Assembly (NCBI GenBank): GCA_031262585.1
Contig: JAISHK010000009.1
Location: forward strand, 91,770 to 155,769
From: Endomicrobium sp.
GTDB taxonomy: Bacteria; Elusimicrobiota; Endomicrobiia; Endomicrobiales; Endomicrobiaceae
Length of the DNA stretch: 64,000 nt
Direction of reading: 5' to 3'
In this document: piece after piece, positions 1-64,000 of the stretch
How the letters are laid out: each line of letters starts with the position of its first letter
How positions within the stretch are numbered: position 1 is the stretch's first letter
Program-made: the position numbers and the translations under genes
Notes under the pieces: model-generated
Told to the model about the DNA's origin: nothing
What the model saw: only the letters and a program-made list of their open reading frames with translations
Databases searched by the model: none

Positions 1-680
1 ACAGAAGAATCAACACCACCGGAAAGAGCACACAAAACTTTACTTTTCCCAACTTGTTTTTTAATTTTTTTTATTTCATCAACTATATAAGTTTTTATGA
101 TCCAATCACGCTTTGAATCACATATTTTAAATATAAAATTTTGAAGCATTAGTTTACCACTAACAGAATGCTTCACCTCAGGATGAAATTGAACACCATA
201 TATTTTTTTTGATACATGTTCTATAGCAGCATACGGAGTATTCTCTGATCTTGCAATAACTTTAAAGTTTTTTGGCATTTTTAAAAGCCTATCCTCATGA
301 CTCATCCAAAAAATCTCTTTTGAGTTGATCCCATCAAATAAAAGACTATCACAACTTAAATTGACGCTTGCAATGCCAAACTCTCTATTTTTAGATGAAA
401 CAACTTTACCACCTAAATATTGTGCTATAAGTTGCATACCATAACATATCCCTAAAATAGGAACATTCAATTTCCATATTTTTGAGTCAGGCCAAATAGC
501 TCTTTTGGAATAGACGCTACCATACCCACCCGAAAGAATAATACCTTTTAAATTTTTAAATTCCCCTAAAAAGTCTACTGACTTATCTCCAGGATGTATT
601 TCACAATATACCTTTTCCTCTCTTATTCGTCTTGCAATTAACTGTGTGTACTGTGAACCAAAATCTAATATCAAAATCAT
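1..680 (-). CDS. guaA: GMP synthase (glutamine-hydrolysing), N-terminal part, cut by window edge
   Basis: Converts XMP to GMP with glutamine and ATP, the last step of guanine nucleotide synthesis in the cytosol. The visible 226 residues are the class I glutamine amidotransferase domain: GICYGMQ with the nucleophile Cys79, and QFHPE with His166 and Glu168. They are followed by the start of the ATP pyrophosphatase domain, whose P-loop SGGVDSS (220-226) lies exactly at the window edge. The start ATG at 680-678 has an AGGT-type ribosome site upstream. The gene lies 54 bases downstream of dcd on the same strand, so the two nucleotide genes may be co-transcribed. The frame is open and all visible catalytic residues are present. 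Confidence 0.96.
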   Translation of the reverse strand, partial: MILILDFGSQYTQLIARRIREEKVYCEIHPGDKSVDFLGEFKNLKGIILSGGYGSVYSKRAIWPDSKIWKLNVPILGICYGMQLIAQYLGGKVVSSKNREFGIASVNLSCDSLLFDGINSKEIFWMSHEDRLLKMPKNFKVIARSENTPYAAIEHVSKKIYGVQFHPEVKHSVSGKLMLQNFIFKICDSKRDWIIKTYIVDEIKKIKKQVGKSKVLCALSGGVDSS

Positions 681-734
681 TTCGATTACCTAATTTTTGT
701 ATTTATGCTACTTTTATTTATTTTTTGGATTGTA

Positions 735-1286
735 TCAAATTTTTGCAGAAGTTATAGTTTTTTGTGTTTGATATTTTCCTTTTCTATCAGCGTAAGAAAC
801 TTCACATGGTTCATTTGCACTTAAAAATAATATTTGAGCTATACCTTCATTCGTGTAAATCTTTACAGGCATAGACATGCTATTTGATATTGAAAGTGTA
901 ACATAACCTTCCCATTCAGGTTCAAATGGTGTAATATTTACAAAAATACCACATCTTGCATAAGTAGATTTACCAAATGCTATGGTTATAATATTTCTTG
1001 GCACCTTGAAATATTCTAATGTTTTACCCAAAACTACTGTATTTGGAGGAATTTCTATATATTTCTCAACCTTTATAAATTTAAATAAATTATCTTGTAC
1101 TTGTTTAGGATCAAGAGTTTTAGAAATCTTTTTCATAATCATAAATTCATTAGAAAGTCGTACATCATATCCATAAGAAGATAACCCATAAGAAATTTTT
1201 CCATCTCTTATTTGCTTGGCTTCAAAAGGTTCGATCATATTGTAATTAAGTGACATTTTTTTTATCCATTTATCGTTTTTAACCAT
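735..1286 (-). CDS. dcd: dCTP deaminase
   Basis: Deaminates dCTP to dUTP, feeding dTMP synthesis. The 183-residue product matches the usual Dcd length and pattern: an N-terminal DKWIKKM...MIEPFE segment, SSYGYDVR, GKSTYARCGI, and PFEPEWEG carrying the expected catalytic Glu, then a nucleotide-binding tail with YQTQ. A GTG nine bases further upstream gives a longer frame, but the ATG at 1286 is preferred because AAGGTG lies about 8 bases before it, and it begins MVKNDKW as in homologues. It sits between nrdJ and guaA, all on the minus strand. Confidence 0.95.
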   Translation of the reverse strand: MVKNDKWIKKMSLNYNMIEPFEAKQIRDGKISYGLSSYGYDVRLSNEFMIMKKISKTLDPKQVQDNLFKFIKVEKYIEIPPNTVVLGKTLEYFKVPRNIITIAFGKSTYARCGIFVNITPFEPEWEGYVTLSISNSMSMPVKIYTNEGIAQILFLSANEPCEVSYADRKGKYQTQKTITSAKI

Positions 1287-1495
1287 TTTAATCACCTTAA
1301 ATATTAAATAGGTTCAGAATGACAAAAAATAAGTATTTTCACTCTGAACCTTATAATTACAACTAAAAAACAATTTATTTTGCACTATAATACTTTAATT
1401 TAAACACTTATAAAATATTTTATGAATTCTTATTTCTTTCTATACTTTAATAATATTCAAACCAATTTAAGCTATAAATCGATAATAAAATATTG

Positions 1496-3796
1496 TTAAA
1501 AACACCTTGAATAACCACAATCCCGACAAATTCCACACCCTTCTGAAAAATTCAACATTTCTCCACACTCTGGACATTGTGGACACGCACCTGAAACATT
1601 GGTACACGATTCTGATGTATAATAATTTTCTTGATAATTATGCTCATCAACTTTTTCAACATGATTTATTCGCTCAAAAAGATTTGGAGATGACTTTTCT
1701 TTATCATACGACTCTAAAGCTTTAGCCACTGCATCAGCACAGGACAAAATTAATCCACCCTCTGCAAGCATAGGTGCTGGACATCTTATACCCTTTAACT
1801 GATTCACAATTATATTCTGATTAATTCCAGAACGCAAGGCTAAGGAGACCAAACGGCTCATAGCCTCCGACTGAGACGCAGTACAGCCACCTGACTTTCC
1901 GAGTTGTGTAAATACCTCACATACTCCTTTATTATCTTCATTTACTGTAACATACATTTTACCACAACCCGTATGCATAAGAAGTGTAAAACCCACAGTC
2001 TTAGTAGGTCGAACTCTTGGTTGTGTCTTTTGGCTTTGAACAGATTCTTTTTTTTTGTTTTTTACAAGATTTAAAACCTGCTCATTCCTGCTTCCGTCAC
2101 GATAAACAGTCACTCCCTTACAACCTAGTTTATATGAAAGAAGATATGCTTTTTTAACATCTTCTTTAGTTGCTGTATTAGGAAAATTAACTGTCTTTGA
2201 AACAGCATTATCCGTAAACTTTTGAAAAGCTGCTTGCATTTTTATATGCTCTTCAGGAGAAATATCATGAGAAGTAACAAATACTTTTCTTATATCTTCA
2301 GGAATTTCTTTGAAATCACGTATACTACCTTTTTCAGCTATCCTATCAATAAGCTGAGATGAATAAAACCCTTTTTGTTTTGCAAGCTTTTCAAAGTAAG
2401 GATTTACTTCATACATTTCTTCATAATCTAAACATTGTGCTCTCTTATATACAAGAGCAAAAAGAGGCTCTATTCCTCCTGAAGCTGAAGCTATTATTCC
2501 AATAGTACCAGTAGGAGCAATTGTGGTTGTAGTCGCATTCCTTATAGGCTTAATCTTAGCATATATACTTTTTTTAAAATTTGGGAAGGCTCCCCTTTTC
2601 ATCGCCAGTTCTTCCGAAGCTTCATGAGATTTACGCTGAATAAAACCCATAAGCAGCTCGGCAAGATTTAAAGATTCTTCACAACCATAAGGAACACCTA
2701 AATATAAAAGCAAATCTGCCCAACCCATAACTCCAAGTCCCACTTTTCTATTAGAACAAGTCACTTCATCTATTTTTTTTATAGGATATTTATTCATATC
2801 TATCACATTATCAAGAAAATGAATCGCCAATTTCACAGTTTTTTCCAACTTATTCCAATCAATATTTCCATCTTTTATAAAGTGTCCTAAATTTATTGAG
2901 CCTAGATTACATGATTCATAAGGTAAAAGAGGCTGTTCGCCACAGGGGTTTGTAGATTCTATAATCCCTAATTCAGGAATAGGATTTTTTTCATTTATTC
3001 TATCAATAAAAACTATGCCAGGCTCACCATTTTTCCACGCTTGATCAATTATTTTATCAAAAACATTTTTTGCATTTAATTTACTGACAATTTCACCGTT
3101 TCTTGGATTATAAAGATTATAATATTCATTTCTTTCAAAAGCATCCATAAACTCCTTGGTAACTGCAACAGATATATTGAAATTATTCAAACTTGCATTT
3201 TCATTTTTACATGCTATAAATTCTAAAATATCAGGATGATCTATTCTAAGCATGCCCATATTCGCACCACGTCTTGTCCCGCCTTGTTTTATGGCCTCTG
3301 TAGCAGCATTAAAAACCTGCATAAAAGATATCGGACCAGAAGAAACTCCCGATGTAGTCTTTACTGTATCCTTATTTGGACGAAGTTTTGAAAAAGAAAA
3401 ACCTGTCCCTCCACCTGATTTATGTATGAGGGCTGTATTTTTCAAAGTTTCAAAAATAGAATCCATTGAATCATCTATAGGTAAGACAAAACAAGCGGAA
3501 AGCTGTTGTAAATGTCTTCCTGCATTCATTAAAGTTGGTGAATTAGGTAAAAAATCTAAACGAGACATTAAAAAATAAAATTCTTTTACCAAAGATGCGA
3601 TGTCAGCACTACTATCGTACTTTTTATCAGCCTGAGCAATATTTTCAGCAACTCTATAAAATAGATCCTCAACATTCTCAATGACGCTATTATCCTTATT
3701 CTTCTTTAAATAACGTTTTTGAAGAACAGTAATTGCATTTTTGCTCAGATTTACTTTCTCTTTCAATAAATCCTCTTTAATCACATTTTCTGACAT
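1496..3796 (-). CDS. nrdJ: Adenosylcobalamin-dependent ribonucleotide reductase (class II)
   Basis: Reduces ribonucleotides to deoxyribonucleotides using adenosylcobalamin and needs neither oxygen nor a separate radical subunit. The 766-residue chain has an N-terminal substrate domain (LPNSPTLMNAG, SGGGTGFSFSKLRP), the active-site barrel with STNPCGEQPLLPYESCNLGS, and PTGTIG. Near 600-690 is a C-terminal TSCPD-type domain (GCGKMYVTV, GGCTASQSEA). It ends in a cysteine-rich zinc-ribbon-like tail (CPQCPECGEM, CGICRDCGYSRC) that should carry the redox cysteines. A GGGAAAG motif precedes the ATG at 3796. I saw no cobalamin riboswitch upstream. The enzyme suits an anaerobe and implies a cobalamin supply by synthesis or uptake. 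Confidence 0.96.
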   Translation of the reverse strand: MSENVIKEDLLKEKVNLSKNAITVLQKRYLKKNKDNSVIENVEDLFYRVAENIAQADKKYDSSADIASLVKEFYFLMSRLDFLPNSPTLMNAGRHLQQLSACFVLPIDDSMDSIFETLKNTALIHKSGGGTGFSFSKLRPNKDTVKTTSGVSSGPISFMQVFNAATEAIKQGGTRRGANMGMLRIDHPDILEFIACKNENASLNNFNISVAVTKEFMDAFERNEYYNLYNPRNGEIVSKLNAKNVFDKIIDQAWKNGEPGIVFIDRINEKNPIPELGIIESTNPCGEQPLLPYESCNLGSINLGHFIKDGNIDWNKLEKTVKLAIHFLDNVIDMNKYPIKKIDEVTCSNRKVGLGVMGWADLLLYLGVPYGCEESLNLAELLMGFIQRKSHEASEELAMKRGAFPNFKKSIYAKIKPIRNATTTTIAPTGTIGIIASASGGIEPLFALVYKRAQCLDYEEMYEVNPYFEKLAKQKGFYSSQLIDRIAEKGSIRDFKEIPEDIRKVFVTSHDISPEEHIKMQAAFQKFTDNAVSKTVNFPNTATKEDVKKAYLLSYKLGCKGVTVYRDGSRNEQVLNLVKNKKKESVQSQKTQPRVRPTKTVGFTLLMHTGCGKMYVTVNEDNKGVCEVFTQLGKSGGCTASQSEAMSRLVSLALRSGINQNIIVNQLKGIRCPAPMLAEGGLILSCADAVAKALESYDKEKSSPNLFERINHVEKVDEHNYQENYYTSESCTNVSGACPQCPECGEMLNFSEGCGICRDCGYSRCF

Positions 3797-6700
3797 ATTT
3801 TCTTTCCCATGATTACTTGAGAATCATAAAAAAAATATTTTTTAAAATCTTTCAAAAACAAACCAGTATATCTCTTTCACGACTAAAACATTTTTCTCAT
3901 CACTTTCTGCAGAAGCATGCTCTACAGGACGAAAATCAGTAACTCAATCGTAAGCACCTTCACGAAAAAATATTTCATTAATTTCTCTTTTTTTTATCAA
4001 AAACACAATACGATACAAAACAAACCTGCTGTACCAAATTAATGCTACAATAATACATGTAGATTTGTCAAGGTAATAATATAGCATTATTATCATATAA
4101 CATAATTTAAGATTTTCCATCTCTTTTAGCCTTACATAAAGCTTTGTCAACTTTACTAAACTTCCATGCCTACCTAAAAACATAAAAACTACTGCTACAA
4201 CACTTTGCTCGTTGCAGTTTCTAGTTTAGTTTCTGCAAAAAACGTCTTAAATAACCGAGAAGACTATCTCTTTTTAACCTATCATCATTTCCTCAAAAAG
4301 ATTTATTCTTTTAATAACTAAAAAAATTTGTAAATTAAGAATAGACTCTTTTGCAAAACAGTCATCAGAACCATTTTTTTAATAGTCATTACAATACATT
4401 CTAAAAGTTAATTCTCTATTTTTTAATGACAAATAAATAATACTTATTTTATTAATGTTAAACTCACTATAATTTATAACATTATACTTTCATCTCGATT
4501 TAAAAATTTTAACGAATGTCATATTGAAATAAACCTCTATCGTACAAAACACTCGCTTTGTATAAATTTTATCACATTTCTATAAATTCTTATGCAAAAA
4601 TACTAATTTTCTCATCAAGAAACACAATCCTACGCTTACAATTACATTTATTTGCAAAGAAAATAAACTTTTTATAAACAAGAACAATTCCTCAGTGTAT
4701 TCGTAAATTTTACAAAACTTCTTCACTTCTTGATAAGAGGATAAACTCTACTACTCTTTGAGTGTTTAACTCCTCTTTGATCTTTCATTAAAATAAAGAT
4801 ACATATAAATTCTATTAATTCACCAGTAATTACAAGCTTTTGGAACTGTTAACCCAATGAGAAAACTGCTATAAAAAAATCATTACTTTTATGACTTCGT
4901 AATAGAAATTTATTATCTTTAAAAATATTCTCAATCTTAAAGTAAAAAATACACTTTTCATATAAAAAGTTAAAATATTATTTCTTTAATATTTTAGACT
5001 ATTTTAAAACTTTTTCCTTATTAAAATATCACAATTCTTCAAAAATCTATGCTTTATAGAAATATATTTTACTCTTTATATCTCAAGAATTAAACACATA
5101 CAAATTATAAACAAAATCTCTATCAATATTACCTATATCTTAGATTTTTTCATAAAAATATAATGTTCAAAATATATAATGATAATAACATAAATTAATA
5201 GCACACTACGAATATAAATAATAAAACACTATTATAAAAATTTAAAATAAGATAAAAACTGACTATTGGATAAAATAATAAGTTTACAATCCAAAACAGC
5301 TAAAAAACTTATGTAAGAACAGGAATTAACAGAATTAAAACTACATATAAAGTATCTTTATCTATTTTTCCTTTTAATATATCAAAATCAAAATAACAAC
5401 AATTACAATCCATCCATTTCAAATAAAAAAAATACTTACTAGAAATATAGTTTGCAACTATTTTTTCAGCTCATTTTTCAATTTCCAACTAATAAACTTA
5501 AATTCTTTTATCCAAATATCATCTTTTTTGCAGACCCATGAAACCCATAATCTACATCACTAAAAACTATAAACAAAAAAGCTTTTATTTACGATTCTCT
5601 AATTACTAAAGTTTTGTCGATTTTAATTTAGTAATATTTGTTTTCGATAATGCCTTAGATTTAGATAAAGAAACAACAACATTGTCTAAATTATTTTTTA
5701 AGATAAAAAATGTCTATATCTTTTTCTTTTACTCTTATAAACATAAAATACAATACCATTATTTTTCAAAATTATATTTAAATTTGAATATAATCTTTAA
5801 AATTATGTTAGATATTCCCCGTCTGACACAGAAATGTTTATAGTTTTTGAATCATCATAAACAAAAAAAACAAAACTCTATAAAAATAACTAGTGTTAAT
5901 GTTAAGGCCCCAATGTAATAAGACAGATTAGTTATTTTATTTTCCCAATTCAGCAATAGTTATTTTATATTTTGATATTTTTTTCTAAAAAATCTGCATA
6001 ATGTAAAAAATTGCTGCCATATTTAAACAAAATCTTTAAACCTGAAAGCAAATACCTTGGATTAATTTTTTCGCCTTTAAGTATGTATTAATATAATTTT
6101 GAGAATTTTTAATTTTCCGACAAAACTTTAAGCAATTTTAACGACATCTGAAGAAAATGTTTGAATAATATATTTTAAAATTGATTCTTTATCCTCAACT
6201 TTTTATTTTCTGTTAACATGAAATTATTTCTCCACACTCTAGACAAAATACAAAACTAATTTCGTCTACTATTAAAATTTCCTTAAATTCTGAATTATCT
6301 AAATACTTATTGCCAAAAACAAACTTGCTTTAAATAGATGTTGTTTAATATCATTATTACACTATTATTTTGTCAAATTATACAAAAATTTAATATTATA
6401 AAATTAAAGATATATGTTACGTTTTACTATTTTCTTCAACAAATCATTCCAAACAAAAAGCAATATGAAAAAGCTTCTAAAATAAGGCATTTTAGCGGTT
6501 TTTTCATATTTAATATCCTTATCTTTTTCTTATACTACCAAATATTGAATAATCTCCAATTTTTCCATTTCCTCAAATACCTTCCATTTCTTGTGATACA
6601 AATAAACACAACAAAAGAATTTTGATTCAACATGCCACATTTATACAACTCTCGCAAATTTAAATATACTTTTTTTCTGCTAGTTATATTTATACATCAA

Positions 6701-9311
6701 AACTTTGACTCAAGTATTTCAAAATAAAATTTTCAAACTTTAACATAAAAAATAGGATAACCACCCTTTTATATAATAATATTATCCGATATTTTCTTCA
6801 TACCTATACATTTCAATAAATTTAACTTCGATTTCATTTATATTCTAATTTTCTATATCTATTTTATTATATGTACATATCATATTAAATCTATAAATTA
6901 TATATTACACTGTTTTTTTACACTTTAATAATTTTTAATACTGTAACTATAATTTTTTTACCATTATCTGTTTGAAACATTCCTATTCCAAATACTTGAA
7001 CACTTGGAATTTTCTACAAGCTAACAAAGGCCTATAAATTTATAAAAAGGAAGGCTTATGGATGCATTGAAAGCCTTACCGTAACTCAATTTAAATGATT
7101 TTAGTTTTTATTGTAACAGCAACATATATCAAAGTCTCAATTATTTAAAAACATTAATTTTGAGTCTTTAACACATAATATACAACATTTATGTTATATT
7201 TATTTTTTATAAGATTTTCAACTTTTTTTGGCATGTTCTCAAGAATAAAGATTTTATAATGCTTTGAAATCTTATAGCTACACAATTGTTATTATTAGTT
7301 TTTGGAGATATAATTTTACCTGTACAGATAGTATTCAGAAAAAGTGTCAAATTCACTCCCATTATAACAAACAATCTGAATCAATAATTTTTGATACTCT
7401 TGTCATTTTTGATATAACAAAGAACTTCTGATAAATCTAATATAAAAATTTTATACTTTTTCAACTCTTTCACAATCAATAAGAATTTTATTGAATTAGT
7501 TATTATATCTGTCAATCACTTTATCTAAAGTTACGTACTAGACAAATACTTCTTTATTTGAATTTTTTATCACCTATTCTAATAATAATTAGTACATTCT
7601 TCTAAATTTAATAAATTAAAATGAATTTGTACTTGTTCTACAATCTTTTGTTATGGCTTTATTCTGTAAATTAATAATTTTATTACCAAATACTATTCAA
7701 TTCAATATTTTTTTAAATTATTATAATTGCTTTTAACTGGTCCCAAAAATCATATTTTTAGAAGAGAATATTTCTTAAAAACAATTTCAACACTTCTTCA
7801 CATATCCAACAACATCATCGTTTATTTTAAAATCAACAGTTTCTAAAGCATAGTAATTATTATTCATTTCCTCTTCAATGTACTTTATACACAGTACTTA
7901 ATAATAAAATCGCAAAAAACAAAGTTTAATCTGTTAATTACTACCCTCTTTATGCTAATATTATATTTATAAAACACTTTTTTAATCATGACTTACTTTA
8001 TTGAACTTTTTACAATTGCAAATCTTAATTTTAATGGCTCATAAATCTATACTTTTAAGTTTATATATACCTCCTCTATCAAATGTTTAAATGAAACAAT
8101 GCATTACGGAATGATGCCGTTACAAGTATAAATTACCATTCAAAGTTTCTTAATCTTCATTTCTAGCCACAAAAACATTTTCTCATGATGATTGAAAATA
8201 ATCTTTATTATCAATTATGAATAGAAAATATATTGAAGACGAACCGATTTAATACCTTTATTATAGAAATTATGCAATATAAATATTTCCTCTAAGATCA
8301 GCAGAAATTGGTTCAAATATAAATACAACACATAAAATATAATGTACATTCATCTTTTATCAAAGACAATACAGTTTTATAGTCCCATTATATTCATTTT
8401 ATTTATGCCAATATAAATAAAGACTCCTATTTTTACTTTTATATTTTCTACAGTTATAACAAAATGATTATTATAAATAAGATTTTTAATCAAGTTTTTA
8501 GTATACACGGATATGTATAATTTATGAAGCGAGTTGACACCGTACAAAAACAATAGTTTTGAAAGATCTTTTTATTTCATTGTAAAATTTTTACATATTT
8601 TTTATCGGGAAACAACTTGTACATACTTTAGGTAGACTTATTTTTATTATAGACAACATAAACATTTCATACAATATATCTCAAAATCCTGACTTTATGA
8701 AAATTTTTTTTTCATAAATTTTTGAAAAAATAATGCTGACTATTCAAAATTATTTCATTACATATTCGCTATATATCGTTGTAATAAAGATATCAAAAAA
8801 TCAACTTTAAAACATTCACTCAATAATTTTGAACTGCACTTATCTATGTACTTTTAGATACATAACATCAAAAAGACATGAAGTATAAAGATTTAAAGTA
8901 TCCTGTAAAGAATGTAGTATGAAATAACCACCAACCATCATAAATAAAACAATTTCTATTCTTTTTATTTGAAAGTTGAATTTCAATATTCTATTAACAC
9001 AGAACCGAAGCCTAAAGATTTTCAAAATTTGATATTTAGGAAATTTTTATTTATACTTATAAATATTTAAAATCATGTAACAAAACCGACGATTTTAATC
9101 TTGTTATACTTAGAAAGACTATCGCAAATTTTAATCAACGTGTTGTTATCAACAACCATTAATTGAAAAGACAAAAAATCTTTCTAACGAAATAAACTAA
9201 ATTCTAAATAAAATTCTTTAATGTTTTTATAATAATAAACCGATCACTATTTATTTTTAAACTAATTACATTTATACCTTTGATATGCTAATGTTTAGAA
9301 ACTAATTTTAA
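3797..9311. other. 5.5-kb gene desert with scattered decayed frames
   Basis: No credible intact gene is present. The open frames at 3944-4183 (minus), 6338-6625 (plus) and 8840-9025 (minus) lack ribosome sites and recognisable motifs. On the minus strand, short protein-like pieces appear that need frame changes to join: around 5950-6200 (containing INPRYLLSGLKILFKYGSN), around 9100-9160 (VVDNNTLIKICDSLSKYNK), and 3830-3950 (DFRPVEHASAESDEKN). They look like heavily eroded genes, but I could not assign a family to any. An inverted repeat (AAGGCTT and AAGCCTT) lies near 7050-7080. Confidence 0.6.
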
Positions 9312-9767
9312 TTACTTAAAAGAAATAAGCAAAGGAACCTCGCCACAATCTGGGAACAAATAACAATTAATGCACTCATTCCATATCTTGTGGGGAAGCG
9401 TTTCTTTGGGGATTATAACATAACCAAGTTTTTTAAAAAAATCGGGTTTGAAACTTAATACAAAAATTTTATTTATCCCTAAGAATTTCGCATTGTCTTG
9501 AAGTTTTGTAACTATTTTTTTCCCAATTCCTTGTTTGCTAAACTCTTCTATTATAGCTAAAGCTTTGATTTCCGCCAAGTCCTCCCATGAAACATGCAAC
9601 GCTCCACATCCTATTATTTTATTGTCATTCTCAGCTACGATAAATTCTTGAACATTCTCATATATTGCACTTAAAGATCTATGAAGCATTTCTCTATTAT
9701 TGGCATAATGTTCAACAAGACTGTGTATTTCTTTTACATCTTTAACCTTTGCCGGTCTTATATTCAT
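9312..9767 (-). CDS. Short GNAT-type N-acetylglutamate synthase (amino-acid N-acetyltransferase)
   Basis: Probably acetylates glutamate from acetyl-CoA, the first step of arginine synthesis. The 151 residues are a single GNAT domain: N-terminal IRPAKVKDVKEIHSLV, then the acetyl-CoA loop region (ALAIIEEFSKQGIGKKIV, where QGIGKK is the Q/RxxGxG/A motif). The C-terminal signature LPHKIWNECINCYLFPDC is characteristic of short NAGS proteins that lack the amino-acid-kinase domain of classical ArgA. AGGA precedes the ATG at 9767. It stands alone, but argC occurs at 26.2 kb, which supports a retained arginine pathway. Another small-molecule acetyltransferase role cannot be excluded. Confidence 0.82.
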   Translation of the reverse strand: MNIRPAKVKDVKEIHSLVEHYANNREMLHRSLSAIYENVQEFIVAENDNKIIGCGALHVSWEDLAEIKALAIIEEFSKQGIGKKIVTKLQDNAKFLGINKIFVLSFKPDFFKKLGYVIIPKETLPHKIWNECINCYLFPDCGEVPLLISFK

Positions 9768-10005
9768 CTTATCCTCATTTTATATTAATGCACTATGCAC
9801 AACAACACTTAGCCATGATACGATATTATTGTCTTAATTGTCAATTATTCGCAAAATTCAAATAAATTACTAATAATATTCTCCCTATCCAAATAAAATT
9901 TGTTTATTTATTTAAAGAATTTAGAAATATGCATAATGCAAAAGTTTTATTTGTTTTAATAGTTAATAGTTTATTGAAAATCTGGTATTTATCATAAAAC
10001 TATCT

Positions 10006-10040
10006 CTTAAATGCTAAATGCTTAAATGCTAAATGCTAAA
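10006..10040. repeat. 15-bp tandem repeat upstream of hrcA
   Basis: The 15-base unit cttaaatgctaaatg occurs twice back to back (10006-10020 and 10021-10035) and is followed by a partial third copy (ctaaa). It lies about 35 bases upstream of the -35 box of the hrcA promoter. It could be simple slippage; no function is claimed. Confidence 0.8.
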
Positions 10041-10074
10041 CAATTCATATATATTTACAAAATTCAACAAAAAC

Positions 10075-10103
10075 TTGACTAAACGTAAAGTTAGTGCTAG
10101 AAT
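10075..10103 (+). promoter_or_regulatory. Sigma70-type promoter of the hrcA-grpE-dnaK operon
   Basis: The -35 box TTGACT (10075-10080) and -10 box TAGAAT (10098-10103) are separated by exactly 17 bases. They lie directly upstream of the CIRCE operator, so repressor bound there would cover the transcription start. Confidence 0.8.
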
Positions 10104-10104
10104 A

Positions 10105-10131
10105 TTAGCACTTCGCTATTATGAGTGCTAA
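10105..10131. promoter_or_regulatory. CIRCE operator (HrcA binding site)
   Basis: TTAGCACTT, a 9-base spacer, then GAGTGCTAA. This matches the CIRCE consensus TTAGCACTC-N9-GAGTGCTAA with one mismatch in the left arm. It follows the -10 box immediately and lies 33 bases before the hrcA ATG. It predicts negative autoregulation of hrcA-grpE-dnaK by HrcA, relieved on heat or misfolding stress. No second CIRCE was seen upstream of dnaJ or clpB. Confidence 0.92.
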
Positions 10132-10163
10132 TATATCTTGTTATTGTTTTTAAAGAGGACAAA

Positions 10164-11201
10164 ATGCGTCACGTAGCTTCAGAAATCCTAAAGGAACGGA
10201 AGACCAAAATTTTAAGTGCTATTATTCACCAATATATTAAAACTGGCAAACCTGTCGGATCAAATATATTAATAGAAAAATATAATATTTCTCTTTCACC
10301 AGCTGCAGTCAGAAATTTAATGGCAAATTTAGAAGAAGAAGGATATCTTACACATCCACATACTTCTGCGGGAAGAATTCCTACGGACAAAGGTTATAGA
10401 ACTTATGTAAATAACCTTGTAAAGTTACAGAGCTTTGCTGTAGAAGAAGAAGGGAGAATAAAAAAAGAGTATGAACAAAAACATAATGAAATTGAGACTA
10501 TTCTTTCTGAAACTTCACGCATTTTATCAGGTCTTTCTCAATACACTGGTTTTGTCATGGCTCCTAAAGCTCAATATGATGGCATAAAAAATATTGAATT
10601 GGTGCAAATTACAAAGCATCAATTATTAATTATTTTACTCACTAACAGTGGATTGATAAAACATAAAAAAATTGATGCTTTTCTCACACAAACTCAACTT
10701 GTTCATCTCAGAGATTTTTTAAACAAATCATTAAGAGGAATATCTGTTGCTCAGGCAAACAAAGAAATTATATCGCACATAATAAATTTTAAACAACATG
10801 AAGAAGAATTTCTAAGAATTGCAGAAAAAATAAGCGACGTTTTTTACGATATACAAGATGATATTTACATAGATGGTACGTCAAATGTGGTAGAATTACC
10901 TAATTTCAATGATTTTGAATCACTAAAATCACTTATAAAATTTAATGAGAATAAAGAAAAATTTATAAAAATAATAAATAAAGATTTCAATAGCAATGGA
11001 ATAAATGTAAAAATTGGTTCTGAAAATATGCTTGATGAACTTAAAGATTTAACTATAATAACAACCGTTTACAAGAATGGAGAGCAGGCCGTCGGAATTT
11101 TAGGTATTATCGGACCAAAACGTATGGAATACCAAAAGATGATGTCGCTTGTAAGTCATGTTTCTGAAATGTTAAATAAATTTTTTAAAGACAAAAAATA
11201 A
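10164..11201 (+). CDS. hrcA: Heat-inducible transcription repressor HrcA
   Basis: Represses class I heat-shock genes by binding CIRCE. The 345-residue protein starts with a winged helix (SEILKERKTKILSAIIHQYI, SPAAVRNLMANLEEEGYL, TSAGRIPTDKGYR), followed by the GAF-like regulatory domain with conserved IVQI/ELVQI and C-terminal IIGPKRMEYQK. A longer frame opens at a GTG inside the CIRCE element (10125). The ATG at 10164 is chosen because AAAGAGGA lies just upstream and the product then begins like known HrcA proteins. It is the first gene of an operon with grpE and dnaK. Confidence 0.96.
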   Translation: MRHVASEILKERKTKILSAIIHQYIKTGKPVGSNILIEKYNISLSPAAVRNLMANLEEEGYLTHPHTSAGRIPTDKGYRTYVNNLVKLQSFAVEEEGRIKKEYEQKHNEIETILSETSRILSGLSQYTGFVMAPKAQYDGIKNIELVQITKHQLLIILLTNSGLIKHKKIDAFLTQTQLVHLRDFLNKSLRGISVAQANKEIISHIINFKQHEEEFLRIAEKISDVFYDIQDDIYIDGTSNVVELPNFNDFESLKSLIKFNENKEKFIKIINKDFNSNGINVKIGSENMLDELKDLTIITTVYKNGEQAVGILGIIGPKRMEYQKMMSLVSHVSEMLNKFFKDKK

Positions 11202-11213
11202 TTGGAGGCAAAG

Positions 11214-11762
11214 TTGGAAAATAAAAAAGAAGATACTATAAACAAACAAGTTATGGATAATTGCAACTACGATGATGATAAGAATGAAAAGATTTCCGAA
11301 CTTGAGATTTTAAAACAAACTGTTGAAGAACAAAAAAACTTAGCTCAAGATTATTATAACCAACTTTTAAGACTTAAGGCTGATTTTGAAAATTACAGGA
11401 GACGTTCTGAAAAGGAAAAAAAAGATTATTTAGAATGGGGAAAAGAGAAAATTCTTGTTAAACAAATAGGAATTAATGATGTTTTACAACAAGCTTTGAA
11501 AAGTGCAAAAACAAGTAAAAATGTAGAAAGTATTGTAATTGGCCTTGACATGATAAATAAAGAATTCTCAAAAATGTTAAAAGAAGAAGGGATTGAAGAA
11601 ATACAATGCGAAAAATTTGATCCTAATGTTTGCGAAGCTTTAGAATATATTGAAAGCGATGAAATTGACAACAAAATTTTAGAAGTTTACCAAAAAGGAT
11701 ATAAAATGAATGGTAAACTTATAAGAACAGCAAAAGTTAAAGTAGCAAAAAATAATAAATAG
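11214..11762 (+). CDS. grpE: Nucleotide exchange factor GrpE (TTG start)
   Basis: Releases ADP from DnaK during the chaperone cycle. The chain of about 182 residues has the long N-terminal coiled coil (roughly 20-85, with [19 protein letters not shown]), followed by the compact beta domain ([31 protein letters not shown]). No ATG is available. The strong TTGGAGG site at 11202-11208 is spaced correctly for the TTG at 11214, not for the TTG at 11202 that overlaps it. It lies 12 bases after hrcA and 10 before dnaK. Confidence 0.94.
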
Positions 11763-11772
11763 GAGGAAGCAT

Positions 11773-13632
11773 ATGACAAAAATTATCGGCATTGATCTAG
11801 GAACATCAAACTCTGCGGCTGCTATTATGGAAGGTGGCAAAACTACTCTTATTCCCTCAGCAGAAGGAACAACACTAGGAGGAAAGGCATTCCCTTCTTA
11901 TGTCGCATTTACAAAAGATGGGCAACTTTTAGTAGGAGAACCCGCAAGAAGACAAGCAGTTACGAACCCGGAAGGAACTATAAGTGCTTTCAAAAGAAAA
12001 ATGGGAACTGACTATAAATACAAAATAAACGACAAAGAGTTTACTCCACAGCAACTTTCTGCTTTTATTCTTCAAAAAATTAAAAAAGATGCGGAAGCTT
12101 ATTTGGGAGAAACAATTTCAAAAGCAGTAATAACAGTTCCGGCTTATTTTAACGATAATCAAAGACAAGCTACAAAAGATGCAGGAGCAATAGCAGGTCT
12201 TGAAGTTGTGAGATTAGTAAATGAACCTACCGCGGCGTCGCTTGCTTATGGTATAGACAAAGTTGGCAGTGAACAAAAAATATTAGTTTTTGATCTTGGC
12301 GGGGGAACTCTCGATGTAACTATTATGGAAATGGGAGCTGAGGGAACGTTTGAAGTTCTTTCCACTTCAGGAGATACACAACTTGGTGGAACTGATATGG
12401 ATAATGCTATAATTGATCACATAGCTAATGATTTCAAAAAAACTAACGGTATAGACTTGCGCAAAGATAAAATGGCTGTTCAACGCTTAAAAGAAGCATC
12501 TGAAAAAGCAAAAATTGAACTTTCAAACATTTTAGAAACTGATATAAATCTCCCGTTTATAACGGCTGATGCATCTGGGCCTAAACATTTAACGATGAAG
12601 TTTACAAGAGCAACTCTTGAAAACCTTGTAAGTCATATTGTTGAAAGATGCCAAACATCAATAGAACAAGCTATAAAAGATGCCAAACTCACGTCTACAA
12701 CTATCACCAGAATAATTTTGGTGGGAGGACCAACAAGAATGCCTATTGTTCAAAAGTTTGTTGAGAACTGTATCGGTAAAAAAGTAGAACGTGGAATAGA
12801 CCCAATGGAATGTGTATGTTTTGGAGCAGCAGTCCAAGCTGCTGTACTGACAGGTGATGTTAAAGATATTCTACTATTGGATGTTACTCCACTTACATTA
12901 GGACTTGAAACTATGGGTGGCGTAAGAACATCTTTAATAGAAAGAAATACTACAGTCCCTGCTAAACGCTCTCAAATATTTTCTACAGCAGCAGATAACC
13001 AACCAAGCGTTGAAATTAATGTACTTCAAGGCGAAAGACCTATGGCAAAAGATAATTTATCTCTTGGTAGATTTATGCTTGACGGAATTCCACCTGCACC
13101 AAGAGGTGTTCCTCAAATTGAAGTGACATTTGACATAGATGCAAACGGCATTTTACATGTTTCCGCAAAAGATAAAGGTACTGGGAAAGAGCAATCTATT
13201 AAGATATCATCGTCTACAAAACTTTCAAAAGAAGATATAGATAAATATGTAAAAGAAGCTGAACAATATGCCTCAGAAGATGCAAAACATAAAGAAGAAA
13301 TAGAGATAAGAAATGAAGCCGATAATCTTGTTTATTCTGTGGAAAAAAGTTTAAAAGAACATGGCGATAAAATTTCATCTGACGAAAAACTTTCAATAGA
13401 ACAAGCATTAAATTCTTCAAAAGATGCTTTGAAAGGAAGTGATATTAATATAATCAAAGCAACAAAAGAAGCATTAACTACAGCTTCTCACAAACTTGCC
13501 GAAGCTGCATATAAAGAAGCATCTCAAGCACAAAACAATCAAGGAGCAACACAACAACAAACAAATACTAATGATAATAATAATGAAAAAGTAGTAGAAG
13601 CAGAAGTAGTTGACGATAACAAAAACAAATAA
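11773..13632 (+). CDS. dnaK: Hsp70 chaperone DnaK
   Basis: ATP-dependent folding chaperone working with DnaJ and GrpE. At 619 residues it is full length: the ATPase domain has [56 protein letters not shown] and VGGPTRMP. The substrate-binding domain ([26 protein letters not shown]) follows, then a helical lid and a polar tail ending in [18 protein letters not shown] lies just before the ATG. It is the third gene of the CIRCE-controlled operon. Confidence 0.98.
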
Positions 13633-13877
13633 TGAAAAACAGTTATCTTTTTTGTATTGATGTTTTTTAAATTTATTACTTAATCATCAACAATTTAAAC
13701 ATCTCGGTATAATTGTAAGTTTTACATTGAAATTTAAATGTAATGTTGTATGTTGATTGTGTAATTATAGTTGTTGAATTAATATCAATCTTACAAATGG
13801 GGCAATTTTAATCAGCTTATTATGTAACAATTTTGAAATATAACAGTAATACATCATATCTATAAGGGACAAAAGAA

Positions 13878-14990
13878 ATGAAACGCGATTATTATGAAGT
13901 ACTTGGAATCAATAAAACTGCTTCTGCGGAAGAAATTAAGTCGGCATATAGAAAATTAGCTTTAAAATATCACCCTGATAAAAATCCAGGGAATAAAGAA
14001 GCAGAAGAAAAATTCAAAGAAATAAATGAAGCCTATGAGGTATTGTCAGATTCTCAAAAGAAACAACAATATGATACTTTTGGTCATGATTCAGTAGGTG
14101 GAGGACAAAATAGATATACATATACAAGTGGTGATTTTTCAAATATGGGTGATATCTTTGGCGACATCTTTGGCGATATCTTTAGTGGCACCAATCGTTC
14201 AAGAAATAGAGCTTCACAACAGAGAGGCGAAGATTTACGTTATGATATAAATATTTCTTTTCTTGAAGCTATGAAAGGCAGTGAAATTTCTATAAATATC
14301 CCTAAAAAAGAAATCTGTTATATGTGTCATGGAACAGGTAGTAAAGACGGGACCCCTACTCGTTGCCCTCAATGTAATGGCATAGGTCAAATAAAATATT
14401 CTCAAGGATTTTTTTCATTTAGTCAAGAATGTCCGAAATGTAAAGGAAAAGGAACAATTGTAAATAACCCTTGTTATGAATGTAAGGGTGAAGGAATAGT
14501 AAAGAAAAAAAAGACTATCAAAGTAAAAATTCCTGCTGGAGTTGATGAAGGAACTTCTCTAAAAGTTTCGGGTTCGGGTAATGCAGGTATTAATGGAGCA
14601 CCTGCTGGAGATTTATACGTTGTAATCCATTTAAAACCCTCTGTGAGTTTTAGAAGAAATGGTAATGACTTATATACTGATATTTCTATTTCTTTCTCAC
14701 AAGCGGCAATGGGCATGGAATACGAGGTTCCTGTAATAGAAGGATATGTAAAATTAAAAATTCCAGCAGGAATACAACCAGGTGCTATTTTAAGAGTACG
14801 TGAACAAGGATTTCCATTACTTGGCAGAAAAACAAAAGGTGATCTTTACGTCAAAATAAATATCTCTGTACCTAAAACTATGAATGGGACCCAAAAACGT
14901 GCACTTTTTGAGTACGCAAAAGCTATGGGAGAAATTCCAAAAGATACAAAATACCAAAATGACAATTTCTTTAAAAAAATTTTCAATTAA
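13878..14990 (+). CDS. dnaJ: Hsp40 co-chaperone DnaJ
   Basis: Stimulates DnaK ATPase and delivers substrates. The 370 residues contain a J domain (1-70, with [15 protein letters not shown]), a Gly/Phe linker, and four CxxCxGxG-type zinc motifs ([36 protein letters not shown]) at about 148-210. The C-terminal substrate domains follow. The linker carries GDIF three times, encoded by a 12-base tandem repeat at 14148-14183. The gene is 245 bases after dnaK, with an AAGGGA ribosome site. No CIRCE or clear promoter is visible in that gap, so it may depend on read-through from dnaK. Confidence 0.97.
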
Positions 14991-15096
14991 TATTTCATCT
15001 CGTGTTAAATATTTTTACGAAATGTATAAAATTACAATCCCTTTCATTTTCACTAACATGCAAGATGATATATAAATTTATAAGGAATGATTATCT

Positions 15097-16026
15097 ATGA
15101 TGAACAATATTATTAAAAGTTTAAATAAGTTAAAAAAAGAAAAAAATGCGGTAATTTTAGCTCACATATATCAATTACCAGAAATTCACGATATTGCTGA
15201 CTTTATAGGCGATTCACTAGAATTAAGTAGAAAAGCAACTCAAATAGATATTAAAACTATTATTTTCTGCGGAGTACATTTTATGGCAGAAACTGCGTTT
15301 ATATTAAATCCCAACAAAAAAGTTTTAATTCCAGATATTAATGCAGGTTGTCCTATGGCAGACATGGTGACCGCTGAAAAATTAAAAAAATTTAAAACAA
15401 AATTTAAAAATCCTTACGTCATTTCTTACGTAAATAGTTCTGCAGAAGTAAAAGCTGAAAGTGACATATGTTGTACATCATCTAACGCTGTAAATGTTGT
15501 AAAAAGTATAGCTTTAAATAAAAATTTAAAGGATATAGATATAATTTTTGTTCCAGATAGGAATTTAGGTAATTATGTCCAAAAAGTTTCAGGTATAAAA
15601 ATGAATATATGGGATGGTTTTTGCCCCACACACAATAACTTTATTCTTCCAGAATACGTCATAAAAGCAAAAAAAGAACATCCTAATGCTGAAATACTTA
15701 TGCACCCAGAATGCCACCCTGCGGCTATTTCTTATGCTGATCATATTATGTCAACTGGAACAATGTGTAAATATATAAAAAAAAGCTCTGAAAACGAATT
15801 TATTATAGGCACTGAAACAGGAATTTTATACAAGTTAGAAAAAGATAACCCAACTAAAAAATTTTATCCTGTAACAAATCTTGCAGAATGTCCTAATATG
15901 AAAAAAATTACACTGGCGAAGGTTCTTGATACTCTTATAAATTTGAAAAATATTGTATCAGTCCCCAATAATATACAACAAAAAGCTTATCAGCCACTTT
16001 TAAAAATGATAAAAATTAGTGCTTAG
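15097..16026 (+). CDS. nadA: Quinolinate synthase A
   Basis: Condenses iminoaspartate with dihydroxyacetone phosphate to quinolinate in de novo NAD synthesis. The 309-residue product has the signature AHIYQLPEIHDIADFIGDS near the N terminus and conserved segments HFMAETAFIL, YVNSSAEVKAESD, PDRNLGNY, HPECHP and STGTM. Cys85, about Cys176 and about Cys265 are placed to ligate the 4Fe-4S cluster. AAGGA precedes a double ATG at 15097. The usual partners nadB and nadC are not in this window. nadK (60.3 kb) acts later in the same pathway. Confidence 0.96.
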   Translation: MMNNIIKSLNKLKKEKNAVILAHIYQLPEIHDIADFIGDSLELSRKATQIDIKTIIFCGVHFMAETAFILNPNKKVLIPDINAGCPMADMVTAEKLKKFKTKFKNPYVISYVNSSAEVKAESDICCTSSNAVNVVKSIALNKNLKDIDIIFVPDRNLGNYVQKVSGIKMNIWDGFCPTHNNFILPEYVIKAKKEHPNAEILMHPECHPAAISYADHIMSTGTMCKYIKKSSENEFIIGTETGILYKLEKDNPTKKFYPVTNLAECPNMKKITLAKVLDTLINLKNIVSVPNNIQQKAYQPLLKMIKISA

Positions 16027-16079
16027 ATTCAAATTGTCAAATACTGAAAACACGTGTAATAAATTATACTAATATTTTA

Positions 16080-17117
16080 TTAAGATCTGTTACAAATAAA
16101 CAAAACCGCTTCTTCTAGAGTGGATATTGCATCATTCTCTCCAGTTTTGATTGCAATGTCCACTTTTAATATTTTTTTCAAACTTTCTTTTAATATGTTA
16201 GTATTGTGTTTTTGTAAATTTTCAAAAAATGTTTTTACATAAAAATTGTGTATTTTAAGAGTTAAAGCTGTTTTAGAAATAGATAAATTCTGTTCTTCAA
16301 TCATGCTCTTTGCATTAAGCATTTTTCTTACAGTAGAAGCAATTACAGAAAGGATAACTGTAAGTCCTTCTCCTTCCCTTAAAAGTTTTTCTAATACAAA
16401 CATTGACTTTTTTAAATCTTTTGATTCAATACTTGAGGACAAAGCGTATACATTTGCATCCTTTGTATACCCACTTATCTTTTCTAAATCGTTCTGCATA
16501 ACATTTTTTCTTTCCCCTACAAATAATGATATTTTTTCAATTTCATTCGTAATATTAAATAAATCTGTTCCATTTTCCTCAATAATCCTTAAAACGATAT
16601 CATACGAAATCGTTTTTCCTTTTTGAGAAAATTCATTTATTATAAACTCCTTTATCTCACTCTCATATCGCCTTCTACAATCTACGCAAATGCAATTTTT
16701 TAAAGAAATACATTTATTTATAAACTCTTTTCTTTTTAATACAGTCTCTTTTTTGTAATTATCATTGTATAAAAATACTAAGCAAGACGTATTCGTAGTA
16801 ACATCTGTATTATTATTCATTAAATAATTAGAAAATCTTTCAGCGTCAATAGCTTTCATTTTATTAACACCTTTAACGATAACAATCTTTTTATCACTTA
16901 GAAAAGGAATAGTTTGAAGAGCACTTAAAATATCTTCAAAAGAAGACTCAGAAGCATAAAAAACTTCTTTATTAAAATTGCTTGAAACAAAAAGATTACC
17001 AGTTTTGTCAAGACATTTATCAATAAGATAGGATTCTTCACCTGCAAACAAATAAATGGGGAATATTCTTTTAGAAAATATTAACTCATCAAAATCTTGA
17101 ACTCTTAAAATAGGCAT
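16080..17117 (-). CDS. holA: DNA polymerase III delta subunit
   Basis: The clamp-loader subunit that opens the sliding clamp. The 345 residues show the delta-family layout: an N-terminal AAA-like domain (FPIYLFAGEESYLIDKC, with the degenerate P-loop typical of delta; KKIVIVKGVNK), a helical middle (DLFNITNEIEKISLFVG) and a C-terminal collar region (YALSSSIESKDLKKSM, EGLTVILSVIAS). It is the last gene of leuS-lptE-holA, 41 bases after lptE, the same order as in Escherichia coli. This context supports both calls. Confidence 0.9.
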   Translation of the reverse strand: MPILRVQDFDELIFSKRIFPIYLFAGEESYLIDKCLDKTGNLFVSSNFNKEVFYASESSFEDILSALQTIPFLSDKKIVIVKGVNKMKAIDAERFSNYLMNNNTDVTTNTSCLVFLYNDNYKKETVLKRKEFINKCISLKNCICVDCRRRYESEIKEFIINEFSQKGKTISYDIVLRIIEENGTDLFNITNEIEKISLFVGERKNVMQNDLEKISGYTKDANVYALSSSIESKDLKKSMFVLEKLLREGEGLTVILSVIASTVRKMLNAKSMIEEQNLSISKTALTLKIHNFYVKTFFENLQKHNTNILKESLKKILKVDIAIKTGENDAISTLEEAVLFICNRS

Positions 17118-17158
17118 TATTTTAACTCAGAATTTTTTTTATAAAAACAACTTATCAT

Positions 17159-17728
17159 TCATTTTACTAAAACATTTTTATCTGATATACTTGCAATAGA
17201 ACCAAAACATTTTACTATACGTCTTATAATATTCCTTGACATTTTATCGCAGACAATTTCCCCAGCATATTCTTCACTCATAGTATTATTATTTTGCATT
17301 TTTTTAGAATCTAAATATATTTGAACACCTTCCATATTTGGTTCTATCCATATTATACTGTTATCTTTATAAGTTAAAGCAATACTTGCTATAACTACCA
17401 AAAGTTTGTATTCAGGAACCATATTTGAATCATAAGTAAGTGATTGTAAAATATATCTTTTTATAGTAACAATAAGAACACCATCTGCCTCAACTTCGTT
17501 ATTCACTAAAGATAAACGTCCATCAGATATTATTTCATTAATAACACTATTCATAAATTTTGTTTCAAAACCAAACTGATTAGTATTATTTATAAAAGGT
17601 TTCACATATATTTTTTTAATATTCTCTGGCAAGGTCTGTATAGTTAACCCATAATGAGAAGACATACATGATATTGAAAAAATTAAAAGCAATCCAAATA
17701 AAAACGATAATATAACAATTTTTTTCAT
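17159..17728 (-). CDS. lptE: LptE-like outer-membrane lipoprotein
   Basis: LptE plugs the LptD barrel in LPS export. The 189 residues begin with a lipoprotein signal peptide (KKIVILSFLFGLLLIFSIS, then the lipobox Cys at about 21). The region YVKPFINNTNQFGFETKFMN resembles the LptE/DUF799-like N-terminal motif, followed by the small alpha/beta fold expected for the family. Sequence similarity is modest, but the position between leuS and holA is the conserved locus for LptE. It is intact although lpxC and lpxD elsewhere in the window are wrecked, so its present substrate is unclear. Confidence 0.75.
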   Translation of the reverse strand: MKKIVILSFLFGLLLIFSISCMSSHYGLTIQTLPENIKKIYVKPFINNTNQFGFETKFMNSVINEIISDGRLSLVNNEVEADGVLIVTIKRYILQSLTYDSNMVPEYKLLVVIASIALTYKDNSIIWIEPNMEGVQIYLDSKKMQNNNTMSEEYAGEIVCDKMSRNIIRRIVKCFGSIASISDKNVLVK

Positions 17729-17738
17729 AAAACCTTCA

Positions 17739-20177
17739 TCATTTTACAACTACAGTAATAATCTTGTTTTTAATATATATAAATCTCATCACTTGTTTAT
17801 TTCTTAACTGCAGCATAATTTTATCATCTGAATTTATAATATCTTTAACTTCATCTTCTGTTGCATCAATTGGCACTACTATTTTTCCTCTTAATTTTCC
17901 ATTTATCTGCACAGGAAGCTCAAGAAAAGATTCTTTTATTATATTTTCATCAAAAACAGGCCAACTACAAGTTGATATATACCTTTTACAACCTAATTTT
18001 TCCCATATTTCTTCACAAAGATGAGGTGTAAACGGTGACATTAAAAGAATTACTGTTTTATAAACTTTCAAAGATACGTCATTATCATTTGAATGATACT
18101 TATATGCATACAACGCATTGACAAGTTCCATGATAAAGGAAATAGCAGTATTAAATTGAAGTTTTTTTTCAATATTATCAGTAACTTTTTTTATGGTTAG
18201 GTGCATTATTTTTAAAATATCATCCTTATCTTTTTGACAAGCAATTTCTTTTGATTTAGTATTGACAATATCAAAAAGATGCCATACTCTGTTTACAAAT
18301 CGCCAACATCCTACAATATTGTTTGACGACCAATCAAGTTGTTTTTCAGGAGGAGCAACAAAAAGAATAAAAAGTCTTAGTGTATCCGCACCATATTTTG
18401 AAATGACTTCATCAGGACTTACAACATTCCCTTTTGATTTAGACATCACTCTTCCATTTAACGTAACCATTCCTTGAGTCAAAAGATTTACAAATGGTTC
18501 ATCATATTTCACAATGCCTAAATTCCTCATAAACCTATACCAAAACCTCGCATATATTAAATGCATACACGCATGTTCTATACCACCTATATACTGATTT
18601 ACAGGCATCCATGAATCTAATTTTGTCTTGTCAAAAATGACATCTTTACTATGAGGATCACAATATCTTGCATAGTACCATGAAGAATCAACAAAAGTAT
18701 CCATTGTATCTGTTTCTCTTTTTGCACCTAGACCACATTTTGGACACTTTACAATCGTAAAATCTTCGCTAGTTTTTAAGGGAGATTCTCCAACACCGCT
18801 AAACTTAACATCTTCTGGCAACAATACAGGCAAATCTTCTTCAGGAACAACCACAGTTCCACATTTCTTACAATGAACTATAGGGAAAGGAACTCCCCAA
18901 TATCTTTGCCTTGATATAAGCCAATCTTTAAGTCTAAATTTAACTGTTTTCTTTCCAAAATTCTGCTTCTCAATCCATTGCGTTATTACACTAAATGCAT
19001 CATTAGAACTTATTCCATTAAATTGGCCAGAATTTATAAGAATACCATCATCTTCATAAGCATGCTTGCTAATATTCGAATCATTACCTTTTATAACATC
19101 TTTTATAAAGATACCATGTTTTTTTGCAAATTCCCAGTCTCTTTGATCGTGTGCAGGAACAGCCATAATAGCTCCAGTCCCATATTCAGTTAAAACATAA
19201 TTTGCCACAAAAATAGGAATTTCTTCATTTGTCGCCGGATTTACTGCATTAATTCCTTTAAGTCTTATTCCTGTTTTTTCTTTATTTGAAGTTCTTCCTA
19301 TTTTTGATTTTATACCACTGAAAAGAATGTATTCTTTTACTTCTTTATAATTTACAAGTTGCTCTTTTATTTCATTAATAATTTCATGTTCAGGAGCAAC
19401 AACCATAAAAGTTACACCAAAAATAGTATCTGGTCTTGTTGTAAATACCTTTAATTTTTTATCTGTTCCTGCTAAAGTAAAATAAATTTCCACACCATAA
19501 GACTTCCCTATCCATTTTTTTTGCATTGACAAAACTTGCTGAGGCCATCCAGTAAGTTGTTTATGTCCTTCTAAAAGCTCATCGGCATAATCTGTAATCT
19601 TTATAAACCATTGTTCTAATTGTTTTTGTTCCGTTTGACTATCACATCGCCAACATAATCCATTTAAAACTTGCTCATTTGCAAGCACGGTTTGACAAGA
19701 TGAACACCAATTTACTTTAGCATTTTTTCTAAAAACTAAACCCTTTTCCCACATCTTTATAAAAAGCCACTGAGTCCACCTATAATATTCTGGTTCACAT
19801 GTTGCAATTTCTCTACTCCAATCGTAAGAAATTCCCAAAGATTTCAATTGCTTCCTCATATGTGAAATATTTTGTCTAGTCCATTTCGCAGGATGAATTT
19901 TATTCTTTATTGCTGCATTTTCTGCAGGTAATCCAAAAGCATCCCAACCTATGGTATATAAAACATTCTTTCCTTTCATCCTATGAAAACGCGCACAAAC
20001 ATCACCTATACTATAATTTCTAACGTGCCCCATATGTAAATTGCCAGATGGATAAGGAAGCATTTCCAAACAATAATATTTATCTATATTTAAATTTCTC
20101 TTACTTTCAAATACCTTATCTATTGCCCACCTACTTTGCCATTTTTTCTCTACTTTAAAACAATCATATTCTGTCAT
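17739..20177 (-). CDS. leuS: Leucyl-tRNA synthetase
   Basis: Charges tRNA-Leu. The 812-residue class I synthetase has PYPSGNLHMGHVRNYS (HIGH motif as HMGH, 48-51), a CP1 editing insertion (TTRPDTIFGVTF, and MAVPAHDQRDWEFA with its catalytic Asp region), zinc-type cysteine pairs (CKKCGTVV), MSKSKGNVVSPDE (KMSKS), and the C-terminal anticodon and LeuS-specific domains. The frame extends 20 codons upstream, but the ATG at 20177 is chosen because GGAGAT lies just before it and the product then begins MTEYDCF, as in relatives. It leads the leuS-lptE-holA operon. Confidence 0.98.
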   Translation of the reverse strand: MTEYDCFKVEKKWQSRWAIDKVFESKRNLNIDKYYCLEMLPYPSGNLHMGHVRNYSIGDVCARFHRMKGKNVLYTIGWDAFGLPAENAAIKNKIHPAKWTRQNISHMRKQLKSLGISYDWSREIATCEPEYYRWTQWLFIKMWEKGLVFRKNAKVNWCSSCQTVLANEQVLNGLCWRCDSQTEQKQLEQWFIKITDYADELLEGHKQLTGWPQQVLSMQKKWIGKSYGVEIYFTLAGTDKKLKVFTTRPDTIFGVTFMVVAPEHEIINEIKEQLVNYKEVKEYILFSGIKSKIGRTSNKEKTGIRLKGINAVNPATNEEIPIFVANYVLTEYGTGAIMAVPAHDQRDWEFAKKHGIFIKDVIKGNDSNISKHAYEDDGILINSGQFNGISSNDAFSVITQWIEKQNFGKKTVKFRLKDWLISRQRYWGVPFPIVHCKKCGTVVVPEEDLPVLLPEDVKFSGVGESPLKTSEDFTIVKCPKCGLGAKRETDTMDTFVDSSWYYARYCDPHSKDVIFDKTKLDSWMPVNQYIGGIEHACMHLIYARFWYRFMRNLGIVKYDEPFVNLLTQGMVTLNGRVMSKSKGNVVSPDEVISKYGADTLRLFILFVAPPEKQLDWSSNNIVGCWRFVNRVWHLFDIVNTKSKEIACQKDKDDILKIMHLTIKKVTDNIEKKLQFNTAISFIMELVNALYAYKYHSNDNDVSLKVYKTVILLMSPFTPHLCEEIWEKLGCKRYISTCSWPVFDENIIKESFLELPVQINGKLRGKIVVPIDATEDEVKDIINSDDKIMLQLRNKQVMRFIYIKNKIITVVVK

Positions 20178-20959
20178 CTTTTTATCTCCACAATCATAGT
20201 TAACTAATATCCCCAAAATATTTACCAACAAATTCAAAATTCTATTTCCAAAACCCTGTAAACTTGATTTATTTTAATTAAATTCAAAATATTGGACAAT
20301 CTTAATATGATAATTATCAAGTTTTTGTATTCAAATTATGAATTATCATTATACCAATTGTGTTCGTATCTTTGCAGCAACACCTGACAACATATTTAGT
20401 CTACGTTTAAATTTTATTATAATTTTCTTACAAAAAGCTTAACATTAAGTTCTTTAAACTGCAACAACTACCTTTCATTTTCATTAAATTCAACTTTCAA
20501 CTAGACTTTTTCAATTGTTTCTAAAATATGCTATTATAAGACAAATTTAAACATCCTTACAGCAAAAAATATCAACAACGAAAACTGTTACTATTTTTAT
20601 TTAATTCATTTTATAACAAAAAAACGATCAACTTTATTAATAAATTTCAAACTTAAATAAACTAAACGTATTCAATTATAGCAAATAAAACACTTTGTCT
20701 CTTTTAAATCATAAAAAGTAACTTCATGATAAATGATATATATAAAATGATCATTTTTTATAATAAAAAATAAATCTTATAAAAAACTATAAAACTCTTT
20801 AATTTTATTTTTGTAGTACTTGTTTTTTGATTTTTATTGAAAAGTTTAATCTATCAAAAAGTACACTCTTCCTTTTACTTACTTTTATGTATATATTCAA
20901 TTAACCCTATTATTTCTTACTATTAATCGCCATTGTTAAGATTATCTATTGTTAAATAG

Positions 20960-21250
20960 GTATAAAAATATCCACTCCAAATTCAGATTTTACAAAGTTA
21001 GTTAACAATTTCATATCTTATACATTTGTCTCGCATTTACATTAATTCTTATCTTTGGATCTTTAAATTTTATAACAATATATTTTCTCCTCTAGGGAAA
21101 ACAACAAATTTATTTGCTTGTCTAATCTTTCTTAATCAAATCATTTCATTATCGCATTTCTTCTTCGAACAATTCTATAATTATTCTTCCATTTATTTTA
21201 ATTTAATATCTGCTATATATTTTGCTCGCTTATTACATAAAAAAATACAA
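20960..21250 (-). pseudogene. Decayed unidentified coding sequence
   Basis: Three short open pieces follow each other on the minus strand and join across frame breaks and stops: KIRQANKFVVFPRGENILL, then KFKDPKIRINVNARQMYKI, then KLLTNFVKSEFGVDIFIP. Their composition is protein-like rather than the Phe/Ile/Lys/Asn noise of the surrounding desert, which suggests a former gene interrupted by indels and stops. I could not name the family. Confidence 0.4.
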
Positions 21251-22193
21251 GAATAAATCTAGTCGCACAAATTTAAATTAATGTTTTGGTCTCCCGAGTA
21301 ATAACAAGTTGTGAAATAATGCTTCGTGTAGTTAACTACTTATACTCCAAAAAATTGGATTGATAAATTAAAATTATTATCGTTCCAACTATCTTTCATC
21401 AGTAACATAAAAAACTTTATTATTTTCAGTGTTCTTAATTTTAACATATAAAATTAAAAATTTTTATTTTTCACTAAACAATATAAAAATGATTAAGTAT
21501 TTCTTTATAATAATCTAAATTTTTAGTATGCTTTTTTAATATTAATGCTTAATCTTACTAAACAAAATAGTTATTTTAATGTTATGATCTCTCCTTTCAC
21601 TTTTTTCATTATCTCTTATTTTTAGATACATCAAAAATAAAACTTCTATGATACAATTTTAATTTTTTAAAAATAGTTATCTATCCTAACATCTCAAAAA
21701 TTTTAAAAAACACCATTCTTCCTAAATCTCTTTTGTAATCATGACTGTTTTTATATATTTTTTTATAAAACAGTCAAAATTATCATCACTAAATCAAATA
21801 TTCCATATCTGTATTATAAACAAATATAAGTTATATTAGTTTTTTGTTATTTTATTTGCTTTATATTGTCTTTTATAAATCTACCTTAATTTCTATACAG
21901 AATTTTCGAGAAAAATGTAAAGAACATTTAATATTGCTTAAAACGAACAGAACAAAAAGTCATTTTAATTTTTCAATTCGTATTTTTTATTAAATATTTA
22001 ATATCTATCTGATACAATCTCAATATTTCTCAAAATTAAATATAGATCAGCTAATAAAATTATAAAGCTTAATATAACTTTATATCATTTTTTTATCTTA
22101 AATAATTTAAATACTAAAAACAATTTCCATTTTTTTTAATGATAATTATATTTCTATAATTAATTTTACACAAATATAAAAAAGTTAGTTTCA

Positions 22194-22500
22194 ATGAGTA
22201 CTTATTCTATAAGTAAATCAAAAAGCTTATTAAAACTATATATAGACTATTTGTATATAGAAAAACAAATAAATAGACACTCAATTGAATAAGATAAGAA
22301 TCATATTTAGCGTAGTAACAACCATAAATATTACTTACTTTATTTTCGCTTTTTTAATTGAAACACATTAAATGATATTACAACATATATTAAAATAATT
22401 CATATAAATTTGCTATCTTTTTATTTCTTCTATATTAAGATATCAAATCTGAAGATACTTATTAATCAATTTCTAACTAACATTTTTTTTATTCTTATTC
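22194..22500 (+). pseudogene. Probable XerC/XerD-type tyrosine recombinase remnant (N-terminal part)
   Basis: An ATG at 22194 opens a 32-codon frame with SLLKLYIDYLYIEKQINRHSIE, then an in-frame stop and DKNHI. This resembles the start of XerC/XerD core-binding domains (a hydrophobic FLDYLRVEKGLSxNTIEAYxxDI-like pattern). A further piece, NDITTYIK, follows after another stop. The catalytic domain with R-H-R-Y residues could not be found downstream. If the call is right, the gene is dead. Chance similarity over about 35 residues is possible. Confidence 0.4.
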
Positions 22501-24025
22501 TCTTTTAACAAATGCTTATTTTGCAGATTTTTAAAGGTTATTATAAAATTGCTATAACTTAATTAAAAAATTTACAAAGAATATGAAATCGGATAATAAA
22601 CCATTACAATTTTATTAAAATACAAATTAATATGAATCTCAAAAGATTCTGGATTTGTGATTAAAAAAGATAAATTATTTAAATTAAATTTAAAGATAAA
22701 TGTCACTTAAGTTTTAACAACATAAATTATAAAAACTAAATAGCATATAAAATCATTAATTTTTGGATAATAGAAATATCAAATAAATTTAGAAAAGAAT
22801 ATTTTCAGATAACAAATCTTAGACATTGTTTATAAAATTTTGTAATATGAAATAAAGATTAAATTATTTATAAAAAACCAAAGAAAAAACAATTCTAATT
22901 TCTTAATTATTTAAGAATAACAAGAAAATTATATAATTTCCCATAATTTAAAATATAGTGAAAAGATAAAATATTTTACTGATAGAAAAATTTTTTGATA
23001 AGAATTATCAACTTGTTAATAAAACCAACGAAGTTTTAATTTGTCAAACAAAGACCTAGTTTAAAAAATGCATATTTCAAGTTTGTCGACGAATAAGAGA
23101 CTACACATTACAAGATATATAACTTACCAAACTTGAATGGAAGAAATTTATAACAAAAGTTTTCTTAGAATTTTAACCTCTTTTAATTGAAAAATACTTT
23201 ATACGAGATTATGCACTTAGGACTTATTTCTCTATCGCGAAAATTTTACACTAAATTAATCATGTTTTTTTGAATTACTAAATATAGAAAAGATGTGTAT
23301 AGTGTTTTATTTATAGCGATAAGTTAAATAATTATTAATGTAAATCCATTCCGCATTTATAAGTAAAGTTTAAACATTTGTTTTAATTTAGATGTTTAGA
23401 ACGAAATAAACACTGAACAACATTTGCAAAATAGGTACAATATAGCGACTGCAGTAAAATAACAGTAACTCGGCATAAAGCAAGTCAAAACATATATTTC
23501 AATATTGTAAAAATACAACTTTAACAAAAAAATAAAATTTAAATAATATTTTGTTCCAGATTATTTAGAGCAAGTAGAAACTACTAAATATAAATATTGA
23601 AAACAGAAAAATCAAATTCTGTTGCTTAATGTTTAAGTGATAAGAGAAAAACTATTAAGTTTAGAATAATTTAATATTTGTTTTTTTACAACAAATTCAA
23701 AAATAACGAACAACTTTTCTTTTGTATGAGTTGCGCAAAAGATAACATAAAGATACAAATTATTATAAACTAGACTTTTTATAATCTATGATAGCAAAAG
23801 TATTTTTGCCAAAAAGAGATGAAATTAAATTGTTAAGCTCAACATCCAAACTTTATAACTTAAAACCAAAAACATAAAACCAACTTACATAGCATTTTTT
23901 AATTTTTAGTTTATAAAAATTAACGAAATCACATAAACAAAAATTATTATTAATTTCAAATAGCTTTATTATAATAGCAACTTTAAACAACAGTAAAGAA
24001 TTTTAATCACCAATAATAACAACAC

Positions 24026-24101
24026 CGGGGACGACGGGAGTTGAACCCGCGATCTCTGCCTTGACAGGGCAGTGTGTTAAACCAGACTACACTACGTCCC
24101 C
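24026..24101 (-). tRNA. tRNA-Asp (anticodon GTC)
   Basis: Read on the minus strand, it has a 7-bp acceptor stem GGGGACG/CGTCCCC, a D stem GTGT/ACAC and an anticodon stem CTGCC/GGCAG with loop CTGTCAA (anticodon GTC). The T arm is GCGGG/CCCGT with loop TTCAACT, and the discriminator base is G, the expected Asp identity base. CCA is not encoded. Confidence 0.95.
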
Positions 24102-24304
24102 AAACAAATAAACGAAGATATTATATTAGAAAGTTAATTAAAAGTCAACTTTTTACTCTAAATGATAAGAATTTTTTAGAAATATCAAATAAACTAATAT
24201 TTGTATAAATCTTATAAAATCAACAAGAACCCCACACTCCATACATAAATCATAAGTTTCTAAAATCACACACGATTTATATATAATGTTTTGTAAAAAA
24301 ATCA

Positions 24305-25555
24305 CTAATATTTCAATCTTTTATAAATGTTAAATTTATAACACAAATTCAACATATCTGCTCTAACTTCAGCAATAACTTTTTTATTATCAATATTTTT
24401 AAGAACTTTTATTATAGACTCAGCTATTTTTATCATTTCTGCTTCCTTCATGCCTCTTGTTGTAACAGCAGGTGTTCCAATTCGTATCCCGGACGTTATC
24501 GCAGGTTTTGCTTGATCATAAGGTATTCCATTTTTATTTAAAGCTATTCCTGCTCGTTCTAATGTTTCCTGAGCAACTTTTCCACTAATGCCTAAAGGTC
24601 TTAAATCTACTAAAAATAAGTGCGAATCTGTTCCACCGGAAACAATTTTCAAACCACCATTTTCTAAAACTTCAACAAGTTTTTTTGCATTAGCCAAAAC
24701 TTGTTTTTGATATTTTTTAAATTCAGGTTTTAATGCTTCATTAAAAGCCACAGCTTTAGCAGCTATAACATGCATTAATGGCCCACCCTGTTCACCAGGA
24801 AAAACTGCAGAGTTAATCTTTTTAGCAAGTTTTTCATTGTTTGTAAGAATTAAACCACCACGAGGACCACGAAGAGTCTTATGTGTCGTTGTTGTTGTAA
24901 TATCTGCATATTCAATAGGAGATGGATAAACTCCGGCAGCGATTAACCCAGCATAATGCGCTATATCAGCCATATGATAAGCTTCAACATTTCTTGCAAT
25001 TTCTGAAACTTTTTTCCATTCCCATATTCGTGAATACGCACTAGCACCACTAATAATAAGCTTTGGTTTATTTTCTATAGCGAGTTTTTCCATTTCATCA
25101 TAGTTTATATAACCTGTTTTTTCATAAACATTATAAAATACTATTTTAAACCATTTACCTGAAACATTAAAAGAATTACCGTGCGTTAAATGTCCACCAT
25201 GTGATAAATTAAGTCCCATAATTGTATCACCAGAATTTAAAAGGGCAAGTTGAACTGCAAAATTTGCTTGGGACCCAGAGTGAGGTTGTACATTCGCAAA
25301 TTTAACATTAAAAAGCTTCTTTGCTCTTTCTATTGCTAAATTTTCAACTATATCAACAACTTCACATCCTCCGTAATATCTTTTATAAGGATAACCTTCA
25401 GCATATTTATTTGTAAGACAAGAACCCTGTGCTTCCATAATAGCTTGTGAAGTAATATTCTCTGAAGCAATAAGCTCTATCGTTTCTCTTTGTCTTTTGA
25501 GTTCTTTAACTAAAACATCATAAACTTTAGAATCGTTTTTTCTTACATTTTTCAT
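24305..25555 (-). CDS. glyA: Serine hydroxymethyltransferase
   Basis: PLP enzyme interconverting serine and glycine while loading tetrahydrofolate with one-carbon units. The 416 residues include [53 protein letters not shown] and the PLP-lysine segment [11 protein letters not shown], plus a C-terminal [13 protein letters not shown] frame nine codons longer exists, but it would overlap the end of tsaC. The ATG at 25555 has GGAGAG five bases upstream. It is the last gene of argC-tsaC-glyA. Confidence 0.97.
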
Positions 25556-25578
25556 AATACTCTCCAGCAAATCGCATA

Positions 25579-26187
25579 TCATGTATATTTTAACAATTCA
25601 TTAGCATCTAAACAACCTTTACGAATAACAGTATACGGAAATTGTACCATATCTATAACCGTAGATTCAAAAGAAAATTCACATCGTCTCCCATCAATTA
25701 TAATATCAACTATTCCATCAAAACCTAAAGTTTCCCAAATATTCTTAGCACTTTTTTCATTTGACATATTTACAGAAGTTGTGAAAATAGGTCTACCCAA
25801 TTTTTTTAATAAATTTAGCATAAATTTATCATTAGGAATTCTGACACCTAAATCATTCCTACCACTTGAAACAATTTTTCCTAATTCTGTTGTTGGAAAT
25901 ATTAAAGTAAGCTGCCCAGGCCAAAATCTTTTAGCAATTTTTAATGCCTTTTCAGAAACTTTCACAAAAAGTTTTACATCATTAATATCAGAAGTCATCA
26001 AAATAAGAGGTTTTTTAAGACTCCTCTTCTTAATCTCATATAACTTTCTTTGAGCTTTAACATTAAAAGAGTCAACAGCAAAACCATAAACAGTTTCGGT
26101 CGGAACAATTGCTATCCCACCATCTTTTACAATTTTGACTGTTATTTCATAAACTTTCTCATCTCTTACAGATATTTTTAAAGTCAT
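25579..26187 (-). CDS. tsaC: Threonylcarbamoyl-AMP synthase (TsaC/Sua5/YrdC family)
   Basis: Makes threonylcarbamoyl-AMP from threonine, bicarbonate and ATP, the first step of the universal tRNA t6A37 modification. The 202 residues cover the YrdC fold: [30 protein letters not shown] [30 protein letters not shown]-like DLGVRIPND, and the C-terminal STVIDM motif. It lacks the extra Sua5 domain. It lies 16 bases after argC and 23 before glyA. tsaB and tsaE occur at 56.8-58.0 kb; tsaD is not in the window. Confidence 0.92.
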
Positions 26188-26203
26188 ATAATCACCTTTA
26201 ATT

Positions 26204-27244
26204 CTACATCAATCCTGTAGTTTCAGGTAAGCCAAATATAATATTCATATTTTGAATCGCTTGACCTGAAGCTCCTTTAACTAAATTATCTATAACTGAA
26301 ATTATTGTAAGCTTTTTTATTCTATTATCAACCTTCATGCCTATTTTACAATAATTTGTATTAACAACATCTTTTATTCCAGGCATTATGTCTTCATCTA
26401 AAATTTGCACAAAAGTATTATTTTTATAAAATTCTTTATATATCTCTACTATTGTATATGTAGATAATTGTTTTTGAAGATTTAGATAAATCGTAGAGAG
26501 CATTCCTCTTTCAACAGGCATAATATGTGGAGTAAAACTTATCATAACATTCCTATTAGCCAAAACAGAAAGTTCTTGTTCAATTTCAGGAATATGTCTA
26601 TGACTGCCTGCAATTTTATACGCCCTAAAATTAGGATGCTCACCATCATAATAATCATTTGCACTTCTTCTACCAGCTCCAGAAATCCCACTTTTAGAAT
26701 CTATTATTACTTCACTTAAATTCACAAAACCATTTTTAATTGCCGGAGCACAACCAAGTATAACACTTGTAGGATAACAACCAGGATTAGCAATTAAAGA
26801 GGCTTTTTTTATTCTATCAACATTAAGTTCTGGTAATCCATAAACCGCTTGTCTTATATACTCTTTGGCAGGGTGATTAATATTATACCACTTCTCATAC
26901 AGCTCAGGATTAGTTAATCTAAAATCTGCAGATAAATCTATAACTTTAATGCCCATTTTAATAATAGACGGTACTAATTCAATAGCAATTGCATGAGGCA
27001 AAGCAAGAAAAACAATATCGCAATTAGCCGCAATCTTGGATGTATTTAGAGGTTCTATTTTTAATTTCAAAAAATTTTTCAAATTTCTAGAAGTAAAATT
27101 TGGATAAATATCTTTTAAATACTTTTCTTTTAAAAAACTTTTTCCATAAAGTCCTGTTATTTTTACATTTGGATGTCCAGAAAGAATTTTTAAAAGTTCT
27201 TCTCCTGCATAACCTGTTACACCTACAATACCTACTTTAATCAT
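26204..27244 (-). CDS. argC: N-acetyl-gamma-glutamyl-phosphate reductase
   Basis: Third step of arginine synthesis, NADPH-dependent. The 346 residues have the N-terminal Rossmann motif [37 protein letters not shown], the catalytic cysteine in [13 protein letters not shown], and [12 protein letters not shown], with the substrate-binding [12 protein letters not shown] near the end. An upstream in-frame ATG would add seven codons, but GGAGAAAA precedes the ATG at 27244 and the product then begins directly at the Rossmann strand. It leads the argC-tsaC-glyA operon. Confidence 0.96.
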
Positions 27245-30200
27245 TTTTTCTCCATATTGCAACAAATTATTATAAAATTACTCTTTTCCTACGCACTTTT
27301 ATGTGTGCAATTTTAATTTATTTAATAAATAGCGATACAAAGATTAATTTTTAAAAACCTTGCAGAAAAATGATGAGAATATTTTTAAAATATATAAAAA
27401 CACGCATGCTTTACTAAAAATCGAATAACATTATTATACATAATATTACTTATAAAATACTCAAATTACAAATTAAAATACTATATCAACAATTACATAC
27501 ATGTGCATGAGACATATCAATAATATTTTAAACACATAAGACAAAAAATTATCCAAACTTTTTTTATTTATATTTTTAAATATACACCAATTCGGTAAAA
27601 ATCATATTTCGTTTTACAGTATATACTAATTAGTACTTATCTTTTAAATGTTCAAGAATTTCTAATATTTGATTTATACATATACTAATGGTATACCCCA
27701 TCTTACAAAGTTAAATAACAGCTTTTTAAAACATTTTTTACATTAACAAAATATTTATTATTTGTTTTACAAATTCAAAGTTAACTGGAGTTAAAATAAT
27801 TTTATCATACTTGTAAGTTTTCAATTTGAATAAAAAATTGTGTTGCTTTTTATATTAGAATTCAAACAAACTGCCCTGATCAACCAGCAATCATTTTATT
27901 TAAATCATAACTATAGAAGCTTTGATTACATGGCATCATAAAATGTTCCGCTATTCCTAAACCAAATATTGCTTTTGACCATTTAAGAAAAGATATTGAT
28001 ATTAAAATTTTAATATTCTTTCTTGCTATGATGTCATCAATACAATACTTTCCATATTTTGCTAAGATAAAAAATTATTTAAAAAAAGATATGGAACAAT
28101 TTGTTTTTTATATAAATTGAAATATTTCTATTCATTTTCAAAATACTATAGTCAATTTGTTTATGACTTTTTTATTTTATCATTTTAACAGAATGTAATT
28201 TTGCTTCAAAAATATAATATAATTTCTTAAAAAATGAATCACCGTTAATTCACTTATACCACAACTCCTACTTTACAAAAAAATAATACTTGTTAACCCA
28301 TAAAAATATAATTAAAATAAAAAGAATTAATGAACACATTTATACAAACTGTTGTAAACAAATACACGCACAAAGAAAAAAATATGTATACTACTTAAAT
28401 TATGTAATAAGAAAAATTGTTTTTCTAAAAAATTTCATAATCTCAACACCTAAAACATAAGATTTTTACTTTCAATAAATAAAAATTGCCTATTCTTATT
28501 CTACATATACTCACTAAAAAAATTTCATAAACAAGAATTATGGTACAAATAAATCAAGTTTATTGTAAATGTTTTTTTGACATTAAAAACAGGAATTACA
28601 CCAATTAATACAACAACACAAAGCATTTTAATCAAAAAAGCTATTAAAAAACGCAAAAGACAATACTATAACTCTATATCTCTCAAAAGTTCATCCACAT
28701 AACATCCATAATGTTAAAAACATTTGTTACCTACCATCTACACAATACTTATAATACACGATTATCCACAATATATTTATATAAAATTCACTAGAGCAAC
28801 TAAAAATTGAATAAGAATTTTAATTTAAATATCCAGTCTCTTAAATTTTATGTCATCAATAAAATTCAAAAATAAGCATCAATAAAATACTATATAAAAT
28901 TTCTAGCAAATTTCTAAGACTAAACATAGAAAAGATGTAATTTGTTTGTCAAGAAATAGCAACATTATACATACAATAGTTATGTCTGTTCTACATTATA
29001 CTATAAATTTGGATGTATAAAACATTTAAAATATGTTTTTATGTTTAACAAAGTAACAATAAATCTTTATAAAAAACATTAGCTCTATTATACTGGGAAT
29101 ACGCTTTTTGCTCATCACTCTTGTAAATTGTGCCATTTTATATTTATTAAGACCTAAAGCGTAATGGTATAACTCTCTATTGAAAAATCAATTAAAACTT
29201 CTTGATTAGTTTTATACATAACAAAATAACCTTTTTTAACATAATTTTGACTTGCTAACAAGTCAAAATAAAGTAAAGTCTTTTCTAATACTGTTGAATA
29301 GCATATAAAGTTCCACTACAAAAAAACTATTAACAAAAATTTAATACATTAAAGATACAGGAATTAATTTTGGTATCTCTTCTTTTAATACTAGAATCTA
29401 ATGAAAAAGAAATAAAATAACAACATATTTATTGATATAAATAGTAATGGATTTAAAAATTATAAAACAAAAATGGTATCATAACAATCAGAATAGATAA
29501 ATATAAATTCTCTCAATTTTTTAGTCATAAATAAAAAATATTATAATAAATACTAATCAAAAATTACATTTTTAACTAAAAAATTGAAATATATTATGGT
29601 GTTAAAATATTAAAATTTTCAATAGTTTTATAAAAAAGAGAAACAGTATAATAATTATTAAATCCGATTTCAAGTAAGAGAAGATCTTTTATTACAAATT
29701 AAACTGTTTTACACATTTATTATTAAAAAAGAAATTTTTTTTAAAAAAAATAAAAAAAATGTTAGTATCAGTAAAATAAACTGAATAATAACAAAAAAGC
29801 TTTTGTTTTTAGTTTTCTTCTTACAAAAAACAAATAAACTACTAATACAAGTTCGGATATTCTGTGGCAAGTAATGATTTTATCACAATTATACCAAACA
29901 ACAGCATAAAAGACATATAAAAATATTTTTTCTCTTAGTCTGCTAAAAGATAAAGTACAATGCGAGTAACAAAAACATGAAATAGAACGCATAACCTTGT
30001 ATGTGAGCAACTTAAAACAATATTTTTTAAAAACTAAATTTATCAAAAAAGAGACATACAGCTAATCAAAACTCTATACAAATAGACACAATAAGAGTAC
30101 TCTTCTTTTTATTTTAATTAAAACGAAAAACCATTTCACACGACAAACATGACACAATGTAAATAAAAAAGCAAAACAACCTCACTTTTTGCGCCATATC

Positions 30201-30314
30201 AGTAAAATAATACAAACCACAACAATTAAAAAATTGTTTTTTACAACAAAAGAATACAATAACTCCATTTTATATCGCTAAAATTTAGCAAACAATTATC
30301 ATATCGCACTTTTA
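27245..30314. other. 3-kb gene desert with unidentified fragments
   Basis: No intact gene was recognised. A 53-codon open stretch on the minus strand (29158-29318; LLASQNYVKKGYFVMYKTNQ, then VLIDFSIESYTITL) and a plus-strand stretch near 27965-28110 (AFDHLRKDIDIKILIFFLAM) are more protein-like than their surroundings but have no start signals. The 92-codon minus frame at 29768-30046 resembles nothing known. All are probably remnants or chance. Confidence 0.55.
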
Positions 30315-30965
30315 TTAAAAAAATGTATTCAACAGTAATGGGAACTGCGGAAGAAATATTGTTATAAAAGATGCCGTTGATAAAAATGGGCCAAAAGGTA
30401 TATAATCTTTCCTTTCAATTTTTTTAATTGCTATTAATATTAAACCTATAATACTACCAAAAACCGCAGCAAGAAAAATTGCAATTAACGCTCTTTCCCA
30501 ACCTATAAAAGCACCTACTCCTGCCATAAGATTAATATCGCCACCACCAATAACTTCTTTTTTATAAATTAATTGTCCTAAAAAACCTATAATAAACAAA
30601 GTACTCCCACCTGCAAAAATTCCTAACAAACAATTAATATATCTTACTAAATAAACTTCCCCTAAAATTTCATTTAAAAAACTAAATATGAATCCTACTA
30701 TAATTAATCCGATAGATACTAAAGTAGGAATTATTCTATGAAAATAGTCTATTACTGAAACTAAAATTAGAGAATATACAAGTAAAAAGAATAAAAGAAA
30801 TTGAAAAGAAAAAGAAAACTTATAAAAAAGAAATTCTAATGATAAAGCAGTAAGACACTTAATAAAAAATGTTTTATAAATAGTATTACCTATTTTAAAA
30901 CCTATATAAAAAACTAAAATTATTCCCAAAATATAAAATGTCATTTTATAAATTAATTTAATCAT
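30315..30965 (-). CDS. Prepilin peptidase (A24), shortened, without the cysteine-rich domain
   Basis: Cleaves the leader of type IV prepilin-like proteins at the inner membrane. The 216 residues form six to eight hydrophobic segments and keep both catalytic aspartates, one in LVSVIDYFHRIIP and one in the GGGD motif (VIGGGDINLMAGVGAFIGW). The N terminus (GFKIGNTIYK) resembles the family's GSFxNVxIYR start, but it then jumps straight to LTALSLEFLFYKF, which normally follows the two CxxC pairs. About 50-60 residues holding those cysteines are missing. No good ribosome site is visible. It may be a functional short protease or an early pseudogene. Confidence 0.75.
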   Translation of the reverse strand: MIKLIYKMTFYILGIILVFYIGFKIGNTIYKTFFIKCLTALSLEFLFYKFSFSFQFLLFFLLVYSLILVSVIDYFHRIIPTLVSIGLIIVGFIFSFLNEILGEVYLVRYINCLLGIFAGGSTLFIIGFLGQLIYKKEVIGGGDINLMAGVGAFIGWERALIAIFLAAVFGSIIGLILIAIKKIERKDYIPFGPFLSTASFITIFLPQFPLLLNTFF

Positions 30966-31222
30966 TGATAAAAAAACTATCCAAATTCATCTTTTTCTTC
31001 TGTCTGCAGAATTTTGACTTTTTAATAAAAGATAAACAAAAGAATAGATTATATATATCTTTTTGTTTATCAACAATTTTTCTCATTACATTAGTATATC
31101 CATAAATATAAAGCCATACGGATCCCTAAAGAATATATGCCTTTTTTGTCAGCAATTTTTAAAATATTTAAAAACTTAAGTACAGCAACTAAAACAAATA
31201 TTACTAATATAATAATCACCAT
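30958..31222 (-). pseudogene. Small membrane protein frame, apparently frameshifted
   Basis: An ATG at 31222 with TTAGGA upstream opens a 43-codon frame with one strong membrane helix (VIIILVIFVLVAVL), ending GIRMALYLWIY and a stop at 31091. The next frame continues without a stop as VMRKIVDKQKDIY to 30958, overlapping the prepilin peptidase start by 8 bases. The two halves could be one former protein of about 88 residues broken by a single indel, or a genuine 43-residue gene. I do not recognise the family. Confidence 0.4.
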
Positions 31223-31259
31223 CAATATTCCTAACTTACTGACTATTCTTATTCAACAA

Positions 31260-31769
31260 TTAGTTTTTTGTTAAATTTACTACTCTTTTCTTTAACTCTT
31301 TGTCAACATATTTAGGAACGAAATCAGCAGTATTTCCGCCAAGTAGTGCGATTTCTTTTACCATACTCGAAGAAAGAAACGTGTAAGACTGTTCTGGCAA
31401 TAAAAATACTGTTTCAACTTTCTTATTTAATTTTCTATTCATTAACGCCATTTGAAACTCATATTCAAAATCAGAAAGTGCTCTCAATCCTCTTATTACA
31501 ATAAAAGAATTAATTTTTTCAAGATAATCTGCTAACAGTCCTGAAAATGATGTAATCTTTATATTTTTCAAATGTTTTATAGACTTTTGTACTAAATTAA
31601 GTCTCTCTTGTAAAGAAAAAATATGTTTTTTATTCACATTATCAGTTATAGCAACTATTACTTCAGAAAATAAACGAGATGCTTTTACTATGATATCCAG
31701 ATGCCCATTCGTAGGTGGATCAAAACTTCCAGGATAAACAGCTGAAATCTTTTTAACCATAATTGACAT
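31260..31769 (-). CDS. coaD: Phosphopantetheine adenylyltransferase
   Basis: Fourth step of coenzyme A synthesis: adenylates 4'-phosphopantetheine. The 169 residues match the family length and carry AVYPGSFDPPTNGHLDII (the TxGH nucleotidyltransferase motif), IRGLRALSDFEYEFQMA, and SSSMVKEIALLGG near the C terminus (ISSTxVR-like). The ATG at 31769 is used; MVKK three codons later is equally possible, and neither has a clear ribosome site. With coaX at 47.8 kb it indicates that CoA synthesis is kept. Confidence 0.95.
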   Translation of the reverse strand: MSIMVKKISAVYPGSFDPPTNGHLDIIVKASRLFSEVIVAITDNVNKKHIFSLQERLNLVQKSIKHLKNIKITSFSGLLADYLEKINSFIVIRGLRALSDFEYEFQMALMNRKLNKKVETVFLLPEQSYTFLSSSMVKEIALLGGNTADFVPKYVDKELKKRVVNLTKN

Positions 31770-32199
31770 TTATATCAATTTTCAATCTATTCTGTCAATG
31801 AAATATAAAATTCTATTACATAAAATACTTATTATATTCTCACCACTTTTATTATCAATACCATTTCTAATACCTCATTTCATATATCATTTTAGTTAAA
31901 ATAAAATCTTAACAAGATTCTGTTCTTAACTGCGCACATTTTTACTTTAACTAAATCTATTTTAAAGCAACTAATAAAACAGTAATCTGATAGATTTAAA
32001 TTGCATAAAATGCTCAAATCAAAATTTGAAAATTTCACATTTATATTCAAATTATCAATATTTTTTTGTTATAATTATTTTGCGTTCAAATATAATCAAG
32101 AAAGACAGATTGAATAAATATTATCACTTATTTTAGTTTAATTAGCAAAATCTTTAAAAAATTATATAAAACAACTAAATCTTATAAAAAGAGGACAAT
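31770..32199. other. Intergenic region between coaD and clpB
   Basis: This is a divergent spacer of 430 bases. No CIRCE element and no convincing -35/-10 pair were found. TTATAATTATTTTGCG near 32060-32090 is the nearest thing to a promoter-like stretch. Nothing coding was recognised. Confidence 0.4.
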
Positions 32200-34800
32200 A
32201 TGAATCTTTCCAAATTCACTATTAAATCGCAAGAAGCTTTAGCAGCAGCACAAAATACAGCATTAGAGCATGGCAATCAAGAAATTACATCTGAACATCT
32301 CTTATATGCCTTGATTAAACAACAAGACGGCATAGTTAGCACTATAATAAAAAGAACTACAGCAATAGGACAAGAAGATATACTACTTGCTAATATTTCT
32401 AAGGATTTGATTTCAGAAATTGAAAAGAAAACAAAAGTTTCTGGAGGCAACATATTTTTGTCTCAAGGATTAACAAAAATTTTTAATAATTCTGAAAAGG
32501 TAGCTAAAAATTTAAAAGACGATTTTATTTCCACTGAACATATTCTCATTTCTATAAGTGAAGATAACTTTGAAAATTCTTCGAAAATTTTAAAAAAATA
32601 TGAAATTACAAAAGATGTTATTTTAAAAACACTTGTTAGTATAAGAGGAGAACAAAGAATTACTGACCAAAACCCCGAAGATAAATATCAAGCATTAGAA
32701 AAGTACGGTAGAGACCTAACGGATTTTGCCAAACGAGGCAAATTAGATCCAGTAATAGGTAGAGATGGAGAAATACGCAGATGCATACAAGTTTTATCTA
32801 GAAGGACAAAAAATAACCCTGTAATAATAGGCGAACCTGGTGTAGGTAAAACTGCAATAGTAGAAGGTCTAGCGCAACGTATAGTTTCAGAAGATATACC
32901 TGAAAGTTTAAAAGATAAAAAAGTCATTGCTTTGGATTTAGGAGCATTAATAGCAGGAGCTAAGTACAGAGGTGAATTTGAAGATAGACTCAAAGCTGTA
33001 CTCAAAGAAATTCAGTCAGCACATGGAAAAATAATTCTTTTTATAGACGAGTTGCATACTATAGTTGGCGCTGGCTCTTCAGAAGGTGCCGTTGATGCTG
33101 CAAATATGCTAAAGCCTATGCTTGCACGAGGAGAACTAAAATTAGTAGGTGCTACTACACTTGACGAATATAAAAAATATATTGAAAAAGATGCAGCTTT
33201 AGAAAGACGTTTTCAACCTATTCTTGCTGACGAACCATCCGTAAAAGACACAATTGCTATTTTAAGAGGCATAAAAGAAAAATATGAAGTCCACCATGGT
33301 GTAAAAATAAAAGATTCCGCTCTTGTTGCAGCCGCAACATTAAGCACAAGATATATAACCGACAGATGCCTTCCTGATAAAGCTATAGACTTAGTCGACG
33401 AATCAGCAAGTAAATTAAGAGTAGAAATTGATTCCATGCCCATAGAACTTGACGCCATTGAACATAAATTAAGACAATTAGAAATAGAAAAACAAGCTAT
33501 AAAAAAAGAAATGGATCTTGCTTCAAAAGAACGTCTTGTAAATATAGAAAAAGAAATAGACAATCTAAAACATGATTCAGTTGAGATGAAGATTCACTGG
33601 GAAAAAGAAAAGTCTCGTATTTCAAAGATAAGGAAACTTAAAGAAGATATTGAAAGTATGAAGATAGAAGAACAAAAAGCTGAAAGAAGTGGTAATTTAA
33701 ACACAGTTGCTGAAATACGTTATGGAAAAATTCCCAATATGCAAAAACAACTTGAAGAAGAAAACAAAAAGCTTTTAAAATTACAAAAAGAAAAAAAGAT
33801 ATTAAAAGAAGAAGTTGACGAAGAGGACATTGCCGAAATTGTAAGTAAGTGGACAGGAATACCCGTTAAACGCATGATAGAAAGTGAAGCACAAAAACTT
33901 CTTAAAATGGAAAGTAAACTACACGAACGCGTTATAGGTCAAGATAAAGCTATAACTGCAATAGCAAACGCAGTACGTCGTTCTCGTTCAGGACTTTCGG
34001 ATCCAAATAGACCTATCGGATCATTTCTATTTTTAGGACCTACCGGAGTTGGCAAAACTGAACTTGCAAAAGCACTTTCAGAACTTTTATTTAATGATGA
34101 AAAAAATATACTAAGAATCGATATGTCAGAATATATGGAAAAACATAGTGTATCTCGACTTATAGGTGCTCCTCCAGGATATATAGGCTTTGAAAAAGGA
34201 GGACAATTAACTGAATCTGTAAGAAGAAGACCCTATTGTGTAATTCTATTTGATGAAATTGAAAAAGCAAATCTTGAAGTATTTAATGTTATGCTTCAAA
34301 TACTTGACGATGGAAGACTTACTGACGGACAAGGCCGAACTGTAGATTTTAAAAATACGGTTATTATAATGACATCAAATATAGGTTCACGATGCATGCA
34401 AAATAATGATAACTATAAGGACATAAAAAATAAAATCACTTTAGAACTTCATAATCATTTTAAACCCGAGTTTTTAAACAGGATAGATGAAATAATAATA
34501 TTTCAAAATTTAAGCCCTAAAGAATTAAGTAAGATTGTAGATATACAAATTAAATCTTTTAAGAAACGTCTTGAGAATAGAAAAATAAAAGTAGAACTCA
34601 CAGATAAAGCAAAAGACTTCATATCTTTAAAGGGATATGATCCAGCTTTTGGAGCAAGACCGCTAAAAAGAGCCATACAAACATATTTATTAAATCCTCT
34701 TTCCTCTAAACTTATTTCAGGGGAATTTAAAGAAGGGGATAATATTATCGTAGACTCATCAAGAAAGCACGAAGACGAACTAGAATTTAAATATATATAA
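32200..34800 (+). CDS. clpB: Disaggregase ClpB
   Basis: Hexameric AAA+ chaperone that rescues aggregated proteins with DnaK/DnaJ. The 866 residues are full length: N-terminal Clp repeats ([20 protein letters not shown]), AAA-1 with Walker [14 protein letters not shown] and Walker [14 protein letters not shown], a coiled-coil middle domain (about 400-530), AAA-2 with [14 protein letters not shown] and ILFDEIEKA, and the C-terminal D2 small domain ([16 protein letters not shown]). GAGGA precedes the ATG. It is monocistronic and runs towards the recG pseudogene. Confidence 0.98.
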
Positions 34801-34809
34801 AAATAATAT

Positions 34810-36135
34810 CATCTTATTTGAAAACAGTTTGCAAATAAATTCTTTTATACGATATTTTAAAAGACTTGAATTGTCTTTTATAGCTTTTATAACAGTCTTT
34901 TTTGTAAATTTAATAATAACTGCATCCTTTTATTAAATCACCAACTTTAAATTCAAAAAATCCATGCTGAGTTACATCTATTAATTCATAAACATTTTAA
35001 ATTTTCTTGTGCAACCACAATAAATGTCATAATTGATAGTTTTTTTCGTGCTTATTACAACTACAACTATTTGAAAAACTTATCAAATAAGCATAAGATT
35101 GTTTTACTCTTCTAACTATTCTTTTTCTAAGAAGTGCAAATAAACCAAATCTTTTCGGAATGCATCATGGAATATATCTACTATTTCAACTTCAATTATA
35201 TCGCTTGATTGCCTTTTTAAGTTCCTTTAATGTAATTAGCAAATGCTGCGCTGCGAGAGAGATATGAGTTAATGGCATTATTAAAATATCAAACAATTAA
35301 CTTTTATTCAATAGTACAACTTTTTGCACAACACCAAATCTTATACTGTTCATCCATTATTATCAAATCTAAATTTTTAATTTTATTTTCTATTAACGAA
35401 TGCGTGTCGATTATAATTTCTATATCTCCATTTTCAAAATCTAATAATATTTCTTTGCTTTACTTTTTTTCTTTAGCAAGAAAAAGCAGATAAAATAATT
35501 TCAACATCAAGTTCCAAAAACATTATAGCTAAAATTTCAGTAAGGGACAATAATCATCTTCTTTTCATTTGAGAACATTTTCAATGGCAATCAAAATTGC
35601 ACTTAGTGCATAACTGTCTTTACTAAACCTAGATCACTCATAAGCATTCTACACTTTACATTTTAGAAAAATTATCATATACAGCTCTTTTTTAATACTT
35701 TGTAAATTTAAACTTTAAATTATTCTTAATAATAAAAAACAAAATTCTTTTTACATCATTATCAACATTTAAAGAATTAGTATCAAGCTTTACATGTTAA
35801 AGCATGATTTATATGAATATTTCAAAATATTTTCAACTGTTTTTTATATTTTTTTGCGTTAACCCGTTTTATTGCTGGACAAAACGATTTTTTCTAAAGA
35901 AACGAATATATACCATAAAATCATAAATGCATTATCAAAAATTTTTACAAATATACATTCCTGTTATTGCTTGTAAATTTCTTTTGTGGAAGAAATTCTA
36001 ATTCTACTTCCATCTTAGTATTATATCTGGAAAAAAGTAATTATATCTTCAATTATCTTAATACCAAGATCCAAAAATGCTCGAGCGCGTTTAGAACCAA
36101 CACTTTTTAATGTTGCATTTAACTGTCTAAAGTTA
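34810..36135 (-). pseudogene. recG: recG pseudogene (ATP-dependent DNA helicase RecG)
   Basis: RecG remodels stalled replication forks. Conserved pieces occur in the right order on the minus strand but in changing frames with many stops. First is the N-terminal LKSVGSKRARAFLDLGIKIIE near 36030-36130. Next is a helicase section with ENGDIEIIIDTHSLIENKIK and NLDLIIMDEQ, whose DEQ is the DExH box, near 35330-35450. Last is the C-terminal TQHGFFEFKVGDLIK with LLKYRIKEFICKLF near 34815-34970. About 1.3 kb remains of an expected 2 kb, so internal deletions have occurred. It lies between convergent clpB and divergent rpmB. The assignment is strong; function is lost. Confidence 0.85.
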
Positions 36136-36205
36136 AAAAATTTGACTATAAACTTACAAATAATATAAAATCATGACTAATTGATGAATGGGGAGGAACA
36201 TTAAA

Positions 36206-36397
36206 ATGTCATATAAATGTATAATTTGTGGTAAAGGTTCTACATCAGGGAATACAATAAGTCATTCAAATAAAGCTTCAAAAAGACTTTTTAGACCTAA
36301 TCTTCAAAGGTTAAACATTCTTTTAGATGGAGAGAAAAGTCGTGAATATGTTTGCACTTCTTGTATTAAATCAAACAAAATAAAAAAAGCGATATAA
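36206..36397 (+). CDS. rpmB: 50S ribosomal protein L28 (zinc-binding form)
   Basis: Large-subunit ribosomal protein. The 63 residues include [19 protein letters not shown] and a C-terminal CTSC, giving two CxxC pairs that mark the zinc-binding paralogue, and [18 protein letters not shown]. The frame extends six codons upstream, but GGGAGGA at 36191-36197 sets the ATG at 36206. It is flanked by the recG wreck upstream and a decayed stretch downstream, and is apparently transcribed alone. Confidence 0.96.
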
Positions 36398-36930
36398 TAT
36401 TATAATATTAATAATTATAGAAATAATTTTTACGAATAAATTTCTACTTAATTATGTTTCTAAGTAATGCGCTATCGTAATTTTTGTACTTCAGTTAGGC
36501 ACTACAAACATTCTTCTAGGTGCGAGAGGTTTTTGGCTTTAACATATAATTTTAGACTTGACTGCTTAATTACAGATATTGCAATATTGTCGGATTTTGC
36601 ACTAAGCTGGCAACTTTGAAAACAATAACTTTATTAGCCAAAATATTTGCCGTATTTATTATCTTATTTTTATAATTACTCTTATAAAAAAATAGTTAAA
36701 ATATGATGATTCATACGTTACAATTGTTGAAATACCCATCAAAATGTTTTAAAGATTACCATTCCTGAGGAACAAACTGTAAAGTCAGTACATTTTCTTT
36801 TATCTAAATGAACTTAATAAAACATAAAATGAAGGGATATCTCATCAATGATTATAGTTACATATTTATATTTATAAAAACTCAAAATAACAATAAACAA
36901 AAGAAACTTCAAATTATTTCTCCTCATTGC
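36398..36930. other. Intergenic region between rpmB and hisS with a decayed minus-strand frame
   Basis: No intact gene. Downstream of hisS on the minus strand, about 36490-36620, an open piece reads KSDNIAISVIKQSSLKLYVK and continues AKNLSHLEECL before a stop, then LTEVQKL. Further upstream an N-terminal-like hydrophobic piece (LKFLLFIVILSFY) occurs near 36890. This looks like an eroded former gene of the hisS operon; the family was not recognised. Confidence 0.4.
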
Positions 36931-38175
36931 TTATAAATCAATTAACAATGTTTCTATTTGAGTGTTATTTTTCATGTTTTTTATTAAAACCTTACCATTT
37001 TTGAATTCAGTTTTGGCAAAAATTATAGTTTTATAAACTTGTATTTTATCTGCAAATTTTAATTGATTTGTTAAACTTTTATTATTTATCGGACCAAAAA
37101 CAGAAATGTTTTTATTGCCTTTTAATCCTTTCCTAATTATTCTTATAGCAAAAGAAAAAGCCTCATTAAAAAGTTCTTGATCAGCAATGGCTACAAAGAT
37201 TTTTTCATACTGTTTTAAACTATCAAAAAAAACATTATCCTGTACTGCCAACATTACTCTTTCAGATCCTAAAGCAAATCCTACAGCAGGCGTACTTTGA
37301 CCTCCAATTTCTTCAACAAGATTATCATATCTACCACCTGCCGCAAGAGTATCCTGCGAATCTGTAGTATTTGTCTTAATTTCAAAAACAGTTCTTGTAT
37401 AATAATCAAGTCCTCTTACAAGTTTTTCATCAACAACATAATCACATCCTGCACTTTTAAGTAATTCCTGTATCAAAGTAAAATTATCTTTACAATCATT
37501 ACATAAGTAACTCGAAATTCGAGGAACTTTATTAAATTTGTAAAAATCTATTTTACAATCTAGGAGTCTTAGAGGATTTTTATCAAGTCTTTTTATACAA
37601 TCTAGACATAAGCCTTGAACAGAATTAAAATATTCAACTAACGCTTCTCTAAAAAAAAACCTACATTTTTTACAACCTAAAGAATTTATATGCGTTTTTA
37701 TTTCTTTAACACCCATAGATACAAGCAAATCCTGAGCCAAAATTATAATTTCAGCATCTGCTGCCGGAGCTGAATTTCCAAAAGACTCAGCACCTATTTG
37801 GTGAAATTGTCTGTATCTACCAGCTTGAGGTCTTTCATAGCGAAACATTTCTCCAATATAAAAAAATTTCCCAAAAGGATTTGAAATATCCATTCTATGC
37901 TCAATAAAAGCTCTTGTTAAAGAAGCAGTTCCCTCCGGACGCAAAGCAAGTTTTCTTTTTTTCCTATCTTCAAAAATATACATCTGTTTTTCCACAATAT
38001 CAGTTGCTTGACCTAACGAACGTGTAAAAAGAGCCGCTTCCTCAAACATTGGAGTTCTTATTTCTACAAACCCGTATCTCATAAAAACTTCTTTAGCTTT
38101 TTGTTCTAAAAAATTCATTCTTATAACATTTAATCCAAAAATATCATGCGTACCCCTGGGTGCCTTATAATTCAT
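36931..38175 (-). CDS. hisS: Histidyl-tRNA synthetase
   Basis: Charges tRNA-His. The 414 residues form a class II synthetase: PRGTHDIFG at the N terminus, motif 2 (FYIGEMFRYERPQAGRYRQF), the His-specific LVRGLDYYTRTVFE and AAGGRYDNLVEEIGG, and motif 3 (PAVGFALGSERVM), ending with the anticodon-binding domain. It overlaps the DUF502 gene by 4 bases (ATGA), so the two are translationally coupled. Confidence 0.97.
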   Translation of the reverse strand: MNYKAPRGTHDIFGLNVIRMNFLEQKAKEVFMRYGFVEIRTPMFEEAALFTRSLGQATDIVEKQMYIFEDRKKRKLALRPEGTASLTRAFIEHRMDISNPFGKFFYIGEMFRYERPQAGRYRQFHQIGAESFGNSAPAADAEIIILAQDLLVSMGVKEIKTHINSLGCKKCRFFFREALVEYFNSVQGLCLDCIKRLDKNPLRLLDCKIDFYKFNKVPRISSYLCNDCKDNFTLIQELLKSAGCDYVVDEKLVRGLDYYTRTVFEIKTNTTDSQDTLAAGGRYDNLVEEIGGQSTPAVGFALGSERVMLAVQDNVFFDSLKQYEKIFVAIADQELFNEAFSFAIRIIRKGLKGNKNISVFGPINNKSLTNQLKFADKIQVYKTIIFAKTEFKNGKVLIKNMKNNTQIETLLIDL

Positions 38176-38846
38176 TTTTTTACTTCCTTTATTTCTTCTA
38201 TTTCCTCTTTAAATTCTATTTTTTTACTATCTTTCATAGCAATCACACCAACCGAAATAACAAATTGAAATGCCTGTTCAACAGTATAATTAGTGTATAT
38301 TATATCTTTTTCATTAAACAATAACAAAAAACCTGTAGTTGGATTTGGTGTAGTAGGCATAAAAACACAGACATAATTTTCATTGTTTACCATCTGCCTT
38401 CCAGTAAAAAAAGCTACGCTATAAACATCTTTATTGGGATAGTGTACAAAAATAACTTGTTTGAAACTCCTTTCAGTATCTGTCCCAAATATAAAACTTA
38501 CAAATTGTTTAGTTGCAGAATGCACGGTTCCTAAAATAGGCAGCTTTTCAATAAGTTTTTCTATAAAATTTAAAACATCCCTTCCAAAAACTCTATTTGT
38601 AATAAAACCCAAAACCAATATACACATAATTGAAATAAAAAAACTTGATATTTTAGCTAAAACACGCACCCAGTAGGTATCAGTAACGTAATAACTTATA
38701 ACAGGAAATGCAAGACTTCCTATACATTTGAAAAGAACAGTCATTATAAAATAAGTTAACCATAATGGAATTACAACCACCAAACCAGTTATTAAATATT
38801 TTTTAATCAAAATAACTAATTTCTCTTTTATTCTCTTATTTCGCAT
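38172..38846 (-). CDS. DUF502 family membrane protein
   Basis: Function unknown. The 224 residues have two N-terminal membrane helices (LITGLVVVIPLWLTYFIM, and FFISIMCILVLGFITNRVFG) and the family's conserved stretches: LIEKLPILGTVHSATKQ, FKQVIFVHYPNKDVYSVAF, and MPTTPNPTTGFLLLF. These define DUF502. It lies just upstream of and overlapping hisS, and just downstream of the phosphohexomutase wreck, on the same strand. No catalytic role is known; the calls rest on family pattern. Confidence 0.88.
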   Translation of the reverse strand: MRNKRIKEKLVILIKKYLITGLVVVIPLWLTYFIMTVLFKCIGSLAFPVISYYVTDTYWVRVLAKISSFFISIMCILVLGFITNRVFGRDVLNFIEKLIEKLPILGTVHSATKQFVSFIFGTDTERSFKQVIFVHYPNKDVYSVAFFTGRQMVNNENYVCVFMPTTPNPTTGFLLLFNEKDIIYTNYTVEQAFQFVISVGVIAMKDSKKIEFKEEIEEIKEVKK

Positions 38847-38869
38847 AAATTATCTTTTTACCAGCTTTT

Positions 38870-40111
38870 AAAATTTTATTAAATTTTACATAAGAGTTAA
38901 TTCTGCATATATCCTAATTATCGATTCAGTACCTAACAATCTAAAACCTATTCAATTATTATCATCTAAAATAAATTTATGTCTATCAATACTTTAATTT
39001 TAATTCCTGCAATACTTCCTATAACTTTACTTTCTAAAGTATTTCTAAAAGCTTCTATAATTTCATAAGATAGTAAAAAGTTAAATCTTGCCGTTAAAAG
39101 ATTTCTCTGTAAGTTTTTTAATATCTTTAAGTTAAGTAACTCTTTTACTGATTTTTTACTTATAGCAACAGCTTTAGCTACCAAAAGACATGTTAAAATT
39201 CCATCTTTTTTGGAGATATGTCCTCTTACTGTTAATCTCTAGATTTTTCGTCACCTATATAACTTCTCCAATATACTTTAAACCCAACAGGAGCTTCAAC
39301 TACATCAATGCCTAATTTATTCGCGAGTCTATCTATAAGATATGTCGTCCAGTTTTGACCACAATACCTGTGCCATCCTATTTATTTTATTTAAATAATA
39401 TAACAAAACAAAAATAACTTGATTTGGAGTTATAAAAGTCCCATCTGAATCCATAATTCCAAATCTATCAGCATCTCCCATCTGTAGAAAAGCCAAATTT
39501 ATATGATTCTTGTTTGACCATGTTACAGTTTTGCGTTGGTGTATACCGACACTTTTCAATAATGCATCAAATCATCACTTGTACCATACAAAACATCCGT
39601 CACAACTCTTATATTTGTCTTTTTCAATACTTTCTTTAAGACTCAAATTAAAAAATCAATAAATTTAATATTCTTGTTTTCCAATAATTCCAATGCTTTT
39701 TTATTATCTATGTTGTTTCAGACAAAGCACTACTAACATTGTGTAAAATATTTCAGTCCATTATACTTATAAAAATTATGACTTACCGTAAAATTTATAC
39801 CACCAGCAAGATTACAATGTTACAATACCTATATACGCTATTACAGATGTACTGTATTTTTCTATTACAAAACAATGTCTTTATTCTATTATACTATCAA
39901 CCAAAACTTCAGCAGTCGTTTTGGCAAAATCCTTCAGCATAAACCTAGTATCACAATCTAAAATTACAATAACAATATTGTTGTTACATTTTTCATTGAT
40001 AAAATTTGCCATAGCCTGCATAATCACTTATAGAGAAACATTGCTGTATGGTAAAATCCTTATCAACAATCCCTCTTCTGAAATTCGAAGAACGTTCCAA
40101 ATTTAATCATG
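38870..40111 (-). pseudogene. Phosphoglucomutase/phosphomannomutase pseudogene
   Basis: Alpha-D-phosphohexomutases interconvert hexose 1- and 6-phosphates for sugar-nucleotide and envelope synthesis. Family pieces follow in order on the minus strand, broken by stops and frame changes. From ATG 40111 comes MIKFGT, then CDTRFMLKDFAKTTAEVLV, the active-site region AGGINFTVSHN (normally TASHN), DVLYGTSDDL, and the metal-binding GDADRFGIMDSDGTFITPNQV (39420-39480). Then LIDRLANKLGIDVVEAPVGF, a KDGIL region, and a C-terminal LLGTESIIRIYAE remnant (normally RPSGTE). Its length is still near the family's, so decay has been by point mutation and small indels. It was probably the first gene of an operon with DUF502 and hisS. 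Confidence 0.85.
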
Positions 40112-41573
40112 CTTTCATCAACTTAACAAAAAAACTAAAACACATTATTACGATAAAACCTAAATATTATACCTTTGCCAAACTCTTATTTTATATAAGT
40201 ATATAACTAACAATTCTAATGCTCTCATTATATTTTTTACTTTCGATCAAATATGAAATAATGTTTCATCTAAATCAAGACCGAAAAGAATTCAACTATT
40301 ATTTAAATATATTTTTATATGTCAACTTAAAATAAGAGCATCTTACCACAATAAATAATTCTTCTGTTGTCACTTCTTATTACTTTCCCAGCGGGAGGCA
40401 ACACAGCACATCAAAAGAATTTTGAAATTCATGGATACAAATCCATCCACCTGTCACAAAAAAAGAACAACATTTTTTTCAACAGACATTAAATTTATTG
40501 AATTTGTTGTAACTCTTTTAACTTTTACACCAAACTTTAACAATAATACTACCTATCACTGAGAATGCCATTGATAAGAACAGCTATCTTAATATTTCTA
40601 TTTTTATTAATCCTCATCACAAAATAAGATATTACAAATATCGCTATAATTATCTTAAATCATTTTATTATTATCAAGCTAAAAGAACATTTTTGTTCAA
40701 ACATCAATTAAAAAACCTGTATTTGTTTTACGAATTGTTATAATATCTGAAGATTGTCTTAAAGAATTATAAAATTCCTTATGATTTTGTAATCTTTGAT
40801 AACCTAATAAAAACATTCAAAGCAACAACGTCTACATCAACCATGCAAAATAAAATCGAAAATATTATTGAAGTGAAGAATATACACAATATATTTATTA
40901 ATCTACAACAGTTGTTTGCTTTTTTATAAAACATCTTTTTTAAAAACTTTAAAAACATATTTTATAACATTCTCTCACGAATAAATATATACTAGTAACG
41001 TCCTATATTAAAACACAATTTTTCAGATCACCTAATCATCTTTCAACCTTTTTACCAAGAATATCATAATGAACCTTTCTATACTTGCCAAAATTTTCTA
41101 TGTACTTTCACAATACTAACCCATTAGTCGCAAATATTTTTATTACTTTAAATAAAAATTGGAACAAACCTTTTGAAAAATCAAAAACTTTTAATTCTAA
41201 AATACATATTTCTGTATTTATTGTATTAGAAAAACTTCTTACAATTAAAATTTTTTAAGAATCTATTAATCCTAACATTCTCATCAGTTATAACGACACC
41301 AAATCACAATAAATTACTAATCCTTAATAAATTCTAATTAATAATATATAAATACCATCGTTAAATTATGAAAACTATGTCCCTTAAACAGATCTAATTA
41401 CTATATACAAAGCAGATGTTATTTGCTACGAAGGTCACATGAGCTTTGTTAAACCATAAATACTAAACTCGTCTGTGTTATATAATAATTATTCACATAC
41501 AAGCTCATAACAAAAATCCAATTTAATAAGAATTTTACTAAATTTGACACTCAAAATCAAAAGGAATATAATT
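40112..41573. other. Degenerate region between the phosphohexomutase pseudogene and the PBP gene
   Basis: No intact gene. Minus-strand pieces such as MVDVDVVALNVFIRLSKI, HKEFYNSLRQSSDIITIRK and INKNRNIKIAVLINGILSV (about 40540-40880) look like a decayed gene in several frames, which I cannot name with confidence. The rest, 40900-41540, holds nothing recognisable. Confidence 0.45.
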
Positions 41574-43703
41574 ATGAGCATGAAGCATAAAAAAACAAAA
41601 AAACAATCAAAATCATCATTTTTTATAATTTTACTTATTACAATATCTCTGATAATTGTTATTGGTAAAGTAGCGGCAAATTTTATAGAAAATCTACCAT
41701 CTATACGACAATTAGACAATTATAGTCCAGACTTATCTACTAAGATTTACGATAAAGATAACAACTTAATAACCGAATTATTCAATGAAAGGCGTATTTT
41801 CATCCCAATAAATAGCATACCTGCAAACCTTCAAAACGCTTTTATAGCTACTGAAGATAATGACTTTTTCAAGCATTGGGGAATTTCAACAAAAGCTATT
41901 ATACGAGCTTTTTCAAAAATATTATTGAAAGGTAAAATTTCAGAAGGTGGTTCAACAATAACTCAACAGCTTGCAAAAATCATATTCTTAACTCATGAAA
42001 AAACATTAATTAGAAAAATAAAAGAAGCATTTTTAACTATACAACTTGAAAAAAATTATTCAAAAGATGAAATCATGCAGTTTTATATAAACCAAATATA
42101 TTTTGGTAATGGAGCACATGGAGTACAGTCTGCATCAGAAATATATTTTAATAAAAATGTACAGGATTTAAATCTTGCCGAATGTGCAACTCTTGCTGCA
42201 ATACCTAAATCTCCTAATTATTACAATCCGTTTAAAAACGAAAAAGCTGCACTTGCAAGGATAAATTTTGTTCTTTCAAAAATGAGAAAATTAGGGTACA
42301 TTACAAAAGAAGAAGAAGAAGAAGCTTTAAAAATTCCTTTACCTTTAAAAGAAAATGCACTTAAAATTAAAAAAAATCATTATTTTACAGATTTTTTACG
42401 AATAATACTAAAACCAAAATACGGCACAAACATTCTTTTAAAAGGTGGACTTTCAATTTATACAACTATTGACATGAAAGCTCAAAATGCTGCAGAAAAA
42501 GCTATTGAAGATCAACTTACAAAGTTTGATGAAGAAAAATTAAAAACCTTTAAAAAAGAAAAAAAAATACCTATTAAAGTACAAGGAGCGCTTATAGCTA
42601 TTGACCCAAAAAATGGAGCTATAAGAGCAATGGTTGGAGGAAGAAATTTTAAAGAATCTCAGTTTAACAGAGCAATTCAAGCAAAAAGACAAGCTGGTTC
42701 CGCATTTAAACCTTTTGTGTATCTTACAGCAATACAATCAGGACTGACATCTACAACTATTCTTGAAGATGCTCCAATGATTTTTATTTATAAAGAAAAC
42801 TCTTGGAATTTAGTTTCAAGAGATATAACTATTCTTGAGACAATTGCTGAAATGATATCTGAAGAAGATTTAATTGATACAAATAAAATATGGGTACCAA
42901 CAAATTATAGAAAAAAATATAGAGGTCCAGTAACTTTACGAACAGCACTTGCTTTATCTATAAATACATGTGCCGTTGAAACAATTATAAAAACAACTCC
43001 AGAAAAAGTCATAAAAACAGCAAGAAAACTCGGAATAACAACGCCTCTTATAAATTCTTTTTCACTTGCTTTAGGAGCAAGCGACGTAACTCTACAAGAG
43101 ATGGTTTCTGCTTTTGCTACATTTGCATCAGGTGGTATTAAAACAACACCATATGTTATAACAAAGATAATAGACAAAGATGGGAAAATTTTAGAAGAAA
43201 ATGTTTCAGAACAAAAAGAAATATTATCTTCTCAAGACTGTTTTATCATAACTAATCTACTTAAAGCTGTCATAGAGGAAGGAAGCGGTTGGTATGCTAA
43301 AAAAAACTTAGGTAGACCTTGCGCTGGAAAGACAGGAACAACGAATAATTCAAGCGACGCGTGGTTCATAGGATACACTCCTCAACTTGTAGCTGGAGTA
43401 TGGGTAGGTTATGATGATTCTTCAATATCACTTGGAGAAAAAGCTACAGGCGGTGGTATTGCTTGTCCTATATGGACAAACTTTATGAAAGAAACCCTAA
43501 ATGGAAAACCTATACTAGATTTCACACAACCTGAAAACATAGAATGGGCTTTAATTGACCCAAGTACAGGACTTCTTGCACTAAGCAAAACTCCAGGAGC
43601 TTTTTTAGAAGCATTTAAAAAAGGCACAACTCCAACAAAGTACTATAATCAACCATTTCCCAGTCAAACACAAAACCGAAGCACAGAAACAGAAGAATTT
43701 TAA
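41574..43703 (+). CDS. Class A penicillin-binding protein (PBP1A family)
   Basis: Bifunctional peptidoglycan polymerase and cross-linker in the inner membrane. The 709 residues have a basic N terminus, one membrane helix (FFIILLITISLIIVIGKV), and the GT51 glycosyltransferase with catalytic EDNDFF, GGSTITQQLAK and FGNGAHGVQSASEIYF. The transpeptidase has SAFK (SxxK serine), SIN and KTGTT. The listed start is the ATG with AAGGA upstream; a TTG 30 bases earlier is in frame but less likely. All catalytic motifs are intact, so the cell still makes peptidoglycan. It faces fabZ convergently. Confidence 0.95.
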   Translation: MSMKHKKTKKQSKSSFFIILLITISLIIVIGKVAANFIENLPSIRQLDNYSPDLSTKIYDKDNNLITELFNERRIFIPINSIPANLQNAFIATEDNDFFKHWGISTKAIIRAFSKILLKGKISEGGSTITQQLAKIIFLTHEKTLIRKIKEAFLTIQLEKNYSKDEIMQFYINQIYFGNGAHGVQSASEIYFNKNVQDLNLAECATLAAIPKSPNYYNPFKNEKAALARINFVLSKMRKLGYITKEEEEEALKIPLPLKENALKIKKNHYFTDFLRIILKPKYGTNILLKGGLSIYTTIDMKAQNAAEKAIEDQLTKFDEEKLKTFKKEKKIPIKVQGALIAIDPKNGAIRAMVGGRNFKESQFNRAIQAKRQAGSAFKPFVYLTAIQSGLTSTTILEDAPMIFIYKENSWNLVSRDITILETIAEMISEEDLIDTNKIWVPTNYRKKYRGPVTLRTALALSINTCAVETIIKTTPEKVIKTARKLGITTPLINSFSLALGASDVTLQEMVSAFATFASGGIKTTPYVITKIIDKDGKILEENVSEQKEILSSQDCFIITNLLKAVIEEGSGWYAKKNLGRPCAGKTGTTNNSSDAWFIGYTPQLVAGVWVGYDDSSISLGEKATGGGIACPIWTNFMKETLNGKPILDFTQPENIEWALIDPSTGLLALSKTPGAFLEAFKKGTTPTKYYNQPFPSQTQNRSTETEEF

Positions 43704-43944
43704 AGTCCAAAACCTTGATAACGAAATTAATAACACCTATCTCTCATTCGTCTGAAACAAAAGATTTTCGTCTTACTATTTTACATACAATAAAAAATTA
43801 TCCAATAATGGAAGTTCGGGTTTTTAAATGCCAACATCCAAAAGAAAAATCACCTTTTCTTTTGTTTTTTAGTAAAAATTTTAAGACTCTTTATCCTGTT
43901 TTTATAATCGTATTTGGACCTATTAAAAATCAATTAATATCGCT

Positions 43945-44412
43945 TTACTTTCTATCTACATTAACAAACCCAAATTCAGCTTCGGATGTCAATTCATCAT
44001 TAACGTAGGCCTCTCCTCTCATTTTTCCACGAGTTCCACTATCTTTTAGTATTTCTACACGCAATTCTAAAACGTCACCAGGCTTTACAGGCCTACGAAA
44101 TTTGACTTTATCTATAGACATAAAATACGCAAGCTTACCTTTCATTTCAGGTTTTGAAAGAAACATAACACAAGACGTTTGCGCCATCGCTTCAACAATT
44201 AAAACTCCAGGCATTATAGGAGTCCCAGGAAAATGTCCTTGAAAAAAATTTTCATTGCCAGTAACACATTTATAACCTGTTGCTTTTTTATTATTATTTT
44301 TATACACTTTCACCTTGTCTATCATTAAAAAAGGATACCTGTGAGGTATGTATTTTAAAACCTCTTCGTGCTCTAACATTACTTCATTTTCTATTAATTG
44401 TGTATTACTCAT
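43945..44412 (-). CDS. fabZ: 3-hydroxyacyl-ACP dehydratase
   Basis: Dehydrates 3-hydroxyacyl-ACP in fatty-acid elongation. The 155 residues form a hot-dog fold: EVLKYIPHRYPFLMIDKV, then GHFPGTPIMPGVLIVEAMAQ with the catalytic His and Glu, and a C-terminal EAEFGFV. A ten-codon extension is possible, but GGAGG lies just before the ATG at 44412. It sits at the end of the former bamA-lpxD-lpxC-fabZ run and is now the only intact gene between bamA and the PBP. The 241 bases beyond its stop contain a weak IGPNTII piece that could be an lpxA relic. Confidence 0.95.
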   Translation of the reverse strand: MSNTQLIENEVMLEHEEVLKYIPHRYPFLMIDKVKVYKNNNKKATGYKCVTGNENFFQGHFPGTPIMPGVLIVEAMAQTSCVMFLSKPEMKGKLAYFMSIDKVKFRRPVKPGDVLELRVEILKDSGTRGKMRGEAYVNDELTSEAEFGFVNVDRK

Positions 44413-44464
44413 ATTTATCCTCCATAACCTTATCTTTTTCAAAAAATTTTTTTATAAAAGTCAC

Positions 44465-44720
44465 ATTATTTAATGTCCAGATTTATCAGTGATTATTTTA
44501 ATTCTTATAAATTTCTCAGCCAAATATAAATCCATTATTAAACCTAGAACTTTGTGTCTCCTTATGAATACCATATATCCATAGCTCCCACCAATCCATT
44601 TTTTGAGAGTTTACACCTCATAAACAAAATCTTCACTAGTACAATTCTCTACTCCACCATCCAAAATTTGCAACTTATCATTATATATTTCTATAACCAA
44701 ATTATCAATACTAAGAACAC
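44465..44720 (-). pseudogene. lpxC: lpxC pseudogene (C-terminal remnant)
   Basis: LpxC deacetylates UDP-3-O-acyl-GlcNAc, the committed step of lipid A synthesis. Two pieces remain, joined across a stop and frame change. The first is SIDNLVIEIYNDKLQILDGG with CTSEDFVYEV, which matches the GSLDNAVV...DEFVRHK region. The second is FIRRHKVLGLIMDLYLAEKF with IITDKSGH, which matches the HKxLDxxGDLxLxG...KSGH segment that holds zinc and catalytic residues. The N-terminal two thirds are gone or unrecognisable. It lies between the lpxD remnant and fabZ, as in genomes where lpxC neighbours or fuses to fabZ. Confidence 0.8.
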
Positions 44721-44929
44721 AACATTCAAATATAATCACTCAATCATGTAAATTTTTATTCCATTTTTTTATAACAACTAAATTATAGGCAACTTCCCCC
44801 ACCAAAGAATTTTCATCTTTACTTTATTGTCTAAATCCGTTTTAAAACTCAATTTACATTATTACCTACTTTGTCCCATTCTCAATACTGTTGTAAAACT
44901 AAAACTACATCGACCAATATAATATAGCT

Positions 44930-45058
44930 CTCAAATACATAGTGACCCATCTTTTAGCTTAAAAAAAACAGTTAACCATTAGTTTAGGACAATATTTTCA
45001 TCACCAATAAATCCACATGAAACAATTTCTACAAGCTTTGACGTTGAAAATTTCATTA
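44930..45058 (-). pseudogene. lpxD: lpxD pseudogene (N-terminal remnant)
   Basis: LpxD adds the second acyl chain in lipid A synthesis. An ATG at 45058 with a GGAGAT ribosome site opens MKFSTSKLVEIVSCGFIGDE, continuing NIVLN before a stop, then FKLKDGSLCI in another frame. This fits the LpxD N-terminal pattern (MKFTLxELAxxLGGxxxGDxxxxIxGxxSxxxAxxGxLTF). The hexapeptide-repeat barrel is absent. Position directly after bamA is the standard lpxD location, which raises confidence in a short match. Confidence 0.65.
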
Positions 45059-45152
45059 ACATATCTCCATGGTTTCATGCTATAATTTTACTTATCAAAA
45101 AAATATATGCTACTTATGTTTATACAAAACATCTACTAAATTCTTTATATTC

Positions 45153-47417
45153 TTAAAAAACATTGCCTATATTAAAGTAAAAATGTAATAATTGTTCTCC
45201 TCTCTTATGATTTAATCCATACCCCCATCCAAATCTTATAGGCATCACAGGAGTTATTAATCTTATTTCAAATCCTACCCCAGAATGTAAATTTTCTTCT
45301 TTTGAACCAAAACTTAAATTTATATTTTTAAAATTTTGCCAAACGCCTCCAATATCATAAAATAAAACACCTTGCAAAATAGATTTCCCTTTATCACTAA
45401 CTATAGGGAATTTATACTCAATATTTGCCACGCTTTTTACTTGACCACCGTTTACTGGACCAATTTCAGTTCTATATTTATAACCTCTTACGCTAGAATC
45501 TCCACCTATATAAAATCTTTCGTAAAGTGGAGTCTGCTTCTGATCGCTATAAGATGCAAGCATACCTAATTCTATGTTAAAACTCAACACAAAATTCCAA
45601 AATGTATGGAGAAACCATGTTGATTTTGTAATTCCTTTAATGAATTTTATATTGCCACCCAAAAAAGTACTAGCAACTTGTAAATTTACAAGTTGTCTTG
45701 TACCTCTTGAAGCATCAAAAATATAATCTCTAGTGTCATAAATAAAATTCCCAAAAATACTCGCTGTTTTATTTTTTAATAAATCAAAATCATTTTTAAT
45801 TCCATCTTCTATTCTATTATCTATATTACAAAGTTGGACATGCTCAAAGACATATCCAAATAATAATCCAACAGAGTCACTAATTCTAGGACCTATTTTT
45901 GCTGAAAGTCCTTTTCGATGTTCATTATACGCATTAGCTATAATACCATAATCTCTTTTTCTTTCAATATCAAAAACAGTTAAAATTAAGCTTACATTTC
46001 TATTAAAAATCCACGGCTCAGTCCAATCTACTTCAAAATTGCACTTTTTTGAACCAAATTCAGTGCTTAAATTTAACTTTTGACCCAATCCAAACAAATT
46101 TAAATGTTGTAATCGTATTGATCCAATAAGTTTATCTATAGAAGAATATCCAACACCAGCAGTAATTGAACCTGGTCTTCCGTCATTAACTGAAAAGAAT
46201 AAATCAAAAACATCATAGACAGCTGTAGGAAGAATCTGTGGTTCCACAGTTTCAATAAAACCTAGATTATAAATTTTTTCAACACTTTTTCGAAATTTTG
46301 TAATCGCAAGTACATCAGCAGGATTTAAAATAATTTCTCTTCTTATTACGTTTTCTTTTGTAGAAACAAGACCATCAATATAAACATTTCCAACATAAAC
46401 AAGAGAATTTTCAACTATTGCAATATTTATATCAACTATATTCGCATTTTCAGTTTTATTAAATTTTGGATTAATATCTACATATAAATATCCATTATCA
46501 TAATAAGCTGAAGTTATATTGCGAATTGTTTCAATAATTTTACGTTGGTTAAAAATTTGACCTTTTTTAAATTTAGTCATTTTTTTTAATTTTGATTCAT
46601 TCAAAACAAGATTCCCTTCATAAGTCACAAACCCTATTTTATATCTCTTTCCTTCTTTTATATTTAAAGTTATAAATATCTTCGTTCTACTCTCGTTATA
46701 CATACTACTAAAAGAAATAAATTCATAATCCACAAAACCATTATCTTTATAAAACGCTTGAATCGCTTCTAAATCTGCCTTAAAAAACTGTTCTCTAAAT
46801 ACTTTTTTTGCTTTTGTCTTTAAAATACTGAGTATTTTTTTCTTCTTGAAAGAAACAACTCCTTTTATATCAATACCGCTTATAGTAATCCTATTGTTTT
46901 CCGTAATAATAAAAGTTATTGTCATACTATTTGTATCTTTATCAATAGTAGGATAAACTTCAATTTGACAATCAACGTAACCAGCATCTTTATATAAATT
47001 AATAATTTTTTGCTTTGTTTCTTCCAATTTTAAGACACTGTAATAATCTTTTTCTTTTAATAGACTTGTATCTTTAAGTTTACTTGATGAAAACATAGAA
47101 TTACCCTTAAAAACAATGCGCTCTATATAAGGTTTTTCTTTAACAACAAAAATAAGAGTCCCATTACTTTCGTCATAACTAAATTCAACATCATCAAAAA
47201 ACTCAAGACCTGTTATAGAACGAACATCCTCTCTAGCATCATCGACTGAATAATATTTACCTTTTTTTAAATGCATAACCGACAAAATTTCCCTCTCTTT
47301 TACATTGCAAAGACCCTTAATACAAACTTTTACAATAAGATTGCTATTTGTATCATTTGCATGCAAATATACAGTAAAAAACAATATAAAAAATACAAGT
47401 AATAAACGAAAATTCAT
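45153..47417 (-). CDS. bamA: Outer-membrane protein assembly factor BamA
   Basis: Inserts beta-barrel proteins into the outer membrane. The 754 residues have a signal peptide (LLLVFFILFFTVYLHA), five POTRA domains (about 25-400; for example EREILSVMHLKKGKYYSV and FVDYEFISFSSMYNES), and a C-terminal Omp85 barrel with FYIGGDSSVRGYKY, the conserved lid-lock RGY region. It ends with Phe (FYFNIGNVF), as barrel proteins do. AAGGATGA precedes the ATG. It is fully intact beside dead lpxD and lpxC. Confidence 0.95.
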   Translation of the reverse strand: MNFRLLLVFFILFFTVYLHANDTNSNLIVKVCIKGLCNVKEREILSVMHLKKGKYYSVDDAREDVRSITGLEFFDDVEFSYDESNGTLIFVVKEKPYIERIVFKGNSMFSSSKLKDTSLLKEKDYYSVLKLEETKQKIINLYKDAGYVDCQIEVYPTIDKDTNSMTITFIITENNRITISGIDIKGVVSFKKKKILSILKTKAKKVFREQFFKADLEAIQAFYKDNGFVDYEFISFSSMYNESRTKIFITLNIKEGKRYKIGFVTYEGNLVLNESKLKKMTKFKKGQIFNQRKIIETIRNITSAYYDNGYLYVDINPKFNKTENANIVDINIAIVENSLVYVGNVYIDGLVSTKENVIRREIILNPADVLAITKFRKSVEKIYNLGFIETVEPQILPTAVYDVFDLFFSVNDGRPGSITAGVGYSSIDKLIGSIRLQHLNLFGLGQKLNLSTEFGSKKCNFEVDWTEPWIFNRNVSLILTVFDIERKRDYGIIANAYNEHRKGLSAKIGPRISDSVGLLFGYVFEHVQLCNIDNRIEDGIKNDFDLLKNKTASIFGNFIYDTRDYIFDASRGTRQLVNLQVASTFLGGNIKFIKGITKSTWFLHTFWNFVLSFNIELGMLASYSDQKQTPLYERFYIGGDSSVRGYKYRTEIGPVNGGQVKSVANIEYKFPIVSDKGKSILQGVLFYDIGGVWQNFKNINLSFGSKEENLHSGVGFEIRLITPVMPIRFGWGYGLNHKRGEQLLHFYFNIGNVF

Positions 47418-47830
47418 TAATCATCCTTTTGAATATAATTTATAAAAATTAACTTCCTTAAAAATATATAAATTATTTATAAATTATTGAAAATTTATAA
47501 ATAAACTTAAACTATAATTAAACCGATTCTCACACATATAAATTGCTCCTGCAAAATTAATAATATTTAAATCCACATTCAATCCAACATCATAATTAAA
47601 GCATTTTATATTTAATGATAATTTGAATACTTTGATGAAACAACTTATTTTCCGCATTAATAAATGATACGAGTAATAAAACTATTTGAAATATAACTGA
47701 TATTAACAAAACACATTCTCTTCTTAAAACCCAACACAAGGAATTTCCAATACAAATTGAAATAGTACAAGAAAAATATATATTATTTATTCCCGTTTTT
47801 TACTATATACCCATTACTGGAAACCTCTTT
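47418..47830 (-). pseudogene. Decayed secreted or outer-membrane protein upstream of bamA (unidentified)
   Basis: Between coaX and bamA, minus-strand pieces suggest one small former envelope protein. A hydrophobic N-terminal stretch with several stops leads to AENKLFHQSIQIIIKYK, then, one frame over, NYDVGLNVDLNIINFAG and CENRFNYSLSLFINFQ. The alternating pattern is barrel-like. I recognise no family; the interval is approximate. Confidence 0.4.
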
Positions 47831-48616
47831 TTAGTATCCTATCATTTTCTCCCATATAATACGAATTCCTTCTAATGTTAAATTAGGTAAAATAATTTCT
47901 ATCTCTTTTATCTCGCTTAATATAAGTCGAGACAATCCTCCTGTAGCAATTATATGCTCTACTTTCATTTCCTTTTTTATTCTCTCAAGAATTTCTTTAA
48001 CAAGTCCCACATAACCAAAATAAAGTCCTGACTGTATACATTCAACTGTAGTCGCACCTATTGATTTAAAAGGCTTCTTTATCTCTATTTGTGGTAGCTG
48101 TGCTGTTTTTAAACTCAAAGACTGAGCTGAAATTATAGGACCAGGTGCTATCGCACCACCCATATATTTCCCCTTATCATCTATACAATCAAATGTTGTC
48201 GCTGTACCAAAATCAATAATTACGCAGCCACCCTTATACATATGATGAGCTGCTACTACGTCGGCAATTCTGTCAGCGCCAATTTCTTTAGGATTTTCTA
48301 TGGCAAAAATAACACCATCAGAATCTTCATAACTTACAAAAAATGCTTTCTTTTTAAAGTATTTCTTTACTAAATCCTCAAAAACAATATTCAAAGATGG
48401 AACAACACTTGCAATAGCGACATTACTTATACTGTTTGTATCATAACCTGAATAAAAAAACATATTCATTAACATGGTTGCATACTCATCTGTAGTTTGT
48501 TCTTTTATGGTTGACATTCTCCAAACTTTCAAAGGACCGCTTGAAAGTTCCCCTTTTTTTATATTAAACAACCCAATAGTTATGTTTGTATTACCTATAT
48601 CCACAGCTAAAAACAT
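47831..48616 (-). CDS. coaX: Type III pantothenate kinase
   Basis: First step of CoA synthesis, phosphorylating pantothenate. The 261 residues carry the acetate-kinase-fold motifs of CoaX: LAVDIGNTNITIGLF at the N terminus, GADRIADVVAAHH, DFGTATTFDCI, GGAIAPGP, and ATGGLSR near the end. A 13-codon longer frame exists, but the ATG at 48616 follows AAGGGA and begins directly at the phosphate motif. It is 13 bases after fumarase beta, as the last gene of a four-gene operon. Confidence 0.95.
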   Translation of the reverse strand: MFLAVDIGNTNITIGLFNIKKGELSSGPLKVWRMSTIKEQTTDEYATMLMNMFFYSGYDTNSISNVAIASVVPSLNIVFEDLVKKYFKKKAFFVSYEDSDGVIFAIENPKEIGADRIADVVAAHHMYKGGCVIIDFGTATTFDCIDDKGKYMGGAIAPGPIISAQSLSLKTAQLPQIEIKKPFKSIGATTVECIQSGLYFGYVGLVKEILERIKKEMKVEHIIATGGLSRLILSEIKEIEIILPNLTLEGIRIIWEKMIGY

Positions 48617-48629
48617 AATATTCCCTTTA

Positions 48630-49151
48630 TTATTTTTTAAAAATATTATTGCCACATCTATCTACCGCAACAATCAATGGCATATCTATAATTTCTAATC
48701 TATAAATTGCTTCTGGACCTAGATCCTTAAAAGAAATTAAATCTACTTTTTTTACAGTTTTAGAAATAAGAGCACCAACTCCACCAGTAACAATAAAATA
48801 AATAGCTTTATTTTCTTTTATTGAATTAATTACATTATCACTTCTTGAACCTTTCCCTATCAAAACTTTTACTCCTTCTCTTATAATTTTCGGTGTAAAA
48901 ACATCCATCCTATAAGATGTTGTTGGTCCACACGAACCAATTACAGTGCCAGGTTTTGCGGGAGTAGGACCACAATAATAAATTGCAGCATTCTTAAAAT
49001 CAAAAGGCAGTTTTCCTCTTCTATCTAAAATATCAATAATTCTTTTATGCGCTGCATCTCTTGCCGTATAAATGACTCCACTAAGTAAAATTTTTTGCTT
49101 TACTTTTAAAATTTCAGTACTTAAAACCAGTTTATCTAAATTAATCCTCAT
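48630..49151 (-). CDS. fumB: Fumarate hydratase class I, beta subunit (Fe-S hydro-lyase C-terminal domain)
   Basis: With the alpha subunit it interconverts fumarate and malate. The 173 residues match the swivelling C-terminal domain of class I fumarases and tartrate dehydratases: GVIYTARDAAHKRI, YYCGPTPAKPG, GSCGPTTSYRMD, IGKGSRSD, and VTGGVGALISKTVK. It overlaps the alpha gene by 4 bases (ATGA). A tartrate dehydratase is possible in principle, but the adjoining malic enzyme favours fumarase. Confidence 0.92.
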   Translation of the reverse strand: MRINLDKLVLSTEILKVKQKILLSGVIYTARDAAHKRIIDILDRRGKLPFDFKNAAIYYCGPTPAKPGTVIGSCGPTTSYRMDVFTPKIIREGVKVLIGKGSRSDNVINSIKENKAIYFIVTGGVGALISKTVKKVDLISFKDLGPEAIYRLEIIDMPLIVAVDRCGNNIFKK

Positions 49152-49987
49152 ATTATAACAGTTTTTCTCCTACAAGAATGACATTGAACACATACAGCAA
49201 CAGGAAGAGAAGCTATATGAGTAGGTTTTGATTCAATAAATACAGCTAAAGCAGTAGTTTTACCACCTATACCCATTGGACCTATATTCAATTTATTAAT
49301 ATCAGTCAATAATTCTCGTTCTTTTACATCATAAAATTTATTTTTGTTTTTACTACCTATCCTACGAAGCAACGCTTTTTTGGCCAAAAGTCCAATAGAT
49401 GCAAAATCTCCACCAACACCAATACCTACAATTAAAGGCGGACAAGCATTTCTACTTCCATCATTTATTACATTTAAAACAAATTTTTTCACACCAGCCC
49501 AACCAATTGAAGGAATAAGCATTTTCAGTGTACTTGCATTTTCACTTCCTCCGCCTTTTGGTAAAAAAGTAATTTTAATTTTATCCCCCGAAACTATATC
49601 AACATAAATATTAGCCGGAGTATTATACTTAGTATTTTTTCTTTCAATAGGATCAAATACAATAGACTTACGCAAATAATTATCTGCATATCCTAAAGAA
49701 ACACCTTTATTTATTGCATTATAAATATTACCATCGTCGATATATACATCCTTACCTAAATTCACAAAAAAATTTGCTGTTCCGGTATCTTGACACAAGG
49801 GAATTTGTTCATTTTTTGCGATAGTCGCATTTTGAATAATTTCTTCTAAAATATTTTTTGCAATACCTTTTTCATATATTAAATTCATTTTTAATGACTT
49901 TAAAACATCTTTTGGCAACTCATAATTCGCCTGAGCGCACAAACTTTTTACTACTTCAATTATATTTTTAGATCTTATTTTTCGCAT
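49148..49987 (-). CDS. fumA: Fumarate hydratase class I, alpha subunit (Fe-S domain)
   Basis: Carries the 4Fe-4S cluster. The 279 residues include PLCQDTGTANFF, KGGGSENASTLKML, NACPPLIVGIGVGG, NIGPMGIGG and a C-terminal CVQCHSCRRKT. Cysteines in the PLCQDTG, NACPP and CHSC segments are the likely cluster ligands. The start overlaps the end of the malic enzyme gene by 20 bases and the end overlaps the beta gene by 4, so translation is probably coupled. Confidence 0.93.
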   Translation of the reverse strand: MRKIRSKNIIEVVKSLCAQANYELPKDVLKSLKMNLIYEKGIAKNILEEIIQNATIAKNEQIPLCQDTGTANFFVNLGKDVYIDDGNIYNAINKGVSLGYADNYLRKSIVFDPIERKNTKYNTPANIYVDIVSGDKIKITFLPKGGGSENASTLKMLIPSIGWAGVKKFVLNVINDGSRNACPPLIVGIGVGGDFASIGLLAKKALLRRIGSKNKNKFYDVKERELLTDINKLNIGPMGIGGKTTALAVFIESKPTHIASLPVAVCVQCHSCRRKTVII

Positions 49988-51320
49988 TCTTTATACAGCC
50001 TTTTTTCATCATCACTTCAGTTATAGCTCTACTTCTTTTTATTAATAACTTTGCATTCTCATAAATCTTATCATAATTTAGCTTTCTATCCGCAATATTT
50101 TCTTTTATAGCTTTTATACCAACAGCCGCTGCTACTTTAGGAAAAATTTCCCATTCATTCATATTAGGAAGAATTTTATTCGGTTTTATCTTACTATCTG
50201 GTATACAAGACGCCAACTCTTTAGCTGCAGTTATACACATAGTATCCGTAATAGTAGAAGCTCTCACATCTAAAACGCCGCGAAAAACACCAGGGAAACC
50301 TAAAGAATTATTTACTTGATTAGGAAAATCACTTCTTCCTGTCGCAACCACAACCGCGCCTGCTGCTTTTGCTTCCCAAGGCCAAATTTCCGGAATAGGA
50401 TTTGCGCATGTAAACACTATTGGATTTTTAGCCATTGCCTTTATCCATTCTTTCTTTATTACTCGTGGACCTGGAGCAGATAAAGCAATAACAACATCCA
50501 TATTTTCCATAGCTTCTTTTATTCCACCGCGAACATCATTCACATTTGTATTAGTAATTAATGACCAATGTTCAGAACTCAGTTTTAAATCCAACCGCTC
50601 TTTATGCAAAGTTCCATAGATATCGGTCATAACTATATTAGCAGGATTGACACCATAAAGAATTAAAAATTTTGCTGTACATACATTTGCCGCACCTGCA
50701 CCTATCATCGCAACTTTAACCTTATTAATTTTTTTTTCTACAATTTTCAAAGCATTGATAAAACCGGCAAGAGTTACTAAAGCTGTACCCTGTTGATCAT
50801 CATGCCATATAGGTATATGACATTCTTTTCTTAAAGTTTGTAAGATGGGGAAACATTTTGGCTGAGATATATCTTCTAAATTTATACCACCAAAAGATGG
50901 TTGTAATATTTTAACTGTTTGGATTATATCTTTTTCGTCTTTTGTCCCAAGACATATAGGATACGCATCAACACCTCCAAGATATTTATAAAGAAGTGCT
51001 TTTCCTTCCATAACCGGCATGCCAGCCTCTGGACCAATATCACCAAGACCTAAAATTCTTGTTCCGTCACTTACTACAGCAACACTGTTCCATTTATTCG
51101 TATACTCATATACGCGTTCAGGATTCTTATAGATATCATAGCAAACAGACGCAACACCCGGACTATACCATACCGAAAAATCATTTAAATTTTTAATTCT
51201 ACACTTTGCAACAACTTCAATTTTACCGTGATAAAAAGAATGCAGTTTTTTGGCAATTTTTGAAGGTTTACAAGTTTTCTTCAAAAGTTTTCTTAGTCCA
51301 ATTTTCTTTTGACTTGTCAT
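49968..51320 (-). CDS. NAD(P)-dependent malic enzyme
   Basis: Oxidatively decarboxylates malate to pyruvate, or runs in reverse. The 450 residues have the malic N-terminal domain ([41 protein letters not shown] split over conserved blocks, [28 protein letters not shown]) and a Rossmann domain ([12 protein letters not shown]), then [12 protein letters not shown]. It lacks the phosphotransacetylase-like tail found in long MaeB. It leads an operon with fumarase alpha/beta and coaX, defining a fumarate-malate-pyruvate route. Confidence 0.95.
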
Positions 51321-54300
51321 ATTCTTTCTCTGATTTGATAATTCGTTTTAATTTATATCTACTAAAACATTGAAAATTTTAACACAATATCATTAATCAT
51401 TTAGTATAAAAAATATATTTTTTTAAGAAACATCACACCTATAAATATTAGTATCCTAATTATATCCAAAGTTTACCCACAAGAAAAAAGATTTACTTTA
51501 CATTGAAATCTTGTATTTAAGATAAAATATCATACAGTTCACGAATATTTTCTAAATTATATAAATAATTATACTCCCACAGTTTAGAAAATATCGCGTA
51601 TAATTATTATATATATTTAAGTACTAGTCGTCAAACTCATCAAAAAAAATAGTAAAAGCAAAATTTTATACAAAAATCATATAAATTAAATAAACTCCAA
51701 AGACTTATCACATTTTTTATTGTAAAGTGTAAATGAGGACTAGTAATCCTTTACGTCGTTCAATTTTTGCTTTTTTTGACCATTTTTATCCAATCTTTAC
51801 GAATTTAATACAAGAGAATGTCCACAATACCCCAACATATTCATTTTATAACAGATATTGTAAAAAGTAATATATAAAAAGTTTTTTAAAATTACATTTA
51901 GAATCCAACAATATACAAATTTAAGCCAAAAGTTTTTTATTAGTTCTATTTCTCATTCCTTATACATAACATACAAAATAAGTACTAATAAACAAATTAT
52001 AATTATAGATTGATCAATAGAGTTTCTCCAACAAAACCAATTGCAAAATATGTTATCGTGATAATAAAAGTTATCATAATAATGTGTTTTATATGATTTA
52101 CGAAAATATTAATTACATTTTTTAAAAATTGAAATATCTTGTTCAACATACATAATATTTAATTTATTCATCAACAAAATAAAGATACTAACAACATTAC
52201 CCGCATGTATTATAAAACTAAACACTAATATTGATTTATTGATTTTCTCATTTTAACAATATAAACATACAATATCACAAACCACTGCTAGCATAGTATA
52301 GATTTAAATAGTAATTTAAATTTTAAAGTCAATATCATAAATATGATTTTACATCTCAAATCAATAAAAAACTGCCTTAAAGTCTCATTCATAGCTAGTA
52401 TTTCTTCTAAAAACAATGAACATTTTAATGCTATATCTGTCATTTAAAATTTCCTGTATTTATTCCACTGCTTTTAAAAATTACCTTTGTATACATGAGT
52501 TTATCAAGTTTGTCACAATCCTCAAAACGCAGGCTTACTTTTATATGCACTTCATATTTTTTTGAACTTAGTAGCAATATATCCTTAATATAGCAGCACG
52601 AGTCATTGTCCAAATATTACGTGTAAACAAACTAAATAAAGATACTCTTTTTCTGCCAGTAAAATCTTAATTCTGACTTCATCTGAAGGCACAAATTTTA
52701 TGTCATAAAACTGAGGATTTTTTCCATATTTTTACAAATTTCTTCTAAGACTGTTTAAAATTATAAATTATTTATTTTATTTTTATCATACCATCAATTT
52801 TTGGCATAAAAAACCTTAGAATTAATATAAAACAAACAGTTCTTATATAATACTATAAATTAAAATCACAATAAAAATATTACTAATTTTATAATCTAAA
52901 ACTTTTTTGAAAATAAAAACAAAGAATCTATTAATGATATTCATTACCTGCAGTAATTGATTATTTTGTTAAATTCGCACTAAGACAAAGAGTATGGAAA
53001 ATATGAAAAAGCACTGTAAATATTGAAAAATAAGAATAAAAATGTTGTAAAAACAAGCTATTTAAAAATTGTCCTATCATATAAAACCAATAACGAAAAT
53101 AAGAGGAACAAAAATTACTAGTGACGTAAAACAAACATTATAATGGATCTAATAAATTTTTAGAGATTCAAAAATTATTTCCTTTTTTACAACTCTTTTA
53201 AGTTTATAAAATTCATTAAAATATTTTCAAACATAACATCTAAACTATCAATAATCATATCTATCGTAGACCACTCATAAAAAATACAGAAGAATAAAAG
53301 AAAGTAATATTTCCTGTATTCCATTTGATATAGATTAACAAGAGATTTTTTAATAAAATTTGCTTAGTCACAAGTTATTTTAATATAAATATCTTTTGGA
53401 ATCTTAATATAATATCTTTTAATTTTTTTGTATTGTTTTTGAAAATTTATTAAATTTGAACTAAATTACTAATAAATATCTAATGAATACTAACTATTCA
53501 TTAGAACAAGAGTATGCTTTTCCATCTTTCGATGCTCCTATTACATCGGTAATAGCTTTAAAATACTATTTTATTATTAGTTCTTTGAGCTTGATTTTTA
53601 TTTTTTTTGTACTTATAGCACGTTCTATATTTATAAATCTACTCTAAAAACGAACAAGATCTTACATCTTTTATAATTCAAAATTCACTCTAACTGTCTT
53701 AACTAATATTGGCACTTTAAATCTTTTATAGTAACAACGCACTAAATAAGTAACGGTTGCAGTTTCTAAAAACATAATATTTCAAACATACTTTACAAGT
53801 AATCTTCATTTATCTATTTTTACAAAAATTTCTGTTTTGAAGACATATTTAAACTTAATTTTTGCAACAACTTCTAAATCTTCCAAATTCATCTTTTATA
53901 TTTTTTTAATCATATATCTTAACTCTGCCATTCTTATAGTAGAAATTTCACATTTTTATATTTTATTGAAAGCATCACCATTTCAACCTATTTAAAATCA
54001 TATCTATGAGTTAGATGATACTTTTTTAATGTCTTTTACTATATCAGCGTCGTCATGATTATATTAATTTACTCATAAATTTTTAGATTTTTCAACTCTT
54101 CATACTTCATACTTTGTAACAATAAACAACACTTATCTAAGAATGTTTCATTAACGGAAAAAATTCTTAAAGAATTCTCTTATATGAAATTAATACTAAA
54201 ATCCTATAATCAAAAACAACATTATAGTCGTTACAGGTCTTGTTTACTCATAATCTTATCATGCTTGTTGTTTTTTTCTTAAAGTTTATTTTACACATAA

Positions 54301-55078
54301 TCATAATTTAAATTTTCATACTTGGTACCTTTGAAACTTCCGACGATCCTTTGAAAACAGAAGAATTAAAACCTTTTTTAATATTTATTTTTTACCACGT
54401 CTAATTATTGTATTCCAAATTTTTCTCAAAAAACGATAAATTTTTAATATTCCATGAAAACTTTTTATGATTATCCATAAGATAATATACTGTGTATATA
54501 TACAAAGCGTTAATATTGTTCCCAAAAACCTCTAAATAACATTGATTCCCACATTGTAACTACATCATCTTTGGTTAAAACCATAAGCAAAAGTCGAATA
54601 TTTTTATAAGAAACATTATAACTTCCAAACACAATCTTTACCTTACAAAATTCAAATATCACTCTTTAAATATATGATGATTCAAAATTGAAGCTAAAAC
54701 AAAGAATATAAGAATAATTCTATGCGGTATACTTTTATTTTGGATTTTATAATTCAATAAGAATCTATTAGGAAACTTGCTTTATCAATGCTATTTATTA
54801 TCTAAGTTTATCTAACATCATATTTGACAATATTTATATTTTTGTTTTTTCAAATTTTTAAATTTTTAGTAATAACTTGTATAAAAATAAATGAAAATAC
54901 AAATAAATTTAGAGTTGTTAATAAAACAATACTTACTTTTTTATTTAGTTTTTCTTATTCAGATATAGTTTTTAAAATATCGTATGTTATACAATATCAT
55001 TAAAAAAATAATATGATCTTATATGAGTGTTTGCAAGAGAAAATGAGAATTTGATATAATTTGTTTTGACTTAAAAAT
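51321..55078. other. 3.8-kb gene desert with minus-strand decayed frames
   Basis: No intact gene. Minus-strand pieces are coherent over 15-40 codons but broken by stops and indels. They include DIKFVPSDEVRIKILLAEKE near 52680-52750, SSKKYEVHIKVSLRFEDCDK near 52500-52580, ALKCSLFLEEILAMNETLR near 52360-52430, and FKAITDVIGASKDGKAYSC near 53510-53580. Together they suggest one or more eroded genes that I cannot identify. The rest has no recognisable content. Confidence 0.5.
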
Positions 55079-55170
55079 GGAGGGGTCGCATAGTTGGTCT
55101 AGTGCGCTGGTTTGCTAAACCGGTGTATGGATGAAAATCCATATCGAGAGTTCGAATCTCTCCCCCTCCG
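55079..55170 (+). tRNA. tRNA-Ser (anticodon GCT)
   Basis: Acceptor stem GGAGGGG/CCCCTCC with discriminator G, and an anticodon stem-loop reading TTTGCTAAA (anticodon GCT). A long class II variable arm (TGTATGGATGAAAATCCATATCGA) contains a perfect ATGGAT/ATCCAT stem, and the T loop is TTCGAAT. The long arm and G73 confirm serine. CCA is not encoded. The length of 92 bases is normal for tRNA-Ser. Confidence 0.97.
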
Positions 55171-55502
55171 TAATTGATAAAATAAATCTACTGTTTATAT
55201 AAATATATTATTTTGTTTTTAATGTGTATAAGTCTTAATCATAAATACAGAAAAAAGAAAAAAAGTTTTAACACTAATATATTTATGAAATATTTGTGAA
55301 TATGGGAATAAATTTAAAGTAGAGAAATGCTAAGTAAGAACCAAGACAACATTTCTTAATTAACAATTCATAAATCAATATCATAACATTATTGTAAAAT
55401 GTGTGTAAGTTGATCTTCAAGGATGATTTAAATTATCTAGTGTACTCAAATGCTCAATGGTTAAAACATTTATTTAAAATAGTTGATTATTAATTTTAAC
55501 GG
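55171..55502. other. Intergenic region between tRNA-Ser and acpS
   Basis: A 332-base A/T-rich spacer. No gene, RNA or clear promoter was recognised. Confidence 0.5.
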
Positions 55503-55847
55503 ATGATTAAGATGAATATAGGTATAGATATTGAAGAAGTCAAAAGATTTAATAAATATGTAAAAAATAAATCATGGTTAAAACGTGTTTTTACAGAAGA
55601 AGAAATATCGTATTCTTTATCTAAAAAGAATGCAATTGAACATTTAGCTGTACGTTTTGCTGCTAAAGAAGCAATTTGGAAAGCTTTAAGTACTAGAAAC
55701 AAACAAATTATCATTACTGATATTTCTGTAATGAATACTAAAAATGGGAAACCTCAAGTATATATTAAAAATAAAAAATGTAATAAAATAGATGTATCTC
55801 TATCTCATACTAATAAATATGTTGCTGCTGTAGCAATATTCTTTTAA
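55503..55847 (+). CDS. acpS: Holo-acyl-carrier-protein synthase
   Basis: Transfers 4'-phosphopantetheine from CoA to acyl carrier protein. The 114 residues match the small AcpS type: NIGIDIEEVKRF with the magnesium-binding Asp, RFAAKEAIWKAL with the second metal Glu, and DVSLSHTNKYVAAVA at the C terminus. The ATG at 55503 is listed; an ATG three codons later (55512) begins closer to the conserved strand, and neither has a strong ribosome site. It precedes nnrD by 58 bases. Confidence 0.94.
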   Translation: MIKMNIGIDIEEVKRFNKYVKNKSWLKRVFTEEEISYSLSKKNAIEHLAVRFAAKEAIWKALSTRNKQIIITDISVMNTKNGKPQVYIKNKKCNKIDVSLSHTNKYVAAVAIFF

Positions 55848-55905
55848 TTTTACTCTATATTATTAATTAAATATATCGATTTAAAGAGAATTATGCTAAA
55901 AACTT

Positions 55906-56754
55906 ATGAAAAAACAAGAAATTAAAATACTTATTTCAAAATTTAAGAGAATAGCTACAAGTCATAAGTATAATTATGGCCATGTTTTGGTAATAGCAGG
56001 TTCTAAAACTATGCCGGGGGCAGGATTTTTATCTTGTTTAGGAGCATTACGAGCGGGGGCAGGACTTGTAACTTATGCTGTCAAAGAAGAATTTTTGACT
56101 CAAGTTTGTGCAATATCTAATCCAGAAATAATGTTTTTTGTATATAAAACAGCATATGATATTATTGAATTTATAAACTCAAGAAAAATCTCATCTATTG
56201 TAATAGGGCCAGGCTTAAAAGAAGATAGTAATATTTTGCGAAGATTTATTATCAAAATTATTTCTTTAGTAAATATTCCAATTATTTTGGATGCAGCAGG
56301 TATTTCATGTTTCAATGGTTTTTCTGATAAAATTAAAAATGTTAAAGCCAAACTGATCATAAGTCCTCATTTAGGTGAGTTATCAAGTCTTTTAAATGTG
56401 TCTGTGGACACATTTAAAAATAATAAAGAAAAAATAGTTTTAAATTTTGTAAAAAATAGTTCTTTAATTTGTATTTTGAAAGGTTATGGTACTTTGGTTG
56501 TTTCAAAAAATAAAATATATGTGAATGACACAGGAACTCCGGCTATGGCAACTGCTGGTAGTGGCGATGTTCTGAGTGGAGTAATAGCTTCTTTTATTAA
56601 TATTATAAATGATATGTTTGACGCTGCAAAATTTTCAGTTTTTATTCATGGACTTGCTGGTGAATTAGCTGAAAAAGATAAAGGACAAACTGGTGTTATT
56701 GCAAGTGATATAGCCGAAAATATTTGTTATGCTATTAAACAATTGAATAATTAG
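55906..56754 (+). CDS. nnrD: ADP-dependent NAD(P)H-hydrate dehydratase
   Basis: Repairs damaged NADHX and NADPHX. The 282 residues are the carbohydrate-kinase-like C-terminal domain of YjeF proteins: YGHVLVIAGSKTMPGAG, GALRAGAGLVTYAV, GPGLKED, HLGELSSLLN and the nucleotide-binding ATAGSGDVLSGVIASF. The N-terminal epimerase domain (NnrE) normally fused in bacteria is absent and no remnant was seen in the 58 bases before it. It may be encoded elsewhere, or spontaneous epimerisation may suffice. It follows acpS, an order seen in several phyla where AcpS and YjeF are neighbours. Confidence 0.92.
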   Translation: MKKQEIKILISKFKRIATSHKYNYGHVLVIAGSKTMPGAGFLSCLGALRAGAGLVTYAVKEEFLTQVCAISNPEIMFFVYKTAYDIIEFINSRKISSIVIGPGLKEDSNILRRFIIKIISLVNIPIILDAAGISCFNGFSDKIKNVKAKLIISPHLGELSSLLNVSVDTFKNNKEKIVLNFVKNSSLICILKGYGTLVVSKNKIYVNDTGTPAMATAGSGDVLSGVIASFINIINDMFDAAKFSVFIHGLAGELAEKDKGQTGVIASDIAENICYAIKQLNN

Positions 56755-56849
56755 ATAAAGATGTTTATTAAGCAATAGTTTTAATTTTATATTTAAATAC
56801 TTTTTTAGAAAAAATATTATATAATTAAACTGTAAAGTTGCCAGTATTT

Positions 56850-57512
56850 TTAATTTTTTATTTTTATTGTTTCTTCTACACATAAACGACGAATATAAAG
56901 AGGGTGGGCTTTTATGTAATTTGTGCTTTTTGTAGATTGATAAGCAAGTGTCGCTAAATGTTCAGCTTTTGGTGAGTGCGTAATATCAGGTAGAGACACA
57001 GTATATTCTCCAAGTTTAGCAATTATTAGCTCTTTATAAACTGTTGCAGCAGTACCTACAATAAGTACTTTATTTTTATATTTTTTTAAGTCTTTTATGA
57101 ATAAATTTATATTTTTTATAATAATTATATTTTTATGTTTGATGTAAACTTCATTTCTCAAAGCGTCTATAGCAGCAACTACCTTAACGCCTTTTATGCC
57201 AATAAAAGGTTTTTCAAGAATAGACAAAGTATCTATGGTAAAGATTGGCTTGTTTAATAATTGTGCGAATATTTTTGTAGCTGTCATTCCAATTCTTATT
57301 CCTGTAAAGCTCCCAGGTCCAACAGATACAGCGAATTTGTCTATGCTTTCAAAAGATGTTTTGGTATCTTTTAATAATCTTTCTATTGATGGGATAAGCA
57401 TTTCAGAGTGTATGTGACCATAATCACAATAAAACGATGCAATTATTTTATTTTCTTCACTTAAAGCTATGCTGAATGTTTTCCCTGAAGTCTCTATAGC
57501 TAAAATTTTCAT
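56850..57512 (-). CDS. tsaB: tRNA threonylcarbamoyladenosine modification protein TsaB
   Basis: Scaffold partner of TsaD in t6A37 synthesis. The 220 residues show the ASKHA-type N terminus KILAIETSGKTFSIAL, HSEMLIPSIERLL, and AVSVGPGSFTGIRIGMTATK, the classic TsaB signature. It overlaps tsaE by 4 bases and is convergent with nnrD. With tsaC at 25.6 kb and tsaE next to it, only tsaD is missing from the set in this window. Confidence 0.94.
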   Translation of the reverse strand: MKILAIETSGKTFSIALSEENKIIASFYCDYGHIHSEMLIPSIERLLKDTKTSFESIDKFAVSVGPGSFTGIRIGMTATKIFAQLLNKPIFTIDTLSILEKPFIGIKGVKVVAAIDALRNEVYIKHKNIIIIKNINLFIKDLKKYKNKVLIVGTAATVYKELIIAKLGEYTVSLPDITHSPKAEHLATLAYQSTKSTNYIKAHPLYIRRLCVEETIKIKN

Positions 57513-57973
57513 TTTTTCTTTTTTATTTTAATTTTTCTTTTCGAATACATGTTTGAAATTTCAACATTCCAATGACTATCATTTTTAAAATCAACAATTC
57601 TGTCTGCCCATTCAATAATGGATATATTATTGCTATAAATATATTCTTCTATACCTATATCCCAAACGTTTGATGGTTCAAGTTTATATAAATCCAGATG
57701 GAATAATTTTACATTGTTGGCTTTATATTCGTTAACTAACATAAAACTTGAGCTTCTAGCAAAACCCTTGTTGCCAAAAGCCTTTACAATACCTTGAGTA
57801 AAAGTTGTTTTTCCACTTCCTAATTCTCCTTTTAAAAAAACAATGACGCCAGCTTTCAGTACAGTTGCAAAACTTTTACCAAGATTTCTTGTTTCATGAG
57901 GCGTTTTTGTAATAAAAGTACCTTCTTTAAAAATGTTTATATCCTGAGTATTTAATTTCTTGTTCTTTATCAT
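57509..57973 (-). CDS. tsaE: tRNA threonylcarbamoyladenosine biosynthesis ATPase TsaE
   Basis: P-loop ATPase that drives the TsaBD cycle. The 154 residues have TKTPHETRNLGKSFA, Walker A FLKGELGSGKTTFTQGI, switch-like SSSFMLVNEY, FHLDLYKLE and IIEWADRI. The frame overlaps the end of thiL by 47 bases, unusually long. The listed ATG has no ribosome site. An AAGAAGG motif inside the frame lies 7 bases before an ATT codon, just at the family's usual N terminus (ITKTPHE), so the true start may be a rare ATT at about 57901. Confidence 0.92.
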   Translation of the reverse strand: MIKNKKLNTQDINIFKEGTFITKTPHETRNLGKSFATVLKAGVIVFLKGELGSGKTTFTQGIVKAFGNKGFARSSSFMLVNEYKANNVKLFHLDLYKLEPSNVWDIGIEEYIYSNNISIIEWADRIVDFKNDSHWNVEISNMYSKRKIKIKKKK

Positions 57974-58913
57974 TATAAAAATATTTTACTTTTTTGGATG
58001 AATTTATTTTTCCTATGTAAGATATTTCAGGTACTAATTTTTCCAATAATTTTGCTTTTGATTCAGGCACTGTAAAAACAAGTTCATAATCTTCACCGCC
58101 AAATAAAGCAAAATCTAACGCGGTTTTATATTCTTTATAAATTTTTCTTAAACTTGATGATATGGGAATTTTATTCATATTTATATCTGCACCTCTAATT
58201 GACTCTTTTGTAAGTAAATCAATTGAAATATATAGTCCATCCGAAGCGTCTGTTAAAGAGTTTAAGTATTTTGACATTTTTTGTGATTCATAGATTCTTG
58301 CTTTAGGATTATTTTGTTTATGAATTAAAAAAAGTTCATCTTTACTATATTCGCGTGTTACTCCATATTTGCGCAAAAGAAATAATCCTGCACTTGCATC
58401 GCCAAAAGTATTTGTTACACCTATTAAATCGCCCGATTTCGCACCGCCTCTTTTAAGTAATTTGTATTTACTTATTCCTAAAATAGTAATTGATATTATA
58501 ATTTTATCAGATTTTACTGTGTCACCGCCTGCTATCGTCATATTATGTCTATCGCAGGCTTTTTTGAAACCATTAAATAAGCCTTTGACAAAAATTTCTG
58601 ATGTTATAGGTGGCATACCTAGTCCAATAAACGCGTATTTAGGATTTGCGATTCCCATTGCCGCTATATCGCTTACAGCTACTTCAATAGCTTTTTCGCC
58701 AAGCTTCTGCGGTGTTGTCCATTTTTTTTTAAAATGTATATTTTCAATAAGCATGTCCTTTGTTATGCAAATATTGCCTTTTGGTGGTTTAAAACAAAAA
58801 CAATCGTCTCCGAGTCCAACAATGACATCATTAATATTTGAATTTGAAAACTGTTTTTTTATTATATTTATTAATCCGAATTCACCTATTGATGAAATAT
58901 CTTTGTTTTTCAT
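57927..58913 (-). CDS. thiL: Thiamine-monophosphate kinase
   Basis: Makes thiamine diphosphate from thiamine monophosphate. The 328 residues have SIGEFGLINIIKKQF, VGLGDDCF (metal-binding DD), AVSDIAAMGIANPKYAFIGL, AGGDTVKS, GDLIGVTNTFGDASAGLFLL and DASDGLYISIDLL, then GGEDYELVFTV. Length and motifs are complete. It is the first gene of thiL-tsaE-tsaB; no other thiamine gene is visible in the window. Confidence 0.96.
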   Translation of the reverse strand: MKNKDISSIGEFGLINIIKKQFSNSNINDVIVGLGDDCFCFKPPKGNICITKDMLIENIHFKKKWTTPQKLGEKAIEVAVSDIAAMGIANPKYAFIGLGMPPITSEIFVKGLFNGFKKACDRHNMTIAGGDTVKSDKIIISITILGISKYKLLKRGGAKSGDLIGVTNTFGDASAGLFLLRKYGVTREYSKDELFLIHKQNNPKARIYESQKMSKYLNSLTDASDGLYISIDLLTKESIRGADINMNKIPISSSLRKIYKEYKTALDFALFGGEDYELVFTVPESKAKLLEKLVPEISYIGKINSSKKVKYFYNDKEQEIKYSGYKHF

Positions 58914-60302
58914 TGTACTTGAATTATATCAATTTTAATATAATAAAAACCAGTTATAAAGCAAATAAGAGATTTATTACCAAAGATCAATTATGACGTT
59001 TTTATTGTCTCCTTTATATTAAAACTGAGGTATTTTTTATAAACCAACTTAAAATAGTTCTGTTGTAAAGTAGGTATCAGGCAAAAGATTTGTGCTTAAA
59101 ACTAGTGTCATCATATAAATAGTGAAAGTAAAAAGAAACAATCTTACATTTTGTTTTGATTATCAAAAATATCTTACAAGAAATAAGATATATTCTGTTT
59201 AGAATATATCTTATTTTGAATATATAAAATAGATCCAATTATTAGAAAACTTGTTTTCATTTTTAGCAATAATATTTTAAGTTAAATTGGCATTTATTTT
59301 AAAAGACTTTTCTAATATTTTAAAATCTTTAATTATTATAGGTGATAAAAATTTTCTTACTGCAGATATTAGAAATTCATTTTCAGAATCATGTACGATA
59401 AATGTTTTAGTTATAAGTTGATAACATTTACGCTTCAACCTCAACAACTTTTTGCACCTTCATTTCAAATGTTATTAGTACATTCGATATGAATTATGTG
59501 TTTTTATAAAATTATTTTTGCATTCTTTAAAAATATGAAAAGTAAAACATTAAATTTCTTGGGCAACATTATCTGTTACAATATCTGTCCAGATTGTGTT
59601 GCCGATTTGTATGTGCATTTTTAGAAAAATTAATAAATATCTTTTGCCAAAAAGATAATAGTTGTAATTCTTTTGACTATTATTCTCTATTTAGTAATTA
59701 TTTTTTATATGATGACTTTAATTTCAATATATGACTATATTGTGTTTAATTGTTATTCTATACTGCTTAATTCTATTTTTAAGATGTTTTTTAGGAAACT
59801 TGAACTTGCTTCTATAGCAATGCAAAAAACTTTTAATTTGCAGTTTGTGTTATTTTTTTATTTTTTAGTTAACATTCAAATATAATGGATAAAAATAAAA
59901 CATTTTTTTGTATTTATGAAGGTAAAAGCATAAAGATTTGTCAATAAAAAATAAAAAGAAAAATATATTTACTATTAACACAATAAGAACAATAAAGTAA
60001 ATATTACGATAATGGTTATATGTTTTCCTTTAAACAAAAATAGTAGCTATAATGACTGTTATTGATTTTGACAAAAATAAAACATATTATAATTCAGAGA
60101 ATTATAACGTCAAGTTAAATTGATAAACAAAAATGTGAAGTTATAAATTTAACATAAATAATATTTTATTGTAATTAGTACGATAGTTTAATTAAAAAGA
60201 TTCATATTAATGATGTGGGTTTTTTGTTTTTAAAAATAAAAATTTTAAATAAATTACAAAATAATAAATTTAATTTGAGAAAAATATTATTTTTTATATA
60301 TA
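58914..60302. other. 1.4-kb divergent region with a decayed minus-strand gene
   Basis: No intact gene; the plus-strand frame at 59673-59885 is a hydrophobic chance frame. On the minus strand, coherent pieces run MHIQIGNTIWTDIVTDNVAQ (about 59555-59620), VLITFEMKVQKVVEVEA (about 59430-59480) and KTFIVHDSENEFLISAVRKF with SPIIIKDFKILEKSFKIN (about 59280-59420). They probably form one eroded gene of at least 110 codons, family unknown, ended by the hairpin at 59182-59215. Confidence 0.5.
59182..59215 (-). terminator. Perfect 15-bp hairpin, probable terminator of a decayed minus-strand gene
   Basis: AATAAGATATATTCT, a 4-base loop, then its exact reverse complement. Read on the minus strand it lies about 65 bases beyond the stop of the decayed frame (59280-59480) and is followed by a short T-rich run. 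The stem is A/T-only apart from two G-C pairs, so terminator strength is uncertain. Confidence 0.55.
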
Positions 60303-61133
60303 ATGAAAAATATGGAATACAGTATAGGAATTATTTACAATAAGTCAAAAGCAAATGCAAAAAAACTGGCATTTGAAATTTCTTTATGGCTTAAACAGAA
60401 TAAATGTAAAGTATTTATAAGCAATTCTTCAGTCGTGCATGCTCAAAAAGTAGATTTTGTTTTGTCGTTAGGAGGAGATGGGACTATGCTTAAAGTCATA
60501 AGAACATTTGCACCATTGTCAGTACCAATAAAGGGGATAAATTTAGGTTCTCTTGGCTTTTTAGCAGATACTAATACTGATGAAACATTCACTCTTTTAA
60601 AAAATATTTTTATCTTAGGTCTAAAAATAGAAAAAAGAGTTTTATTATCTGTAGAATTTGATTATAATTACAAAAAATTAAAAACTATAGCAGTAAACGA
60701 TTGTGTTGCACGTTCCTTAATTGGTGGGAGGCTTATCAGCGTTGATGTTAATATAGATAAAGCTTTTACAGCTGTTTATAAATGTGATGGGATGATTATT
60801 GCAACTCCTACCGGCTCAACAGCTTATTCTTTAGCTGCTTCAGGACCTATAATTTATCCCAATCTTCCGGTTTTTATTCTTACTCCTATTTCTCCGCATA
60901 CATTAACGCAAAGACCCCTTATAGTATCGTATAAAAGTAGTATTTCTTTTGTTGCTAATAATAAATATAGCAAAGGTAAGATTATGATTTCAATGGATGG
61001 ACAAGAGAATTATACTTTGCCTAATGGAACTAGAGTAAAATTTTCTCTTTACAAAAAACCTCTTAAACTCATAAAAAATTGTAGTAAGTCTTATTTTGAG
61101 ACTTTAAGAACAAAGCTTAATTGGAGCGTTTAA
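60303..61133 (+). CDS. nadK: NAD kinase
   Basis: Phosphorylates NAD to NADP. The 276 residues include FVLSLGGDGTMLKVIRTF (GGDG), GINLGSLGFLAD, AVNDCVARS (NE/D motif), CDGMIIATPTGSTAYSLAASGP and ILTPISPHTLTQRP. Start choice between the first ATG and MEYSIGI three codons on is open. The stop overlaps the recN start by one base (TAATG), so the two are translationally coupled, a common nadK-recN pairing. Confidence 0.96.
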   Translation: MKNMEYSIGIIYNKSKANAKKLAFEISLWLKQNKCKVFISNSSVVHAQKVDFVLSLGGDGTMLKVIRTFAPLSVPIKGINLGSLGFLADTNTDETFTLLKNIFILGLKIEKRVLLSVEFDYNYKKLKTIAVNDCVARSLIGGRLISVDVNIDKAFTAVYKCDGMIIATPTGSTAYSLAASGPIIYPNLPVFILTPISPHTLTQRPLIVSYKSSISFVANNKYSKGKIMISMDGQENYTLPNGTRVKFSLYKKPLKLIKNCSKSYFETLRTKLNWSV

Positions 61134-62794
61134 TGCTTACAGCTCTTTCTATAAAGAATTATGCATTAATTGAAGATTTAAGTATAAACTTTTCTAATGG
61201 ATTTACTGTTATTACAGGGGAAACAGGTGCTGGTAAGTCCATCTTGCTAAAATCTATAGAACTTCTTACAGGTGCAAGGGCGGATTTATCTACGATACGA
61301 CTAGGCTGTTCTGTATGTACTATCACTGCTTCTTTTGAATATAAAAATCCTAAAATTGTAGAATTTTTAAATACTTTTTCTATTCCTATAGAAGATAATG
61401 TTCTTTTAATACGCAGAACTATTGAAAGCTCTGGTAAAAGCAAGGCTTTTTTAAATGATTCTCAGGTAAGTATATATGTTCTTGCTGAGCTTGGCAAACT
61501 ACTTGTAGATTTTCATGGTCAAAATGAAAAATATTCTCTTCTAGACTTGGATTATCAGCTTGAAACTTTAGATAATGGAATATCAGATATAAAATCTTTA
61601 CTTGAAAAATCATCAATTTATTATGAAGAAATTAAAGTCTTACAGTCAAAATTGGAAGCCTTAAGTCTTTCTGAATCAGATAGAGAAAGGATAATTGATT
61701 TATATTCTTTTCAAATAAAAGAAATTGAAGAAGCAGGACTTGAACAAGGTGAAGAAGAAAAGCTTGAAGTTGAACTCCCAAAATTAAAAAATGCAGAAAA
61801 GATAGTTGCTTTATCTCAAGAAGTGATTTCAATATTGCATTCTTCAGAGAATGCTGTTTTAGATGGGATTTTAAAAGCAAAGAAAAATATAGAAATGATG
61901 AGTTCTTATGGCGTAGATATGTCGGAAGCAATATCTTTAATAGAGCAAGCATATTATCAAATAGAGGAAGTTTATAGAGGGATTGGAATTATTCTTTCAA
62001 GAACAGAATTAAATCCTGAAAAATTGAATTACATTATTGAAAGATTAGATCTTATAAAAAAGCTTAAGAAAAGATATGGTAATACTGTAAAAGATATTAT
62101 TGAATATAAAGATAAAATATTTTCTGAATTAAATTCTTTAATTAATTGTAAAGATGATTCTGAAAAAATAAGAAAAGAATTAGAATTAAAAACAAAGTGT
62201 TTAATTGAAGTTTGTGAACAAATAACAGAGAAAAGGAAGAAAGAGTCACGACTTTTTGTAAAATTAGTGCAAGAAAAACTTTTTGATTTAGATATTAAAA
62301 ATGCTTTGTTTGAAGTGAATTTTATTAAAAAAGACCCTTCTGCAAATGGACATGATTTAGTAGAGTTTATGTTTTGTGCTAATAAAGGGGAAAAGATTCT
62401 CCCTTTAAAGAATACAGCTTCAGGAGGAGAGCTTTCAAGAGTTTTGCTTGCTATAGAATTATCTTCAAAAATAAAGAGTGATCAAACTACTATTTTTGAT
62501 GAAATTGATGCTGGAACTGGCGGTAAAACATGCGAAAAAATAGGCAAAAAACTTGCTGAGCTTTCCAAGAGAAAACAAGTTATATCTATAACACATTTAG
62601 CTCAGGTAGCTGCATTTGCTGGATCCCATGTAAAAATTTATAAAGAGACTGAAAATTCAAGGACTTATACTAAAGCAAAGTTGCTTACAGAATCTGAACA
62701 TCTTGAAGAAATTGCAAGAATGGTTTCTGGGGAAAATATAACAAAAACTGCATTAGAACATGCGAAAAATTTAGTAGCATCCTCTTTAAAATAA
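61133..62794 (+). CDS. recN: DNA repair protein RecN
   Basis: SMC-like ATPase used in double-strand break repair. The 553 residues have Walker A VITGETGAGKSILLKSIELL, a long coiled-coil centre (about 165-350), the ABC signature NTASGGELSRVLLAIEL, Walker B TTIFDEIDAGTGGKT and a C-terminal ISITHLAQVAAFAG. The ATG at 61133 is preferred over a start four codons upstream because GGAG precedes it and the product then begins MLTALSIKNYALIEDL. It is kept although recG is dead. Confidence 0.96.
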   Translation: MLTALSIKNYALIEDLSINFSNGFTVITGETGAGKSILLKSIELLTGARADLSTIRLGCSVCTITASFEYKNPKIVEFLNTFSIPIEDNVLLIRRTIESSGKSKAFLNDSQVSIYVLAELGKLLVDFHGQNEKYSLLDLDYQLETLDNGISDIKSLLEKSSIYYEEIKVLQSKLEALSLSESDRERIIDLYSFQIKEIEEAGLEQGEEEKLEVELPKLKNAEKIVALSQEVISILHSSENAVLDGILKAKKNIEMMSSYGVDMSEAISLIEQAYYQIEEVYRGIGIILSRTELNPEKLNYIIERLDLIKKLKKRYGNTVKDIIEYKDKIFSELNSLINCKDDSEKIRKELELKTKCLIEVCEQITEKRKKESRLFVKLVQEKLFDLDIKNALFEVNFIKKDPSANGHDLVEFMFCANKGEKILPLKNTASGGELSRVLLAIELSSKIKSDQTTIFDEIDAGTGGKTCEKIGKKLAELSKRKQVISITHLAQVAAFAGSHVKIYKETENSRTYTKAKLLTESEHLEEIARMVSGENITKTALEHAKNLVASSLK

Positions 62795-63192
62795 TATTAA
62801 CAATATTAACATTTTATAGATTTTAGATTTAGCTAAAATGTTTATATACCATGTTATTCTTACTAAAATATACTAAAAAATATACTAATTTTTGAAAGAT
62901 TGTAATTTCATTTCTGAAAATGGTTGTTATCAACAAAATATAGATATAATTTTGATTAAATTTTTGCAATATAAACGTGGAAAGCAAACCAGTAACAGTT
63001 ATTCAATGTACAGTATAATATACTTTATAGAATAAATAGCGATAGCATAGTTAAGCAAAATTTGATATGTTTCAATAAATATAATAAAATAGAACTAGTA
63101 AACCAATCCAAGTGGAATTAACCGAGAATGTTGCACTAATTAAAAAGTGGATTAATGAATTTGATAACTATAATAGAGAAAAATAAGAGACA
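62795..63192. other. Intergenic region before the lipoprotein gene, with a coding tail
   Basis: Mostly featureless A/T-rich sequence. Just before the lipoprotein gene (about 63088-63186, plus) a 32-codon open piece reads PIQVELTENVALIKKWINEF and ends in a stop 6 bases before the next ATG. It looks like the C terminus of a lost upstream gene, or a small frame coupled to the lipoprotein. No start codon fits well, and I recognise no family. Confidence 0.45.
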
Positions 63193-64000
63193 ATGAAGAA
63201 AATAATAAGCATAATAATATCGTTTACATTAGTATTAGGAGCCTGCGGAAGAAGCAATGAGTCTATAATAAAGAGAGAATCGCCAAGTCTTGTAAGAAAG
63301 GATATTCCGATAAGGTGTTTTGACGAAAAGGATAAAAAAATTGAGGACTTGATTTTCAAAGCGAGCGGAATAGAAGGTAAGATCGAAATAAGTATTAATG
63401 ATATCCAAAAGAAAATTCCTGAATCGATGTGCGAGATAGCCAATGCATTCTACTATGTTGACGGTGAGCGCAAAGCTTTAACTGAAGAGTTGATAAATGT
63501 AAATGATGTTAGTGAATGGATTGAGCTTGTTTGTAGAAGTCAAAAAGAGGAATCGACTAAAAGTGACCCAACATCAACTCCTACTCCAGCTCCAAGTCCA
63601 TCGGCAAGTCCAGAAGCGACTTATTCTCTGGTTCCATTGTTGACTCCTATCCCTTCGGCAACGACAAATTCTTCTGCCATTTCGGCAACTCCAGAAGCAA
63701 CTCTTCCTCCGATTCTACCGTCACCCCTTATTCCTTTAGTAACGGCAAATTCTTCTGCCATTTCGGCAACTCCAAAACCTCTTGATAGACAGGAACAAAA
63801 GTCAACGAGTTCTTCAGAATCTGAAAGTTTTAAACATCCCGAGTCAACTCAATCGAAAAAGAGCAAGTCCTCGCACGGTATGTTTTCTGTCTTTAATATA
63901 TTCACAGTGTTTACTATTTTGTTTGGTGCATTCATTTGCACAAGACCGATTAGGAAAGAAGAGTGGCTCGCTGAGATTAGTCGGGACCTACCACTTCAAC
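63193..64000 (+). CDS. Putative lipoprotein with Pro/Ser/Thr-rich tandem repeats, cut by window edge
   Basis: Function unknown. The visible 269 residues begin with a lipoprotein signal (KKIISIIISFTLVLGAC, lipobox Cys at 18). A charged domain of about 90 residues contains three further cysteines. A Pro/Ser/Thr-rich spacer (about 120-195) includes two 27-residue tandem units (63610-63771), then a Ser-rich linker and one membrane helix (FNIFTVFTILFGAFICT, about 237-253), then RPIRKEEWLAEISRDLP. Ribosome site AAGAGA is weak. Base and codon use (many TCG, CCG, GCG and GAG) is much richer in G+C than its neighbours, suggesting recent acquisition or different selection. Confidence 0.7.
   Translation, partial: MKKIISIIISFTLVLGACGRSNESIIKRESPSLVRKDIPIRCFDEKDKKIEDLIFKASGIEGKIEISINDIQKKIPESMCEIANAFYYVDGERKALTEELINVNDVSEWIELVCRSQKEESTKSDPTSTPTPAPSPSASPEATYSLVPLLTPIPSATTNSSAISATPEATLPPILPSPLIPLVTANSSAISATPKPLDRQEQKSTSSSESESFKHPESTQSKKSKSSHGMFSVFNIFTVFTILFGAFICTRPIRKEEWLAEISRDLPLQ
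63610..63771 (+). repeat. Two 81-base tandem units inside the lipoprotein gene
   Basis: The units 63610-63690 and 63691-63771 each encode 27 residues starting PEAT and ending NSSAISAT. The last 30 bases of each are nearly identical (caaattcttctgccatttcg and flanks), while the middle has diverged. The period is in frame, so copy number can vary without breaking the gene. Confidence 0.85.

Follow-up and report, generated by a model that had tools for sequence, protein, structure and literature searches.

The DNA analysed here (the window, i.e. the whole stretch of 64,000 nucleotides) appears to belong to the Endomicrobium lineage of the Elusimicrobiota, judging by the names carried by homologous proteins. 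Its FabZ is 66–78% identical to the proteins labelled Endomicrobium sp. among the matches listed, and the best match without such a label reaches 86%. The genome from which the window derives (G000; 936,649 bases in 11 contigs, completeness 83.5%) was compared with 58 relatives, giving a set of 59 genomes in all. Sugar genes, GlmU and FolC were identified with family models.

Remnants of lpxD and lpxC between bamA and fabZ

The features of the locus are listed in Table 1. BamA shows an Omp85 barrel and five POTRA stretches, as expected of this assembly factor, and FabZ has a complete domain that exceeds both curated cut-offs and is the only FabZ match in the G000 assembly. The distance between the two genes is about 0.74 kb; G016, with both lpxD and lpxC unbroken, has about 1.9 kb there. 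The preliminary description of this DNA had placed dead copies of lpxD and lpxC in this interval, and translated searches bear this out, since both genes were recovered as pieces broken by stops and deletions.

Table 1. Features of the bamA–fabZ region (nt positions in the window)
Feature	Position	Strand	Basis
PBP1A-family gene, convergent with fabZ	41574..43703	+	TIGR02074, 630 bits
fabZ, intact, 155 aa from ATG 44412	43945..44412	-	NF000582, 179 bits (cut-off 113); TIGR01750, 168 bits (cut-off 155)
GGAGG ribosome-binding site of fabZ	44419..44423	-	6 bases upstream of ATG 44412, direct reading
lpxC remnant, about residues 195 to 289 of relatives	44434..44628	-	tblastn, E 3e-9
lpxC remnant, about residues 41 to 121 of relatives	44638..44843	-	tblastn
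Degenerate spacer; in relatives, remainder of lpxD and beginning of lpxC	44844..44983	.	position in relatives
lpxD remnant: start codon, 25 codons, then TAA	44984..45058	-	tblastn and direct reading
bamA, intact outer-membrane protein assembly factor, 754 aa	45153..47417	-	TIGR03303, 476 bits (cut-off 297)

The lpxD remnant opens at nt 45058 with MKFSTSKLVEIVSCGFIGDENIVLN before its TAA, and 12 of 24 residues are identical to the intact LpxD of G013 (tblastn E 6.6e-4, against a small target), so that the LpxD start noticed earlier is real. In the spacer that follows, the proteins of relatives gave no tblastn match on the minus strand. The first lpxC remnant consists of two pieces. That at nt 44736–44638 is clear (18 of 33 residues identical, E 1e-6), while that at nt 44843–44739, in a different frame, is weak: it was recovered only jointly with its neighbour (about 28% identity, 21 bits) and was absent from a second tblastn comparison with relatives. 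A frame change within the lpxC wreck, besides stops and deletions, is nevertheless probable. The second remnant has 4 stops in 65 codons and internal gaps of 3 and 17 residues; within it, the stretch at nt 44559–44434 (3 stops in 42 codons) matches G023 with E 7e-8. Between the two clear pieces some 80 residues of the relatives' LpxC have been deleted. Profile PF03331 (positions 228–266) matches the wreck with 20.3 bits, or 27.8 bits with same-frame neighbours included; this stretch carries stops and is not an intact lpxC, and no match to PF03331 was found elsewhere in the G000 assembly. In the tblastn alignments the EH motif of relatives has become D-stop, and the aspartate of RHKxLD has become glycine. 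We take these positions, after E. coli LpxC, to be catalytic and metal-binding residues.

Poor sequence quality is disfavoured as the cause of the breaks, because the long frames on either side of the wreck, namely bamA, fabZ and the PBP1A frame of 719 codons, are unbroken. The last of these, an intact transglycosylase/transpeptidase gene, occupies the place of lpxA in relatives such as G025, G015 and G027. Mies et al. (PMC11257099) state that MrcB is missing from nearly the whole termite clade.

A fused lpxC-fabZ gene in the relatives

In 30 of the 40 LpxC-bearing loci that were read, fabZ lies in the same open frame as lpxC, and within the genus this is so for 18 of 23. The fusion is also found in other families of the order, the class and the phylum. 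Split genes occur in five genomes of the genus (G010, G004, G018, G023 and G027), and G016 is likewise split. In G010 (L018 / L091) the fusion is divided by one in-frame TAA in the linker, immediately ahead of an internal ribosome site. Fusion genes of lpxC and fabZ have been reported from Bacteroidetes, Chlorobi and Verrucomicrobia (PMC3087551), and these, like model NF009667, agree in both domains and in their order. Unlike in those published phyla, the fusion described here runs through relatives in the Elusimicrobiota, and the window keeps the FabZ half only: its frame scores 180.8 bits against 465 with NF009667 and covers profile positions 315–460 of 464, and so is not the bifunctional gene.

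The GGAGG ahead of the window fabZ lies at the place where many fused relatives have an in-frame GGAGG and start codon. Among 23 fused genes, an internal site (a ribosome site of at least 5 bases before a start codon, within the last 45 codons) is present in 14, at the matching place in 12 and at another place in G009 and G031; such a site of 5 bases is missing from the other nine (G001, G002, G007, G013, G015, G017, G024, G028, G032). The window FabZ starts 22 codons ahead of PHR, and the internal site lies 23–24 codons ahead of it in site-bearing fused relatives of the genus and 21 in fused genes of the order. In-frame start codons with a ribosome site are commoner in the linker (12/39) than elsewhere (32/487; Fisher p 2e-5, a value that is indicative since the genomes are kindred). 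On these grounds many of the fused genes would also make free FabZ.

Since most relatives carry the fused gene, the ancestor most likely had an lpxC-fabZ fusion as well, of which the LpxC half would be dead and the FabZ half alive in the window. The gene order given in the preliminary description stands, but what had been read as two separate neighbours is likely to be a single fused gene, half dead and half alive. We regard it as rather unlikely that the immediate ancestor carried lpxC and fabZ as split neighbours and that lpxC alone then died. The stops or frameshifts between the halves in G010, G004, G018, G023, G027 and G016 would fit such a prior split, but the fused form predominates in the genus and turns up again in further families of the order, class and phylum, and the single linker stop of G010 looks secondary. 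With a fused ancestor whose internal ribosome site already yielded free FabZ, the LpxC part could have been dropped without loss of fatty-acid synthesis, for which FabZ is expected to have been kept.

Search for lipid A and Kdo genes, and a probable repeated loss

The preliminary description had concluded that the cell probably makes no lipid A by this route, and had named an intact lpxC or lpxD elsewhere in the genome as the evidence that would speak against it. The whole assembly (83.5% complete) was searched for these two genes and for lpxA, lpxB, lpxK, waaA and kdsA, and no intact copy of any of the seven was found, which supports that conclusion. Searches with LpxB, LpxK and WaaA gave no match at all in G000; LpxD gave one weak match far below cut-off, which is GlmU; LpxA gave a single match (E 2.7e-5), also far below cut-off; and KdsA gave a broken piece only. 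Across the 59 genomes, by comparison, matches were found for LpxC in 51, LpxB in 49, LpxK in 52 and WaaA in 47, and the cut-offs were exceeded for LpxD in 50, LpxA in 48 and KdsA in 52. Tandem pairs of lpxA adjoin fabZ in G004, G018, G021, G029 and other genomes of the genus, both copies exceeding the LpxA cut-off.

A second locus has decayed in the same manner. In G025, family models identify hldD, hldE, kdsB, kdsA, kdsC and an LpxL-like acyltransferase (which scores below its cut-offs), followed by lptC. In G000, pieces of hldD, kdsB and kdsA are left upstream of an intact lptC, and hldE, kdsC and the acyltransferase were not recognised there. In G026, kdsC is still open (L124, nt 5778–6317; TIGR01670, 151 bits, cut-off 107) and the adjoining hldE, kdsB and kdsA are wrecked.

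From the gene content, then, the cell is likely to make no lipid A. The incomplete assembly leaves some room for the view that lipid A is still made, from genes in the sixth of the genome that is not assembled, or from genes whose breaks are assembly errors. However, the wrecks of lpxC, lpxD, hldD, kdsB and kdsA sit in their home loci, the assembly would have to miss functional copies of all seven searched genes, the adjoining long frames are unbroken, and relatives show the same loss. We consider this view extremely unlikely.

LpxC was found in 50 of the 58 relatives and is missing from eight (G003, G006, G011, G014, G020, G026, G030 and G033). In three of these (G006, G026 and G030), all of the same genus, bamA and fabZ lie on one contig and the lpx genes between them are gone: G026 has recognisable pieces of lpxD and lpxC ahead of fabZ, G006 has a small lpxC piece left, and in G030 the frame of bamA directly abuts that of fabZ. 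These three genomes have thus also lost lpxD and lpxC and kept fabZ. In G011 the locus is interrupted by contig ends, and in the remaining four a FabZ match is likewise absent.

A tree of BamA and FabZ (33 genomes, 901 columns) requires four changes, and 4 is also the number across the 5–95% range of bootstrap trees; the starred branches by themselves force two. The genomes G001 and G013, which retain the fused gene, group with G026. A single loss shared by G006 and G026 as one clade was rejected (p 4.3e-5). A joint loss in G000 and G030 is compatible with the tree (p 0.237), and for this reason we count at least three independent losses, not four, provided that lost genes are never regained. 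The long branches of G030 and G016 join each other in the tree, a placement flagged as unsafe by the program.

Survival of the Lpt genes

The outer membrane appears to have been kept. G000 encodes BamA, an OmpA-domain protein, TolB, a TonB-like protein, an outer-membrane efflux protein and TamB (domain search), in agreement with the earlier view that the outer-membrane protein machinery is retained. As to the envelope in general, that view was right about the loss of lipid A, but the surviving Lpt transport genes are the more surprising part.

All six lpt genes of G000 have open frames: lptB, lptC, lptF, lptG, a divergent lptD, and lptA, the last with an in-frame deletion of about 27 residues. 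LptB (346 bits, cut-off 240) and LptC (74.7 bits, cut-off 38) score well above their cut-offs. PF03739 (LptF/LptG) is matched twice at full length, so that the ATPase and the permeases expected of an Lpt bridge are present; with the NCBIfam models, LptF and LptG reach 171 and 177 bits, short of the respective cut-offs (230 and 240). LptF/LptG matches were also obtained in the control genomes of Thermus, Deinobacterium and Thermotoga, none of which matched LpxC. The LptA frame is open at the conserved place and 31–42% identical to the LptA of relatives, with scores below cut-off (Pfam 18 vs 20.4, NCBIfam 22 vs 71.7). LptD of G000 (P0173) is full length and divergent, passes no Pfam or NCBIfam cut-off, and was recognised through homology and fold (an LptD barrel with an LptA-like N domain). 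The Pfam LptD search is insensitive, matching 5 of the 59 genomes, G000 not among them; the homologue was then found by protein search. LptD-like proteins of this kind (P0151, P0188, P0173) include those of Endomicrobium proavitum and 'Candidatus Endomicrobiellum agilis', and the E. proavitum homologue of P0173 bears the name LptD. Mies et al. (PMC11257099) state that LptD is missing from all Endomicrobiaceae; the LptD-like proteins found in G000, full length and with the LptD fold, and in E. proavitum and 'Candidatus Endomicrobiellum agilis' argue against this.

Divergent from lptF, some genomes carry a giant frame of 1680–1768 codons (L117, nt 2818–7857; L123, nt 2177–7477; L120, nt 2176–7479). 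The one that was scanned, in L120, partially matches the T9SS outer-membrane translocon SprA (166 bits, cut-off 200). In G000 (C10; L114, nt 7103–8050) there is only a stop-ridden remnant of this frame.

Over 389 codons the wrecks contain 15 in-frame stops. No stop occurs in the 2050 codons of the six lpt genes, for which 79 would be expected at the stop density of the wrecks, assuming equal exposure; the probability of finding none is 4e-4 at a tenth of that exposure and 0.02 at a twentieth (5%). Selection was also examined through changes private to G000, as the ratio of first-and-second to third codon positions. This ratio is 0.29 for lptB, 0.31 for lptF, 0.26 for fabZ and 0.44 for bamA; it is 0.63 for each of lptC, lptA and lptG, and 0.73 for lptD, for which other reference genomes were used. 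In four lipid A-bearing genomes the corresponding values are 0.23–0.53 (lptC), 0.50–0.72 (lptA), 0.34–0.48 (lptF) and 0.23–0.57 (lptG). For the lpxC wreck the value is 0.82, from few sites (59 codons, 15 third positions). Constraint is clear for lptB and lptF only. Some relaxation of lptC, lptA, lptG and lptD is possible, given their ratios of 0.63–0.73 against the ranges of the lipid A-bearing genomes and the 0.82 of the wreck.

These ratios, shifted upwards towards that of the wreck, together with the deletion in lptA, are what would be seen if lipid A had been lost recently and the Lpt genes were idle and merely not yet broken. G030, which has no LptC, LptF or LptG match, could be taken in the same sense. 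Against such a lag stand the lack of stops in the lpt genes, the constraint on lptB and lptF, and the sharp borders between dead and live genes, both at lptC, where the sugar genes are dead and lptC is alive, and at lptF. Moreover, the same lpt genes are open in G026 after a separate loss of its lipid A genes, and lptC, lptA and lptB are open in G006. Decay with a lag is, in our judgement, unlikely. The bridge is not always retained, since LptF/LptG matches are missing from G030 and also from G006 (60% complete).

We favour, as the probable reading, that lpxD and the LpxC half are dead and the FabZ half intact, that lipid A synthesis is likely lacking in the cell, and that the open Lpt genes export another lipid. 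LptB2FG with LptC, LptA and LptD would move this lipid, and selection would maintain the Lpt genes for the sake of this cargo, as has been proposed for spirochetes that lack lipopolysaccharide (LPS). Borrelia burgdorferi has an LPT system and Treponema pallidum a predicted one, both without LPS, and a glycolipid cargo was proposed (PMC10353723). What is shared is the occurrence of Lpt proteins in a diderm lacking LPS, as the window organism probably does. Unlike in the spirochetes, the lipid A and Kdo wrecks are still in place here, some of them adjoining live lpt genes, and congeners keep both sets. To our knowledge, no wrecks of lipid A or Kdo genes have been described in LPS-less spirochetes. 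That the retained machine would serve surface lipoproteins and not a lipid, as discussed for Borrelia, we hold to be very unlikely: a 2026 mSphere article (PMC13317210) points to a Borrelia study linking lipoprotein transport and LPS machinery, but lowering Borrelia LptD had no effect on a surface lipoprotein, and glycolipids were favoured, according to PMC10353723.

That LPS synthesis has been lost in this lineage is known from the literature and is not new. In 'Candidatus Endomicrobium trichonymphae' Rs-D17, an endosymbiont of termite-gut flagellates that belongs, by protein names, to the same lineage as the window, the LPS pathway is likewise broken, being interrupted by pseudogenes (PMC4505116). 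Mies et al. 2024 (PMC11257099) report that key LPS genes are missing in many Endomicrobiellum endosymbionts, whose genomes are reduced, as here, and say that the genus retains LPS capacity; the accessible parts of that paper mention neither the fused gene nor Lpt survival after lipid A loss. No LPS terms were found in the main text of PMC8809381. For a half-dead lpxC-fabZ fusion, or for the persistence of Lpt after lipid A loss in these bacteria, no paper was found in a search of mostly freely available literature. What is added to the preliminary description is the half-dead fusion with a surviving FabZ, the repeated losses, and the Lpt genes that outlast the lipid A genes.

A wider proposal, to which we would give even chances, is that the bridge of Endomicrobium-type bacteria has a second, needed cargo besides lipid A and was initially kept by selection after each of the at least three losses of lipid A, the internal site of the fusion preparing the way for LpxC to be discarded. 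The half-dead fusion is a case in which one domain of a bifunctional enzyme would have been discarded and the other kept, repeatedly within one genus. Whether Lpt carries cargo other than LPS is an open question that has so far been argued from bacteria wholly without LPS. The group studied here offers a comparison of kindred species that have or lack lipid A, and because the wrecks have not yet disappeared, the retention of the bridge may be dated and its cargo searched for.
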